A stretch of DNA of 56,494 nt from contig LJZT01000015.1 of assembly GCA_001314905.1 (NCBI GenBank), forward strand, positions 1 through 56,494, in the 5' to 3' direction. Of the stretch, positions 1 through 56,494 are shown one piece after another. The first letter of the stretch is position 1. The number at the start of each line of letters is the position of its first letter. The position numbers and the translations under genes were made by a program. The notes under the pieces were generated by a model. The model saw nothing but the letters and a program-made list of their open reading frames with translations. It made no database searches and had not been told where the DNA came from. Source of the stretch: Phormidium sp. OSCR. Its GTDB lineage: Bacteria; Cyanobacteriota; Cyanobacteriia; Cyanobacteriales; Geitlerinemataceae.

Positions 1-82
1 CCAGAAACGTCTCCCCAAACCCCCCTGACCCCAAATGACGAATGACCTGGTAGCGGTCTTTAATTAGAGGCAATGTATCCAT
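1..82 (-). CDS. Serine/threonine protein kinase, N-terminal fragment
   Basis: Only the first 27 codons lie in the window; the gene runs off the left edge. Read leftwards from the ATG at 82 it gives MDTLPLIKDRYQVIRHLG followed by SGGFGETFL. RYQVIRHLGSGGFGETF is the glycine-rich ATP-binding loop that opens cyanobacterial Hanks-type (PknB-like) kinases. A GGAG ribosome site lies about 11 bases upstream. The gene is divergent from the FHA-domain ABC transporter at 289, and FHA domains bind phosphothreonine, so the neighbour is a plausible substrate or reader; that link is inference. The catalytic core is not visible, so activity cannot be judged. Confidence 0.85.
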   Translation of the reverse strand, partial: MDTLPLIKDRYQVIRHLGSGGFGETFL

Positions 83-288
83 GGTCTTGACTCCACAAGG
101 TTGAAACAATCTTGGTCAGGAACGGAAGCTGGGTCTAGTTTAACCTGAATTTTTCTGGGAAGGGGAGGGGGTTTTGTATCTTAGGTAACGAATGTTTGAC
201 CTGACTTGACTGGATGTTTGAGTTTTTCGAGAACTATCCTAGAATCATTGAAACGTCCTGAACCCGTTGCGGAAACCGATTTAGCCCC

Positions 289-2874
289 ATGAATTCTAGT
301 CAAACAACTCTGGTCAATCAATCTCCCGCCTATTTAGAGTTTAACTTTCAGGGAAAGATAAAGAAGTTTTCCCTCATGGGCGATCGCATCACCTTTGGAC
401 GTGCCCCAGATGTCGATTTAACCTTAGAAGGAGATGAGTGGGCCGCCATTTCCCGTTACCACGGGACCCTAACCCGTGAAGGAGACAGCTACAGCATTTA
501 TGATGGGGTTCTCCAGGGACAAGACCACAAGTTTAGTCGTAATGGACTCCTCTGCGGTCAGCGACGGGTGGGAACTTATCAACCCCATCTCCTCCAAGAT
601 GGCGATGAGTTACAGATTGGTCAAGATCCCCGTAATTTAGTCCGTTTGAAATATATTAATCCCAATGCCCCGCGTCGTCAGGATAGTTCGACGATTTCTA
701 AGTCAATTTCCTTGAAAAATCGCTCTTTAGAAATTGGTCGTAATCCCGCTTTACAAGGGTCTAATTTATATCTCGATGCCCCGGTAATCTCCCGCCGTCA
801 TGCCATTATCGATAATCCGGGACAGGGCTATGTTCTCTACGACAAAAGTACAAATGGTATTTTTATTACTCGCTCCGGCAAGGTTTTCAAGGCTAAAAAT
901 CAAGAAAAATTAGTGGATGGAGACTTAATTCGCATTGGTCCCTATGCCCTCATTCTTAAAGGCGATGAGCTACTATTAGAAGGTCGTGGCGATGGCTTGC
1001 GGATTGATGCTCTTCAACTGTTCCGCAAAGTGAATCGACACCCCGAAGATTTCTGGGAACAAGTGCAATGGTTCCTGGGACAAAAAATACCCGAAAAAAT
1101 CTCCCTCCTAAATAACGTTTCCGTCCCCCTCGAACCCGGTCAACTTGTGGCGTTGGTGGGAGGAAGTGGGGCGGGAAAATCAACCTTATTGGAAACTCTT
1201 TTAGGCATTCGTCCCGTTGATGAGGGCAATATTTATCTCAATAGTGATGATTTACGGCGGAATTTTAATATCTATCGGACTCAAATTGGCTATGTTCCTC
1301 AACAGGATATTGTCCATCGTAATCTGACGGTGACCCAAGTTTTGACCTTTGCGGCCCAGTTGCGGCTTCCTCCTGATACCGATGAAGCGGCGATCGCCCA
1401 AATTGTCCAGAAAACTCTCAGTATCGTCGCCTTGAGCGATCGCCCCAACAGTCTCGTCAGCCAACTCAGTGGCGGACAACTCAAGCGTGTCAGCATCGCC
1501 GTGGAACTCCTCGCCAATCCCAAACTCTTTTTCCTCGATGAACCCACCTCGGGCCTCGATCCCGGCTTAGACAAAAAAGTGATGGAACTGTTGCGAGATT
1601 TAGCCAAAGAGGAAAATCGCACCGTGGCCCTCGTCACCCACGCCACCGCCAATATCACCCTCTGCGATCGCGTGGCCTTCATGGGCCGAGGGGGAAATCT
1701 CTGTTACTTCGGCGACCCCAGCCAAGCCATACCATTTTTTAATGATTTTGTCAAGTCTCAAGGTCATCATCATGAACTCGACGGCTTTGCGGAAATTTAC
1801 ATCGAACTCGACAAGCCTCCTGAGGAGAACCAAGGCATTAAACCCGAAGAATACTGTCAACGCTGCGCCGAATTTTTCCGCAACCATCCCAGCTACGAAA
1901 CCTACGTCGAACGTCAATTAGTCCCCATCAGCACCTCCTCATCCGGGGTCAGCTCCCAATCGCCCCCAACCGTTGGCGTACAACGCTCAACCTCCCCAAA
2001 CCAGAGTCCTCAACAAGCCACGCCCTCTCCCTGGCGACAACTCTCAGTCTTATTACAACGGGATATCCAATTAGTTTTAGCCGATAAATTTAACCTAGCC
2101 TTAGCCCTTTTAACCGCTCCCATTGGCATTGGTTTAATTACCTTTGCCATTCGCGATCGCGAACCCTTCATTCTGCCAACGGACCCCGATCCCACCCTGG
2201 CCCCATTAGCCCTACGAGTCTTATTTGTCTTCACCTGTGCCGCCATTTGGGTCGGCTTATCCGGCTCCCTACAAACCATCGTCCGAGAAGCGGCCATTTA
2301 TCTGCGAGAACGGTTAGTCAACCTAGGATTAATTCCCTATCTAGGCTCCAAAGTTCTCGTCTTAGCCGGACTAGCTCTCATCCAAACGATACTGATGACG
2401 GCTGTCATTCTCCTCGGCTTCGAGTCTCCCGAACCTCAGCTCATTTCCTGGACTATGGGAGCGAGCGTCACCGCCTTCTTAACCCTCCTCACCAGTGGTT
2501 GTCTCGGCTTAGCCGTCTCCTGCTTTGTCAGCAACGAAACCCAAGCCAACACCGCCCTCCCCTTACTTCTGCTACCTCAAATCATCTTTTCGGGGGTCTT
2601 ATTCACCATGGATGGCGTGGCCAAATTTATCTCCTGGGTGATGCTGAGTCGTTGGTCTGTGGGAGCCTATGGGGCCTTAGTGAACGTGAATGAGATGGTT
2701 CCCGAACCCCAAACCTATCCCGATGGAACGGAGATTCCCCAAGCCTTTGAAGTGACCCCAGTCTATGACGCTGATTGGTCGAACCTGGGCTTAAACTGGG
2801 CCATCCTAGGGGTTCATGCTTGTGTCTATTTGGCGATCGCCCTCTGGCGACTGAAACAGAAAGATACCCTCTAA
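289..2874 (+). CDS. FHA-domain ABC transporter, ATPase fused to permease (ABCG-like half transporter)
   Basis: 861 residues. Two FHA domains come first (about 28-120 and 140-228), each with the GR, SRxH and NG core signatures (SRYHGTL, SRRHAII, STNGIFI). An ABC ATPase follows: Walker A GGSGAGKST near 290, signature LSGGQLKRVS near 393, Walker B LFFLDEPTSGLD near 413. A Ser/Pro/Gln linker (about 545-582) leads to an ABC2-type membrane domain with about six hydrophobic segments. The order ATPase then permease is that of ABCG half transporters, so it should dimerise in the membrane. The exported substrate is unknown. Regulation by phosphothreonine binding, perhaps through the divergent kinase, is inferred. 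The family call is secure. Confidence 0.9.
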   Translation: MNSSQTTLVNQSPAYLEFNFQGKIKKFSLMGDRITFGRAPDVDLTLEGDEWAAISRYHGTLTREGDSYSIYDGVLQGQDHKFSRNGLLCGQRRVGTYQPHLLQDGDELQIGQDPRNLVRLKYINPNAPRRQDSSTISKSISLKNRSLEIGRNPALQGSNLYLDAPVISRRHAIIDNPGQGYVLYDKSTNGIFITRSGKVFKAKNQEKLVDGDLIRIGPYALILKGDELLLEGRGDGLRIDALQLFRKVNRHPEDFWEQVQWFLGQKIPEKISLLNNVSVPLEPGQLVALVGGSGAGKSTLLETLLGIRPVDEGNIYLNSDDLRRNFNIYRTQIGYVPQQDIVHRNLTVTQVLTFAAQLRLPPDTDEAAIAQIVQKTLSIVALSDRPNSLVSQLSGGQLKRVSIAVELLANPKLFFLDEPTSGLDPGLDKKVMELLRDLAKEENRTVALVTHATANITLCDRVAFMGRGGNLCYFGDPSQAIPFFNDFVKSQGHHHELDGFAEIYIELDKPPEENQGIKPEEYCQRCAEFFRNHPSYETYVERQLVPISTSSSGVSSQSPPTVGVQRSTSPNQSPQQATPSPWRQLSVLLQRDIQLVLADKFNLALALLTAPIGIGLITFAIRDREPFILPTDPDPTLAPLALRVLFVFTCAAIWVGLSGSLQTIVREAAIYLRERLVNLGLIPYLGSKVLVLAGLALIQTILMTAVILLGFESPEPQLISWTMGASVTAFLTLLTSGCLGLAVSCFVSNETQANTALPLLLLPQIIFSGVLFTMDGVAKFISWVMLSRWSVGAYGALVNVNEMVPEPQTYPDGTEIPQAFEVTPVYDADWSNLGLNWAILGVHACVYLAIALWRLKQKDTL

Positions 2875-2932
2875 CATCTCGACCGGACGACCCTGAGCAT
2901 GAGAAAATCCCTAGAGACCCTCCGTTAGACCC

Positions 2933-4639
2933 ATGACCGACGCTCAACATCTCGAAGATACCCTCCTTAACCTCGATGGACGAGGCTATAAAGCCTACAA
3001 AGACTTGCGGGGACAATACCAGTTCCCAGACTTCAAACTCACCATCGACTATGTTCAAGGAGATCCCTTCGCCGCACCGAGTCAGTTGAGCGTCTGGGTT
3101 CCCATGAGTGTCGCGGGGTTTCCTGAGACCCTCTACGCCAGTCTCTCGCGGGAAGTGGCCCTGCGGGATTATCTAACCCGGGCCTTTTCTCGGGCCTGTC
3201 GCCAAATGAGTCAGAAACGGGGAACTGGCAAAAGTGGCGCGATCGCCGTCTGTCGTCTTGGCCAAGAAGTCCTAGCACGAACCTCAGCATTTGTCAATAG
3301 CAGTGGAGTCGAAGTCCGCTTCACCGTAGGACTTCCCGCCCAAGGACGGCGCATTTTGGGGCGACAGGCCGCCGAAATGCTTTGTGATGATATCCCGGAA
3401 CTGGTCGATCGCGCCCTCATCTACGAAAACCTGGATGCAGGGGCGATTCAGCAGCACGTGGAAACCGTCGAAGATGCCGACTGGCTGCGATCGCAACTCC
3501 CCCAACACAACCTCATCGCCTTCGTCGCCGACGGCTCAATTTTACCCCGCCGCAGTGGCGTCGATGCCCGTCCCCTTGAGAAAAACGCCGTTCCCTTTGA
3601 GTCTCCCGACTCCCTACGAGTCACCTTTAACCGGCCCAACGGCGGATCCATCAGTGGCATGGGGATTCCTCGGGGAATTACCCTGATTGTAGGCGGCGGC
3701 TATCACGGCAAATCCACCCTGTTACGGGCCATTGAACTAGGAGTCTATAATCGCATTCCCGGCGATGGTCGAGAATTTGTCGTCACCGATCGCGCCGCCG
3801 TGAAAATTCGCGCCGAAGATGGTCGTTCCGTGCGTGGCGTCGATATTTCACCTTTCATCAACAATTTGCCCCAAGGACAAAGTACCACGGCCTTCTCCAC
3901 CGAAAACGCCAGTGGCAGTACCTCCCAAGCCGCCAATATCATCGAAGCCATCGAAGCCGGGGCCACGGCGTTACTCATTGACGAAGATACCTCAGCGACC
4001 AACTTCACCATCCGCGATCGCCGGATGCAAGAATTGATCGCCAAAGAACATGAACCCATCACCCCCTTTGTCGATCGCGTGCGGCCCCTGTTTGAGGAAC
4101 AAGGGATTTCCACCATTCTCGTCATGGGTGGAAGTGGCGACTATTTCGAGGCCGCCGATACGGCGATCGCCATGACCCATTATCGTCCCCAAAACGTCAC
4201 CGAGCAGGTGAAAGACATCGCCGCCAAGTATGACACTGGCCGCCAAACCGAGGCCCGTGGAGGACTCGGACCCCTCACCCCTCGCTATCTTCTCCCCGAA
4301 CATCTCGACCCCAGTCGCGGCAAACGGGCCGTGAAATGGCAAGTACGAGACGAAGATGAAATCATCTTTGGCAACGATGAAATTGACCTCTCCGCCGTCG
4401 AACAACTCGTCGATGCCGGTCAGTTGCGGGCCATTGCCGAAGCCATGGTCTATCTCAAACAGGAATACTCCCGAACGGATAAGACTCTCAGACAGGTGTT
4501 AGACGACATTGAGGCGGCGATCGCCTGCCAAGGCTTAGATATCCTCTCCCCCTTTCCCGTGGGCAATCTAGCCCAATTCCGTCGTTTTGAACTGGCCGCC
4601 GCCTTAAACCGCCTCAGACAACTTCAAGTCAAACAATAA
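2933..4639 (+). CDS. Predicted ABC-class P-loop ATPase (COG3044 type)
   Basis: 568 residues, with no membrane segment or signal peptide. The protein matches the bacterial 'predicted ATPase of the ABC class' family: a long N-terminal region, a central unusual Walker A GGGYHGKSTLLRAIELGVY (about residues 251-269), a serine-rich stretch containing FSTENASGSTSQAANI, and a Walker B LLIDEDTSATNF followed by IRDRRMQ. The biological role of the family is not established; it is distinct from transporter ATPases. It starts 58 bases after the FHA-ABC gene and may be co-transcribed, but there is no overlap. The ATG at 2933 gives the usual family N-terminus. Confidence 0.85.
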   Translation: MTDAQHLEDTLLNLDGRGYKAYKDLRGQYQFPDFKLTIDYVQGDPFAAPSQLSVWVPMSVAGFPETLYASLSREVALRDYLTRAFSRACRQMSQKRGTGKSGAIAVCRLGQEVLARTSAFVNSSGVEVRFTVGLPAQGRRILGRQAAEMLCDDIPELVDRALIYENLDAGAIQQHVETVEDADWLRSQLPQHNLIAFVADGSILPRRSGVDARPLEKNAVPFESPDSLRVTFNRPNGGSISGMGIPRGITLIVGGGYHGKSTLLRAIELGVYNRIPGDGREFVVTDRAAVKIRAEDGRSVRGVDISPFINNLPQGQSTTAFSTENASGSTSQAANIIEAIEAGATALLIDEDTSATNFTIRDRRMQELIAKEHEPITPFVDRVRPLFEEQGISTILVMGGSGDYFEAADTAIAMTHYRPQNVTEQVKDIAAKYDTGRQTEARGGLGPLTPRYLLPEHLDPSRGKRAVKWQVRDEDEIIFGNDEIDLSAVEQLVDAGQLRAIAEAMVYLKQEYSRTDKTLRQVLDDIEAAIACQGLDILSPFPVGNLAQFRRFELAAALNRLRQLQVKQ

Positions 4640-4693
4640 CCCCTCCAAAATGACCCATTGAGTCATGTCAAGCAATAGCAAAAACACAAAAAA

Positions 4694-4715
4694 AGCCCAT
4701 TTCTAGAAATGGGCT
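4694..4715 (-). terminator. Rho-independent terminator of the fasciclin gene
   Basis: A perfect 22-base palindrome with arms AGCCCATTTCT / AGAAATGGGCT. On the minus strand it is followed directly by a run of seven T, the classical terminator form, about 47 bases after the fasciclin stop. The plus-strand side lacks a T run, so it would serve the upstream plus-strand gene less well. The flank 4725-4752 carries a short imperfect tandem repeat (AATTGTCCATTATC-like), a common intergenic filler here. Confidence 0.8.
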
Positions 4716-4762
4716 AAATCATTATTAATTGTCCATTATCAATTATCCATTACCCGACCAAC

Positions 4763-5452
4763 CTACCAAGTAACCGGGAAAGTCCGAGGTGCCGGTTGAG
4801 ACCTGGGAGTAGAGCGAGGAGTCGTAGTCCTCGTCTCGGTCGTCTCCGTCCTAGTCCTTTCGGTTTCCGTAGTGGTGGTCGTGGAGCGTTCGTCTAACCG
4901 AGATTGCAAATCACCGGGAACAATCACCGTATCAATCTTGTGAATCACCCCATTATTGGCCGGAATATCCGTGTCAATGACACGAGCGGGGCCAACATTA
5001 ACCCGATTTCCCTGAACCCGAGCATTAACTGGGCCATTCAGCGTGTCCAACACTTCGTTACCAATATCATTGGCTTCGAGGACTTCTGGCACAACGTGCA
5101 TTCCTAAAACATCCTGCAACAAATCCCGATTCGCCGGGTCAGTTAAGGCATTCACCACAGACTGAGGCAAATCTTGAAACGCTTGGTCCGTGGGAGCAAA
5201 CAACGTGAACGGTCCGTCATTGGCTAAGGTGTCCGCCATTCCGGCTAAATCCGCCAGTTGTAGCAGCGTGTTCATATCGCCGGCCGCCGCGAGAGCATCC
5301 ACCAAACTTCCCATACCCATCTGAGCCACGTCCGTCTCTAACTCAGGGGAGGGGGCGGTCACGTCAGCACGACTTGGGGTCACAGCCAGCGTTGTCGCAC
5401 TCAATAGCACCATTGCACCCGTAAGCCATTGGAATCGGCGTTGAGAATTCAT
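4763..5452 (-). CDS. Secreted fasciclin (FAS1) domain protein
   Basis: 229 residues from the ATG at 5452 (MNSQRRFQWL). An ATG nine codons upstream is possible, but the later start gives a cleaner signal peptide: basic N-terminus, hydrophobic MVLLSATTLAV, cleavage near PSRA-DV. One FAS1 domain fills about residues 45-185, with the typical FTLFAPTDQAF and NNGVIHKIDTVIVP blocks. A low-complexity tail rich in Thr, Glu and Arg ends the protein. FAS1 proteins act in cell-surface adhesion; here export to periplasm or surface is expected. It stands alone between a terminator and an intergenic repeat. Confidence 0.9.
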   Translation of the reverse strand: MNSQRRFQWLTGAMVLLSATTLAVTPSRADVTAPSPELETDVAQMGMGSLVDALAAAGDMNTLLQLADLAGMADTLANDGPFTLFAPTDQAFQDLPQSVVNALTDPANRDLLQDVLGMHVVPEVLEANDIGNEVLDTLNGPVNARVQGNRVNVGPARVIDTDIPANNGVIHKIDTVIVPGDLQSRLDERSTTTTTETERTRTETTETRTTTPRSTPRSQPAPRTFPVTW

Positions 5453-5524
5453 ATATCTTATTGATATCTTATTGAACAACAGTCGTCATTCTAACGCAAG
5501 TTTTTGGGAATGTTGGGGAAAATA

Positions 5525-5566
5525 GGGAACAAGGAACGGGGAACGGGGAGCGGGGAACGGGGAACC
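5525..5566. repeat. STRR heptamer array (GGGAACG type)
   Basis: About six tandem copies of a heptamer GGGAAC(G/A), one reading GGGAGCG. Short tandemly repeated repetitive sequences of 7 bp are known in filamentous cyanobacteria. The same unit recurs at 26.5, 28.4, 32.5, 47.2 and 56.4 kb in this window. Confidence 0.9.
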
Positions 5567-5672
5567 CCCCGAATCATGTCCTAGGATTATTTGTAGCGAT
5601 TCTTATTCCCTCTAATGCTGAAGTCCGTCAAAATAATACCATTTAAAGACACAGGCAAAGGCTCGTCAGGAT

Positions 5673-5900
5673 ATGATATCAAAAAAATATGATATCAAAA
5701 AACAAATACCTGCACTCAATAAAAACGATGAATGGCTAGGAGTGACTTATTTTCAATGGTTGCAGCATATCTGTTTTAACCTAGGTGTAGCCTTTGACAA
5801 TTTTTTCGAGCGAAGGACAGGCGATCCTAGCTTTAAATCTAAACATGATAAACAGTTAATTCATCAATTTATTTGCAAGAAATCACACCAGATATCCTGA
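5673..5900 (+). pseudogene. Remnant of an IS605-type TnpB (OrfB) transposase
   Basis: 75 codons. The stretch ALNKNDEWLGVTYFQWLQ, then LNLGVAFDNFFERRTGDP, then FKSKHDKQ, follows the N-terminal region of cyanobacterial TnpB proteins (a WL...LQ...L..AF.NFF......P.FKSK pattern). Normal TnpB is about 400 residues; the start is degraded (a duplicated ATGATATCAAAAAA-like stretch) and everything after the FKSK block, including the RuvC-like catalytic centre and zinc finger, is missing. No TnpA or element ends are seen. Read as a dead insertion-sequence relic; identification is from pattern memory. Confidence 0.6.
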
Positions 5901-5924
5901 AGACCCCCTGTTTATTGCTATTCC

Positions 5925-6425
5925 CTAACGGCGAAATCGACAGTCTCTTAACCAGGTTTGAACTGCTTGGCCGACAGCCCCTTGACTACTCTCTCGGGGA
6001 GGGCTAACAATCCCTGGTTCGGGATAGTCGCCAAGACTAGAAAACATAGAAACTAACCACCAACCCTCTTCATTTTGAGTGAGAAAAAGCCAATGAAACT
6101 GTTGGATTTCTCCAGTTTCACCACCGCTATGAGTGCGTTCTAAGGTAGTGATAAAAACCTGTTCAACGTCTTCGGGGATTGGCTCGTCCAAGGGAAGTGG
6201 CTCAAAGTCTGGGTTCCCGGCCACTAACACGGTGGTTCGGTGGCTGGGGGGACCTTGGACATCCTGCGATCGCCGCAACACCCGATTCACATAACCGGGT
6301 AACTCGGGCAACATCTCCTCAATTACGGGTTCGAGGGCGGTGGGACAGCTTTGAACTGGGGTGGCCAGTAGCCCCCAAGTTAGGAGAATCCCCCCCAGTC
6401 TGGCGATTCGTTGTCCCTGAACCAT
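5925..6425 (-). CDS. Small exported protein of unknown function behind chlD
   Basis: 166 residues from ATG 6425 (MVQGQRIARL), five bases after the chlD stop; an ATG at 6455 inside chlD is also open but would lengthen the pre-signal region. Hydrophobic segment LGGILLTWGLLATPVQS followed by Cys looks like a signal peptide, with only a weak lipobox. The mature part is soluble, with ERTHSGGETGEIQQFHWLFL and WWLVSMFSSLG stretches. I do not recognise a named family. Tight spacing to chlD suggests co-transcription, but nothing shows a chlorophyll role. Confidence 0.65.
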   Translation of the reverse strand: MVQGQRIARLGGILLTWGLLATPVQSCPTALEPVIEEMLPELPGYVNRVLRRSQDVQGPPSHRTTVLVAGNPDFEPLPLDEPIPEDVEQVFITTLERTHSGGETGEIQQFHWLFLTQNEEGWWLVSMFSSLGDYPEPGIVSPPRESSQGAVGQAVQTWLRDCRFRR

Positions 6426-6429
6426 GACC

Positions 6430-8508
6430 TTACCCCATTGCGTCTTTGAGGGCATTTTGGGTCATCGAGGCGATCGCCTGATCACTGGCTTTAGGCAGAT
6501 GATAGTAGGTTCCGCCAGCGGTTTGGGCCAGTTCCTTGGCGAATCCCGTCGAGACAAAACGGCTTTCGGTGTTCACCACCAATAACTGAATCCCCAGGGC
6601 GCGAATCCGTCCGGCGATATCCAGTAATTCGGCTTTGATGTCGGGTTTGTCGTTGGGATCAATCTCTTCCCCGAGCGATCGCGCCAGAGGAATGTTCCCC
6701 CGGCCATCGGTAATCGCCACAATCGCCGTTTGTCCCACATCCCCCGACTGTTGGGCGTTGAGACAGACGCGCACCGCTTGAGTTAAGCCGTGGGCCAGGG
6801 GCGAACCGCCTCCACAGGGCATCCGTTCGAGACGGCGACGGGCCTGGGTGATGGAACGGGTGGGGGGAAGCAGGACTTCGGCTTGTTCGCCCCGGAAGGG
6901 AATCAGGGAGACCTGATCGCGGCTTTGATAGGCTTCCGTTAACAGTTGAATCACCGCCCCTTTGGCCGACTGCATCCGGTTTAAGGCCATCGAACCCGAC
7001 GCATCGACGAGGAACACCACTAAGGCCCCGGCTTTACGAGCCAGGCGTTTGGCCCGTAGGTCGCTTTGCTCGACAATGACGGTGCGATCGGGGTTCCGGA
7101 GGCGGCGGGCTTTCTGATAGGGGGCCGCAGCCCGGAGGGTGGCATCCACGGCCACGCGCCGGACTTTGCCCTGGGGCAGAATGGGTTTGATATAGCGGCC
7201 GCGATCGTCGGAGATAATCAGACTGCGGCTGCCGGAGTTGCCGGCCCGTTGCATGGTTTGGGCGAAGTTCATCACTTCGGGGTCCAAAATTACCCCTTCT
7301 GGGTCGAAGATAAACTCCTCGGGGACATCGGGAGTTTGGTCTTCGGGTTGTTCTAACTCCTCGTCCTCTTGGTCGTCTTCGTTGTTGTCCTCCTCGTTCT
7401 CATCGTTGTCTTGGGGGTCGTTGTCGTCCTCATCCTGGGGCGATTCTGGGGGCGGAGGCGGGGGGGGTTGTTCTTCTTCTTCGGGAGGGGTCTGGACCAC
7501 CGTAGAGCGCGGCACAATCACCAGTTCCACAGCTCGCCGCAGGTCATCGGCGTTGACATCGGTGCGGCCTTCCAGGGCGGCGGCGGCTTGGGCCACACGC
7601 AGGGCGAAGAGTTCGGCCCGATGACCCTGGACGACTCCCCGGATGGCTTCGTTGACGAGATATTGGACTTGTTCGGCTTTAACTTGAACGTCTGGGAGCC
7701 ATTCTCGGGCTAGGAGGATTTGGGTTTTCAGTCCGTCGATGTCGTCGTCGAATTGTTTGAGGAACTCGTCGGGGGATTTGGCGTAGTTTAAGACTTGTTG
7801 GACCGCTTCGACGCGCATATCGAGTCCGAGGACGCGATCGGCTGAGAGGGTCATGGCGATGCGATCGAGCAGGTGTTCCCGGAGGGGGCCTTCTTGGGGG
7901 TTGTAGGTGGCGATGAGGAGAGGTTTGCAGGGATGTTGAATGCTGATTCCTTCCCGTTCGATGATGTTGCGGCCTTCGGTGAGGACGCTGAGGAGCAGGT
8001 TGGCGATTTCACTGTCGAGGAGGTTGATTTCATCGACGTAGAGGACGCCGCGATGGGCTTTGGCCAGGAGTCCGGGTTGGAAGACGGGTTCGCCTTTTTG
8101 CACGGATTGTTCGACATCAACAGACCCCAGGAGCCGGTCTTCGGTGACGTTGAGGGGAATCTGCACGAAGGGGGCGGCGATGACTTGGGTGTTGAGGTCG
8201 CTGATGTCGTCGGGGTTATCGTGGCTGCGGTTGGCGTAATGCTCTAGGGCGATGTCGTCCCATTCGTCGGGGCGGGTGGGGTCGCAGTTACTGATCGATT
8301 CGCTCAGGACTTCGATGGGGGGAAGCAGGGCGTGTAAGGCCCGAGCCATGACGGATTTGGCGGTTCCTCGTCGGCCGGCGATCGCCACTCCACCGACGCC
8401 GGGGTCTACGGCGGATAACAGGAGGGCGATTTTGATGGCCTCTTGGCCAATGACGGCACTCAGGGGAAAGGTGGTTCGAGTGGCAGTGGTAAGGGCTGGC
8501 GCTGACAT
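6430..8508 (-). CDS. chlD: Magnesium chelatase subunit D
   Basis: 692 residues, usual for cyanobacterial ChlD. It is the MgATP-dependent partner of ChlI and ChlH that inserts Mg2+ into protoporphyrin IX, the first committed step to chlorophyll. Domains: AAA+ module (about 15-335; P-loop GRRGTAKS at 45-52, a degenerate form typical of ChlD), a Pro-rich then Asp/Glu-rich linker (about 343-390), and a C-terminal von Willebrand A domain whose MIDAS motif DASGSMA begins near 499. The gene is not next to chlI, which lies 32 kb away. A small exported protein follows five bases downstream. Confidence 0.97.
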
Positions 8509-8670
8509 AGGAGCGGTTTAGGGGGGTCGAGGCCTATAGTGCTTGTTTTGTGATCCTACACTGTGATGGGAACGAGGGGAATGGTTTTTGCGTGGCGACT
8601 CTGTGGCTAATGGTTGGCGTGAGGGGCTTCGGCGGTATCAAAACCCTCGCCTTAAGGAGCTGATTTCATC

Positions 8671-8745
8671 GCCAGTCTGTGGGGAAAAGCCACCGGGGAG
8701 ATGACCACTGATGAGATGTTCAACTTAATGCGGGGTGAGGAATGA
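8671..8745 (+). pseudogene. C-terminal scrap of a VapB-type antitoxin
   Basis: The frame reads ASLWGKATGEMTTDEMFNL then MRGEE and stop. The SLWGK....MTTDE...L.RGE pattern is the typical C-terminus of antitoxins paired with PIN toxins. No open N-terminus precedes it. Its TGA overlaps the ATG of the next fragment by four bases (ATGA), the coupling expected for an antitoxin-toxin pair. Confidence 0.6.
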
Positions 8746-8843
8746 CGGATGTTCTCGTGGATAGCAATGTGATTCTGGATGTGTTGTGTGAGGCGATCGC
8801 CTTGACCAGATTTCTACATCAGTCCTTAAGTTTCGCGAGATGA
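8742..8843 (+). pseudogene. N-terminal scrap of a PIN-domain (VapC) toxin
   Basis: 33 codons beginning MTDVLVDSNVILDVLCE, the characteristic PIN start with the first catalytic Asp (VDSN). The homology ends after about 16 residues; a HIP1 site (GCGATCGC) lies at the break and the frame closes soon after. The other catalytic acidic residues are missing, so it cannot be active. Confidence 0.65.
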
Positions 8844-9000
8844 AAGCTTTGGGTGGAGTTATAAAAAACCGGGGTTTCTAGCTGCATCGCGATTCCGTTA
8901 CCAAGATTCAACCCAAAAACCGGGGTTATGAGGCTTGGCAATGGGGGACAATAGATGATGACAGAGGACAGACTTAGGCGAATTGGAGGTGAAGGTTAAC

Positions 9001-9274
9001 ATGATCCAGACTGCGATCGCACTGCCGATGGATAACATCGATGGATAACATTGCTGAATTTTGCCAAAAGTGGAATGTCACAGAGTTTGCCTTATTTGGC
9101 TCAATTCTGCGGGAGGATTTTAATGGCAATAGTGATGTTGATGTGATGGTACAATTTCATCCTGAAGCGCATCCTACTCTGTTTGATTTAGCTGAAATGG
9201 AAGAGGAACTCAAACAACTATTTGCAACTCTTGACGGAATATTCGACGGGTTCTCTGTTGGGGGGAGAGATTGA
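9001..9274 (+). pseudogene. MNT-type nucleotidyltransferase antitoxin, frameshifted and truncated
   Basis: The core FALFGSILREDF then NGNSDVDVMV contains the GSx10DxD motif of MntA-like minimal nucleotidyltransferases. The likely native start is ATG 9001 (MIQTAIALPMDNI), but a perfect 13-bp tandem duplication (9026-9038 and 9039-9051) shifts that frame into a stop; only an internal ATG at 9041 reads on. The 3' end, which should hold the third catalytic acidic residue, is lost: after about EELKQLF the frame enters DNA belonging to an xisI-like gene and stops. No HEPN toxin follows. Probably inactive. Confidence 0.75.
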
Positions 9275-9524
9275 ATCAGAAACGGTTTTTGATGTCAAAG
9301 CGGATCGGTATTTGGTGGTTGATTTAGGATGGAATGGAACCCGAAGGATTTATAATGGCTTGATTCATCTGGAAATTCGTTCCGGAAAAATCTGGATTCA
9401 GCGCAATCAAACCGACTGTTCCTTGACCGATGAGTTGTTAAGTCAGGGTGTCGAGAGGGAAGATATTATTTTGGGGCTACAGCCGCCTGAGTTGCGAAAA
9501 TATACAGGTTTGGGGGTGAGTTAG
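9222..9524 (+). pseudogene. XisI-like protein, 5'-truncated
   Basis: From about LLTEYSTGS the protein matches XisI (fdxN-element excision controlling factor family): VFDVKADRYLVVDLGW, RRIYNGLIHLEIRSGKIWIQ, and VEREDIILGLQPPELRKYTG. The family's first dozen or so residues are missing and replaced by the end of the MNT gene, so the best start is a poor TTG at 9222. The usual partner xisH is absent. In cyanobacteria xisH/xisI pairs are widespread far from fdxN and their role there is unclear. A 5'-deleted copy fused to the MNT remnant by recombination. Confidence 0.75.
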
Positions 9525-9547
9525 TCAGGGGGAAGCAACCGGGGGTC

Positions 9548-9617
9548 AAAGAAACCGGGTTTCTGGCAGCATCTGCTGTTGCTTGACAAAAATTTAACAA
9601 AGAAACCGGGTTTCTGA
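9548..9617. repeat. Dispersed palindromic repeat AGAAACCGGGTTTCT, two copies
   Basis: Near-perfect 15-base palindrome AGAAACC G GGTTTCT at about 9550-9564 and again at 9601-9615. Related copies occur at 42.94, 42.98 and 43.05 kb. It lies between the xisI-like remnant and the Phd/VapC pair. It is a dispersed cyanobacterial repeat rather than a gene-specific operator. Confidence 0.75.
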
Positions 9618-9694
9618 GTCTCTGGAATGTGGTAAAATTGGAATGCTATCCCCTACCGGGTGCTAGGTTATAGATAAACGAGGAAGGATAAGCG

Positions 9695-9922
9695 ATGAAA
9701 ATTATTGATATTAACCAAGCCTTACCGCAAATTATGGAACTGATAGAAATGGCTTTTGCCGGAGAAGAAATTATCATTAGTAAAAATAATCAGCAAACCA
9801 TTAAAATCACTCCAGTTTTATCGCCTCAGCCGCGCCCCCCTTTATTTGGGTGCGATAAAGACCGGATTGCTCTCAGGGATGATTTTGATGAACCATTGGA
9901 TGATTTTCAGGACTATATTTAA
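9695..9922 (+). CDS. Phd/YefM-family antitoxin
   Basis: 75 residues. MKIIDINQALPQIMELIE and AGEEIIISKNNQQTIKI follow the Phd/YefM DNA-binding fold; the acidic C-terminus (DDFDEPLDDFQDYI) is the usual toxin-neutralising tail. The stop overlaps the toxin ATG by one base (TAATG), so translation is coupled. Such antitoxins repress their own operon; no operator was picked out. A spaced GAGGAAGGA ribosome site precedes the ATG. Confidence 0.9.
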   Translation: MKIIDINQALPQIMELIEMAFAGEEIIISKNNQQTIKITPVLSPQPRPPLFGCDKDRIALRDDFDEPLDDFQDYI

Positions 9923-10311
9923 TGCGGTTACTCCTTGATACTCATACGGTCCTGTGGTTTTTTATGGGAAATTCTCGGTTGAGCGACAAGGTGCGTGATT
10001 TGGTCGAAGACGGTCATAATCATAAGCTGATTAGTGTTGCTACGGTTTGGGAGATGTCCATCAAACAGAGTCAGAATAAGTTAACCCTGGAAAAAACTGC
10101 GTCAGATTACATAGAGGAGAAAATCAGATTAGATGATTTTGAATTGTTGCCAATTCAACTCAACCATTTAAGGATATTGTCATCACTTCCATTTTACCAT
10201 AAAGACCCATTTGACAGACTTTTAATCGCCCAAGCCATGCAAGAAAACATCCCGATTTTAAGCAAAGATATGGCGTTCAATGCTTATCCAATCCAGAGGA
10301 TTTGGGACTAG
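9922..10311 (+). CDS. PIN-domain toxin (VapC family)
   Basis: 129 residues, full length. The acidic catalytic residues of a PIN ribonuclease are visible: Asp6 in LLLDTH, Glu44 in VWEMSIK, Asp95 and Asp98 in HKDPFDRLL, and Asp116 in SKDMAF. VapC enzymes cut RNA, often initiator tRNA. It is translationally coupled to the Phd/YefM antitoxin. This is the only toxin-antitoxin pair in the 8.5-10.5 kb debris zone that looks functional. Confidence 0.92.
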   Translation: MRLLLDTHTVLWFFMGNSRLSDKVRDLVEDGHNHKLISVATVWEMSIKQSQNKLTLEKTASDYIEEKIRLDDFELLPIQLNHLRILSSLPFYHKDPFDRLLIAQAMQENIPILSKDMAFNAYPIQRIWD

Positions 10312-10400
10312 ACGTGAACACAAAACTCCTCAGTGTCTTTTGTGTTCCGCTTCCAGGCATCAGTTACAATACCCACTATCCCCCTACTCTATCCCTAGCC

Positions 10401-10550
10401 ATGAACGAACAACGCATCGCCGCCTATCTCTCCCTGATTCAAGAACTCCTCGACTGTCCGGGTGGGGAGGAACCGCAAATCCTAAACGGTCATCTGGAGT
10501 TAGTGGATGAGGGGTTTGTGCAGGTGTGCGAGACTGAAACCAGCAGGTGA
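10401..10550 (+). pseudogene. Truncated 5' end of a second TPR-CHAT gene
   Basis: 49 codons, MNEQRIAAYLSLIQELLDCP and onward, matching the start of the large TPR-CHAT protein at 11485 (MDEQRVQAYRSLIQELLECP): the two agree through GE..PIL/QIL and GF.Q.C, then this copy diverges and stops. The DNA just before both starts is also alike (CTATCCC(C)CTAC). It is a broken paralogue, left after deletion of the rest of the gene. Confidence 0.75.
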
Positions 10551-10744
10551 TGATAGATACAAGCTTTCGACGTACTAAACCACGCTAGGACTTGTCAAGT
10601 ATTTAAATATGGTTTAAAGTACAGGTAGGCATAAAAGCGACCCAGACGAGCCAGACTGTTAGAGCCTCTTCCCAGAGCAAAATAGAGGTTTCTCAGGGAG
10701 TTTGTAGGACTCCCCCATCAGCAACCAACTCAATCTTCAAAACC

Positions 10745-11299
10745 ATGGCGTTTAAGTTTAAGACGGGCGCTCAAGTCAGTCCTGTGGTCAGTTTTTTTAG
10801 AAGCAACAGCCTCGGGTTTGTCGCTTTATTTGCCCTGAGCTTATCTCTTACTCTAACTGGATGTGCCGACACATCCATTGCACCTCCTGTCGCTGAAAGT
10901 AACCCGTTATTCCTGCATCGCTGGTTAGCCTTAGTTGGAGTCATCTTTCTGGGACTTGTTAATGTAGGACTGGTGACATCAGGAGATGCTGAACTAGCTG
11001 GAGAATGGTTCGGAGAGCAAACCGTAACAGCAGTCATCAGTGGAGTTATTATGATGACCAAGCTAGGGGAATTATGGTTTATGTTCCTCCAGTGGCTATT
11101 TGGATTGTGGAATCCCATTTTAGCCATCCTGGGCTTTCTGAATGGATTTGTTTGTAATTTGGGGGCGGCGATTATTTGGATTGTCTTGCTTGGGTTTATT
11201 TTCCCTACACCGGAACTTTTCTATTGGGGAGTTCTGCCAACGTTAGGGGGAATGGGGTTACGAACCCTCTCTCTCCTTGCTGGACGTTCTGAGTCGTAA
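10745..11299 (+). CDS. Unknown polytopic membrane protein with a lipobox-like N-terminus
   Basis: 184 residues. A first hydrophobic segment ends in LTLTGCAD, which looks like a lipobox (LTGC), but three further hydrophobic segments follow (LALVGVIFLGLVNVGLV; LWFMFLQWLFGLWNPILAIL; LGAAIIWIVLLGFIF), so it is either an unusual lipoprotein or a four-helix membrane protein. I recognise no family and see no good ribosome site. It lies between the broken and intact TPR-CHAT genes on the same strand; a functional link is possible but unsupported. Confidence 0.55.
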   Translation: MAFKFKTGAQVSPVVSFFRSNSLGFVALFALSLSLTLTGCADTSIAPPVAESNPLFLHRWLALVGVIFLGLVNVGLVTSGDAELAGEWFGEQTVTAVISGVIMMTKLGELWFMFLQWLFGLWNPILAILGFLNGFVCNLGAAIIWIVLLGFIFPTPELFYWGVLPTLGGMGLRTLSLLAGRSES

Positions 11300-11484
11300 A
11301 AAGACGCGATCGAGTGGACAGGTTTGTAAAATTAGTAGTTGTTGATTAAGAAAACTTGTCCACTTGACTTAAAACTGAAATTTATTGTCTCTATTTATAC
11401 ACCAAAGTTTGAGAAAGAAATCCGGCTTTACCGGTCGGGAGGATTAGGTAAAATCGGGGTCTATCCCCTACCCAGTGCGCCACT

Positions 11485-14400
11485 ATGGATGAACAAAGAG
11501 TACAGGCTTATCGCTCCCTGATTCAAGAACTCCTGGAATGTCCCCGTGGGGAAGTCAACCCAATTCTCAAGCGTGAACGGGAACAGATTAATGTGGGGTT
11601 CTTGCAGCAGTGTAGAGTGGTAGCGGAACAGTTGCAAGCGAGAGGGGAGGCGAAGCAAGCACAGTTTCTGCGGGATTTGGCGCAACAATTAGGGGAATAT
11701 GTCAAGAGTCAGTCCCCCAAAATACCCCCCAATGCCAGTCAACCCAAGGCTACCGGGGAAGACTATCATCGGTTTTTAATGCAGGTGTTGCAAGCCACTT
11801 CAAAAAGTCGCGGTAATCCCCAGGTAGTTTATCCTATTCTGCAACAGAATTTAGATAAATTAGATGTGAATTTAGCCCAAATATTGCGAGTTTGGGCAAC
11901 TCAATTTTTCAGCCAATCAGATAAAAATCAAGCCTTTAGAGTGGCTACAGATATTGGTCAATTCGCGAATTTAATTCGAGAATTTAATCTGGGTAATCGG
12001 TCAAATAATATCGAAATAACAATTGCGGGCTATGAAATCATTGCCACGGTTTTTACTCAAGAGAATAATGCCAAGATTTGGGCTATCAATCAAGCAAATT
12101 TGGGGAGTGTTTACATTAAACGGATTCAGGGAGAGCAAGCGGATAATCTGGAACAAGCCATTGCTGCTTATAAAGCAGCTTTAGAAGTTTATACTCGTGA
12201 AACCTATCCCGAAAAATGGGCCGAAACTCAAGTCAACCTGGGAAATGCTTATAATAACCGTATTCGAGGGGAAAACGGGAAAAATTTGGATGATGCCATT
12301 TCTTATTATAAAGAAGCTTTAGGTTTCTATACCCAGGAAGATTTTCCCCAACAATGGGAAAGGATAAATAAATTTTTAAACGAAGTCGAGAATAAAAGGA
12401 CTTTCAGTTTTATGATGGAAGTGTTGCAAACTACTTCAAGAAATTATGTTAATCCTTCAGTTATTTATTCTATCCTGCGAGATAATCAAGACAAGCTAAC
12501 TCCCAGATTTGTTGAGGTTTTACGGTGCTGGGCAAGTCAGAGTTTTTGCAATTTAAATGCAATACAGTTAGAAAGTATTGCCAAAGGACTCGTTAATTTT
12601 GGTGATTTAATTTGTCAGTTTCCATTAGGCAATCGGTGGAGTAATGTGGAAATTGCTATTGCCGGATATGAGATTGCCCTGACAATATGTACTCGTGAAG
12701 CATACCCACAACAATGGGCAAGGACGCAAAACGATCTTGGGGCTGCTTATGGTGAGCGGATTCAGGGGGATCGGGCAGAAAATCTGGAACGAGAAATAGC
12801 GGCTTGTCAGGCGGCATTAGAAGTTTTTACTCGTGCTGCTTATCCCCAAGAATGGGCGACAGTCAATGGGCATCTTGGGGCTGCTTATGGTGAGCGCATC
12901 CGGGGGGATCGGGCAGAAAATCTGGAAATGGCGATCGCCTGCTTAAACTCCTCTTTAGAAGTCCAAACTCGTCAAGTAAACCCCCAAGCATGGGCAGATA
13001 CCCAAAATAATCTGGGGAGTGTCTACTTATACCAGATCCAGGGCGAACGTGCCGATAACTTCGAGAAGGCAATTGGCTACTACCAAGCGGTTTTAGAAGT
13101 CTATACCCGTAGCACTTATCCGAAACAATGGGCGATGACCCAAAATAATTTGGCAATTGCTTACAGTAACCGTATCTGGGGAGAGCGAGCCGAGAACTTG
13201 GAGCAGGCAATTGGCTACTACGAAGCCGCTTTAGAAGTCTATACCCGCAGCGCTTATCCCGAACAATGGGCAGGTACGCAAAATAACTTAGGAGAAATCT
13301 ATCGTAACCGCATTCGGGGAGAGCGAGTGGAAAACCTGGAGAGGGAGATCGCCTGCTACGAAGCCGCTTTAGAAGTCTATACTCGCAGTGCTTATCCCAA
13401 ACAATGGGCAACTCTTCAACATAAGCTGGCTTCTGTCTACAGTAACCGCATCAAAGGAGAGCGTGCCGAGAATTTGGAAAGGGCGATCGCCCTCTATGAA
13501 GCGGCACTAGAAGTCACAACCCGCAGTGCCTATCCCAAACAATGGGCAACTCTTCAACATAAGCTGGCTTCTGTCTACAGTAACCGCATCCGGGGAGAAC
13601 GCGCCGACAACCTGGAGAGGGAGATCGCCTATTACGAAGCGGCGTTATCCGTTTATAACCGCAGCGACTATCCCGAACAATGGGCGATGACGCAACATAA
13701 CTTGGGACTGACCTACTGGAAACGCATCTGGGGAGATCGCGCCGAGAATATTGAAAAAACGATTGGCTACTCCGAAGCGGCTTTAGAAGTTTATAACCGC
13801 AGCACCTATCCTGAACAATGGGCCGAGACGAAAAATAACTTGGGAGTTGCCTACAGTAACCGCATCAAAGGAGAGCGTGCCGAGAACCTCGAAATTGCCA
13901 TTGCCGTCTCCAAAGCGCCTTTAGAAGTCTATACCCCCAGCACCTATCCCGAAAAATGGGCTAGGTCGCAAAATAACTTAGCTTCTGGCTACTATTCCCG
14001 CATCCGGGGAGAGCGTGCCGAGAACTTGGAGCGGGCGATCTCCTGTTCCGAAGCCGCCTTATCCGTTTATACCCGCAACGCCTATCCGGAACAATGGGCA
14101 GATACCAAAAATAAATTGGCAGGTGTCTACTCTAACCGCATCAAAGGAGAGCGATCTGAGAATCTAGAAAGGGCGATAGCCTGCTCCGAAGCCGCTTTAC
14201 AAGTCTATACCCGCAGCGCCTATCCCGAACAATGGGCGATGATACAAAATAATTTGGCAGGTGTCTACTCTAACCGCATCAAAGGAGAGCGATCTGAGAA
14301 TCTAGAGAGGGCGATATCCTGCTCCGAAGCCGCTTTAGAAGTCACAATCCGCAGTGCCTATCCCCAACAATGGGCAGATACGCAAAATAACTTAGCAATT

Positions 14401-17400
14401 GCCTACTCCGACCGCATCCGGGGAGAGCGGGCTGAGAACATTGAAATTGCCATTGCCAACTTCAAAGCTGCTTTAGAAGTCTATACTCCCAGTGCCTATC
14501 CTGAAAAATGGGCGATGATACAAAATAATTTGGCAAATGCCTACTCTAACCGTATCAAAGGAGAGCGAGCTGAGAATCTAGAGAGGGCGATCGCCTGCCA
14601 CAAAGCTGCATTAGAAGTCAGAACCCGCAGTGCCTATCCCCAACAATGGGCAGAGACGCAAAACAATTTGGCAAATGCCTACTCCGACCGCATCCGGGGA
14701 GAGCGATCTGAGAACTTAGAGAGGGCGATCGCCTGCTACAAAGGGAATTTAGAAGTCTATACCCGCAGCGCCTATCCCGAACAATGGGCGATGACGCAAA
14801 ATAACTTGGCAGGTGTCTACTTTAACCGCATCCGGGGAGAGCGAGCCGAGAATCTGGAGCAGGCGATCGCCTGCTGCAAAGCTGCATTAGAAGTCACAAC
14901 CCGCAGTGCCTATCCCGAACAATGGGCAGAGACGCAAAACAATTTGGCAAATGCCTACGGTAACCGCATCAAAGGAGAGCGAGCCGAGAACCTCGAAATT
15001 GCCATTGCCACCTCTGAAGCCACATTAGAAATCTATACCCGCAGCGCCTATCCCGAACAATGGGCGATGACGCAAAATAACTTGGCAGGTGTCTACTTTA
15101 ACCGCATCCGGGGAGAGCGCTCTGAGAACCTGGAGAGGGCGATTGGCTACTATGAAGCGGCATTAGAAGTCAGAACCCGCAGTGCCTATCCCGAACAATG
15201 GGCAGAGACGCAAAATAACTTGGGACTTGCCTACAGTAACCGCATCCGAGGAGAGCGAGCCGAGAACCTGGAGCGGGCAATTAGCTACTCTGAAGCCGCA
15301 TTAGAAATCTATACCCGCAGTGCTTATCCCAAAGAATGGGCAAGATCGAACAATAACTTGGGAGTAGCCTACTCTTCCCGCATCAAAGGAGAGCGAGCGG
15401 AGAACCAGGAGCAGGCGATAGGCTACTACGAAGCGGCTTTAGAAGTCTATACCCGTAGCGCCTATCCTGAAGATTGGGCGATGACGCAAAATAATTTGGG
15501 AGAAGCTTACCGTAATCGTATCCGGGGAGAGCGAGAGGAAAACCTGGAGCGGGCGATTGCCGCCTCTGAAGCCGCATTAGAAATCTATACCCTCAGCGCC
15601 TATCCCGAACAATGGGCAAGGTCGCAAAATAACTTGGGAGTAGCCTACTCTTCCCGCATCAAAGGAGAGCGAGCGGAGAACCAGGAGCAGGCGATCGCCT
15701 GCTATGAAGCGGCTTTAGAAGTCAGAACCCGCAGTGCCTATCCTGAAGATTGGGCTATGACGCAAAATAACTTGGGAGGAGCCTACCGTAGCCGCATCAA
15801 AGGAGAGCGAGCGGAGAACCAGGAGCAGGCGATAGGCTACTACGAAGCGACGTTAGAAGTCTATACCCGTAGCGCCTATCCTGAACAATGGGCAATGACG
15901 CAAGATAACTTGGGACTTGCCTATTATTTCCGCCTCCAGGGAGAGCGAGCGGAAAACTTGGAGAGGACGATCAGCCTATATCAAGAAGCACTCGGAGTCC
16001 GTACCCGTGTTTCTTTTCCCCAAGAGCATACCGAAACCCTTAATAAATTAGGACTCGCCTACCAAGAGCAATCCCATTATTACAACAACGAGCCTACCAA
16101 AAAACAAACCGCCGTCCAAAATGCATACACTACCTTTGCCCAAGCCCTCGATACCGTCGAATATCTGCGAGGGGAAATCACCTCCGGTGATGAATCCAAA
16201 CGTAAACTCAATGAGGAATGGGCTGGACTCTATTTCAGCATGGTGGAAGTGTGCCTAGAGTTAGGCAGATACACTGATGCGATTGAATATGTAGATCGCA
16301 GTAAAGCCCGCAACCTGACAGAACTCATCGCCACCCGTGACGCATACCCAGGCGGAGAAATTGCCGATGAAGACCGCCAACGCTTGCAACAACTCCGTCA
16401 AGCAATTTCTGAAGAAGACCGCCGCCTTAAACAAGACCCCAACCCGGACTACGCCCACATCAGCCAACTGCGGCAAGAATTCCAGGCCAAATATCCCTAT
16501 AAACCGTTGAAATTCCCGGATATTCAATCTCTCCTTGACGATGAAACCGTCATCCTAGAATGGTATGTCCTGGATGACAAATTCCTCACCTTCACCCTGA
16601 CTAAGCACAGCCTCAATCTGTGGACATCTTCCGAGGAAGACCGACAAAACCTCATTGACTGGACAGTTGCCTATATCGACGACTATATCGACAACAAAAC
16701 CCAATGGCAAAATAACCTCCCCCAACGCCTAGAACAACTCGCCCAAATCCTTCACCTGGATGAAATCCTGGCGAACCTACGGCAAAACTTCCCCAACTGC
16801 CAAAAACTCATCCTCATCCCTCACCGCTTCCTGCACCTGTTCCCCCTCCACGCCTTACCCGTTGCAACAGAAAACGGTGAGGGCAAATTCCTACAAGACC
16901 TCTTCCCCAAAGGCGTGGGTTATGCCCCTAACTGCCAAGTCCTGCAACAAGCCCAAAACCGCTCACGCCCAGACTTTAACCGCCTCTTCGCCATCCAAAA
17001 CCCCACCCAAGACGACCGCATCAAGTTTACCGATATGGAAGTCGAAGCTATCCAATCCCTATTTAACCCCCACCAAGTCCTCAAACATGACCAAGCCGAA
17101 AAAGCCGCCCTTGATGCCGAAACCCTGAAAAACGCCCACTGTACCCACTTCTCCTGTCATGGCTATTTCAACTTTGAAGATGCCCTCAAATCCGCCCTCA
17201 TCCTGGCGAAAAGCGAATTTACACCCCCGCCGCCCACCGATGACCCCAGCCGCTATCTCCCCCTAGAAGACAACAAACTGCTGGATTTAGAAAAATGTCT
17301 CACCTTAGAGGATATCCTCCGCCTTGACCTGACCAATTGCCGTCTCGTCACCCTCTCCGCCTGCGAAACCGGCATCACCGACATCACCTCCACCAGTGAT

Positions 17401-17754
17401 GAATATATCGGTTTACCCAGTGGCTTCATTTTGGCGGGTTCTCCCAATGTCGTCAGTACCCTTTGGGCAGTGGCGGATATCTCCACGGCGATTTTTATGA
17501 TTCAGTTTTATCAAACTCTCCAGCAACAGCCGGAACTGTCGGTGGTTTTGGCGTTGCGGCAGACTCAGACCTGGTTGCGGTCAGCGACGGTGCAGGATTT
17601 GTTAGACTGGGTTGATGGCTGTGCGGTGATTAGTGAGGAACGGCGGAAGCAAATGAAAAGAGGACTCGCTTTTGGCAATTGGAAAAAGAAACTGGATGCT
17701 AAACGGTTTGAGTCTCCTTACTACTGGGCAGCATTTTGCGCTATTGGAGCGTAA
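11485..17754 (+). CDS. Giant TPR-CHAT protein (caspase-like protease with tetratricopeptide repeats)
   Basis: 2089 residues. The N-terminal 415 residues hold two copies of a helical unit (compare LMQVLQATSKSRGNPQVVYP with MMEVLQTTSRNYVNPSVIYS), each leading into TPRs. Residues 416-1519 are 24 contiguous TPR units of exactly 46 residues, consensus NNLG.AYSNRI.GERAENLE / .AI..YEAALEVYTRSAYPEQWA. A helical linker then leads to a C-terminal CHAT domain (about 1680-2089) with the predicted catalytic His1892 (FSCHGYF) and Cys1960 (LSACETG). CHAT domains are caspase-family peptidases used in bacterial conflict and cell-death systems; TPRs usually sense or bind a partner. Substrate and trigger are unknown. 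It heads a same-strand set with a small acidic protein, a gene fragment and a membrane-anchored coiled-coil protein. Confidence 0.95.
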   Translation: MDEQRVQAYRSLIQELLECPRGEVNPILKREREQINVGFLQQCRVVAEQLQARGEAKQAQFLRDLAQQLGEYVKSQSPKIPPNASQPKATGEDYHRFLMQVLQATSKSRGNPQVVYPILQQNLDKLDVNLAQILRVWATQFFSQSDKNQAFRVATDIGQFANLIREFNLGNRSNNIEITIAGYEIIATVFTQENNAKIWAINQANLGSVYIKRIQGEQADNLEQAIAAYKAALEVYTRETYPEKWAETQVNLGNAYNNRIRGENGKNLDDAISYYKEALGFYTQEDFPQQWERINKFLNEVENKRTFSFMMEVLQTTSRNYVNPSVIYSILRDNQDKLTPRFVEVLRCWASQSFCNLNAIQLESIAKGLVNFGDLICQFPLGNRWSNVEIAIAGYEIALTICTREAYPQQWARTQNDLGAAYGERIQGDRAENLEREIAACQAALEVFTRAAYPQEWATVNGHLGAAYGERIRGDRAENLEMAIACLNSSLEVQTRQVNPQAWADTQNNLGSVYLYQIQGERADNFEKAIGYYQAVLEVYTRSTYPKQWAMTQNNLAIAYSNRIWGERAENLEQAIGYYEAALEVYTRSAYPEQWAGTQNNLGEIYRNRIRGERVENLEREIACYEAALEVYTRSAYPKQWATLQHKLASVYSNRIKGERAENLERAIALYEAALEVTTRSAYPKQWATLQHKLASVYSNRIRGERADNLEREIAYYEAALSVYNRSDYPEQWAMTQHNLGLTYWKRIWGDRAENIEKTIGYSEAALEVYNRSTYPEQWAETKNNLGVAYSNRIKGERAENLEIAIAVSKAPLEVYTPSTYPEKWARSQNNLASGYYSRIRGERAENLERAISCSEAALSVYTRNAYPEQWADTKNKLAGVYSNRIKGERSENLERAIACSEAALQVYTRSAYPEQWAMIQNNLAGVYSNRIKGERSENLERAISCSEAALEVTIRSAYPQQWADTQNNLAIAYSDRIRGERAENIEIAIANFKAALEVYTPSAYPEKWAMIQNNLANAYSNRIKGERAENLERAIACHKAALEVRTRSAYPQQWAETQNNLANAYSDRIRGERSENLERAIACYKGNLEVYTRSAYPEQWAMTQNNLAGVYFNRIRGERAENLEQAIACCKAALEVTTRSAYPEQWAETQNNLANAYGNRIKGERAENLEIAIATSEATLEIYTRSAYPEQWAMTQNNLAGVYFNRIRGERSENLERAIGYYEAALEVRTRSAYPEQWAETQNNLGLAYSNRIRGERAENLERAISYSEAALEIYTRSAYPKEWARSNNNLGVAYSSRIKGERAENQEQAIGYYEAALEVYTRSAYPEDWAMTQNNLGEAYRNRIRGEREENLERAIAASEAALEIYTLSAYPEQWARSQNNLGVAYSSRIKGERAENQEQAIACYEAALEVRTRSAYPEDWAMTQNNLGGAYRSRIKGERAENQEQAIGYYEATLEVYTRSAYPEQWAMTQDNLGLAYYFRLQGERAENLERTISLYQEALGVRTRVSFPQEHTETLNKLGLAYQEQSHYYNNEPTKKQTAVQNAYTTFAQALDTVEYLRGEITSGDESKRKLNEEWAGLYFSMVEVCLELGRYTDAIEYVDRSKARNLTELIATRDAYPGGEIADEDRQRLQQLRQAISEEDRRLKQDPNPDYAHISQLRQEFQAKYPYKPLKFPDIQSLLDDETVILEWYVLDDKFLTFTLTKHSLNLWTSSEEDRQNLIDWTVAYIDDYIDNKTQWQNNLPQRLEQLAQILHLDEILANLRQNFPNCQKLILIPHRFLHLFPLHALPVATENGEGKFLQDLFPKGVGYAPNCQVLQQAQNRSRPDFNRLFAIQNPTQDDRIKFTDMEVEAIQSLFNPHQVLKHDQAEKAALDAETLKNAHCTHFSCHGYFNFEDALKSALILAKSEFTPPPPTDDPSRYLPLEDNKLLDLEKCLTLEDILRLDLTNCRLVTLSACETGITDITSTSDEYIGLPSGFILAGSPNVVSTLWAVADISTAIFMIQFYQTLQQQPELSVVLALRQTQTWLRSATVQDLLDWVDGCAVISEERRKQMKRGLAFGNWKKKLDAKRFESPYYWAAFCAIGA
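12730..16041 (+). repeat. 24-unit 138-bp tandem repeat array inside the TPR-CHAT gene
   Basis: 24 x 138 bp = 3312 bp without a single indel, each unit one 46-residue TPR. Some neighbouring units are identical over long DNA stretches (for example the segment encoding SAYPKQWATLQHKLASVYSN appears in consecutive units around 13.39 and 13.53 kb), which points to recent expansion or homogenisation by unequal recombination. Assembly with short reads could miscount units. Confidence 0.95.
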
Positions 17755-17803
17755 AATCATCAGACTGCCCTCATTTTAGTCGTTAAGCCAGATTAGGATA
17801 ATT

Positions 17804-18148
17804 ATGAACCCAGAAGACATTATCAGCGCTTTTCTATCGGTTTGGGAAAACAACTCAGAACTGTTTAACAATCCAGAAGTCTCGGACAGTTTAGGAGACT
17901 TGCAAAAGCAATTGGCTGAGTTGGAAACTGCATCTGATGAAGAAATAGCCGATTGTTTGGAAGATTGGTTGTCAGATTATGAGGCGATAACTGATGCAGT
18001 GGATGCAGCCAGTACCCGCAAGTTAAGAGGTTCTGATAATGATTCTTCCAACACAACCGACACGACTTATGAAAATCTCTATCCGAAAATTACGGAAATT
18101 TTGCGAAACCGCGCTCCGATAACGGGCAGAAAAGAGGGTAACTCTTGA
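17804..18148 (+). CDS. Small acidic helical protein downstream of TPR-CHAT
   Basis: 114 residues. The first 65 are strongly acidic and helical (FLSVWENNSELF, LGDLQKQLAELETASDEEI, CLEDWLSDYEAIT); the C-terminal part (YENLYPKITEILRNRAP) is less charged. There is no signal peptide or membrane segment. It begins 49 bases after the CHAT stop on the same strand, so an operon is likely. I do not recognise a named family. Its position suggests a regulator or partner of the CHAT protein, which is inference. The DNA after its stop is repeats, so the operon may have been cut here. Confidence 0.65.
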   Translation: MNPEDIISAFLSVWENNSELFNNPEVSDSLGDLQKQLAELETASDEEIADCLEDWLSDYEAITDAVDAASTRKLRGSDNDSSNTTDTTYENLYPKITEILRNRAPITGRKEGNS

Positions 18149-18152
18149 GGGT

Positions 18153-18263
18153 TTGTCAACTGTAACTGCAAACCTTTTTACAGGCGGCAGAGCCGCAAAA
18201 TGGCGTGTCACGGCAGAGCCGTGGCACGAGAGCAGCCCAGTTTACGGCACAGAATTTAATCAA
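18153..18263. repeat. Short palindromic repeats (CGGCAGAGCCG)
   Basis: Two copies of the core CGGCAGAGCCG within about 35 bases, the second extended to a palindrome CACGGC AGA GCCGTG followed by GCACGAGAG. The GTGGCACGAGAG part reappears at 18693-18704 between the two 86-bp repeats. This looks like dispersed repeat debris between the small acidic gene and the MNT gene. Confidence 0.6.
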
Positions 18264-18587
18264 ATGAAACATCAGAAATTACCTGAAATTATAGAACTTA
18301 TCAAAAATTGGTTTAACACCCATTATTCTGTCCAGGTTGTGCAAATTATTTTATATGGTTCTCAAGCTAGGGGGGAAGCTAACCCGGATTCAGATATTGA
18401 CTTGTTGATTGTGATGAAATCTGCGTTTAATTATACTGATGAAATCGAAAAGACCAGTGAGTTTATTCAAAAAATATCCTTAGAATATGAGACGGTTGTT
18501 TCTCGTGCTTTCGTCTCCGAACAGCGTTTTAATCAAGAAAAAAGTCCATTTATTTTGAATGTTCATAGAGAAGGGATTGTTTTATGA
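18264..18587 (+). CDS. MNT-type nucleotidyltransferase (orphan MntA-like antitoxin)
   Basis: 107 residues from ATG 18264; an open frame upstream to 18153 is only repeat DNA. YGSQARGEANPDSDIDLLIV carries the GSx10DxD motif of minimal nucleotidyltransferases, which AMPylate and silence HEPN toxins. Its stop overlaps an ATG by four bases (ATGA at 18584), the coupling normally seen to a HEPN gene, but the HEPN gene has been replaced after two codons by an 86-bp repeat. The antitoxin is thus left without its toxin. It sits inside what looks like a TPR-CHAT operon and is probably a later insertion. Confidence 0.85.
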   Translation: MKHQKLPEIIELIKNWFNTHYSVQVVQIILYGSQARGEANPDSDIDLLIVMKSAFNYTDEIEKTSEFIQKISLEYETVVSRAFVSEQRFNQEKSPFILNVHREGIVL

Positions 18588-18590
18588 GCT

Positions 18591-18790
18591 ATTTCTCAAA
18601 TACGGTGCGTTCCGGCTGGCTTAATCTTGTTAGCCAAAATCCAGACTTCAACGAAGCCGGAACACACCCTACCCCTGATACAATTCTAAGACGTGGCACG
18701 AGAGATTTCTCAAATACGGTGCGTTCCGGCTGGCTTAATCTTGTTAGCCAAATTCCAGACTTGAACGAAGCCGGAACACACCCTACCCCT
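18591..18790. repeat. Two direct copies of an 86-bp palindromic (MITE-like) repeat
   Basis: Copies at 18591-18676 and 18705-18790 differ at about two positions and are separated by 28 bases. Each contains imperfect inverted arms GGTGCGTTCCGGCT / AGCCGGAACACACC (13 of 14 paired) around a middle that contains GGCTTAATCTTGTTAGCC. The form is that of a small non-coding mobile or fold-back element. A 90-residue reading frame through it simply reads the repeat twice and is not taken as a gene. Confidence 0.85.
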
Positions 18791-18930
18791 ATATCGCCGC
18801 TTTGCAAGATGAACAACAGTGGGAGACGGCGTTTAATCGGACTCAATCCGCCTTAGTCACCGCCGCACATCAAGCCAAACAACAACGCGCCGCTGGACAA
18901 GCTACCCCAATGGATTATAACCAATTATAA
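18790..18930 (+). pseudogene. C-terminal fragment of a gene coupled to the downstream membrane protein
   Basis: The frame YIAALQDEQQWETAFNRTQS then ALVTAAHQAKQQRAAGQATP then MDYNQL runs from the end of the second 86-bp repeat to a TAA that overlaps the next ATG by one base (TAATG). The composition (charged, helical, ending in a short tail) looks like the end of a real small protein, and the coupling suggests it was an operon member. No start remains: the 5' part has been replaced by the repeats. I cannot name the family. Confidence 0.6.
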
Positions 18931-20423
18931 TGAGCATTTTCGCCCCCAATCTCTATTTATGCGCGTATCATCTCCGGGAAGATGACACCCAGGGAGAGAC
19001 TCATCCCCTGTGGGAAAATTGCGATCGCCTCCTCTCCCACTTCACCGAAACTCGACTCATCCCCCAGCTTCACCTCAGCCAAAATCGCATCCTCCTCCCC
19101 CCAAACCAAACCGAAATTCCCTTCACCCTTCCCGACTTTCCAGATATGGAAGGGTTCATCCAACCGGTTCAACTTCAAAAAGACAGTTATGGGGTATTTC
19201 TTAACATCGGCTATGACGAGGAAAAGGAAAACCTCGAAGATGTCGAAGTTACCATCTTACAAGAGTTTAATCCCGACCATCACCTCCAGTTTCCCCTCAC
19301 CCCATCTTTCCTCGGAGAAACCCTCATCCTCACCCTCTGGTTAACCCGGAAAACCCAACAACATAAATCTGAGTATCTCACTCAACTCGCCAATCAATGC
19401 TACCAAGCCTTATTTCCCACAACTTCCCCTCCCTTATCCCGTAGTGGGGAATTATTCGGAAGTTCTATTTTTGAATATGGGAATCCCCGCGAACCCGATA
19501 AATCCCCCCATGTTCTCATCTGGCTATTCCGCGATGAACTCGCTGACCAAACTCTGCAAAAATGCTTTTATTCCATCTTTGACCTGTTTTTCTATCGCCA
19601 TAAAGTCAGCAAAGCCTTTCAAGATAGCCGGGACATTCATAAACAACTCAAACAGTATTATTGCAGCCTCGACCCTATCTTAGATAACATTCAAGTCCAA
19701 CTTGATACCGCTAACCCTGACCCCCAAGATACCACCTATCTACAAAACTTAAAAACTCAGTTAAAACAACTTTCCGCAGATTCTCTGATTTACGATCGCC
19801 GGCTGCGGAAAATGAAAGATTTATTGACCACAATTAACATCAATCTTAACAATTATAATGAAACAATTGAGCGGATTTGTGCTACACTAGAAATCGATAA
19901 GGAAGAACTATCATTTTGGCGATATTTCGGAGAGACAACCGCGCCGTATTTCCGGGAACAAATTGAAGCCAACTTAAGTTATTTTGACCAGGGAACTGGG
20001 TTAATTCGTCAAGCGGTGGACTCGATTCGCGCCATCGTCGAAATTGACCAAGCTCAGTGCGATCGCACCTGGCAACGGTGGGAGAGAAAGCGAGATAAAC
20101 GACAACAAGACCTCCAGAAAAAAGCCGAAGCCAACGCCAAAGCCGAACAAGAACGACAAGAACAAGCCAACCAGGAACTCCAAGACCAAATCCAAGCCGT
20201 GGGAGTGGGGATTGCAGCGGGGGCTATTGTCGCCTCCGTCTCCGGTTTAGCCACCGAACCTTGGCACCTTCCCAACGGAGAAAAAATCGAACTCCCCTTT
20301 GTCCTCCCCCATCCCTTTCTCATTGGATTATTCGGCAGTATCATCTGTTCGTTGGGGGCCTGGTGGATCGCCAAACGACTGATTCAAACGCGGCGATCGC
20401 CCCCCAAACCCCCTAAGGAATAG
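18930..20423 (+). CDS. Coiled-coil, membrane-anchored partner protein (CATRA-like)
   Basis: 497 residues. An N-terminal globular part (MSIFAPNLYLCAYHL, WENCDRLLSHF) of about 200 residues is followed by a long helical section, a charged coiled coil (about 390-430, RQQDLQKKAEANAKAEQERQ) and two C-terminal hydrophobic segments (about 430-447 and 466-487) with a basic tail. From memory the arrangement resembles the CATRA (caspase and TPR-repeat associated) proteins reported beside TPR-caspase genes; no search was possible. Co-orientation with the TPR-CHAT gene fits a two-part conflict system in which this protein is the membrane component. The last 14 codons form one copy of a 41-bp direct repeat. 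Confidence 0.6.
   Translation: MSIFAPNLYLCAYHLREDDTQGETHPLWENCDRLLSHFTETRLIPQLHLSQNRILLPPNQTEIPFTLPDFPDMEGFIQPVQLQKDSYGVFLNIGYDEEKENLEDVEVTILQEFNPDHHLQFPLTPSFLGETLILTLWLTRKTQQHKSEYLTQLANQCYQALFPTTSPPLSRSGELFGSSIFEYGNPREPDKSPHVLIWLFRDELADQTLQKCFYSIFDLFFYRHKVSKAFQDSRDIHKQLKQYYCSLDPILDNIQVQLDTANPDPQDTTYLQNLKTQLKQLSADSLIYDRRLRKMKDLLTTININLNNYNETIERICATLEIDKEELSFWRYFGETTAPYFREQIEANLSYFDQGTGLIRQAVDSIRAIVEIDQAQCDRTWQRWERKRDKRQQDLQKKAEANAKAEQERQEQANQELQDQIQAVGVGIAAGAIVASVSGLATEPWHLPNGEKIELPFVLPHPFLIGLFGSIICSLGAWWIAKRLIQTRRSPPKPPKE
20382..20422. repeat. 41-bp direct repeat, left copy (3' end of the coiled-coil gene)
   Basis: Identical over 41 bp to 21403-21443 and containing a HIP1 site. This copy encodes the last residues TRRSPPKPPKE of the coiled-coil gene, whose TAG stop ends one base beyond the repeat. 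With the right copy it brackets the GNAT toxin-antitoxin module. Confidence 0.95.
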
Positions 20424-20499
20424 GTCGTGTTCCAGATATTACCTCTCGATCATCACCGATTAAGCACTACCCCAAATCCTAAAAAACACTCAAGAACGT

Positions 20500-21024
20500 T
20501 CAGGCTTGCGAACCCAGTGAAGCATGGGCATCACTAACCTTGACCATGAGTGTCATTGGATCAACAGGTGAAGCCGTGAAACCACAGGTCTCATAAAATC
20601 GCTTCGCATCATCCGAGATAGCATGGACTAGAATTGCGCGTATTCCTGCAATTTCAGCCGCTTGGAGAGTACGCAGAATGGCATCTCGCAGTAGAGCACG
20701 CCCAATCCCTTGGCCTTGCCAGTGACGATCAACGGCTAATCGTCCAATCACCATAACGGGAATCGGATCAGGCATATTACGCCGCACCCGACCTGTTGCA
20801 GAAGCCTGGGCCACAGCTCCATTAGCGAGACAGTAATAGGCGATGACGATTTCGCCATCGCTAACAACATAAGTGCGTGAAGCCCCTCCGACCTCGTTTT
20901 TCAGAGCACGACGCTTAAGCCAGTCATCTAGCTGACGATTCCCTGAGTTAAAGCTTTGAACATCGTGGGACGAATTGAGTTTCTCAGGTGGGCGAAGCTT
21001 AGGCTGATCTCGATCTAATCCCAC
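20500..21024 (-). CDS. tacT: GNAT acetyltransferase toxin (TacT-like)
   Basis: 174 residues. LRPPEKLNSSHDVQSFNSGN and then LDDWLKRRALKNE, GGASRTYVV open it as in TacT-type toxins, which acetylate aminoacyl-tRNA and stop translation. The acetyl-CoA loop RHWQGQGIGRALL (near 104) and the FYETCGF block (near 144, with the usual catalytic Tyr) are intact. It overlaps the 3' end of the DUF1778 antitoxin by 10 bases, so the two are translated as a pair. The module is flanked by 41-bp direct repeats and lies between two genes that would otherwise be convergent neighbours. Confidence 0.9.
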   Translation of the reverse strand: MGLDRDQPKLRPPEKLNSSHDVQSFNSGNRQLDDWLKRRALKNEVGGASRTYVVSDGEIVIAYYCLANGAVAQASATGRVRRNMPDPIPVMVIGRLAVDRHWQGQGIGRALLRDAILRTLQAAEIAGIRAILVHAISDDAKRFYETCGFTASPVDPMTLMVKVSDAHASLGSQA

Positions 21025-21311
21025 GGAGCCTTAGTTGTCAGTAATGTGTGCAGCTTCTCATCCTGGGTCGGTGGCGCATCTAGCAACGCCACAAACTGCT
21101 TAAATTTAAGTTCATCTAACCCGAAGAACGTCTGTTCAAGAAGAACATCTTGCGCCTTCTGATACGATGACTCAAGCATAAACTCCGAGCGGCTCTTGCC
21201 CTGCACTTCAGCCGCATGATCAATTAGATCTCGTTGGCTTTGCTTAGCTCGGATATTGATTGTAACATCGCGGGTCTGGCTACCCGAACCGTCACTAGCG
21301 GAGCTGTGCAT
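21015..21311 (-). CDS. tacA: DUF1778 antitoxin (TacA-like)
   Basis: 98 residues. RDVTINIRAKQSQRDLIDHA and AAEVQGKSRSEFMLES are the ribbon-helix-helix DNA-binding region of DUF1778 antitoxins; the C-terminal half (FFGLDELKFKQFVALLDAPP) is the toxin-wrapping tail. It precedes and overlaps the GNAT toxin. The family represses its own promoter; that promoter would lie in the roughly 90 bases between this start and the right 41-bp repeat. Confidence 0.9.
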   Translation of the reverse strand: MHSSASDGSGSQTRDVTINIRAKQSQRDLIDHAAEVQGKSRSEFMLESSYQKAQDVLLEQTFFGLDELKFKQFVALLDAPPTQDEKLHTLLTTKAPWD

Positions 21312-21402
21312 CGCGCTGACCTCTTTCTCAGTAGGAAACTCCTAACCCAATCTACGGGCTTTGTATGGGCAATGTCAACACATCCTAGTTGGAGCGACCC
21401 CA

Positions 21403-21443
21403 ATTCAAACGCGGCGATCGCCCCCCAAACCCCCTAAGGAATA
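21403..21443. repeat. 41-bp direct repeat, right copy (3' end of feoC)
   Basis: Perfect copy of 20382-20422. Here it overlaps the last bases of feoC on the other strand (stop at 21434-21436). Without the inserted 1021 bp (insert plus one copy), the coiled-coil gene and feoC would end in the same short overlap and the former would read GAA TAA, so the two-copy state looks derived. Confidence 0.95.
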
Positions 21444-21652
21444 AACTGATACCACTCAAACTGATCGGGATCGCAATGGTGACAATCCCCACAGCGTTGA
21501 CCACAGGGTAACTGTTGCACCCGTCCCTTACGAATCAACTTCTTCAGCATCAACCGCAACAGATCGCGATCGCAGTGAAAATGATTCACCAAATCCGCCA
21601 ACGACACCGACCGATGCTCAGCCAAATAGCCCTGTAACTCTCGTAAAATCAT
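21434..21652 (-). CDS. feoC: FeoC-like winged-helix protein
   Basis: 72 residues. ILRELQGYLAEHRSVSLADL with LVNHFHCDRDLLRLMLKKL forms a winged-helix fold, followed by a four-Cys cluster CGQRCGDCHHC that in FeoC proteins can bind an Fe-S cluster. FeoC is an accessory protein of the FeoB ferrous iron transporter. It starts nine bases after the feoB stop, as third gene of feoABC. Confidence 0.9.
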   Translation of the reverse strand: MILRELQGYLAEHRSVSLADLVNHFHCDRDLLRLMLKKLIRKGRVQQLPCGQRCGDCHHCDPDQFEWYQFIP

Positions 21653-21661
21653 CCTAACCTC

Positions 21662-23962
21662 CTAAACCAATCGACCAATACGACGCATCCCCGCCAGAAG
21701 CAGCGTCAAAAACACCAGTAACCCCACCAACCAAGCCGCCGAAGACCCCGGATGGCGGTCAAAGGTCGCAAACTGGTAAAAGAACGTCGCCACCCAATAG
21801 GCTAACCCCGTCGTCCAAAGTCCCGCAAACACCGTCCAGCGAGTTCCCGTCTCCCGATAAATCGCCGCCGTGGCCGCCAAACAGGGGAAATACAACAACA
21901 CAAACAACAAATACGCAAACGCCCCCACCTGGCCGTCAAACCGACTCACCATCTGGCCAAACGTATGCGTCGCCACCCCCTGTTCCTCCGCCGCACCTTC
22001 GACATCATCAATATCCCCCACATTCAACCCCAACGGATCGAGAAGTTGTCCCCCCAAAGCGCGGAAATTGTCGCCAACCGAGGTAAACGCTTCCTCAATC
22101 GTCGGCCAGAACTCAAACGGTTCCTCCGCCTCCGCCGCCGCTTCCCGGGCCAACTGTCCATAGAGGGCATCGAGGGACCCCACAACCGCCTCCTTGGCAA
22201 ACACTCCCGTAAAAATCCCCACCGTCGCCGGATAATTTTCCTGCTGAATCCCCATCGGCGCAAACACCGGCGTAATTCGACGGCTAACATCCGTCAACAC
22301 CGAAGTTTGTGAATCCCCAAACGAACCATCCCAGCGGACTGTATTGAGGAGGCCCAAAATCATCACCATAATAATAATCACCTGTCCCGCCCGCAGAATA
22401 AACTCCCGCAAGCGATCCCACGTCCGCCATAACACCCCGCGCAGGGTTGGCAGATGATAGAGCGGCAACTCCATAATGAAATGAGACACCTCCCCTTGCA
22501 GTAGCGTCTGCTTGAGAATCAATCCCGTCACCACCGCCGCCGCAATCCCCGTCAAATAGAGACCAAAGACCACATTTTGACCCCCCACCGGGAAGAACGC
22601 CGCCGCAAATAGGGCATACACCGGCAATCTCGCCCCACAAGACATAAAAGGATTCATGAGAATCGTCAGTAGGCGATCGCGGGGACTCTCCAGACTGCGG
22701 GTGGCCAAAATTGCCGGCACATTACAGCCAAACCCCACCAACATCGGCACAAACGACTTCCCCGGTAGCCCCATAAAACGCATCAAACGATCCATCACAA
22801 ACGCCGCCCGGGCCATATAGCCCGAGTCTTCCAGAAACGCCAAAAACAAGAAGGTACAGGCAATCACCGGAATAAACGTAGACACCGTTTGAATACCGCC
22901 ACCCGCTCCATTCGCCAGCAACGCAATCAACCAATCCGGACTACCAACCCCCGCCAAGACATTAGCGAAGCCATCGACAAAAATCGCCCCCGTCAGCAGA
23001 TCAAAGAAATCAATAAAGACACTGCCGACATTAATAGCGAACAGGAACATCAGATACATCACCGCCAAAAACAGGGGAATCCCCAACCAGCGATTCAGCA
23101 CCACGTTATCAATCTGTTGCGTCAGACTGGTACTAACTTGGCGCGATCGCACCAACGCCACATTCGTGATCTGACGAATAAAGCCATAACGAGCATCGGC
23201 GATGACAATATCCAAATCCTCCCCCAGAACATCCTGAACCCGCTTTTGCCAAACACCGACAAGGCGATCGAGATCCGGCTGCTGCTGTCGAGGAAGGGTC
23301 AAATCATTGTATTCCAACAGCCGCAACGCTCTCCAGCGGGGGTCAACCGGAGACGACTGGGCCTCTAAATGGGGCAACATCGCGGCGATCGCATCCTCCA
23401 CCACCGCCGGATACGCCACAAACGCAGGCGGAATCGGCGGCGACTGTAACCCCTGGGTAATCGCTCCTCGCAACTCGCTCATTCCCAGAGATTTCGAGGC
23501 CACCACCGACACCACCGGACAACCTAACCGTTGCGATAAGGCCTCAACCTTAATCTCCAATCCCCGTTCTTCCGCCACATCGGCCATATTCAACACCACC
23601 ACCATCGGCAGACGCATTTCAATCAATTGCGTCGTCAGATAGAGATTGCGTTCCAAGTTAGACGCATCAACGATATTGGCAATTAAATCCGCCTCTCCCG
23701 AGAGGAGATAATCCCGGGCGATCACCTCATCGAGGCCCGTATCCGCATCTTCGGCATCGAGGGAGTACACCCCCGGCAAATCCACCACCGTCAAGGTTTG
23801 ACCATCATGGACATAGGTTCCTTCGACTCGTTCAACAGTGACACCGGGCCAGTTTCCGGTCACTTGATTGGCCCCCGTGAGGGCGTTGAAGAGGGTTGTT
23901 TTGCCACAATTGGGATTGCCAATCGCGGCAATTTTGGCTTGACGGGTTGCAATGGGGGTCAT
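21662..23962 (-). CDS. feoB: Ferrous iron transporter FeoB
   Basis: 766 residues, full length. The cytoplasmic G domain shows G1 GNPNCGKTT (about 16-24), G3 VVDLPGVYSL, G4 NMAD and a VVASKSLGMSEL G5 region; a helical linker then leads to the polytopic membrane part with two Gate domains (NPFMSCGARLPVYAL; the second around VGIFTGVFAKEAVVGSL). It imports Fe2+ across the inner membrane, driven or gated by GTP hydrolysis. feoA lies five bases upstream and feoC nine bases downstream, forming one operon. Confidence 0.97.
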   Translation of the reverse strand: MTPIATRQAKIAAIGNPNCGKTTLFNALTGANQVTGNWPGVTVERVEGTYVHDGQTLTVVDLPGVYSLDAEDADTGLDEVIARDYLLSGEADLIANIVDASNLERNLYLTTQLIEMRLPMVVVLNMADVAEERGLEIKVEALSQRLGCPVVSVVASKSLGMSELRGAITQGLQSPPIPPAFVAYPAVVEDAIAAMLPHLEAQSSPVDPRWRALRLLEYNDLTLPRQQQPDLDRLVGVWQKRVQDVLGEDLDIVIADARYGFIRQITNVALVRSRQVSTSLTQQIDNVVLNRWLGIPLFLAVMYLMFLFAINVGSVFIDFFDLLTGAIFVDGFANVLAGVGSPDWLIALLANGAGGGIQTVSTFIPVIACTFLFLAFLEDSGYMARAAFVMDRLMRFMGLPGKSFVPMLVGFGCNVPAILATRSLESPRDRLLTILMNPFMSCGARLPVYALFAAAFFPVGGQNVVFGLYLTGIAAAVVTGLILKQTLLQGEVSHFIMELPLYHLPTLRGVLWRTWDRLREFILRAGQVIIIMVMILGLLNTVRWDGSFGDSQTSVLTDVSRRITPVFAPMGIQQENYPATVGIFTGVFAKEAVVGSLDALYGQLAREAAAEAEEPFEFWPTIEEAFTSVGDNFRALGGQLLDPLGLNVGDIDDVEGAAEEQGVATHTFGQMVSRFDGQVGAFAYLLFVLLYFPCLAATAAIYRETGTRWTVFAGLWTTGLAYWVATFFYQFATFDRHPGSSAAWLVGLLVFLTLLLAGMRRIGRLV

Positions 23963-23967
23963 CGTGA

Positions 23968-24546
23968 TTACTCCTCAATAGCTTCGACTAAAAGAGCGCA
24001 GGCTTCATCTTTGCGGAGACTGAGACTAAAGCCGCGCACGCAGATTTCTACTGGGTCCCCGAGGGGGGCATGGCGTGTCACCGTAAACTCGGTTCCGGGG
24101 GTCAATCCCATCGCCAATAGGCGTTTGCGATAGCCGCGATGGGGGCAGTCGTAGCCGAGAATGCGTCCCGCCTCCCCGACCTTGAGATGGCGCAGTTGTT
24201 GCAGGGATTGAGGTTCGCGAGAGACCTGAATCCCCTGAGTGCGATCGCCACAAAATCCCAATTGTTGACCATTCACCGATAACACCACCGAACCGCTCTC
24301 GGTGCAACTAAGAATGCTTACCTCATCGCCGAGGCGTAACCCTTTTGGCTCCAACCCAGCCGGTAAGTCCACCACCCAGAGGCGATCGCCGACGCTGGCT
24401 TGACTTAAGGGGAACACTGAGTCTCCTCGGGATCGATTTTGTGGCTTGGGGCCATCCCGGCGATCGCAACCGCCGCCGACAAAAGTAAAGCCCCAACTTT
24501 GGGGCGTTTGATTGCCCCGATGGCGTTGACGTTGACGTTTCATCAT
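23968..24546 (-). CDS. feoA: Two-domain FeoA protein
   Basis: 192 residues, more than twice the usual 75-80. The C-terminal 75 residues are canonical FeoA (GRILGYDCPHRGYRKRLLAM, GLTPGTEFTVTRHAPLGDP, VEICVRGFSLSLRKDEA). Residues about 50-110 form a second, divergent FeoA-like SH3 unit (GLRLGDEVSIL, GSVVLSVNGQQLGF). The first 45 residues are basic and low in complexity. An AGAGGA ribosome site supports the ATG at 24546 or the adjacent 24543. FeoA works with FeoB in Fe2+ uptake. A possible Fur site lies 35 bases upstream. Confidence 0.92.
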   Translation of the reverse strand: MMKRQRQRHRGNQTPQSWGFTFVGGGCDRRDGPKPQNRSRGDSVFPLSQASVGDRLWVVDLPAGLEPKGLRLGDEVSILSCTESGSVVLSVNGQQLGFCGDRTQGIQVSREPQSLQQLRHLKVGEAGRILGYDCPHRGYRKRLLAMGLTPGTEFTVTRHAPLGDPVEICVRGFSLSLRKDEACALLVEAIEE

Positions 24547-24886
24547 CAGAAATCCTCTAAAACACTATCTGGACTGTAATTCAAATAGATTCTCATTACT
24601 GTAGCTCCAGCTACTCAGAGTATCACAAAATCGCTGCTTAGTAATCATAAAGTTATTTCGCGACTCAACCGCAACTTTTGGTAGCCTAAATTACCTATCA
24701 GCTTGAATTATCAGTCCTTATCACTCTTGACGTATCAGGTCTACGACCCTATCTTATTGAAACTTACTTTCAAGAATCTGGCAAGCCCGTCCCCTGGTCT
24801 CGCTCCCAAGCCGTCAACCTGAGTTCAGCCAACCCCTAAAATGAGAGAAGTGCCATATCAGAGTGCCATGTCAGTCAACCGAGATA
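24547..24886. other. Divergent promoter region between feoA and the ADP-ribosylglycohydrolase gene
   Basis: 340 bp, AT-rich, no gene. It holds the possible Fur site, and near the right end a short direct repeat GTGCCAT(A/G)TCAG at 24850-24861 and 24863-24874. No terminator or riboswitch was recognised. Confidence 0.5.
24581..24595 (-). promoter_or_regulatory. Possible Fur box upstream of feoA
   Basis: On the feoA strand the sequence is TGAGAATCTATTTGA. Its left half is a good match to the Fur 7-1-7 half-site (TGATAAT) but the right half is poor. Position just upstream of an iron-uptake operon is what favours it. Weak call. Confidence 0.35.
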
Positions 24887-25837
24887 ATGCTTGTGATTAA
24901 CCCCTCTCCCGTTTTAGATGGCTTAATGGGTGTCTGTGTCGCCGACGCTCTGGGGGTTCCCGTGGAGTTCAGCTCCCGCGCTGAACGACAAGAGGCTCCA
25001 GTGACAGACATCCAGGGCTATGGAACCTATAACCAACCCCCCGGAACTTGGTCTGATGATAGTTCTTTAACCTTTTGTTTAGCCGATGCTCTCTGTGACG
25101 GCTTTGACTTGAACCGCATCGCCGAGAAATTTTGTCTTTGGTTCACCGAATCTCTCTGGACTCCCTATAACGAAATGTTTGACGTAGGAGGAGCCACCAG
25201 TCGAGCCATTAGTCAACTGTTACGCGGAGTCCCGCCCACAAAATCAGGCGGAACCGGCGAACGTAGCAATGGGAATGGCTCTCTGATGCGAATTTTGCCC
25301 ATGGTTTATTTTGCCAACCATCTCCCCTTCCCAGAACTCCTACAGCAGGTGCATCAAGTCTCCGCCATCACCCACGCTCACCCACGCAGTCAAATGGCCT
25401 GTGGGATGTATATCAGCATCGCCAAGGAACTCCTCGACGGAAAAGCGCCTGATACCGCTGTCGCCGACGGGTTAGCCGCCGTGGAACCGTTTTACGAGCA
25501 AGCCCCCTTTCAGCAGCAGCGATCGCACTTCCAACGCCTCTATAGCCAACTGGCTCAACTCCCCATCCAAGAAATTTCCTCAACCGGCTATGTGGTTCAC
25601 AGTTTAGAAGCCGCCCTCTGGTGTTTTCTCAACACCAACAGTTACGCCGAGGCGGTGTTACAAGCGATTAACTTAGGAAGTGACACCGACACCGTCGCCG
25701 CCATTACCGGAGGCCTGGCTGGACTACACTATGGCTATGCCGCCATTCCCGAACATTGGCGGGAGGCGATCGCCCGCAAAGACGATATCATCGCCCTCGC
25801 CCAACGTCTGGAGAGACAGTTCACCCCAGTGGCTTAA
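24887..25837 (+). CDS. ADP-ribosylglycohydrolase family protein
   Basis: 316 residues from ATG 24887 (MLVINPSPVLDGLMGV); a GTG at 24863 would add eight residues. The metal-binding motifs of the DraG/ARH fold are present: GTWSDDSSLTFCLADAL near 55-70 and GSDTDTVAAITGGLAGL near 270. Enzymes of this fold remove ADP-ribose from arginine or other targets. The substrate here is unknown; no dinitrogenase reductase genes are nearby to suggest DraG. It stands alone. Confidence 0.88.
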   Translation: MLVINPSPVLDGLMGVCVADALGVPVEFSSRAERQEAPVTDIQGYGTYNQPPGTWSDDSSLTFCLADALCDGFDLNRIAEKFCLWFTESLWTPYNEMFDVGGATSRAISQLLRGVPPTKSGGTGERSNGNGSLMRILPMVYFANHLPFPELLQQVHQVSAITHAHPRSQMACGMYISIAKELLDGKAPDTAVADGLAAVEPFYEQAPFQQQRSHFQRLYSQLAQLPIQEISSTGYVVHSLEAALWCFLNTNSYAEAVLQAINLGSDTDTVAAITGGLAGLHYGYAAIPEHWREAIARKDDIIALAQRLERQFTPVA

Positions 25838-26059
25838 CCCGATTCCGCCCCCTATGACCTAACTCGACGACAACTCAAACAGAGCCAAAATGCAAATTTT
25901 TGATACAAGTCACTGTTGTTAACCGTGACCTATGATAGCTTAAAAATAGCTTAAACTCAGACTCATATTCTATACAAACCCCCCAAAAAACAAGTCTTAA
26001 CTTTGGCTTTTTTCCCTAGATTAATCAAAAATACCCTTGTTGAAACATACCTAAAAATC

Positions 26060-26542
26060 ATGACATTTCATAAAATTTTAGTCGCGATCGACGACTCTAA
26101 ATCCGCAGCCAAAGTCTTTCGCCATGCCCTCAATACAGCCGTGCAAGACCAAGCCGAACTGATGATTTTTCACTGTACCACCATGCAGCGTGTCAGTGAA
26201 TCTATTCCCCTCATGGGAAGCGGCATTGGCATTGACTTGTCTAGCAGCAAAATGATGTTTGAGATGCAGCAAGACCATCTCAAAAAAGAAGCTGAGCGAG
26301 TTGAAAAACTCCTAAAAAACTATGTTGAAAAAGCCGAGGCAGAGGGAGTGAATGTCACCCCTGAAACCAAATTTGGCGACCCTGGATCTTGGATTTGTGA
26401 TGTTGCCAAAAACTGGGAAGCAGACCTAATTGTTCTGGGACGGCGAGGTCACCGGGGTCTCAAAGAAGTTCTCTTTGGCAGCGTGAGTAACTATGTTCTT
26501 CATCACGCCGACTGTTCCGTTATGGTTGTTCAAGGGAGTTGA
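26060..26542 (+). CDS. Universal stress protein (UspA family)
   Basis: 160 residues from ATG 26060 (MTFHKILVAIDDSKSA), the standard UspA beginning; a longer frame to 26003 reads intergenic DNA. The ATP-binding signature GRRGHRGLKEVLFGSVS followed by VLHHADCSVMVV (the G2xG9GS pattern) is intact, so it is probably the ATP-binding class. Cytoplasmic, single domain. An STRR block and a terminator follow. Confidence 0.93.
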   Translation: MTFHKILVAIDDSKSAAKVFRHALNTAVQDQAELMIFHCTTMQRVSESIPLMGSGIGIDLSSSKMMFEMQQDHLKKEAERVEKLLKNYVEKAEAEGVNVTPETKFGDPGSWICDVAKNWEADLIVLGRRGHRGLKEVLFGSVSNYVLHHADCSVMVVQGS

Positions 26543-26606
26543 GGGAAGAGGGAACAGGGAACACCGGAACTGGGAACACCGGAACTGGGAACAGGGAACA
26601 GGAGGG
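26543..26606. repeat. STRR array (GGGAACA) with an embedded 15-bp repeat
   Basis: GGGAACA units mixed with two copies of ACCGGAACTGGGAAC, directly after the uspA stop. Same heptamer family as at 5.5, 28.4, 32.5, 47.2 and 56.4 kb. Confidence 0.85.
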
Positions 26607-26632
26607 TTAGTTAACAGTAAGAAAAGACGTAG

Positions 26633-26660
26633 GGGCAATCCCTTGTGGTTGCCCTCTTTT
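26633..26660 (+). terminator. Rho-independent terminator after uspA
   Basis: Arms GGGCAA (26633-26638) and TTGCCC (26649-26654), loop of 10, then TCTTTTT. It ends exactly at the convergent glycosyltransferase stop. Confidence 0.7.
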
Positions 26661-28417
26661 TAATCCGAGTCTTTGTGCGTGAACTTGTCGAGGCGATCGT
26701 GATAGACGCGGACAAGACGATAACGGCGTTTAGAATCGAGGAAATCATACTGATCCTCTCGTAACCCCAACATCGGTAATCGTTCGCGATCAGCAAACAC
26801 CAGCGTTGTCCCCGACAGATTCCCCTGTTCGACTTGTTGGCGTAAATCCTCTCGCCCCAACGAGGGACGAGACACGTAGGTTACTCGCTGCTGAGTGTAA
26901 AAGACAATCGAAGGCTTTTCAAACCCCACCGAGAGAAGACGATCGCCCGGTTGATACACCGCCTTGGCCGTATCCGCCATTTGCCGAACCGGTTGTTGGC
27001 GTAACTCATCCAAAAGCCCAAACATAGGATGAGCGACCAACAACAAAAAGAGCGCAAACCCTGTCACCTGGGCGATCGCCACCCCCCGGCGACGCGTCAA
27101 AATACAGGCTTCCACCACCGAGGCGATCGCCATAATCACCCCAGCCCCCCATGTCGTTAACCCCGACTCAAAAATCTTCAAATCAATGCGATCGACTACC
27201 GGATCGGGGCCAATCATAAACGGCAACACCGCCAGGGCGATCGCCATTACCATCCAAATCAGCCAACTTCCAGCATGACTCGCCGACAGCCAACGACGAG
27301 ACAGACTTGGGCGATGTAACATCTCCTCACTCAACAACAGAGACACCAAAATCGCCGCCGCCGGAATTAACGGCAACACATAACTCGGCAGTTTCGTCAC
27401 CGCCACCGTAAAAAAGACAAACACCCCGCCAAACCAAAACAGGGCAAAACCGCCCAACTGCTCCTGACGCGGTAGATTGCACCACCAACCGCGTCGCCAA
27501 ACCCGTAAACGGGCGATCGCCGCCAGCAGATAAGCGGACCAAGGGGCAAACCCCAGCAACACCACCCCAAAATAGAAATACCAGGGACCACTATGACGAT
27601 TCACCACCCGCGTGAACCGTTCGAGGTTGTGATAACCAAAGAAACTCTCAATATACGCCTCCCCATTAGCCCGCCAAACCAACAGATACCAAGGAACCGT
27701 AATCAACAGAAAAATTAGCCAACCCCGTAACGGTTGCATCTCTCGCCACACAGCTTTGAGAGTTCCTCCATACAGCAAAAAGCCACCAATGATCCCCACC
27801 GGAAGCACCATTCCCACCGGTCCTTTCGCCAAAACCGCCAACCCCATCCAGACAAAAAAGCTCAAATACGCCCGATTCTGAGTCTTTCCTTCCGTGGCGT
27901 AGCCCCAAAAAAACGACAACAGAGACAACCCCACACAAGCACACAGAAGCATATCCGAGACCCCCGTGCGTCCCCAAATAAACGTTTGAGGATTAAAAGC
28001 GATGGCGATCGCCCCCAAACTAGCCGCACCCCAAGGCAGTAGCCAACCCTGGCGACTTCCCGACGCAGGAGAGACAAACCGCCAGAGAGTGATATAAGTT
28101 GCCGCCATCAGGGCGATCGCCGACAACGCCGACGGAAGCCGCACCGCCCATTCATTGGTCCCGATGAGTTGATAGGCGATGGCCATCAACCAATACACCA
28201 ACGGCGGCTTATCAAAACGAGTTTCCCCATTAAAATACGGCGTAACCCAATCCCCCGTCACCGTCATCTGCCGGGCCGCTTCTGCAAACAGCGGTTCCGT
28301 CTCATCCACCAGATTCGTCGTACCCAACTGATACAGAAACGCTAACCCTCCTGCCAACACAACTGTTGACAGAGAGATACCCCAAACTAATTTCGGGAAC
28401 TTTTCAGGGGTGTTCAT
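26660..28417 (-). CDS. Family 39 (ArnT/PMT-type) membrane glycosyltransferase
   Basis: 585 residues from ATG 28417 (MNTPEKFPKLVW). A frame open to 28486 adds 23 residues that are only translated STRR repeat. The first membrane helix is followed by the periplasmic catalytic loop with DETEPLFAEAARQM (the Asp-Glu pair) and GETRFDKPPLVYWL, both typical of GT39/ArnT enzymes; about ten more hydrophobic segments and a soluble C-terminal domain follow. Such enzymes transfer a sugar from a polyprenyl-phosphate donor to lipid or protein. The acceptor is unknown. Confidence 0.88.
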   Translation of the reverse strand: MNTPEKFPKLVWGISLSTVVLAGGLAFLYQLGTTNLVDETEPLFAEAARQMTVTGDWVTPYFNGETRFDKPPLVYWLMAIAYQLIGTNEWAVRLPSALSAIALMAATYITLWRFVSPASGSRQGWLLPWGAASLGAIAIAFNPQTFIWGRTGVSDMLLCACVGLSLLSFFWGYATEGKTQNRAYLSFFVWMGLAVLAKGPVGMVLPVGIIGGFLLYGGTLKAVWREMQPLRGWLIFLLITVPWYLLVWRANGEAYIESFFGYHNLERFTRVVNRHSGPWYFYFGVVLLGFAPWSAYLLAAIARLRVWRRGWWCNLPRQEQLGGFALFWFGGVFVFFTVAVTKLPSYVLPLIPAAAILVSLLLSEEMLHRPSLSRRWLSASHAGSWLIWMVMAIALAVLPFMIGPDPVVDRIDLKIFESGLTTWGAGVIMAIASVVEACILTRRRGVAIAQVTGFALFLLLVAHPMFGLLDELRQQPVRQMADTAKAVYQPGDRLLSVGFEKPSIVFYTQQRVTYVSRPSLGREDLRQQVEQGNLSGTTLVFADRERLPMLGLREDQYDFLDSKRRYRLVRVYHDRLDKFTHKDSD

Positions 28418-28476
28418 AGGGAACAGGGAACAGGGAACAGGGAACGGGGAACGGGGAACAGGGAGCAGGGAATAGG
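28418..28476. repeat. STRR array (GGGAACA/GGGAACG)
   Basis: About eight heptamers, starting at the base next to the glycosyltransferase ATG on its upstream side. It occupies where the ribosome site and leader should be, so it may influence expression. Confidence 0.88.
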
Positions 28477-28494
28477 CACCAGGCAAATGATCGC

Positions 28495-29958
28495 CTAACT
28501 GAGAACCCAGTTCACCAGAGTCCGGACTGGGAAACCCGTTGCCCCAGTGCTGTTGTAGCCGTTGTCCTTGTCCGTCCAGACTGGGGCTGCAATATCTAAA
28601 TGAGCCCAGGGAGTTTTGTCTACAAACTGCTTCAAGAACAACGCCGCCGTAATCGAACCACCCGCACGGCTTCCGGTGTTTTTCATATCCGCGTGAACCG
28701 ACTTCATCACCTCAAAATAGGGTTCCTCTAACGGCATCCGCCACAACTTCTCACCACTTTTATCAGACGCAGTTAAGAAGGCCTCAGCCACCGTATCATC
28801 AGGACTCCACAAACCGGCGATCGTATCCCCCAGGGCAACCACACAAGCCCCCGTTAGCGTCGCCAGATCCACCATCGCATCCACCTCAAGTTTATCGGCA
28901 TAGACCAGAGCATCAGCCAGCGTTAAACGTCCTTCCGCGTCCGTGTTGTTCACTTCGATAGTTTTGCCATTTGATGCCGTTAGGATGTCTCCTGGGTGCA
29001 TCGCACGCCCGCTAATCATGTTTTCACAGATTGCCGAGATGAAGTGAACCTCCACATCGGGCTTCAGTTGGGCGATCGCCTTAGCGGCCCCAAACGTGGC
29101 CCCGGCCCCACCCATATCAATTTTCATGGTTTCGATGCCGCTTCCACTGGGTTTGAGATTCAGACCACCCGAGTCGAACGTTAGCCCCTTGCCCACAATC
29201 GCCAATTTCTTGCGGGGTTTACCTTTGGGCTTATAAACCATATGCACAAACTTCGGCGGGATATCCGAGGCTTGGGCCACCGCCAAGAAAGCCCCCATCC
29301 CGAGTTTCTGACAGTCCTCTTTTTCCAAAATGGTCAACTCAAGTCCATACTCATTGGCGATCGCCTGAGCGGTTTCGGCCAACGTCAGAGGATTGATACT
29401 ATTAGCCGGGGCTGCCACCAACTCCCGCGCCAAAATCACCCCAGAACAAATCTTCAGGGCCGTCTCAATGGCGGCATCTTCCCCCTCAAAGCCCAAAAGA
29501 TTAACCGTTTCCACCTGAGTGGTTTTATCCTCCTCCGACTTAAACCGCTGATCTTGGTGCAAGGCCAACTCAAAGCCTTCGACTAAAGCCTGGGCCGTCG
29601 AGGTTGAGTCATCATTCCAGACTGGGGTCGTCATTCCCACCGTCTTACAATTTTGCTGCTTGGCCAAACGAGCCATCGTTGCACTAGCGCGTCGCCAGTC
29701 ATCGAGGGACTTGGAATCTCCTAATCCCACCAAAATCACCTTGCGGATAGCACTTCCGCCGCCGACTCGGGTAGCGGCACTGTTGCCTAATTTGCCCTCG
29801 AACTGGCTTTCTTCGATCAGTTCGCTGAGGGTTCCCGCCAATTTCTCATCGAGTTTGGCCCAGTCGCCAGATAACGGCAAATCCGTCTCTCGAAGCCCTA
29901 AAGCCAGGCCATCCCCCGCCCAGTTTAGGGCCGTTGTTGCGATCGCATTAAATTTCAT
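28495..29958 (-). CDS. pepA: Leucyl (cytosol) aminopeptidase, M17
   Basis: 487 residues from ATG 29958 ([13 protein letters not shown]), which has GGAG seven bases upstream; an ATG four codons earlier (29970) is less well placed. The M17 signature NTDAEGRL (about 338-345), the metal/active-site blocks [11 protein letters not shown] and MKIDMGGAG, and [10 protein letters not shown] are intact. It removes N-terminal residues, chiefly Leu, from peptides in the cytoplasm with two divalent metals. The length is usual for the cyanobacterial enzyme. Confidence 0.96.
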
Positions 29959-30016
29959 CAAAAACTCCATCTCTCTCGTATCAATCTAGGCTATTGACTA
30001 GATTACCTGAATCGGC

Positions 30017-30715
30017 TCATTGGGGACACACGCAAAATCCGCAGTAGCAGCGACAGGATAACTCCGATGACTGACCGCGATCGCGATCGAGATAGTCTTG
30101 CAGATTCACATACACACTGTCATCAATATCACAGCGACTCGGCTGGGCATCCGCGAAGTCTAACTCAAACAGTTGTGACATCATCCCTTCCGTCGTCGGT
30201 TCCCGAGTCACCGCTAACGGAGGAACCGTCAGGAGAACATTCTGACGATTACAACCCGAGCGGCGATCGCCCACTAAACAAACCACAAACTGCCCATCCA
30301 CGCGACCCAAGGTTATATAATTTACCCCGTCATCGTAATATGCCTCTTGTAACCGTTGCGACGCTTGCCAACAGGGGTCTTCGGCTGGCAAGTCTGTTGT
30401 GGCTACCAGGGGCCATTGCAATAACGGCGAGGACTCCGTCGGCAGTTGTATCAACAAAACAAACCGTTGATTCTCCTGACGACAACTAAACTCTAAATGA
30501 CCCTGCTCTAAATGACCTTGCTCTAAATCACCTTGCTCTAAATTCCCCTGGGATAACCCAGCAGACGATGGCTGTTCCGGTTGAAACACCGCCGTTCCCC
30601 GGCCAAACCGTCGGCTGCCTTCAGGAGTGACCTCTTGAGCGATACTAGGATGGACTGATAGGGCGGCGATCGCCCCCATCATCGCCAAACCGCAATTCAA
30701 CCCCCATCTTTGCAT
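30017..30715 (-). CDS. Secreted protein with LEQGH repeats and Cys-rich tail
   Basis: 232 residues with a clear signal peptide (LAMMGAIAALSVHPSIAQ). Around residues 54-73 a five-residue unit is repeated (GNLEQGDLEQGHLEQGHLEF), encoded by 15-bp DNA repeats. The middle (CRQENQRFVLLIQLP, VVCLVGDRRSGCNRQN) resembles the COP23-type cyanobacterial exported domain, a weak match from memory. The last 14 residues are Cys-rich (CRCYCGFCVCPQ). Function unknown. It lies 46 bases downstream of the aminopeptidase start side on the same strand, with no sign of coupling. Confidence 0.7.
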   Translation of the reverse strand: MQRWGLNCGLAMMGAIAALSVHPSIAQEVTPEGSRRFGRGTAVFQPEQPSSAGLSQGNLEQGDLEQGHLEQGHLEFSCRQENQRFVLLIQLPTESSPLLQWPLVATTDLPAEDPCWQASQRLQEAYYDDGVNYITLGRVDGQFVVCLVGDRRSGCNRQNVLLTVPPLAVTREPTTEGMMSQLFELDFADAQPSRCDIDDSVYVNLQDYLDRDRGQSSELSCRCYCGFCVCPQ

Positions 30716-30895
30716 TCGCCTGTTGGTCCGTCGTCTCCGTATTCCCTAGTCTTTCAGACCACGAATCCCCTAAAAAGTGCCAAGGGAGACGAGCGCCTGT
30801 CATGACAAGCCACCTCAACCCCAGTTCACCCCATGCCGAACGACCGCTAAACCTAAACCAGACCATGATAGGATTTCCCCGCCTGCATCTTTCCC

Positions 30896-30938
30896 CTTTA
30901 ACCTTAATTGCCCTGTTAATTGCCCTGTTAATTGCCCT
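30896..30938. repeat. 12-bp tandem repeat before the rimB-like start
   Basis: About three copies of TTAATTGCCCTG, the last running into the start codon (CCCTATGACC). It takes the place of a normal ribosome site. Confidence 0.75.
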
Positions 30939-31385
30939 ATGACCGTTGCACCCCAAACCATCGGCTGGCGGGAATGGCTAAGCTTGCCGGAATTAGGGAT
31001 TACCCAGATTAAAGCCAAAATCGATACCGGCGCGAGATCCTCAGCCCTCCATGCTTACGACATCGAAGATATCCCTTCCCAGGGCGATCGCCCCCGCATC
31101 CGCTTTAAGGTGCATCCCCAACAACGGGATACAATGACAGTAGTGACCACCCAAGCCGATGTTCTCGATCGCCGTGAAGTCCGCAACTCTGGGGGCAAGG
31201 CTGAGTTGCGCTATGTCATTGTGACTCCGGTACAACTCGCGCAGCAGCAATGGCCCATTGAACTCACCCTCACTAACCGCGATGTCATGGGGTTCCGAAT
31301 GCTTCTCGGACGACAAGCGGTTCGCGGACGCTTCCTCGTCGATCCCGGTCACTCCTATCTCCTCAACCCCATTCCCCACCCCTAA
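30939..31385 (+). CDS. RimB-like retropepsin-fold protease (RimK-linked; often labelled ATP-dependent zinc protease)
   Basis: 148 residues from ATG 30939 (MTVAPQTIGWREWLSLPE); the longer frame upstream is repeat DNA. IKAKIDTGARSSALHA contains the Asp-Thr-Gly-Ala of a retropepsin-type aspartic protease, and VMGFRMLLGRQAVRGRFLVD is the matching C-terminal half. Proteins of this family beside rimK are reported to trim the poly-glutamate tails that RimK adds to ribosomal protein S6. rimK starts 110 bases downstream on the same strand. The older zinc-protease name has little support in these motifs. Confidence 0.85.
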   Translation: MTVAPQTIGWREWLSLPELGITQIKAKIDTGARSSALHAYDIEDIPSQGDRPRIRFKVHPQQRDTMTVVTTQADVLDRREVRNSGGKAELRYVIVTPVQLAQQQWPIELTLTNRDVMGFRMLLGRQAVRGRFLVDPGHSYLLNPIPHP

Positions 31386-31495
31386 TCCTCCCAGTCTCAG
31401 GGAGATCAAGAGAACTTCAGCCTGTTGACTTGGAGGCTGTTTGTTTTGATGGGCGTGTTGACCTCGTTCAAGTCTTGCTTTAACTCAACTTAATT

Positions 31496-32401
31496 ATGAA
31501 AATTGCCATCCTCTCCCAAAATGCTTCTCTCTATTCCACCAGACGTCTCAGAGAAGCCGGAGAACAACGGGGACACCAGATGCGAGTCATCGACCATCTC
31601 CGCTGTTACATGAGTATTACCTCTCACCGCCCCTCGATCATGTATCAAGGGAATCCCCTAACTGATGTTGAAGCCGTCATTCCTCGCATCGGCGCGTCTC
31701 ACACCTTTTATGGAACCGCTGTTGTCCGCCAATTCGAGATGATGGGAGTCTTTACCGCCAACGAATCCCAAGCCATTTCTCGCTCTCGCGATAAGTTACG
31801 CTGTCTGCAAATCCTCGCCCGTGAAGGGATTGGCTTACCCGTCACCGGCTTTGCTCACTCCACCAAGGATATTGATGGCCTCATTGGTATCGTCAACGGC
31901 GCACCCCTAGTGATTAAACTCCTCGAAGGAACTCAGGGAATTGGTGTTGTCCTCGCTGAAACCACCCCAGCCGCCACCTCTGTGATTGAGGCCTTCCGAG
32001 GACTCGATGCCAACATTTTGGTGCAAGAGTTTATCAAAGAAGCCAAAGGGGCCGACATTCGTTGTTTTATCGTCAACGATAAGGTCGTCGCCTCTATGAA
32101 ACGCCAAGGCGCACCCGGAGAGTTTCGCTCTAACGTCCATCGCGGCGGCAAAGCTGAGAAAATCAAACTCACCCCCGAGGAACGCACCACAGCCGTCCGC
32201 GCCGCCAAGGCCATGGGGCTAAAAATTGCCGGAGTCGATTTGTTGCGCTCCAATCACGGCCCGGTGGTCATGGAAGTCAATTCATCCCCCGGCTTAGAAG
32301 GGATTGAAGGCTCAACTGGAGTCGATGTCGCCGGCAAAATCATCGAATTTCTGGAGAAAAAGGCCGGCGCCAGCGCCCCCCGCGATCGCATTCCCTACTA
32401 A
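31496..32401 (+). CDS. rimK: RimK, S6-glutamate ligase (ATP-grasp)
   Basis: 301 residues, typical length. ATP-grasp landmarks: [19 protein letters not shown], the nucleotide-binding [33 protein letters not shown], and the Mg-binding [16 protein letters not shown]. RimK adds glutamate residues to the C-terminus of ribosomal protein S6 and can make poly-glutamate. With the rimB-like protease before it and an M14 deacylase after it, it forms a glutamate-tail cluster on one strand. Confidence 0.95.
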
Positions 32402-32627
32402 GCAGTTAATAGTTAATAGTTAATAGTTAATAGTTGATAGTTGATAGTTAATAGTTGATAGTTGATAGTTGATAGTTGATAGTTGATAGTTGATAGCCAG
32501 CCGGCGGGCGATGCCCGCTTTTTCTCTTGCCTGTTCCCCCTTCCCTGTTCCCTGTTCCCTGTTCCCTGTTCCCTGTTCCCTGTTCACTATTCACTATTCA
32601 CTATTCACTATTCACTATTCCCCCCCT
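32402..32627. repeat. Compound STRR block: three different heptamer families
   Basis: Between rimK and the M14 gene lie about 14 copies of AGTT(A/G)AT (32404-32500), then about seven of CCCTGTT (32535-32584), then about five of TTCACTA (32583-32620). The spacer 32500-32534 contains GCCGGCGGGCGATGCCCGC, a possible short hairpin. Three unrelated 7-bp units side by side imply that STRRs accumulate at the same sites. The block ends eight bases before the M14 ATG. Confidence 0.92.
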
Positions 32628-33584
32628 ATGCCCTTCAAAATTGGCGGAACCGAAATCCCGCCCCAAACTCGCCAACACCTCGAACTTCCCGTCGCTCGCC
32701 TACCGACGCAAACCCCCATCTCTCTCCCCGTGACTGTGATTCGCGGCCCCGAAGATGGCCCCATCCTCTGGGTGAGTGCCGCCATTCATGGTGATGAAAT
32801 TAATGGCGTGGAAATTGTCCGCCGCTTGATGGATTTAGTTACCCCTGAATCCTTGCAGGGAACCCTCATCATGGTTCCCATTGTCAATGTGTTTGGCTTT
32901 ATTGAACAATCTCGCTATTTACCAGACCGCCGTGACCTTAATCGCTCCTTTCCTGGGTCTTCTCGCGGTTCCTTGGCCTCTCGCCTAGCCAGTTTGTTCA
33001 TGAAAGAGGTGGTGTCTCAATCCACCCATGGCATTGATTTACATACCGCCTCAGACCATCGCGTCAATTTACCCCAAATTCGCGCCAATCTTGAGGATGC
33101 TGAAACTCATCGCTGTGCGATCGCCTTTGGTGCCCCAGTCGTGATTCACTCGACAACCCGCGATGGTTCCCTGCGCCAAGCCGCCACGAAACAGGGGATT
33201 CCCGTTCTTCTCTATGAAGCCGGCGAAGCCTTGCGTTTTAATCCTCAGGCCATTGAGTTAGGGGTCGAAGGGGTGTTACGGGTTATGGCTGCCCTAGGGA
33301 TGTATGATAATCCCCCCAATGCCACCCCAGTACCGCCGGTAGAAGCGCACAAAACCCAATGGATGCGATCGCCCCAGGGGGGAATCCTCCTCCTTGAGGT
33401 TGAACTCGGCCAATCGGTTCAAAAGCGGGAAAAACTCGGCATGATTGTCGATGTCTTCGGCAATATCCGCGCCAAGGTGAAAGCCCCCTGCGATGGCATC
33501 ATTATTGGCATGACCCAAAATCCCCTCGTCAATCAAGGGGATGGCATTGTCCATTTGGCACGATTCCCCAATCTTTTGGGTTGA
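32628..33584 (+). CDS. M14-family succinylglutamate desuccinylase/aspartoacylase-like protein
   Basis: 318 residues from ATG 32628 (MPFKIGGTEIPPQT); an open frame to 32490 is translated STRR. Zinc ligands of the M14/AstE-AspA fold are visible: His and Glu in AAIHGDEINGVEI and His in HGIDLHTASDH. A C-terminal beta domain (ILLLEVELGQSVQKREKL, KVKAPCDGIIIGM) has the barrel-sandwich look common in this group. It hydrolyses an N-acyl amino acid or a glutamate-type tail; its place next to rimK favours the latter, by inference. Confidence 0.88.
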   Translation: MPFKIGGTEIPPQTRQHLELPVARLPTQTPISLPVTVIRGPEDGPILWVSAAIHGDEINGVEIVRRLMDLVTPESLQGTLIMVPIVNVFGFIEQSRYLPDRRDLNRSFPGSSRGSLASRLASLFMKEVVSQSTHGIDLHTASDHRVNLPQIRANLEDAETHRCAIAFGAPVVIHSTTRDGSLRQAATKQGIPVLLYEAGEALRFNPQAIELGVEGVLRVMAALGMYDNPPNATPVPPVEAHKTQWMRSPQGGILLLEVELGQSVQKREKLGMIVDVFGNIRAKVKAPCDGIIIGMTQNPLVNQGDGIVHLARFPNLLG

Positions 33585-33715
33585 CAAATTATAGGATTCA
33601 TGGTAAGAGACGCAAAAAATTAGCGTACAAGAATCTAAGGAGGGATTTTTAACAAACCGTCCGGAATGGCGATCGCCCCCTCCCCAAAATTGGCTATAGT
33701 GGTTTCAGCACCACC

Positions 33716-33732
33716 TATATCAAATTGATATA
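33716..33732 (+). promoter_or_regulatory. Probable PadR operator
   Basis: Perfect inverted repeat TATATCAA-A-TTGATATA, 8-bp arms and one-base spacer, ending ten bases before the padR ATG. Position and symmetry suit autoregulation by the PadR repressor. A second hairpin-like sequence GTGGTTTCAGCACCAC sits just upstream (33699-33714). Confidence 0.65.
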
Positions 33733-33742
33733 TCAGATTTAG

Positions 33743-34303
33743 ATGTTAGAACTCTCCGCCCTCGGCTTACTGCAACGAGAACCCCTCCACGGCTATCGAC
33801 TCAAGCAGGAACTCGAACTGTTCATGGGCAGTTGCATGAGCGTTAACTACGGCGCGATTTATCCCCTCTTGCATCGCCTAGAAGAGCGCGGTTTCATCCA
33901 ATGCAGCATCGAAGATAGCCCCGAGAGCGGGGGTGAGCGCAAAATCTACAGCATCACCGCCGAGGGGAAACAGCGATGGAAAACTCTCATGCAACAACAA
34001 CCCCGAGACAGTTGGATGAAAAGTCGTTGTCGGTTTATGGTGAAATTCTTTTTCTTCAGCGATATCGAGCCTGACTTACGCCTACAACTCTTGAACTATC
34101 GGCTGCACGCCTGCCACAGCCGCCAAGACTATGTCCATCAGCAAGACTTTAGCCAAGACCCCTACCAGCGGGCCACCTGGCTGCGCCACCTGGATATGAT
34201 CAACGAGGAAATCGACTGGCTGCAAGAGCAACTCAACCAAGAAACAGCACGGGCAGCCAGCAGCAACGACTCATCCACCCTCAAACAGCATCAAGCCGTT
34301 TAG
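33743..34303 (+). CDS. PadR-family transcriptional regulator
   Basis: 186 residues. MLELSALGLLQREPLHGYRL, then VNYGAIYPLLHRLEERGFI and GGERKIYSITAEGKQRW, are the PadR winged helix; the C-terminal half is helical for dimerisation (PadR subfamily 2 type). It precedes the efflux genes by 74 bases on the same strand, so it likely represses them and itself through the palindrome just upstream, releasing when a phenolic or hydrophobic ligand binds. The ligand is unknown. Confidence 0.93.
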   Translation: MLELSALGLLQREPLHGYRLKQELELFMGSCMSVNYGAIYPLLHRLEERGFIQCSIEDSPESGGERKIYSITAEGKQRWKTLMQQQPRDSWMKSRCRFMVKFFFFSDIEPDLRLQLLNYRLHACHSRQDYVHQQDFSQDPYQRATWLRHLDMINEEIDWLQEQLNQETARAASSNDSSTLKQHQAV

Positions 34304-34377
34304 GCTTCAAACCCCTCACGGCAAACAAAACACCATTCCTGGTTAGTTTTCATCCCTCATCCTCTCCTAGGTCGATT

Positions 34378-35892
34378 ATGCAAACCGATAACATCTCATC
34401 TCAACCCAACGCACCCGTCGAACCCGAACAAGAGACTTCCGCCGTTGAACAAGAGCGCCCCAACCCGCCCAAATGGTGGCTGGTGTTACTACTGGGCCTG
34501 CTACTCCTCGGCGGCGGTGGCTTCCTCGGCTGGCAATGGTGGCAATCCCAACAAACAGCCGGACAAGAACAACAACAGGGGCAACCTCCGACCGCCGTCG
34601 AAACCACCCCCGTTGAAACCACCACCGTTGAGGATAGTTCCCAATTCGTCGGGACCCTAGAAGCCCAACAAACCGCCAGCCTGCGCTCAGAAAGCAACGG
34701 GGAAATTCGCGCCATCTACGTTCGTCCTGGGGACGTTGTTGGCCAAGGCGAACCCCTCGCCCAAATCGATCGCCGTGCCGTCGAAGCCAGTCTGGCCCAA
34801 GCTGAAGCCAACATTAACCGCGCCCGCGCCCGACTGGCCGAACTGCAAGCTGGGCCGCGACAAGAAGCGATCGCCCAAGCCCGCGCCCGCCTCAGACAAG
34901 CCGAAGCCAACCTACAAGATGCCCAATCTGGGGCCAGTCCCTCACAAATCGCTCAAGCCGAGTCGCGCATTGAATCGGCCCAGGCCACCCTAAACTTAGC
35001 CCGACAACGACTCGAACGGTTCCAAACCCTCGAAGCCCAAGGGGCCATTCCCACCGATGACCTCGACGAAGCCCAACAACGCTATCGCACCGCCCAAGCC
35101 GATTTCGAAGAAGCCCAACGACGGCGACAAGAACTCGAAGAAACCCAAGATAGTAGCATTAGCCGCCTCAGTGCCGAAGTAGAAGAACGACGAGAGGCCC
35201 TACGAGAACTCGAAACCGGGACTCGTCCTGAAGAAATCGCCCAAGCCGAAGCCGACCTGGATGCGGCCATGGCTGAGGCGCAATCGATTGAAGTCAACTT
35301 AGAAGATACTCAAATCATCGCCCCCTTTAGCGGCACCGTCGGAGATATTCCCCTAAAAGTCGGGGATTCCGTGAGTCGAGGTGACCTCTTCACCACCTTG
35401 ACCCAAAACGATCGCCTGGAATTGCGGTTAGCCATTCCCCTCGAACGCAGTAACGACCTGGATCTCGGCCTCCCCGTCGAAATCTTCGACCCAGACGCGG
35501 CCAACGAGGCCCCTCTGGCTGTAGGACGAGTCAACTTTATCTCCCCCCAAGTCGATCCCGAGTCCCAATCGATTCTGGTCAAAGTCGCCTTCGACAATCC
35601 CGAGGGTCGCCTGCGCGATCGCCAATTCGTGCGATCGCGCATCATCTGGCAAGAACGACCCGATACCATCGTCATCCCCACCACCGCCATCACCTTTGAA
35701 GGTCAACGACGGTTTGTTTTCGTGGCCACAGGAGACGGAGAAACCCTCACCGCCGAACGTCGCCAAGTCGAACTCGGAGACAGCCAAGGCGACCAAAGCG
35801 AAATCCTCAGTGGACTCGAACCCGGCGATCGCCTCATCACCTCCGGCATCCAAAAAATCCGCGACGGACAACCCATTACTCCCAGCCCCTAA
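34378..35892 (+). CDS. RND efflux periplasmic adaptor (membrane fusion protein)
   Basis: 504 residues. One N-terminal membrane helix (WWLVLLLGLLLLGGGGFLGW, about 33-52), the first half of a lipoyl domain (SNGEIRAIYVRPGDVVGQGE), a long coiled-coil hairpin with IAQARARLRQAEANL-type repeats (about 145-300), the second lipoyl half (TQIIAPFSGTVGDIPLKVGD), then beta-barrel and membrane-proximal domains. It joins the RND pump to an outer-membrane channel. The pump gene starts 18 bases downstream. No TolC-like gene is nearby. Confidence 0.94.
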   Translation: MQTDNISSQPNAPVEPEQETSAVEQERPNPPKWWLVLLLGLLLLGGGGFLGWQWWQSQQTAGQEQQQGQPPTAVETTPVETTTVEDSSQFVGTLEAQQTASLRSESNGEIRAIYVRPGDVVGQGEPLAQIDRRAVEASLAQAEANINRARARLAELQAGPRQEAIAQARARLRQAEANLQDAQSGASPSQIAQAESRIESAQATLNLARQRLERFQTLEAQGAIPTDDLDEAQQRYRTAQADFEEAQRRRQELEETQDSSISRLSAEVEERREALRELETGTRPEEIAQAEADLDAAMAEAQSIEVNLEDTQIIAPFSGTVGDIPLKVGDSVSRGDLFTTLTQNDRLELRLAIPLERSNDLDLGLPVEIFDPDAANEAPLAVGRVNFISPQVDPESQSILVKVAFDNPEGRLRDRQFVRSRIIWQERPDTIVIPTTAITFEGQRRFVFVATGDGETLTAERRQVELGDSQGDQSEILSGLEPGDRLITSGIQKIRDGQPITPSP

Positions 35893-35910
35893 CCCCCCCA
35901 AACTCCGAAG

Positions 35911-38900
35911 ATGTTTTATCAGTTTTTCATCAAACGGCCCGTCTTCGCCTCCGTCTGTTCCCTACTGCTGATGCTGGTGGGACTCGTTGGCTACGGCAGT
36001 TTACCCGTCCAAGAACTTCCCAGCATCGACCCCCCCGTTGTCAGCGTCACCACCACCTATCCAGGGGCTAACCCCAGCGTCGTCGAAACCGAAGTCACCG
36101 AAATCCTCGAAGCCGAACTCAACAGCGTTGATGGCGTGCGTACCCTCACCTCCCAAAGTCGTCAAGCCGTCAGTTCCATCACCGTCCAATTTGACCTCGA
36201 CCAAGACGTTGACATTGGCGCCCAAGAAGTCCAACGCAGCATCGCCCAAGTCGTCGGACAACTCCCCGACAACGCCGACTCCCCCGTTATTCGCCGCGAA
36301 TCCGGTGACGCCGCCCCCATCATCTGGTTTGGCCTCTACGGCGAAGACGAAAGCATCACCACCCTAGAACTGAGTGACTACGCCGATCGCTTTATCGTCG
36401 ATGCCCTCGAAACCATCAACGGCGTCAGCAGTGTCATCATCGGCGGCGAACGTCGCTACGCCATGCGGCTTTGGATCGACCCGCAACGCCTCGAAGCCCG
36501 TGATCTGACCATTCTCGATGTCGAAAACGTACTGCGGCAAGAAAACGTCGAACTCCCCAGTGGACGCATCGAAGGCAACCAAAACGAATTTTCCGTGCGA
36601 ACCCTCGGCCGACTGCGGGAACCCGAAGAGTATGAAGCCCTCGTGCTGCGAACCACCAGCGACGGCAGCCAAATTCGCTTCCAAGACATTGGCTACGCCG
36701 AAATCGGTGCCGAAGATGATCGCTCCTTCGTGCGCTTTAACGGTCGCCCAGCCGTCGGGTTAGGGGTCGTTAAACTCTCGACCGCCAACACCCTCAACGT
36801 CGCCGCCGAAGCCCGGGCCAAAATGGCAGACCTCAAAGCCGACTTCCCCCCAGGGATGAATTACGAAGTCGCCGTCGATAACTCAGAATTTGTGCAACTG
36901 GCCATTGATGAAGTCTGGGGGTCTCTCTATGTTGCCGTTTTCCTCGTCATCGTCGTGATTTTCTTTTTCCTGCGCGATTGGCGAGCCACCATTGTCCCAG
37001 CCGTGACTATTCCCGTCTCGCTGATTTCAGCCTTCGGGATTATGTTTATCCTCGACTTCTCCATTAACACCCTGACCCTGTTTGCCCTAACCCTAGCCAC
37101 AGGACTGGTGGTGGACGATACCATCGTCGTCTTAGAAAACATCGTCCGCTACATCGAACAAGAAGAGATGAAACCCTATCAAGCCGCCCTCAAAGGCTTA
37201 GAAGAGGTCATCTTTGCCGTCATTGCCACCACCGTGGTTTTGGTGGCCGTGTTTCTCCCCGTCGGGTTTGCCACCGGCGTCACCGGAGAGTTATTTGCCG
37301 AATTTGCCCTCACCTTAGCTGGGTCCGTCATTGTCTCCTCCTTCGTCGCCCTGACCCTGGCCCCGAGTTTATCAGCCCGAGTCCTGAAACCTCACTCAAT
37401 GCTGCATGGCTGGATTTTTGATAAAGTCGAAGATCTCTTAACCGGCGCCGCTAACTTTTATGCCTCAAGTCTGCGGCTGGCCCTGTCTGTTAAACCCTTG
37501 GTTGTAGCTGGTTTTATTCTCTCAATTGGCCTACTGGGCATTTTATTTACCCAAATTCCCAAAGGCTTCCTACCCGACGAAGACCGGGGACAGATTTTGA
37601 CCATTGTTGATGCGCCCCAAGGGGTCAGCATTGACTATACCGACAACGTGATGCGTCAAATCGAAGCCGTCTATGCGGAAATGCCTGAAGTTCGCTATTA
37701 CTTTAGCATTGGCGCGTTTGGACGGGGCGCACCGGGTCAGGTGAATCAGGGGATTGCTTTTGTTCGCCTGCAACCCTGGTCGCAACGAGAAGAACCTCAG
37801 CAATCCCAACAAGCCCTAGTTGGACAATTGTTTGGACGCTTTTCGCAAATTCCCGACGCTTTAATTTTTCCGGTTAATCCGCCAGCGTTACCCGGCGGAG
37901 GCTTTGGTCAGCCGGTGCAATTGGTGTTACAAGGACCAAGTTTAGAGCAGTTAGCAGATATTTCCGGGGAGTTAGCCCAACGTGCCAACCAACTGCCTCA
38001 ATTGAGGAATGTCGATACGACCTTGAAATTGACTCAGCCTGAAGTGGCCGTAGAGATTGACCGTCAACAAGCCGCTAATCTCGGAATTAGCACTCAAGAC
38101 ATTTCCAATACCTTACAAATTCTTTTAGGTAGCCAGGAAATTACCAGCTTCAACCGGGAAAATCGTCGCTATGAGGTGGTGGTTCAAGCTGAGGAACAAT
38201 TCCGTTTAAGTCCTGAGAGTATTCGGGAACTTTCTCTACGAACCAGTGAGGGACAGTTAGTGCCGCTGAGTAATTTAGTACGTCTGGCAAAAACGACAAC
38301 TCCCCCGCAAATTGAGCATTATCAGCGTTTTCGTTCAGCCACCATTGAAGGAAGTCCCGCTCCTGGGTATAGCTTAGGAGAGGCGATTACGGCGTTACAA
38401 GAGTTGGCCGATGAGATTGCCCCTGACGGGGTGACGACGGCGTTGGCGGGGGAATCTTTGGAGTTTGCTGAAGCCGGGGAGGCGACGGCCTTTATTTTTG
38501 GTTTAGCCATGGCCTTTATTTTCTTGGTCTTATCGGCTCAGTTTGAGAGTTATTTAGACCCGATTGTGGTTTTGTTAACGGTTCCTTTGTCTCTGGTTGG
38601 GGCGTTGGGTGCGTTGATGCTCTTTGGTTTAGAGTTGAATATCTATAGTCAAATTGGCTTGATTATGTTGATTGGTCTAGCCACTAAGAATGCCATTTTG
38701 ATTGTGGAGTTTGCTAATCAAAAACGAGAGGAAGGACTCTCGATTTATCGGGCGGTGATTGAGGCGGGGCGGATTCGGTTCCGTCCCATTTTGATGACGG
38801 CATTTTCGACTATTTTTGGTTTAATGCCATTGGCATTTGCCAGCGGAGCTGGGGCGATTAGTCGGGTCTCGATTGGGATGTCTGTGGTGGGCGGGATGTT

Positions 38901-39006
38901 GGTTTCGACGCTCTTGAGTCTCTATGTGATTCCGGTTTTTTATGTACTCGTGAATGGGGTGCAGAAGAAGATGGTTCGCAATTTGCATTTGGAGCCGGAA
39001 CATTGA
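35911..39006 (+). CDS. RND efflux pump, HAE1 (AcrB-like) permease
   Basis: 1031 residues, full length. It starts MFYQFFIKRPVFASVCSLLL, the standard HAE1 N-terminus. Proton-relay Asp402-Asp403 in TM4 (GLVVDDTIVVLENIVRYIE) and the matching GLATKNAILIVEFANQKREE in TM10-11 are intact, as are the two large periplasmic loops. It exports hydrophobic or amphiphilic compounds with the proton gradient, together with the adaptor upstream. The third-position base use drops in G+C from about 37.5 kb on, but the frame is continuous. Confidence 0.96.
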   Translation: MFYQFFIKRPVFASVCSLLLMLVGLVGYGSLPVQELPSIDPPVVSVTTTYPGANPSVVETEVTEILEAELNSVDGVRTLTSQSRQAVSSITVQFDLDQDVDIGAQEVQRSIAQVVGQLPDNADSPVIRRESGDAAPIIWFGLYGEDESITTLELSDYADRFIVDALETINGVSSVIIGGERRYAMRLWIDPQRLEARDLTILDVENVLRQENVELPSGRIEGNQNEFSVRTLGRLREPEEYEALVLRTTSDGSQIRFQDIGYAEIGAEDDRSFVRFNGRPAVGLGVVKLSTANTLNVAAEARAKMADLKADFPPGMNYEVAVDNSEFVQLAIDEVWGSLYVAVFLVIVVIFFFLRDWRATIVPAVTIPVSLISAFGIMFILDFSINTLTLFALTLATGLVVDDTIVVLENIVRYIEQEEMKPYQAALKGLEEVIFAVIATTVVLVAVFLPVGFATGVTGELFAEFALTLAGSVIVSSFVALTLAPSLSARVLKPHSMLHGWIFDKVEDLLTGAANFYASSLRLALSVKPLVVAGFILSIGLLGILFTQIPKGFLPDEDRGQILTIVDAPQGVSIDYTDNVMRQIEAVYAEMPEVRYYFSIGAFGRGAPGQVNQGIAFVRLQPWSQREEPQQSQQALVGQLFGRFSQIPDALIFPVNPPALPGGGFGQPVQLVLQGPSLEQLADISGELAQRANQLPQLRNVDTTLKLTQPEVAVEIDRQQAANLGISTQDISNTLQILLGSQEITSFNRENRRYEVVVQAEEQFRLSPESIRELSLRTSEGQLVPLSNLVRLAKTTTPPQIEHYQRFRSATIEGSPAPGYSLGEAITALQELADEIAPDGVTTALAGESLEFAEAGEATAFIFGLAMAFIFLVLSAQFESYLDPIVVLLTVPLSLVGALGALMLFGLELNIYSQIGLIMLIGLATKNAILIVEFANQKREEGLSIYRAVIEAGRIRFRPILMTAFSTIFGLMPLAFASGAGAISRVSIGMSVVGGMLVSTLLSLYVIPVFYVLVNGVQKKMVRNLHLEPEH

Positions 39007-39049
39007 GTTTTGGGGATTGATAAATGTGGGGTGGTTAGGTTTTATGTTA

Positions 39050-39098
39050 ACCCCAAAAAATGTCGTTCCGACATTTTTTACTCTGACTTTTTTGGGGT
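39050..39098 (+). terminator. Strong terminator after the RND operon (nested hairpins)
   Basis: Inner hairpin AAAAAATGTCG / CGACATTTTTT (39055-39065 and 39069-39079) with a 3-base loop and T run; outer arms ACCCCAAAAAA (39050-39060) and TTTTTTGGGGT (39087-39097) can form an alternative hairpin. The symmetric A and T tracts allow use in both directions. Confidence 0.8.
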
Positions 39099-39122
39099 CA
39101 ATGCAATAAATTACACTCGACT

Positions 39123-39149
39123 TAATTTGAGGCAAAAAATGTGCCGGCG
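39123..39149. repeat. 27-bp direct repeat, left copy (duplicate of ruvC 3' end)
   Basis: Perfect copy of 39831-39857. It repeats the last codons and part of the stop of ruvC but is detached from that gene, lying beyond the higBA pair. The two copies start 708 bp apart. Confidence 0.95.
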
Positions 39150-39177
39150 GTTAGCCGCGTCCGAGTTGAACCGGTTG

Positions 39178-39483
39178 TTATGTGACTTCCAGGGATTCGC
39201 TGTTGACAAGGCGTTTCACTTGCAGGTCTTTGCGATGCTGTTCAGCATTCCAAAGATCATACTGGATTTGCTGGTTTAGCCAACTTTCCGCTGTGGTGTC
39301 AAATGCAATGGATAAGCGAACTGCCATTTCTGGGCTGATCCCAGCACGCTGATTCAGGATGGCACTCAGTGTCTTACGACTGACACCCAAGGCTTTAGCG
39401 GTGTCGGTGACTGAAAGGCCAAGTGGCTCAAGACAAAGCTCTCGAATCACTTCACCTGGATGTGGAGGGTTGTGCATAAGCAT
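39178..39483 (-). CDS. higA: HigA-family antitoxin
   Basis: 101 residues. [20 protein letters not shown] and [20 protein letters not shown] form the XRE-type helix-turn-helix of HigA, followed by [14 protein letters not shown] and the conserved [14 protein letters not shown]. It lies nine bases after higB (toxin first, the usual HigBA order). The pair is bracketed by 27-bp direct repeats that copy the ruvC 3' end. Confidence 0.94.
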
Positions 39484-39492
39484 AGCGACACC

Positions 39493-39771
39493 TCAATGAT
39501 AGTCCTCATAATTCACGACTTCGGCATCCTGACCTTCGAAGCGGAAGGTAACACGCCAATTTTTACTGACATCGACTGCCCACATACCAGACCGATTTCC
39601 CTTCAGTTCGTGAAGCCGGAGTCCCGGAAGATTCATATCCTGAGGCTGCCTGGCAGCATGGAGCCGACCGAGTATGAGACGGAGTCTTTTCACATGAGAT
39701 GCCTGAATTCCAGAGACACTTCCCGTCTCGAAGAAGCGTCTGAGACCTTTATGCTTGAAACTCCGAATCAT
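39493..39771 (-). CDS. higB: HigB-family toxin (RelE/ParE fold)
   Basis: 92 residues. MIRSFKHKGLRRFFETGSVS, LRLILGRLHAARQPQDMNLP, and LHELKGNRSGMWAVDVSKNW then RVTFRF are the conserved HigB blocks. HigB is a ribosome-dependent mRNA endonuclease. First gene of a two-gene operon with higA; the promoter should lie in the 60 bases before the right 27-bp repeat. Confidence 0.94.
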   Translation of the reverse strand: MIRSFKHKGLRRFFETGSVSGIQASHVKRLRLILGRLHAARQPQDMNLPGLRLHELKGNRSGMWAVDVSKNWRVTFRFEGQDAEVVNYEDYH

Positions 39772-39829
39772 ACGCTAGATTGTAACCCGTACTGTTGCAG
39801 GTGTCAATTTCATCCGCCATTTATTTGAC

Positions 39830-40318
39830 CTAATTTGAGGCAAAAAATGTGCCGGCGATCGCCACCGCCAACGCATCAGCTGCATCGTCAGGTTTGGGGA
39901 TTGTATCTAAGTCCAATTCCCGCGCGACAGCTTCCTGAACTTCCAATTTAGAGGCGTTTCCATACCCCGTTAATGACTGTTTTACTTGGCCGGGAGTCAG
40001 TTCAATTAAGGGTAGGTTATGTTGAGCTAAGACTAACATCATAACCCCTCGGGCTTGGGCCACCATAATCAAATTGCTCATACGATAGAAAAAGAGCTTT
40101 TCAACGACTACCATCTGCGGGGAAAACTGCTCACATAAAGCGTGTAAATCCTCATAAATGGTCTGGAGGCGATCGCCAATCGGTTGTTTAGCTGGGGTTT
40201 GGATAATGCCAAAATCAAGGGGTTTGAGGCGATCGCCCCCATCAGAGACGATCGCCCCAAACCCCAAACGCGCCAACCCTGGATCGAGTCCTAATATACG
40301 TGGGTTAGCGGCTGTCAT
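39830..40318 (-). CDS. ruvC: Holliday junction resolvase RuvC
   Basis: 162 residues from ATG 40318 ([14 protein letters not shown]); a TTG at 40333 would lie almost on the chlI stop. Catalytic acids are visible in [26 protein letters not shown] and [13 protein letters not shown]. RuvC cuts Holliday junctions in recombination and repair. It starts 15 bases after chlI. Its 3' end is the right copy of the 27-bp repeat around higBA. Confidence 0.96.
39831..39857. repeat. 27-bp direct repeat, right copy (ruvC 3' end)
   Basis: Identical to 39123-39149. It encodes the ruvC C-terminus (AGTFFASN) and two bases of its stop codon. Confidence 0.95.
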
Positions 40319-40333
40319 CGAGCGTTCAGCCAA

Positions 40334-41425
40334 TTAGTTTTCATCCAGAGGAATCCCGAACACCTCGGAAAACACCTTCTGAACCTTAGTCCCCGAGTCA
40401 ATGGTTTCCATAGGATCTTTGCGTAGGCGGTGACGCAAACAGAGGGTAATAATGCGGCTGATATCATCCACCGTCACCTCGGTGCGTCCCTCAAACGCGG
40501 CTAAGGCTTTGGCGGCGCGGTTGGTGACAATATCCCCCCGCAAGCCATCGACATCGAGTTCGGCACAGACTTGAGAAATCTGAACCCGCAACTCATGGTT
40601 AATCTCAACGGAAGGTAACAGGCTTTGGGCTTGCAGCAATCTCTCCTGTAACTCCTGTTGCGTCTCGTGGTGGTCGCTGAGATAGTCTTGGGGGTTGCGA
40701 TCGAACTGCGATCGCTCCTCGACGATTTTCACCCGCAACTCCGGATCGCGCACAGTGCGAATTTCGGCGTGCATCCCAAACCGGTCTAATAACTGGGGTC
40801 GTAATTCCCCTTCCTCGGGGTTCCCGGACCCAACTAGCACGAAACTAGCGGGGTGGCGAATGGAAATTCCTTCCCGTTCGACGGTATTCCAACCCGAGGC
40901 GGCCGAGTCAAGGAGTACATCCACCAAATGGTCATCGAGGAGGTTGACCTCATCGACATAGAGGATGCCCCGATTGGCTTTGGCTAACAGTCCCGGTTCA
41001 AAGGCTTTTACCCCTTCCGAGAGGGCTTTTTCAATATCAATGGTTCCACAAACCCGGTCTTCCGTCGCCCCGAGGGGTAAGTCAATCATGGTGACCTTTT
41101 TCTTGGCCACGGGGAGGGTTTCGCCGCGAGTGAGGCGATCGCGCACCTCATCACTCATCAATTCAGGATTATGAGGGTCACTGCTAAAGGGATCATCGGC
41201 GACTACCTCCATTTCCGGGAGTAAGTCCGCCAACGCCCGAATTGTGGTGGATTTTCCGGTTCCGCGATCGCCCATAATCATCACCCCACCCACTTTCGGG
41301 TCGATGACATTGAGCAACAGAGCAAGTTTCATTTCCTCTTGTCCCACAATCGCCGTAAAGGGAAACACGGCACGGCGACGGGGCTGAGTCGAGACAATCG
41401 GAGTAGCGTCGGCAGTTACAGTCAT
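40334..41425 (-). CDS. chlI: Magnesium chelatase subunit I
   Basis: 363 residues, usual length. AAA+ ATPase with P-loop GDRGTGKST (52-60), Walker [21 protein letters not shown], and the ChlI insertion [20 protein letters not shown]. It forms hexamers that power Mg insertion with ChlD and ChlH. ruvC follows 15 bases downstream. The ATG at 41425 gives the standard start ([20 protein letters not shown]). Confidence 0.97.
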
Positions 41426-41550
41426 GCGAGTTTAAAGATAGTGTTCGCGTCGGTGTTGAGTTAAAAATTGAGGCTATTGATAGCGGTGATGAGGGACTCT
41501 CAACGACACCCATCACGTTGGGGGATTGCCAAAAAATAACCATCCTCCAT

Positions 41551-41618
41551 TGTACCCCGAGCTGTTGTACCCCGAGCTGTTGTACCCCGAGCTGTTGTAC
41601 CCCGAGCTGTTGTACCCC
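41551..41618. repeat. 15-bp tandem repeat between pfkA and chlI
   Basis: Four perfect copies of TGTACCCCGAGCTGT and a partial fifth, touching the pfkA stop. Each unit includes GAGCT, so neighbouring units can pair only weakly; it is not an obvious terminator. Unit length differs from the heptamer STRRs elsewhere. Confidence 0.95.
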
Positions 41619-42736
41619 TAGGGTCTAACCAAGTCTGCTGAGCCCAACCGAGCCGGGACCTGCAACTCACCGACATAGATTCCCAAAGCTTGGGCGGTTT
41701 GCACCAAATCCCCTTCCGGCGTAATTAGACGGGGGCTACGGGCGCAAACTTCATCGAGAGAAACCGATCGCACCCGGCCATTTTGCCAAACCACCATCTG
41801 ACCGAACTGTTCCTGGGCCACCAAATCCACCGCCCCCTTACCTAACACCGAGGCCAGAACTCGGTCAAAGGCTGAGGGAATCCCCCCTCGCTGCACATGA
41901 CCCAAGACACTGACACGCGCCTCGATGCCATTATCGGTGCAGCGACAAATTTGTTCCGTGACATATTCCCCAATCCCCCGCAAGCGAATTTCACCCTGAG
42001 CGTCGCGATATTCCCGAGATTCCCCGGAGAGGGTTTTTGCCCCTTCGGCCACTAAGACAATGGCGAATTTGTGACCCCAGCGATCGCGCAACTCACTAAT
42101 TTGACGACAAACGCCTTTTATGGTATAGGGGATTTCCGGCATCAGGATCACATCGGCCCCCCCAGCAATCCCCCCATGTAAGGCTAGATGGCCGGCGGTG
42201 CGGCCCATGGTTTCTAGGACCATGACGCGATCGTGACTCGCGGCGGTATAACTGAGTTTATGCAGGGCATCAACGAGGGTATTGACGGCCGTATCAAAGC
42301 CAATCGACGATTCCGTCAACGCCACGTCATTGTCAATGGTTTTGGGAATCCCAACTAGGTTCCAATTTCCCTGACGGGCCAGTTGAGAGAGAATCGCCAA
42401 ACTTCCGTCACCGCCAATACTAATCAGGGCATCGAGTTCTAGGGCGTGATAGCCGGCAATAATCTCCTCAGCCCGAGCCTCCGTCGGGCCTCGGTTAATT
42501 GACCCCAGAATCGTTCCGCCTGTGCTTAACATCGGGTCAATGCCCCGCATATCCAAGCCATGCACATTCAGGGCAACCGCTTTACGTTCAAGGAGTCCTT
42601 CTGTAGCGTAAGGAATCCCCAACACGTCCCAGCCATAACTGAGAGTGGCATGGCTGACAACGGCTCGGATGGCGGCATTGAGCCCAGGACAATCACCGCC
42701 ACTGGTTAAGATTCCAAGGCGTTTCGGTGTGTTCAT
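41618..42736 (-). CDS. pfkA: 6-phosphofructokinase
   Basis: 372 residues. ILTSGGDCPGLNAAIRAVV, SIGGDGSLAIL, GIPKTIDNDVALTESSIGFD, ETMGRTAGHLAL and GHVQRGGIPSAFDR are the PFK substrate and nucleotide blocks. Gly in GGDGS favours ATP as donor, while Lys in PKTIDND is a feature of PPi or mixed-type (group III) enzymes, so donor use cannot be fixed by eye. It makes fructose 1,6-bisphosphate in glycolysis. Start ATG 42736 (MNTPKRLGILTSGG). Confidence 0.95.
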   Translation of the reverse strand: MNTPKRLGILTSGGDCPGLNAAIRAVVSHATLSYGWDVLGIPYATEGLLERKAVALNVHGLDMRGIDPMLSTGGTILGSINRGPTEARAEEIIAGYHALELDALISIGGDGSLAILSQLARQGNWNLVGIPKTIDNDVALTESSIGFDTAVNTLVDALHKLSYTAASHDRVMVLETMGRTAGHLALHGGIAGGADVILMPEIPYTIKGVCRQISELRDRWGHKFAIVLVAEGAKTLSGESREYRDAQGEIRLRGIGEYVTEQICRCTDNGIEARVSVLGHVQRGGIPSAFDRVLASVLGKGAVDLVAQEQFGQMVVWQNGRVRSVSLDEVCARSPRLITPEGDLVQTAQALGIYVGELQVPARLGSADLVRP

Positions 42737-43095
42737 GATCTGTTGTTAAACCTCGTGGGAGACGCAGCCCAGGCCTGTTCTTACTTTAAAATAAATTCCT
42801 AAATTTTGGTGATTTATCTGTCTTTTGTTTAGACTTCTTTAGAATTGATTACTTTGTCAGTAACGTTATCTTATGGGCTTGACAAAAATACCAAAATGTT
42901 GTTGAAACCAGAGTCACTTCCAAAACGAGGTTCGTCCGGGTAGAGAAACCCGGTTTCTGGATGCGTCGAGGTCTGGGAGACCAGAAACTGGGGTAGAGAA
43001 ATCGGGTTTTTTGATAGAATCTCGGTCATTTCAGCCAACTTGTTAGAGAAACCGGTTTCTTGGAAGTCGTCTTTGCAATCAAGCCAATACATTAG
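42737..43095. other. Intergenic stretch with palindromic GGTTTCT repeats
   Basis: No gene. Three or four related copies of the dispersed palindrome occur: AGAAACC-C-GGTTTCT at 42944-42958, a decayed AGAAATCGGGTTTTTT copy near 42985, and AGAAACC-GGTTTCT near 43047-43060, plus AGACCAGAAACTGGGG between them. The first part (42737-42880) is AT-rich and would hold the pfkA promoter. Confidence 0.65.
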
Positions 43096-43467
43096 CTAGT
43101 CTTTATCAATTCGATTTTCTAAGTTTTGAATACAAGTTTTTACTTGAGCTTTTAAGTCTGGTAATTTATCGCGATTGTGTATAATATTCCAGACGGTTTC
43201 TAAATCAATTGCCCAATAATGATGAGCAAGAATATTTCTCAAGTCTGTAATATCCCGCCAAGGGACTGAAGGATACTGATTTTTGAATTCATCAGGGAGT
43301 TTATTGGCTGCCTCACCAATAATTTCTAGTTCACGCAGAACAGCCATTTGTACTGTTCGATTGGTTAAAAACACTTGTTTTCCCTGTTGAATATGAATCG
43401 CGATCGCCTCAATAGATTCTTTAATGTGATAAAGAAAGAATAGGGGATATCTAGGCTTCTTATTCAT
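43096..43467 (-). CDS. hepT: HepT-like HEPN ribonuclease toxin (DUF86)
   Basis: 123 residues. The catalytic RX4HXY motif is present as RNILAHHY (near 77-84), preceded by VLRELEIIGEAANKLPDEF, which is characteristic of DUF86/HepT. HepT cuts tRNA and is silenced by AMPylation of the Tyr in this motif by MntA. It overlaps the 3' end of mntA by four bases. The pair appears intact. Confidence 0.92.
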   Translation of the reverse strand: MNKKPRYPLFFLYHIKESIEAIAIHIQQGKQVFLTNRTVQMAVLRELEIIGEAANKLPDEFKNQYPSVPWRDITDLRNILAHHYWAIDLETVWNIIHNRDKLPDLKAQVKTCIQNLENRIDKD

Positions 43468-43751
43468 AGGGGGATTGCTGAAGACAAAACTTCCTGTTTT
43501 ATGGTATGATGTAAGGCGGTGCTATGCACAATATCAACATCACAGTTCAGTAGTTCTTGCAATGCTCTTTGTAAGCGAATAACATCAAATAAATCTTGTT
43601 CTGGATTAGGGTCGATCAAAAAATCAATGTCACTATTTTCGGTATTTTCACCTTTAGCAACTGAACCAAATACTCTGATATTAGTAGAGTGATATTTTTC
43701 GGCTAATTTTACAATGTGAGAGCGGTGTTGTTTTAATTGCTGTAAGTTCAT
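43464..43751 (-). CDS. mntA: MntA-like nucleotidyltransferase antitoxin
   Basis: 95 residues. FGSVAKGENTENSDIDFLI carries GSx10DxD, and CDVDIVHS supplies the third acidic residue (CDVDIV), so unlike the two other MNT genes in the window this one has the full catalytic set. It should AMPylate and neutralise HepT, whose start it overlaps by four bases. Confidence 0.92.
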   Translation of the reverse strand: MNLQQLKQHRSHIVKLAEKYHSTNIRVFGSVAKGENTENSDIDFLIDPNPEQDLFDVIRLQRALQELLNCDVDIVHSTALHHTIKQEVLSSAIPL

Positions 43752-44175
43752 GGTAAATAACCTCGATGGATTGGGTCAGTTAATTAATTTTCTTGAGTAT
43801 TATTTTGATGAATTTTGCAATTTTTGCGTGTTTTTTAGATAGCACTGTGTGGTTAAATTGAGCAATTAAATTTAGCAATTTTAGAGGCAACTTGAATAAT
43901 CATGTCTATTGTTTGTCAAGATTGCGCTAAATATCGTATTCTGATCATAGCAAATTGCGATCGTTTCTGCAATCGGAAATTGTAACGCTTTAGCCAGCGA
44001 TCGCCCCCTAGGAAAATAAGAGAGCGATCGCATGAATGGAAATCCCAAAAACCAGGTTTCTTTAAAATACCATCGAGCCAGCCTTTGGAATACCCACTCC
44101 CTGACTCAACGAAGGGGGATATTGGGATATCATCACCGACACGCAGGAACGGAACTGGACTCCTCTGTGACACGC
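43752..44175. other. Intergenic region, no gene recognised
   Basis: 424 bp between mntA and the 3' end of the formylglycine-fold gene. AT-rich near mntA (its promoter side), with two HIP1-like sites near 44.0 kb and a decayed CCAGGTTTCTTTA repeat. I looked here for a DGR template repeat or reverse transcriptase fragment, since this is where one would sit, and saw none. Confidence 0.6.
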
Positions 44176-44197
44176 TTGTTGAATGGGAATTCAACAA
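44176..44197 (-). promoter_or_regulatory. 9-bp stem hairpin directly after the variable gene (DGR-type target hairpin)
   Basis: Perfect arms TTGTTGAAT and ATTCAACAA with a 4-base loop (GGGA on the plus strand, TCCC on the gene's strand), touching the stop codon at 44198-44200. DGR target genes carry such a stem with a tetraloop just downstream of the variable region, where it aids retrohoming. A terminator role is less likely, as no T run follows. Confidence 0.65.
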
Positions 44198-46402
44198 CTA
44201 TGGTTCGTGAAGAGTACTGGGGGAGGAGAGGGCAACGCGAAAACCCCTGCTGTTGAAGCAGTTGTCGGGGCTGTAGTAGAACCGATGCGCCGAGCGACAG
44301 TCCTTCGGACTGGGGTACCAGTAACCGCCACGAAGCAGCTTGTTGTTGCTATGTTGAAGAATCGTATCCAGCCAATCTTGCCAATCTTCCTCAGAACCAG
44401 AAGGATTGTTTTCAAACCAGGGTCTTCCGTCGTTCGGTGCGCCTTCGTAGCTACCATGCCAATCGTCTAAACACCATTCATAAAGGTTGCCGTGCATATC
44501 GTAGAGTCCCCAGGCGTTGGCGGCGTTGAAACTGCCGACTGGAGTTGTTTTCTTGCGATACACTCCTGTTTTACCCTGGCCGTAGGTATGGTTTCCGTCG
44601 TAGTTCGCCACCTCCGTCGAAATGGTTTCGCCAAAATGGAACGGGCTGGTGGTTCCAGCTCGACAGGCGTACTCCCATTCCGCTTCGCTGGGGAGGCGGT
44701 AGTTTTTCCCCGTAGCTTGGCTCAAGCGGGCGCAGAATTCGATACAATCGTACCAAGTTACGTTTTCAACGGGCAGCTCGTTGCCTTTGAAGCGGGATGG
44801 GTCAGATTTGAGGCTGCGGTGGATTTGGGGCAGTTGGGCAACGGCTCGCCACTGCACCTGGGTGACTTGGGTGCGCCCCAGGAAGAATTCGGGAACGCTG
44901 ACAGAATGTTGGGGGCTTTCGTGGCTACGTCGCTCCGATTCGTGACTCGGGGAACCCATTTGAAAACTCCCGGCGGGGATGTTGACTATTTCGATGGCGA
45001 TGTCGTCGAGGTGTTCGATGTAGCCTCGGTTGCTGGTGGAGTTCCGCTGGTCGATGTTGCCGTATCGGTCCAAGAGTAGCACCTCATAATGGAAGGTTTC
45101 ACCAAACCAGCGTCGGCGTTCAGCTTCTTCCCTTTGGCGGCGTTCAGCTTCTTCGCGACGGCGACGCACTTCGGCTTCTTCCCTTTGGCGGCGTTCAGCT
45201 TCTTCGCGACGGCGACGCGCTTCGACTTCTTCCCTCTCGCGGCGTTCGGCTTCTTCCCACTGCCGAACCTGCTCTCGTTGGGCGCGAAGTTCCTCTAAAT
45301 ACTCCGCCAGACACTGCTCCTGTATCTCGCGCAACTGCGCCGCCAGTTCTTCACTCCAGAGAGATTTCAACTCCGACTCCAGGGCAAAAAGCTGCGGTTC
45401 GTGTAGGGGATTCACCGACAGATAATAGATATCGGCTAAAAACGCGCCACAGAGTTTGTACAGACTGACAACAGCTTGACGCACCAACTGCCAACTTTTG
45501 CGGTCTGAAATTGCCTCATCTTGCACGAGCAGTTCCCGAAATTCTTCCCAATCGAAGGGGTCGAGGGGAACTGACAGAGAACTCATCGCCCCCCAAAGAT
45601 TGAGGTTAAAATGCACTTGGTAGTCCGTCATTTCTGCACTTATAAGTCCTGTGGGAATCCCCGAAAAACTCATGGCGTGCTGTCGCACTTCGGCATCGAA
45701 CACCGGCTGAGAGAAGTAACCGCCGTAGAAACCGACAGGACAGAGGCTATCCTCACCGTAATGACGGAAGAAAAACCGCGTTAGCTCGATGCGGACTTCC
45801 GTTTGTAGGGCTTTGGAGAACGACGGCGTAAGCAGTTCGTCTTCAAACACCGACGGCGGCGGGACTAACATCAACAGTCGTCCGGCTTTGGCTTCGGCTT
45901 CAAAGATGTTCAGGGCTTCGTCTCGGCTCAACACCCTGGACCAATTTTTGAGGTCGAAGTCGGCTTGTATGCGCTCTCGCACCAGGTCGATTTTCGCCTG
46001 GGTTTGCTGGCGCAATACGCTCAAACAAGCTTGAGAATAGGCTTTGCGGTCGGCGAGGTCTTGTTCTTTGAGGGCAATTAATTTGTCTTCTCGTTCGGCT
46101 TTGGCGGATTCGATTTCGACATCAATTTCTAAGTGAGTCTGTTGGAGTTTCAGGATTTCAATATCGCGTCTGTCTTTGCGTTTGAGATAATCCTGCTGCA
46201 TTTTCGTCAGTTGGGCATCCGCCTGCACCACTTGCGGTGTAATCGCTCCCCCGCTACTTTCGCTCAGGGAGGAAGATAAATTCTGGGTGAGTTCTAGGCG
46301 CTGTCCCTTTATGAATTTATCGACTTCTCTTAGAAAGGTATGATCGATCAATATGCGGCAGCCGGTTTTGAAAACATCCCACGCCAGTCGTCCTAAATCC
46401 AT
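44198..46402 (-). CDS. Coiled-coil protein with C-terminal formylglycine-enzyme (C-type-lectin-like) domain; probable DGR target
   Basis: 734 residues. N-terminal helical/coiled-coil part (to about 380, including LKLQQTHLEIDVEIESAKAE), then a highly charged segment of Arg/Glu-rich repeats (about 378-445, 17-residue unit RRQREEAEVRRRREEAE), then an FGE-sulfatase/SUMF1-type domain (about 470-725: IPAGSFQMGSP, LPSEAEWEYACRAGT, YDMHGNLYEWCLDDW, LLRGGYW). The last 35 residues show an Asn-substitution pattern typical of DGR variable proteins. No signal peptide. The fold in DGR targets serves ligand binding rather than catalysis. What it binds is unknown. No retroelement genes are adjacent. Confidence 0.85.
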   Translation of the reverse strand: MDLGRLAWDVFKTGCRILIDHTFLREVDKFIKGQRLELTQNLSSSLSESSGGAITPQVVQADAQLTKMQQDYLKRKDRRDIEILKLQQTHLEIDVEIESAKAEREDKLIALKEQDLADRKAYSQACLSVLRQQTQAKIDLVRERIQADFDLKNWSRVLSRDEALNIFEAEAKAGRLLMLVPPPSVFEDELLTPSFSKALQTEVRIELTRFFFRHYGEDSLCPVGFYGGYFSQPVFDAEVRQHAMSFSGIPTGLISAEMTDYQVHFNLNLWGAMSSLSVPLDPFDWEEFRELLVQDEAISDRKSWQLVRQAVVSLYKLCGAFLADIYYLSVNPLHEPQLFALESELKSLWSEELAAQLREIQEQCLAEYLEELRAQREQVRQWEEAERREREEVEARRRREEAERRQREEAEVRRRREEAERRQREEAERRRWFGETFHYEVLLLDRYGNIDQRNSTSNRGYIEHLDDIAIEIVNIPAGSFQMGSPSHESERRSHESPQHSVSVPEFFLGRTQVTQVQWRAVAQLPQIHRSLKSDPSRFKGNELPVENVTWYDCIEFCARLSQATGKNYRLPSEAEWEYACRAGTTSPFHFGETISTEVANYDGNHTYGQGKTGVYRKKTTPVGSFNAANAWGLYDMHGNLYEWCLDDWHGSYEGAPNDGRPWFENNPSGSEEDWQDWLDTILQHSNNKLLRGGYWYPSPKDCRSAHRFYYSPDNCFNSRGFRVALSSPSTLHEP
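44237..44332 (-). other. Putative DGR variable region
   Basis: Codes for RGGYWYPSPKDCRSAH followed by RFYYSPDNCFNSRGFR. Known cyanobacterial DGR templates encode LRGGSWNNNPRNCRSANRN-type sequence with runs of AAC codons, and this gene aligns to that pattern without gaps. Positions where a template would have Asn hold TAC, CCC, AGT, CAT, TTC, TAC, TAC, AGC, TTC and AGC, that is, mostly codons reachable from AAC or AAT by changing only the A bases, while fixed positions (RGG, W, CRSA, PDN, GFR) are kept. The template consensus is from memory. Confidence 0.65.
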
Positions 46403-46626
46403 CTTTACATTTTTGTTTTCGATTCTAGATCAGTAATCCAAGTTTGACAAACCTAGAGAAACGGGGGTTTGGTAGCCGTCGCCGCCTGAATTGGGAACCC
46501 CGCCGTTATCCCTTAACCCATCCCCCTTGAGCGGGATTTTGGCTCACATTTGCTAAACTTGCGAAAAATTCTTTAAGCTAGAAACGGTATAACCTTCAAA
46601 CCATTAGCCATTGAGGAGTTTTAACT

Positions 46627-47211
46627 ATGGTACGCACCCCCTCGACGATGCTCGATCTCGGCACCGTTGCCCCACCGTTTGCCCTTCCTGATACCGTTTC
46701 AGGGGAAACCATCACCTTAGACCACTTTAGCGGCAAGAAAGCCCTGTTGGTGATTTTCCTCTGCGCCCATTGTCCCTTCGTCAAACACGTGCAAGAGGAA
46801 CTGGCTAAACTTGGCCAAGACTATGTTGAACAAGGATTAGGGATTGTGGCGATTAGTGCTAATGATGTCTCAACCCATCCTGATGACTCACCGGAACATC
46901 TCAAGCAGATGGCCCTGGATTTAGGGTTTAACTTCCCTGTCTGTTACGACGAAACTCAAGCGGTGGCTAAAGCTTACACCGCCGCCTGTACGCCGGACTT
47001 CTTCCTGTTTGGGGGCGATCGCCAACTCGTCTATCGCGGCCAACTCGATGATAGCCGCCCCGGTAACGACCAACCCGTCAACGGCAAGGATTTACGGGCC
47101 GCCATTGAACAAACCCTCGCCGGAACTCCAGTTCCGCCAGAGCAAAAACCCAGCATCGGCTGTAACATTAAATGGACTCCTGGACAGGAACCGGAGTATT
47201 TTAAGAATTAG
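46627..47211 (+). CDS. Thioredoxin-fold redoxin (AhpC/TSA-like)
   Basis: 194 residues. LLVIFLCAHCPFVKHVQEEL carries a CxxC pair (Cys46, Cys49); VAISANDVSTHPDDSPEHLK and YTAACTPDFFLFGGDRQLVY complete the thioredoxin fold, with a cis-Pro in ACTPD. A further Cys lies near the C-terminus (PSIGCNIKW). Proteins of this type are common in cyanobacteria and likely act as thiol reductases or peroxiredoxin-like enzymes; substrate unknown. AGGAG lies eight bases before the ATG. No signal peptide. Confidence 0.9.
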   Translation: MVRTPSTMLDLGTVAPPFALPDTVSGETITLDHFSGKKALLVIFLCAHCPFVKHVQEELAKLGQDYVEQGLGIVAISANDVSTHPDDSPEHLKQMALDLGFNFPVCYDETQAVAKAYTAACTPDFFLFGGDRQLVYRGQLDDSRPGNDQPVNGKDLRAAIEQTLAGTPVPPEQKPSIGCNIKWTPGQEPEYFKN

Positions 47212-47282
47212 GGAATAGGGAATAGGGAATAGGGAACAGGGAACAGGGAACAGGGAACAGGGAACAGGGAACAGGGAATAGG
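47212..47282. repeat. STRR array (GGGAATA then GGGAACA)
   Basis: About ten heptamers between the redoxin stop and the next small gene: three GGGAATA, six or more GGGAACA, and a final GGGAATA. The unit changes gradually along the array. Confidence 0.9.
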
Positions 47283-47306
47283 CAAAACTGCTAAGGAGTC
47301 ACGATT

Positions 47307-47492
47307 ATGGGACGTAAGGCGAAACTCAAACAGCAACGTCGCCAAAAACAGGCGAACTCAGATCATCAAAACAACGGCCAACACCCAACCTATAAAGATA
47401 CGGATTTTGTCGAAGAACTGCAACAACAGGGATATCCGAGTTTGGGGGGCGATCGCGCTCCCGATATCCCCCCACCTCGCCGCAATTCCTAA
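47307..47492 (+). CDS. Small basic conserved protein
   Basis: 61 residues. Strongly basic start (MGRKAKLKQQRRQKQ), then YKDTDFVEELQQQGYPSLGG and a Pro/Arg tail. No membrane segment. AAGGAG lies about ten bases upstream of the ATG, which supports translation. Small proteins of this form occur in cyanobacteria; function unknown. The basic N-terminus suggests nucleic-acid or ribosome contact, which is a guess. Confidence 0.7.
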   Translation: MGRKAKLKQQRRQKQANSDHQNNGQHPTYKDTDFVEELQQQGYPSLGGDRAPDIPPPRRNS

Positions 47493-47525
47493 GTCTCAAA
47501 CAACTGTTAAACCCGAAATCAAGGG

Positions 47526-48995
47526 TTAATTCAAGGGCAGAAAAATTGTCAACACTTCTCCCTGTTGCGGTCGGTTGCGGACAATGAGTTTGCCTCCTAA
47601 CGCCTGAAATAGATTCTTGGTTGCCGAAAGATTTAGGCTAAGATTGCCTGTTTCTGGCTGAAAGTTCAGCAATTGCCCAATGGATTTAAATGAGGGCGTA
47701 GGCTGAACCTTGTGTTTATGATTAGAGTCTGAATTGGCTTTAAGTTGCAGTTTTAATTGATGTCCAGCGGGCATCACTTTTACCTGAATATGACTCCCCA
47801 AGGGAAGACGACTGGAAAAATGGTCGATCGCCCCCGTTAAAACCCGATCCAATAAATTGGGATCACTGACAACCTGGGGCATCTGTTGTGGTAACAAAAC
47901 ATCTAACGTCAAACTGCGGCGACTGGCTTGTTTTTGCCAGCGGGGGATGCAGGTATCCACCACATCCGCCAATGATGTAGCTGTTAAGTGCATCGGCGAT
48001 CGCGATCGCTCCCCCGTTTCCAACTCCACCGCCTTGAAAATCAACTCAAAGCGACCAATCTGTTCACTACATTCGCGATCAATCGACTCCAGCCAAGGAC
48101 GAACCCCATCGGGGATATCTTTGCGCTTTAACATCAACTTGGTTAACGTGCGAATCGTACTCAATGGGGTGCGCACCTCATGGGCGATCGCCTGCAACAA
48201 CTCCACATCCGGGGCTTGAGACCCATTAGACTTAAAAGGAGGATTAAAGGGGGTTTCAAACACCGCTTTCGAGGGAACATCCACCCGAAAATTCGTCCGA
48301 AATGAGGCCCAATTTCCCCTCCTTGAAGCCTGAGTCGAGGACGGTTGAGAATCGCTCACCTGAGCCGTCGCCGTATAGAACAGAGCCTGTCCGAACTGCA
48401 TCACCGTTTTATAGTGAGGTTCTACCGGGCGATAGTGACGCCATTGCTCCTCAATCTCAATCAGGGCCTCCGTTCCTTCGAGGCGATCGCGTAGCAGTTG
48501 CCAGGCCGCCGCCACCACCTCAGGGTCAAACGAATATTGAAACAGAGGACTACCCCGCTCATCCCAACCCCGCACCATAACCAGGCTAAACCGGGCTGTA
48601 AGGGTTAAACAAAACTGTTCATGGCTCAGGGGGTCATTGACCGGCAACAATAGCCCTGCTGAGGCAGTCGAGGCGGTCTTCGTCCCCGACGCATCTCCCG
48701 GCAAACAGGCCCGAGACTGGCCGAGGCGATCGCCACCAGGACTTTTGACAATCCAGGTCTTGAGATCATCACCACCGACCTCGCCACCCAGAACGGGGGT
48801 CGGCGCACAAATCATCATCCCCGCCGCCGGGACGGTTCCCGTCGAGGGCGATCGTAACAGCCGATTGAGGGCATCCACCGCTGTACGCCATTGTTGGTCG
48901 ACCCTAGCCCCATCGCGACCCGGGGAAATCATAAAGCCGAGGTGATCCTGTTGGCTGAGTAATTGGCTTAAAGTCAATGGACAAGATAGCAGCAC
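47526..48995 (-). CDS. Soluble sensor histidine kinase with degenerate ATPase domain
   Basis: 489 residues. The H box is clear: LLQAIAHEVRTPLSTIRTLT with His272. The N-terminal 260 residues form a sensory region without membrane helices and without a PAS or GAF signature I can name. The C-terminal ATPase domain is odd: the N box reads DPNLLDRVLTGAIDHF with no N..NA, and no DxGxG G1 box is visible, though the end (LGGKLIVRNRPQQGEVLTIF) is normal. It may be a weak or non-catalytic kinase. No response regulator is adjacent. Confidence 0.8.
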   Translation of the reverse strand: MLLSCPLTLSQLLSQQDHLGFMISPGRDGARVDQQWRTAVDALNRLLRSPSTGTVPAAGMMICAPTPVLGGEVGGDDLKTWIVKSPGGDRLGQSRACLPGDASGTKTASTASAGLLLPVNDPLSHEQFCLTLTARFSLVMVRGWDERGSPLFQYSFDPEVVAAAWQLLRDRLEGTEALIEIEEQWRHYRPVEPHYKTVMQFGQALFYTATAQVSDSQPSSTQASRRGNWASFRTNFRVDVPSKAVFETPFNPPFKSNGSQAPDVELLQAIAHEVRTPLSTIRTLTKLMLKRKDIPDGVRPWLESIDRECSEQIGRFELIFKAVELETGERSRSPMHLTATSLADVVDTCIPRWQKQASRRSLTLDVLLPQQMPQVVSDPNLLDRVLTGAIDHFSSRLPLGSHIQVKVMPAGHQLKLQLKANSDSNHKHKVQPTPSFKSIGQLLNFQPETGNLSLNLSATKNLFQALGGKLIVRNRPQQGEVLTIFLPLN

Positions 48996-49182
48996 GACAA
49001 CTCCTTTCTATTGCGTCGTCGGAAATGGGGAGGGCCGTCACAAAAACTGTCACATCCTCCATCCCCTCACCCCTAGCCTATCGGGTTTCCGTCCTCACGT
49101 CTGTGGCACGAACCGAACCTGAATACGGGCAATTTCCACCAGCCACCCCTGACCCCCCTCGTGACACCAATCAACACTCGAC

Positions 49183-49803
49183 TCAACTATCGACAATGCC
49201 ATAGGCCTGCCAAGCCAAATCCACCAAACTATTGACAATGGCCACCGCCACCACCGCCGAACCTTTGCGGCCCGCACTGCGCACATGAGGAATCCGGGAA
49301 TCATTGAGACGTTCCTTGAGGAAATCAATATCATTAAATCCCGTCGGCGTACTCACCACCAACGCCGGACGAATCGCCTCAGACTCAATCAACTCTACTA
49401 AGGACATCAGAGCCGTCTGAGACTGTCCGACAACAAAAATCCCTTCTGGATAGCGACGAGCCAAGGTCTCAATTCCCCAAGCGGCCTTGGTTTTCTCCTT
49501 TTGCGGCCGCGTCAGGGCATCCATGCTGCAATAGACCGGATTGGCAAAGGTATCCATGATATTGGCCGTAATGCCCACCTGAACCATAGGAACATCCACC
49601 ACCAGAGTCGTTCGCGCCGCCAAGGCCGCCGCTCCCTCCTGGAGAGCGGTATCGGAAAAGCGAATCAAGTTTTTGTACTCGAAATCTGCCGTTTCATAGA
49701 TGACTTGGCGGATGATGTGATACTCGGCTGGGGACAGTTCAGATGAACCAAACTCGTGATCGACGATGCTCAGGCCTTGAGCTTCTGTTGAATGCCACTC
49801 CAT
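49183..49803 (-). CDS. cobH: Precorrin-8X methylmutase
   Basis: 206 residues, full length. SPAEYHIIRQVIYETADFEY, GITANIMDTFANPVYCSMDA and VSTPTGFNDIDFLKERL followed by SAGRKGSAVVAVAIVN are the CobH/CbiC blocks. It converts precorrin-8X to hydrogenobyrinate (or the cobalt form) in corrin ring synthesis. It is followed 187 bases later by the histidine kinase; no other cob gene is adjacent, and no cobalamin riboswitch was recognised. Confidence 0.95.
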   Translation of the reverse strand: MEWHSTEAQGLSIVDHEFGSSELSPAEYHIIRQVIYETADFEYKNLIRFSDTALQEGAAALAARTTLVVDVPMVQVGITANIMDTFANPVYCSMDALTRPQKEKTKAAWGIETLARRYPEGIFVVGQSQTALMSLVELIESEAIRPALVVSTPTGFNDIDFLKERLNDSRIPHVRSAGRKGSAVVAVAIVNSLVDLAWQAYGIVDS

Positions 49804-49852
49804 AGGGGTAGTAAGACCAGGTCAGTGATTCCCATCCACCTTACCAGGTTTG

Positions 49853-50644
49853 TTAGGTCGCATCTGAGGCCGAGTGATTGATAATTGGAGTTAGGTAAGC
49901 AGCTAAAGCACCAATGGCGAAGGCGAGAATGTTACGGGCCAGGGGAAGCCAGTCCGAGGTGCGACTGACAACCGGACCAATGCCGAAGGCGATAAAGAGG
50001 ATGCCCCACAGCGGCGAGAAGATTAAGGCCCATTGCCAAGCAAAGGGTTTACCATCACGGGGTTGAGCGGCAAATCCGCAGACAATCCCGCCTAAGGCTG
50101 AGGTGATGAGGGTGAGAATCCATTGTTCACGGGGGAGGCCCGGAACCACTTGACAGCCGCCTTGACGCAGACAGGTTTCGACGGATTCCAACGATTGCAG
50201 AATCGATTGATCTTCGCCATTATCACGGACAAAGAATTGATTACCGTAGCGCGTTTGCAGTTCAATCCAGAAGGTGCGCGGCATTAGGTTATAGACAGTA
50301 TCGCCGACGTTGAAGCCGAGCAGGTTTCCGCCTCGGGAATCGGCAATCAGGAGAACGCTTTTGTCGTCGAGGTGCCAAAATTCTTTCACCGCTCGTCCGG
50401 GGGTGCGATCGAACTGGGTGAGGACTCGCAGTTTGTAGCCTGTTTCGGCTTCGAGTTGGTCGAGGTTGGCAATCAGTTGTTGTTCTTGGATGCTGGTTAG
50501 GGTGTCGGCCAGGTCGATGATGGGAGTTTCGACGTCAGGCAACAGTTCCGGGTTATCGAAGGCGTAGGCTGGGGACACCGCCCAGGTCATACAGGCAACG
50601 CAAGTGGCAAGAATAAATCCGAGGGCGCGTTTGAGGTTTGGCAT
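49853..50644 (-). CDS. psb32: Psb32/TLP18.3-like TPM-domain protein (photosystem II repair)
   Basis: 263 residues. Signal peptide ending SPAYA-FDNPELL; TPM domain about 40-170 (IIDLADTLTSIQEQQLIANL, LDDKSVLLIADSRGGNLLGF, RTFWIELQTRYGNQFFVRDN); two or three C-terminal membrane helices (LITSALGGIVCGFAA, ALIFSPLWGILFIAFGIG, ILAFAIGALAAYL). This is the layout of Psb32, which protects photosystem II and helps its repair. The N-terminal domain should face the lumen or periplasm. It starts at ATG 50644. Confidence 0.9.
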   Translation of the reverse strand: MPNLKRALGFILATCVACMTWAVSPAYAFDNPELLPDVETPIIDLADTLTSIQEQQLIANLDQLEAETGYKLRVLTQFDRTPGRAVKEFWHLDDKSVLLIADSRGGNLLGFNVGDTVYNLMPRTFWIELQTRYGNQFFVRDNGEDQSILQSLESVETCLRQGGCQVVPGLPREQWILTLITSALGGIVCGFAAQPRDGKPFAWQWALIFSPLWGILFIAFGIGPVVSRTSDWLPLARNILAFAIGALAAYLTPIINHSASDAT

Positions 50645-50863
50645 GGTGGCTACGAGGGGTTGGCTGATGGAGGATGACAGGGGGGATTTAGCTAAATCTT
50701 AACGTCAGACTAATAATCTTCATATTACTTTACTTTATCGAAGCTGGGGCGATCGCGCCAGAGGCCAACCCAGATTTTTGCCGATTCCCCAGTCCCCGCT
50801 CCCTATTCCCCGTTCCGGTGTTGCCTTAGAATAAAACCCAGAACAGCAACGCCCTAACCCTCT

Positions 50864-51049
50864 ATGTCTGACTTTGATTTCGCGGATGAACTCCAGTGGA
50901 CTGCCGAAGCCACCGCCAAACTTAAAAATATTCCCTATTTCGTGCGATCGCAGGCCAGACAGCGTATCGAAGAACTGGCCCGAGAGGCCCAATCCGAGTC
51001 TGTCACCGTCGAATATGTCGAACAAGCGCGACTCGAATTTGGCCAGTAA
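50864..51049 (+). CDS. Stand-alone PCP-reductase domain protein
   Basis: 61 residues. [20 protein letters not shown] followed by [20 protein letters not shown] and the EYVEQAR tail is the PCP_red domain found at the C-terminus of ChlB/BchB (light-independent protochlorophyllide reductase). Here it is the whole gene. Free-standing copies are common in cyanobacteria; their role is unsettled. An STRR remnant (50790-50818) lies upstream. Confidence 0.88.
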
Positions 51050-51052
51050 TCA

Positions 51053-51091
51053 CAACAATGACCCCAGGTGGCGTACCTAGGGTCATTGTTG
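51053..51091. terminator. Long hairpin between convergent genes
   Basis: Arms CAACAATGACCC and GGGTCATTGTTG (12 of 12 paired), with inner AGGT/ACCT pairing in the loop. It lacks a clear T run on either side but is placed to end both the PCP-reductase gene and the kinase gene. Confidence 0.65.
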
Positions 51092-51120
51092 AGTCGAATT
51101 AAGCTGGGAAAGTTGAGAGG

Positions 51121-51570
51121 TTAGGCCTTGGTTTTAGCAGACTGAGATTGCTCAACTAAGTTGGCTTCCAACTTCAGACAATTGCGCCCTTCCATGTCCA
51201 CCTGTAACGTGTATTCAACATGATCCATCAGGCGGTTCATAATCAACCAACCATAACCCCCTTCCTGCATCGCCTCAGGCGTTGGGGCCATGTACTCATT
51301 GAGATTATAGCCGCGACCATAATCCCAAACCTCCAAACAAATATCACTGTCCTTGAGTTCTAGGCGAACCCAGACTGGTAAATGAGGGCGATCGCGGTGA
51401 GCATGGCGCACCACATTCGAGAACGCTTCAGCCAGAACCAGCCGTAGGCGATTCGACTGTCTGGCCCAATCGACACTCTCACCGAGATCCATTTCCAGAC
51501 AGCCCAATAGCCAGTTTTCAACGATATTCAAAAACCGCAGTTCGCTAGGAACATGTAGCTCCGTCTTCAT
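51121..51570 (-). CDS. Anti-sigma-type serine kinase (RsbW-like ATPase)
   Basis: 149 residues from ATG 51570 (MKTELHVPSELRFL); a longer frame overlaps the phosphatase gene and is not used. GHKL ATPase motifs: N box EAFSNVVRHAHRD, G1 WDYGRGYN, G2 EGGYGWLIMNRLMD. RsbW/SpoIIAB-like proteins bind a sigma factor or phosphorylate an STAS protein. It starts four bases after the RsbU-like phosphatase, so they are one unit of a partner-switching system. No STAS partner is nearby. Confidence 0.88.
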   Translation of the reverse strand: MKTELHVPSELRFLNIVENWLLGCLEMDLGESVDWARQSNRLRLVLAEAFSNVVRHAHRDRPHLPVWVRLELKDSDICLEVWDYGRGYNLNEYMAPTPEAMQEGGYGWLIMNRLMDHVEYTLQVDMEGRNCLKLEANLVEQSQSAKTKA

Positions 51571-51574
51571 GAAA

Positions 51575-53248
51575 TCAAAGAACCTCCAGAGAGAGTATCG
51601 TTTGGTCGTCTTCTTGCTCTTGGGTATTCCCTCGAACGCGATCGAGGAGATGGGATAAATCCATGGGAGAGCCTTCCTGTTGCAAGAGTTCCCAAAGGCC
51701 CTCTTGTTGCAACATAGCCGTCGTCTCCTGGCCCGTCTCATCGACTTGGGTGACACTGGCTTCAGTAATGCCATCACTGGTGAGAAGGAACACATCCCCC
51801 GACGCCAGAGTGACATCCCCCGCCTTGGCCTTCCAGACTGGGAGAATCCCCAGAGGAATACCGCGAGTTTTCAAGAAATTGGGTTCCGCCGTCACCGGTT
51901 GACCCTGTTGAACCTCTTGAACCGTGGTGCGGTGGGGCCAAATCAGAGGATAAATATGTCCAGCATTAGCATAGACAAGCCGACGAGTTTCCGGCGTATA
52001 CCGGGCCAGAACCATCGTAATAAAGCAGTTGTTACTAATTAAGTCATCGGACAGACTCCGGTTGAGATTTTGCATCATCTCATCTGGCGGCGGGGGATTA
52101 TCCTGGGCCAGTTCTCGACGCATAACAGACATCGCACTGGCCATAAACAAGGCTGCTGGAACCCCCTTCCCCGACACATCCCCCAGGGCCAGCCATAAGT
52201 CGCCTTGGGGATGTGGATACACCTCAAAAAAGTCACCGCCGACGCCTCGGGCCGGATAACAGCAGGCTTGAACCTTCTCCGTGTCCGACTCCGGCAGACT
52301 CTGACGCAACAGATTCGACTGAATTTGCCGCGCTACATCTAACTCGGCCAGCATTTTCTCAGCCTGTTCCTGAGTGCGTTGATAGAGTCGAGCTTGAGAC
52401 AGGGCCAAAGCCGCTTGTTCGGCCACCAACTCAATCAAACGGACATCTTCAGCGGACCAAGGGGTGTCACTTCCTGACTGATACAGGGCCAGGATAGCGA
52501 GTAAATTCTGTTGATAAATCAGGGGAACCGCCAAATGAGAGACCGCAGCCTCCTCATCCTGGACTAACTCACTTTGACGAGCTTGGAACACTGACTGCAC
52601 CAAATTCTCATCATAAGGTGAGGTGGTCAACTCCTCTGACTCCTCAGACCCATAGGATACCGCGCCGGAACTGCGCAGTTTATCACCATCGACGGGATAG
52701 AGTTTCGTCCCGGAAGCGTCGAAATTGCGGCCAACGGTTTCGACAATCGTGGCGAGCATACTCTCATAGTCGAGAGATTCTCGTACCGCCGTCATAATAG
52801 CGTTGAGCAGCGACTCCCGGCGCAAAATGCGGTTGAGCTCATTGGTGCGTTGTTTAACAACCTTGTAGGTTTCCGAGGCTTGTTGAACAACGGATTTGAG
52901 TTCTTCAGGATTCCAAGGTTTGGTGATGTATTTGAAGACCTGACCGGAGTTAATGGCTTCAACGAGGTCTTCAACATCGGTGTATCCCGTCAGTAGGATA
53001 CGAATGGTGTCTGGATAGCGGTCAACGGTTTTACTTAAAAATTCAGTCCCATTCATCTCTGGCATACGCTGGTCAGAGATGATAATCGCCATCTCGCCCC
53101 GGTCCTCAAGGACTTGTAGGGCGGACATGGCGCTTTCCGCTTTGTAGACTTGAAACTCCCGTCGAAACGTCCGATAGAGCAAATCGAGGTTGTCCGTTTC
53201 GTCGTCAACCACGAGGAGTTTGAGTTTTTTTTCTTTTCCCCGACTCAT
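51575..53248 (-). CDS. Response regulator - GAF - PP2C (RsbU-like) phosphatase
   Basis: 557 residues. Receiver domain about 9-125 with phospho-acceptor Asp59 (IIISDQRMPEMNG) and the FKYITKPW switch Lys; GAF domain about 165-300 (VSHLAVPLIYQQNLLAILAL); SpoIIE/PP2C phosphatase about 320-555 with metal motifs GVGGDFFEV, LALGDVSGKGVPAALFM and TSDGITEA. A phosphorylated receiver would switch a Ser/Thr phosphatase acting on an STAS anti-anti-sigma protein. The upstream histidine kinase is not in sight. It leads the RsbW-like gene by four bases. Confidence 0.94.
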   Translation of the reverse strand: MSRGKEKKLKLLVVDDETDNLDLLYRTFRREFQVYKAESAMSALQVLEDRGEMAIIISDQRMPEMNGTEFLSKTVDRYPDTIRILLTGYTDVEDLVEAINSGQVFKYITKPWNPEELKSVVQQASETYKVVKQRTNELNRILRRESLLNAIMTAVRESLDYESMLATIVETVGRNFDASGTKLYPVDGDKLRSSGAVSYGSEESEELTTSPYDENLVQSVFQARQSELVQDEEAAVSHLAVPLIYQQNLLAILALYQSGSDTPWSAEDVRLIELVAEQAALALSQARLYQRTQEQAEKMLAELDVARQIQSNLLRQSLPESDTEKVQACCYPARGVGGDFFEVYPHPQGDLWLALGDVSGKGVPAALFMASAMSVMRRELAQDNPPPPDEMMQNLNRSLSDDLISNNCFITMVLARYTPETRRLVYANAGHIYPLIWPHRTTVQEVQQGQPVTAEPNFLKTRGIPLGILPVWKAKAGDVTLASGDVFLLTSDGITEASVTQVDETGQETTAMLQQEGLWELLQQEGSPMDLSHLLDRVRGNTQEQEDDQTILSLEVL

Positions 53249-53583
53249 GCCATCTCCAACTCGTGGGCTAGTTCACAGGGTGCGATCATGGGTCAAGACC
53301 TCCAGTTAACCCCGGAGGCCACTGACATGATCCAGTGACTTTAGGATAGTGAGCGATAGGTCGAACCGTCCGGCTCAAATCGTAAATTCTTCACCGTTGG
53401 GCGATCGCATCTTAGTCATCCTAACTCAAGATCTCACCGACAGCGACCGCAATGGCACTGAGAATTTACAAATTCTCTGTAAATTGCCCCAGAACCGGCG
53501 CTGAAAACGGGTTCCAATTCAGGCACGCCCCTGATGTAGCCGAGTTTCCCGTTTTGCTGTCCTCAAGGGGTGATGGCGATGAC
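53249..53583. other. Intergenic region between the RsbU-like gene and rsmH
   Basis: 335 bp, no gene. At 53461-53484 two overlapping inverted repeats occur: AGAATTT-AC-AAATTCT and ATTTACA-N7-TGTAAAT, which could be an operator for the phosphatase gene some 215 bases away. A weak CCTCC/GGAGG hairpin lies near 53300. A duplicated ATGGCGATGACTC occurs at the right edge, before rsmH's 3' end. Confidence 0.45.
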
Positions 53584-54498
53584 TCATGGCGATGACTCAA
53601 GGTTCTCGTATCGTTGAGCAAAGCGCAGTTTAGCCGATCGCGATCGCGGGTTCACCGCCTGTTCATCGTCTTTAGGGCAAATCGGTTTTTTTGTCAAGAC
53701 CTTAAGCTGATCATGTCCGCGCCAACGATGTTTCACCAAGCGATCTTCGAGACTATGAAAACTAATCGCGCCAATGCGTCCTTCGGGGGCTAACCCCTGC
53801 GGGGCGCGATCGAGCCAAGTTTCGAGACTCTCCAACTCCTGATTGACGGCAATGCGTAGGGCTTGAAACACCCGAGTGGCGGGGTGAATGCGACCATAGC
53901 GATAGCGGCGAGGGACCGTGGCGGCGATCGCCCCAGCTAACTGAGTCGTGGTCAAAAACGGTCGTTGTTGCACAATAGCCCGGGCAATCCGCCGCGAGAG
54001 ACGTTCCTCCCCATAGTGATAAAAGATATCCGCCAACTCCTTCTCATCATGGTGATTCACCAATTCCGCCGCCGTCAGGGACTGACGATCATCCATTCGC
54101 ATATCCAGCGGGGCCTCCTGACGGAAACTAAAACCCCGTTCCGGGATATCCAACTGACCCGAACTGACCCCCAAATCGGCGATAATGCCATCAAACTGGT
54201 GGTCCCGATAGGGAAACTCGGCAAAATTGCCGCGCCAAAAGGAGACGCGATCGCCAAACTCGGCCAAATTCTGGCCCGCCGTCTCCAACGCCATCCCATC
54301 CCGGTCAATGGCCAGTACCTGGGTCTGGGGGGCCGCCTCTAAAATCAAGCGCGTATGGCCCCCCGCCCCCACCGTCGCATCCAGATAACGTCCCCCAGGC
54401 CGAACCTGGAGATACTCAAGAATTTCGCGGGCCAACACCGAAATATGCTGGAACGGTGTCGAGGTAAAATCCGTAGAATTTTCTGCAATTTCAGTCAA
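53584..54498 (-). CDS. rsmH: 16S rRNA (cytosine1402-N4)-methyltransferase RsmH
   Basis: 304 residues. [34 protein letters not shown] (SAM site), [35 protein letters not shown] and [15 protein letters not shown] are the MraW/RsmH blocks. It methylates N4 of C1402 in the ribosomal P site. It stands alone rather than in a division cluster, as is usual in cyanobacteria. Divergent from ndhH across a 152-bp promoter region. Confidence 0.97.
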
Positions 54499-54650
54499 GC
54501 TAATCCCCCATGTTCCCTATAATAAGGGCAACGTCGAAACAAAACGATACATCGAAAATACAGCGAAACGGGGCCGTCAAACCCCGCGATAATCCTTTTT
54601 ACGCTAACAGCTTTCGCTGAGACAAACCCAATCGGATACGTCCTAACCTT

Positions 54651-55835
54651 ATGCCTAACCTCGAAACTCGAACCGAACCGATGGTGCTCAATATGGGACC
54701 GCACCATCCCTCAATGCACGGCGTTCTACGTCTGATTGTCACCCTTGACGGGGAAGATGTCATCGACTGCGAACCCGTCATCGGCTATCTTCACCGAGGT
54801 ATGGAGAAAATCGCCGAAAGCCGCACCAACATCATGTTCGTTCCCTACGTCAGCCGTTGGGACTACGCAGCGGGGATGTTCAACGAAGCCATCACCGTCA
54901 ACGCCCCCGAACAACTAGCCGGCGTTGAGGTTCCCAAACGGGCCAGCTACATCCGCATGATTATGCTGGAACTCAACCGCATCGCCAACCATCTTCTCTG
55001 GCTTGGCCCCTTCCTGGCCGATGTCGGCGCCCAAACCCCCTTTTTCTACATCTTCCGGGAACGGGAACTGATTTATGACCTCTGGGAAGCCGCCACGGGC
55101 CAGCGACTCATCAATAACAACTATTTCCGCATCGGTGGTGTCGCCGCAGATCTCCCCTACGGTTGGGTCGATAAATGCGAAGACTTCTGCGACTACTTCG
55201 ATCCCAAAGTCGATGAGTACGAAAAACTGATCACCAATAACCCGATCTTCCGCCGCCGCATCCAAGGAATTGGCGTGATTAGTCGTGAAGAAGCCATTAA
55301 CTGGGGTCTCTCAGGTCCGATGTTGCGGGCCTCGGGCGTGAAGTGGGACTTGCGTAAGGTCGATTCCTACGAATGTTACGACGAACTCGATTGGGACATT
55401 CACTGGGAAACCGAAGGAGATTGTTACGCCCGCTATCTGGTGCGGATTCGCGAAATGCGCGAGTCGGTTAAAATCCTCCGTCAAGCCCTGAAACAACTTC
55501 CCGGTGGTCCGTTTGAGAACCTAGAAGCCCGACGCATGGCTGAGGGTCCGAAGTCAGAATGGAACGACTTTGACTATCAGTTTATGGGCAAACGGATTCC
55601 CCCCACCTTCAAGATTCCTGAAGGGGAACATTATGTACGCCTCGAATCTGGGAAGGGCGAATTAGGGGTGTTTATTAAAGGGAATAACAACATCTTCCCC
55701 TGGCGGTTCAAAATCCGCGCCGCTGACTTCAATAACTTGCAAATTCTGCCTCACATCTTGCGTGGGGCGAAGGTGGCCGATATTGTGGCCATTCTCGGTA
55801 GTATCGATGTGATTATGGGGTCTGTCGATCGCTAA
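54651..55835 (+). CDS. ndhH: NAD(P)H-quinone oxidoreductase subunit H
   Basis: 394 residues, exactly the usual cyanobacterial length. [53 protein letters not shown], and the C-terminal [20 protein letters not shown] are the 49-kDa/NuoD family blocks. NdhH is part of the peripheral arm of NDH-1 on the thylakoid, serving respiration and cyclic electron flow. A strong terminator follows. Confidence 0.98.
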
Positions 55836-55852
55836 CCCCGCCTTAAAATCTT

Positions 55853-55890
55853 CCCCCGTCAGCCATCCCTGACGGGGGTTTCGCATTTTT
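55853..55890 (+). terminator. Rho-independent terminator after ndhH
   Basis: Arms CCCCCGTCAG and CTGACGGGGG, six-base loop, then TTTCGCATTTTT. Textbook form, 17 bases after the ndhH stop. Confidence 0.92.
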
Positions 55891-55897
55891 AGACTCG

Positions 55898-56263
55898 TCA
55901 ACGGCCCGAGGCCCGCTTCCAACTCGCCCGATAGGCGGCAGATTTCTCTAAACGACAGGGATAGCCAGCCCGTCCATCAATCTCCCCGAGACAGGCGAAC
56001 AACTCATCAAAACGCAACCGTAGTTCCGGATGACGGCGTACAATCTCCTGGGCGCGGGGGCTATCGAGGGAGATTTGCACCTGGCGCGATCGCAAACTGA
56101 TACAATAATCGATTCCGGGCTGAAGTTGATGCCGTTGCAGCAAATTGTTGAGTTGCTGGGACGTTTGCATCAGACGCACCCGTGACGACGCTTCTCGGGT
56201 AGCATCATTCTCGTCTTGAGTTAATGCCCGCCAGAACTGACGCAGGCGATCGCCGACTCCCAT
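55898..56263 (-). CDS. Conserved hypothetical protein
   Basis: 121 residues from ATG 56263, which has AGG at a 7-base spacing; a GTG one codon before is also open. Soluble and highly charged: MGVGDRLRQFWRALTQDEND, SQQLNNLLQRHQLQPGIDYC, RFDELFACLGEIDG. No domain recognised. Convergent with ndhH across the terminator. Confidence 0.6.
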   Translation of the reverse strand: MGVGDRLRQFWRALTQDENDATREASSRVRLMQTSQQLNNLLQRHQLQPGIDYCISLRSRQVQISLDSPRAQEIVRRHPELRLRFDELFACLGEIDGRAGYPCRLEKSAAYRASWKRASGR

Positions 56264-56408
56264 CACGTTACCTCACTCTCTACCACAACTTTAGGTATTT
56301 GTCAATAAATATCCTGAATTAATGTCAGGACATCTCCAGCCACCCTCTGCACTGTCCCCAATTGTAGCGGCCTCAATGGCTTATGCCCCTTGCCCCTTGC
56401 CTTTCTTC

Positions 56409-56494
56409 TCCCTGTTCCCTGTTCCCTGTTCCCTGTTCCCTGTTCCCTGTTCCCTGTTCCCTGTTCCCTGTTCCCTGTTCCCTGTTCCCTGTTC
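56409..56494. repeat. STRR array (CCCTGTT), runs off the window
   Basis: About twelve perfect copies of CCCTGTT up to the last base; the true length is unknown. The longest pure heptamer array in the window. The preceding CCCCTTGCCCCTTGCC is a related decayed form. Confidence 0.95.

Follow-up and report, generated by a model that had tools for sequence, protein, structure and literature searches.

Toxin–antitoxin modules leave a footprint that can be counted in the genus of Phormidium sp. OSCR. In four genomes of this genus, long direct repeats are much more common around toxin–antitoxin loci than around control open reading frames (ORFs), and in the resolved cases the repeats duplicate a site of which a relative has a single copy. 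Comparison of the sequences makes insertion with target duplication well supported for two modules of the strain, tacAT and a vapBC on contig C147, and probable for a third, higBA. Insertion with a long target duplication is known for restriction–modification systems; the best reading of our data is that it extends to toxin–antitoxin modules. The window, the whole stretch of DNA analysed, was 56,494 bp in length and contained higBA and tacAT; by its gene content and GCGATCGC motifs, the genome is presumably cyanobacterial.

The higBA module lies at the 3′ end of ruvC. The segments 39123–39149 and 39831–39857 are identical (27/27 bp) with a spacing of 708 bp, exactly as an earlier note on this DNA had described them; when one mismatch is allowed, the repeat extends to 31 nt (39119–39149 and 39827–39857). 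By an arithmetic estimate, chance would give roughly 1e-8 matches of 27 bp at distances up to 2.5 kb over 56 kb, and a chance origin was rejected. The note had also stated that two bases of the ruvC stop belong to the repeat and that ruvC is intact, with which our reading agrees: the ruvC frame (39830..40333, minus strand; Pfam RuvC, 1.5e-37) ends normally beside the insert at 39830, and the perfect repeat takes in two bases of its stop. The ruvC stop in the near copy is TAG; TAA stands in its place in the far copy.

All features of this locus are on the minus strand. The near copy, i.e., the 3′ end of ruvC (39827..39857, with 39831–39857 perfect), is followed by a promoter-like site upstream of higB, TTGACA-17-TACAAT (39779..39807), which is a consensus match only, with 11/12 consensus bases. 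Next are the genes of a HigB-like toxin of 92 aa (39493..39771; PF05015, HigB-like_toxin, 9.7e-21) and of a HigA-like HTH antitoxin of 101 aa (39178..39483; PF01381, HTH_3, 6e-10). Toxin and antitoxin families are thus adjacent by their Pfam matches, as in a type II module, which the pair is predicted to be. The far repeat lies 28 bp beyond the higA stop; the left half of an attC-like site (39150..39184) overlaps this stop and is truncated where the far repeat begins. The far copy (39119..39149) passes into the ruvC–transporter intergenic sequence, a flank partly conserved in the congeners G004 and G006. Across the insert from ruvC is the gene 35911–39006, which we take to encode an RND-type transporter. 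Single-stranded DNA folding of the repeats and of the attC half gave nothing unusual (z from −1.2 to 0.8).

The higBA insert region had no match in any of six congeners (G001–G006), and none of the six had a single-copy, uninserted ruvC site. Both flanks were found on one contig in G006 only; the G004 contig ends at the ruvC site, and G001, G002, G003, and G005 were without the transporter-side flank. Because there is no clean empty ruvC site and the one congener with both flanks has other sequence between them, we infer that higBA was inserted between what are now two copies of the terminal 31 bases of ruvC. In G006, the same gene end (L027, G006:C403, ~6500–7812) carries a different insert with an attC-like stretch seen by eye and a reading frame that is presumably DUF3800-like. 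This foreign sequence adjoins the ruvC stop directly, so the 3′ end of ruvC may be a recurrent landing place for inserts.

The closest relatives of the HigB protein among the best 80 of 149 are mostly from Proteobacteria (87% in Nitrosomonas halophila, 85% in Thiocapsa imhoffii); a relative of 87% in the same set belongs to a Spirochaetaceae bin. Several relatives of higBA end in a full tail that we take to be attC-like from the general form of the motif, and the higA tail in the window matches its left half, breaking off within the central hairpin at the start of the far repeat. Since half of such a site persists, we infer that the fragment with higBA had earlier been an integron cassette whose attC-like site was broken and was probably not the joining point. 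An intact cassette at ruvC was rejected, as the attC-like site is halved, with only the left half present. The integron integrase model gave two partial, below-cut-off matches in this genome (G000:C9:143-277 and G000:C48:38711-38857) and likewise in 14/14 control genomes. The second of these matches lies within L110, in which a further stretch shares 85% identity with the attC-like site of G001.

As the earlier note had said, tacAT is a second module in the window with the same architecture. It is bracketed by a 41-bp perfect repeat (20382..20422 and 21403..21443, plus strand) with a spacing of 1021. The near copy stands at the end of a host gene of 497 aa without a Pfam match (18930..20423, plus strand), which G001 has without the insert. 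Genes encoding a TacT-like GNAT toxin (20500..21024; PF13508, 6.9e-12) and a TacA-like antitoxin (21015..21311; PF08681, 1.8e-23) are on the minus strand between the copies. The far copy includes the stop of a convergent gene (21434..21652, minus strand), presumably feoC-like, and the 41-bp repeat contains the ends of both this gene and the host gene. In the uninserted site the last 11 bp of the two genes overlap, as calculated arithmetically; an insertion sparing both therefore has to duplicate the overlap.

The tacAT site of G001, a member of the same genus, is a single 41-mer (40/41 bases) with no insert. Its flanks are 289/300 (97%) and 191/200 (96%) identical to those in the window, against 49/200 and 34/200 in crossed controls, and they overlap by exactly 41 bp. 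The same insert and junctions, minus internal sequence, are present in G005 (L127, G005:C1 near 556296); there the left host gene is missing, and the other DNA at its position has a reading frame that looks PIN-like by eye. Both repeat copies in the window have a G where the single copy of G001 and both G005 junctions have a C; this shared base suggests that the two copies may exchange sequence with each other. Relatives of tacAT in G002, G004, G026, and G014 had no flanking repeat longer than 11 bp.

The third case in this genome is the vapBC of contig C147. Its VapC was assigned by a family match (16884–17264 of L194, minus strand), and the 3′ end of the host gene (17600–18715 of L194, minus strand) is duplicated over 172 bp, with 163/172 identical positions between the copies. 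The site is present in one copy with no insert in G001 and G002, and the G001 flanks are 291/300 identical on each side. The insert begins 2 bases past the host stop, and its far junction is directly after the vapC stop. Homologues of this vapBC in G001 and G002 (84% and 71%) occupy other sites and are flanked by repeats of other sequence; the G001 homologue ends in a complete attC-like site, of which the C147 copy has none. Larger versions of the higBA, tacAT, or C147 inserts were not found in congeners G001–G006. Single-copy, uninserted sites in relatives, as with restriction–modification insertions, were thus found for tacAT (G001) and the C147 vapBC (G001 and G002) and not for higBA; a look for empty sites in relatives had been proposed in the earlier note.

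A flanking repeat was counted when it was perfect over 22 bp or more and lay within 1200 bp. They occurred at 9/23 toxin–antitoxin loci of this genome (20 PIN, one ParE, one HigB, and one TacA) versus 15/428 control ORFs (Fisher p 3.5e-7). The controls were mechanical ORFs taken from the window and from 40 stretches; ORFs near stretch ends were dropped, as were, in this genome, those near toxin–antitoxin loci. Limited to control ORFs of no more than 200 aa, the comparison was 9/23 to 11/129 (p 5e-4). Three of the nine repeat-flanked loci are one repeat-rich locus (C87), and its repeats, being dispersed 290-bp gene fragments, were rejected as target duplications. A PIN gene of the window (9931–10287) also lies among dispersed gene fragments of the C87 PIN-gene kind (9542–11682).

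When only repeats with at most three copies in the sequence searched were counted, 6/23 loci compared with 0/180 ORFs of the same stretches (p 1.1e-6) and 4/145 ORFs of other stretches (p 5e-4); without this filter the two control sets gave 5/180 and 7/145. A 22-bp repeat at C139, which has the look of what we take to be a dispersed motif, was retained among the six because two copies are present in the sequence searched. The stretches L200–L202, with a CRISPR-like array, belong to neither control of the copy-filtered count; they are three members of a 20-stretch set of this genome, the other 17 having been chosen for containing toxin–antitoxin loci. The array itself (L200 16793–20000, G000:C166) has repeats of ~37 bp and is a source of control matches in the 15/428.

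In G001, G002, and G005, flanking repeats were found at 26/52 VapC loci versus 8/293 ORFs (p 5e-18), or versus 4/106 ORFs of no more than 200 aa (p 1.4e-11), and at 15/52 loci versus 2/293 ORFs after the removal of dispersed repeats (p 7e-12). The 52 loci, which are not all independent (two orthologous pairs were seen), are 69 matches minus 17 without flanks, and the 293 control ORFs come from 20 stretches of G001. The remaining half of the VapC loci in these three genomes (26/52) had no flanking repeat. Raw enrichment partly reflects dispersed and family repeats in module-rich regions, and the filtered counts are safer. The earlier note had named repeats no more common around modules than around random gene pairs as the outcome that would speak against it; the counts came out the opposite way in both comparisons.

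Flanking repeats at C96, C185, and C147:12429 are diverged, with no resolved empty site, and no clean empty site for ten further loci was found among the sequences compared. HigBA loci of other bacteria had flanking repeats in 16/69 cases, counted with no control ORFs alongside; several of these are attC pairs or dispersed repeats by eye. The 69 loci are the best 80 of 149 relatives minus 11 with short flanks.

After gapped refinement of 18 repeat-flanked loci, 11 had a duplicated host-ORF 3′ end, corresponding to nine independent cases; in the other 7/18 loci the repeat was not a host 3′ end. The duplication runs past the host stop by 3 bases at higBA, −1 at tacAT, and 2 at C147, and by 19, 13 or 21 (an orthologous pair), 1, 81 (a pair), 42, and 2 bases in the other six. 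In a tenth case, the HigBA of Halomonas/Vreelandella (L053), the match ends exactly at the host stop. The host ORF keeps its stop in 10/10 cases, and the repeat ends no more than 3 bp from the stop in 6/10. Were the insertion point uniform between the stop and the duplication length, a total offset as small as this would seldom arise (simulated p 2e-6, KS p 4.5e-4); this test was post hoc, used ten hand-picked loci (from the 18, plus L053) with one value per orthologous pair, and includes the doubtful host ORF G001:4303301. The values are suggestive of an anchoring of repeat ends at stop codons.

HigBA loci in L053, L061, and L069 (Vreelandella neptunia, V. glaciei, and Halomonas olivaria) have the last 38–46 bp of the host gene in front of them copied on the far side, which is the same architecture in another phylum. 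The ungapped match in L061 stops 8 bp before the host stop. In L069 the match ends a few bases before the stop, and the mechanical ORF there is in another frame.

The reading we consider probable is that these toxin–antitoxin modules were inserted with a long target duplication in illegitimate captures linked to repair or replication, the outcomes being filtered by addiction and by the need for intact neighbours. A DNA fragment with a complete module would be captured in such an event: host synthesis would halt at or just past the stop codon of a gene, the foreign fragment would be joined there, and host synthesis would restart 31–172 bases behind the halt point, so that host sequence is duplicated and none is destroyed. 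A restart ahead of the halt point would instead produce a deletion and often a broken gene. Two filters would then act, namely, that neighbouring genes must remain intact and that the module resists loss by addiction; selection for intact neighbours together with a loss-resistant module would leave the observed pattern among the survivors.

The duplications measure a probable 31 bp at higBA, 41 bp at tacAT, and 172 bp at the C147 vapBC. The three inserts have no evident shared ends and no shared terminal inverted repeats by eye; a GGTC that higBA and tacAT have in common at one junction is probably a coincidence. No recombinase gene was recognised in the reading frames of the three inserts, with a Pfam search made for the higBA and tacAT module genes only. 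The repeats of the three resolved cases, compared by eye, are unrelated and have no common attachment core. Long and variable duplications, the lack of evident shared ends and of a recombinase gene, and the arbitrary ends of the fragments argue against transposases and site-specific recombinases. The earlier note had proposed a shared insertion route favouring gene ends, perhaps a recombination-based capture. The recurrent outcome and the enrichment support the proposal in part; an element with its own ends, which the note also considered, does not agree with the unlike termini, the varying repeat lengths, and the inserts without a visible recombinase gene. The regeneration of gene ends, which it ascribed to the route, would be expected just as well if insertion duplicates its target and selection retains intact genes. 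The attC half of higA, the feoC-like gene end in the tacAT repeat, and the repeats at further toxin–antitoxin loci were not mentioned in that note.

Several findings speak against capture of this kind. Random capture does not predict that repeat ends cluster at stop codons; some insertions have no flanking repeat (four tacAT relatives and half of the VapC loci); higBA is without a single-copy site, and 7/18 repeats are not host 3′ ends. The clustering could instead reflect an unrecognised, stop-anchored insertion process, in which the host gene would stay whole as far as its stop, the module would be attached at that point, and the final tens to hundreds of host bases would be written a second time on the far side. 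This would be a separate, transposase-free mobility route for bare gene pairs, with a step, e.g., at RNA–DNA hybrids where ribosomes leave the message. We regard such a process as unlikely; if the clustering proved true in a larger blind sample, it would point to a definite molecular step.

Single-crossover homologous integration of a small circle that bears the module together with a gene-end copy appears distinctly unlikely. It would yield long variable repeats and an intact gene, and the base shared by the tacAT copies and differing from G001 and G005 allows for exchange of sequence between them. A circle model, with excision and re-insertion, was proposed for repeat-flanked transposed genes of Arabidopsis; the available part of that report describes non-transposon genes whose direct repeats match the orthologous target sequence, as here, although these are plant genes (PMC2869330). 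The circle, however, leaves open how the module first joined that gene end. Moreover, the near copies at tacAT and C147 closely match the recipient genus, whereas the closest relatives of higB, among the best 80 of 149, are mostly proteobacterial.

Genomic islands at gene 3′ ends keep the gene end whole and are bounded by direct repeats. In this site-specific manner, a trans-acting recombinase could integrate units that each carry a copy of a gene end, and the 3′-end position, the intact gene, and the repeat ending near the stop, where the repeat ends cluster in the post hoc test, have the look of such islands. Yet the host gene and the repeat (31, 41, or 172 bp) differ at every locus, the vapBC homologues occupy other sites with other repeats, and neither a recombinase gene nor a common core was seen; the three best-resolved inserts are only ~0.7–1 kb. 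We find integration of this kind quite improbable. It is highly improbable that the inserts are remnants of larger gene-end islands eroded to the addiction module, with the repeats as old attachment sites. Addiction modules do resist deletion, but the C147 insert has tight borders, from just past the host stop to the vapC stop, so island-eroding deletions would need to reach both repeat borders, and neither an island remnant nor a larger version of an insert was seen in congeners. The least probable alternative is an integron integrase inserting a cassette at a non-attC site: half an attC-like site in higBA, full sites in several of its relatives, and the complete site on the G001 vapBC homologue agree with it, but the higBA site is cut midway, none was seen at the C147 vapBC or tacAT, the genome has only the two partial integrase matches below the cut-off, and cassette insertion by such an enzyme is not expected to duplicate 31–172 bp.

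The presumed cassette past of higBA resembles toxin–antitoxin cassettes of integrons in the left attC-like half of the higA tail and in the relatives with full sites; it differs in the halved site, in the lack of a cassette array at the higBA locus, and in the duplicated target. The nearest parallel to capture with a long target duplication is in restriction–modification systems. Their insertion with such a duplication was reportedly described by Nobusato et al. 2000 (Gene 259:99). As far as the accessible parts of four papers go, restriction–modification systems insert with a long and variable target duplication (PMC3874152, PMC1643837, PMC3031569, PMC4978471). The likeness, within the same parts, lies in addiction-type cargo and in a long variable duplication seen by comparing related genomes. 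The cargo here is instead HigBA, TacAT, and VapBC, known by family matches only, and the hosts are apparent cyanobacteria; those parts of the four papers do not raise, for restriction–modification insertions, a concentration of repeat ends at host stop codons. A parallel between restriction–modification and toxin–antitoxin modules is drawn in PMC2654758 and PMC3031569, and the portions available of these two and of PMC2701414 do not report such insertion for toxin–antitoxin modules. A literature search, with most subscription journals outside it, likewise retrieved no report of toxin–antitoxin modules inserted with a long target duplication.

With the present cases, toxin–antitoxin modules would stand beside restriction–modification systems as addiction modules that share one insertion signature, and this likeness fits the idea that rare captures persist as their cargo resists loss. 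The pattern in related genomes suggests that toxin–antitoxin pairs may settle in new places without a known transposon. The window additionally contains arrays in which TTCCCTG, or its complement, recurs as a 7-base unit, at 32541–32585, 47231–47278, and 56409–56494.
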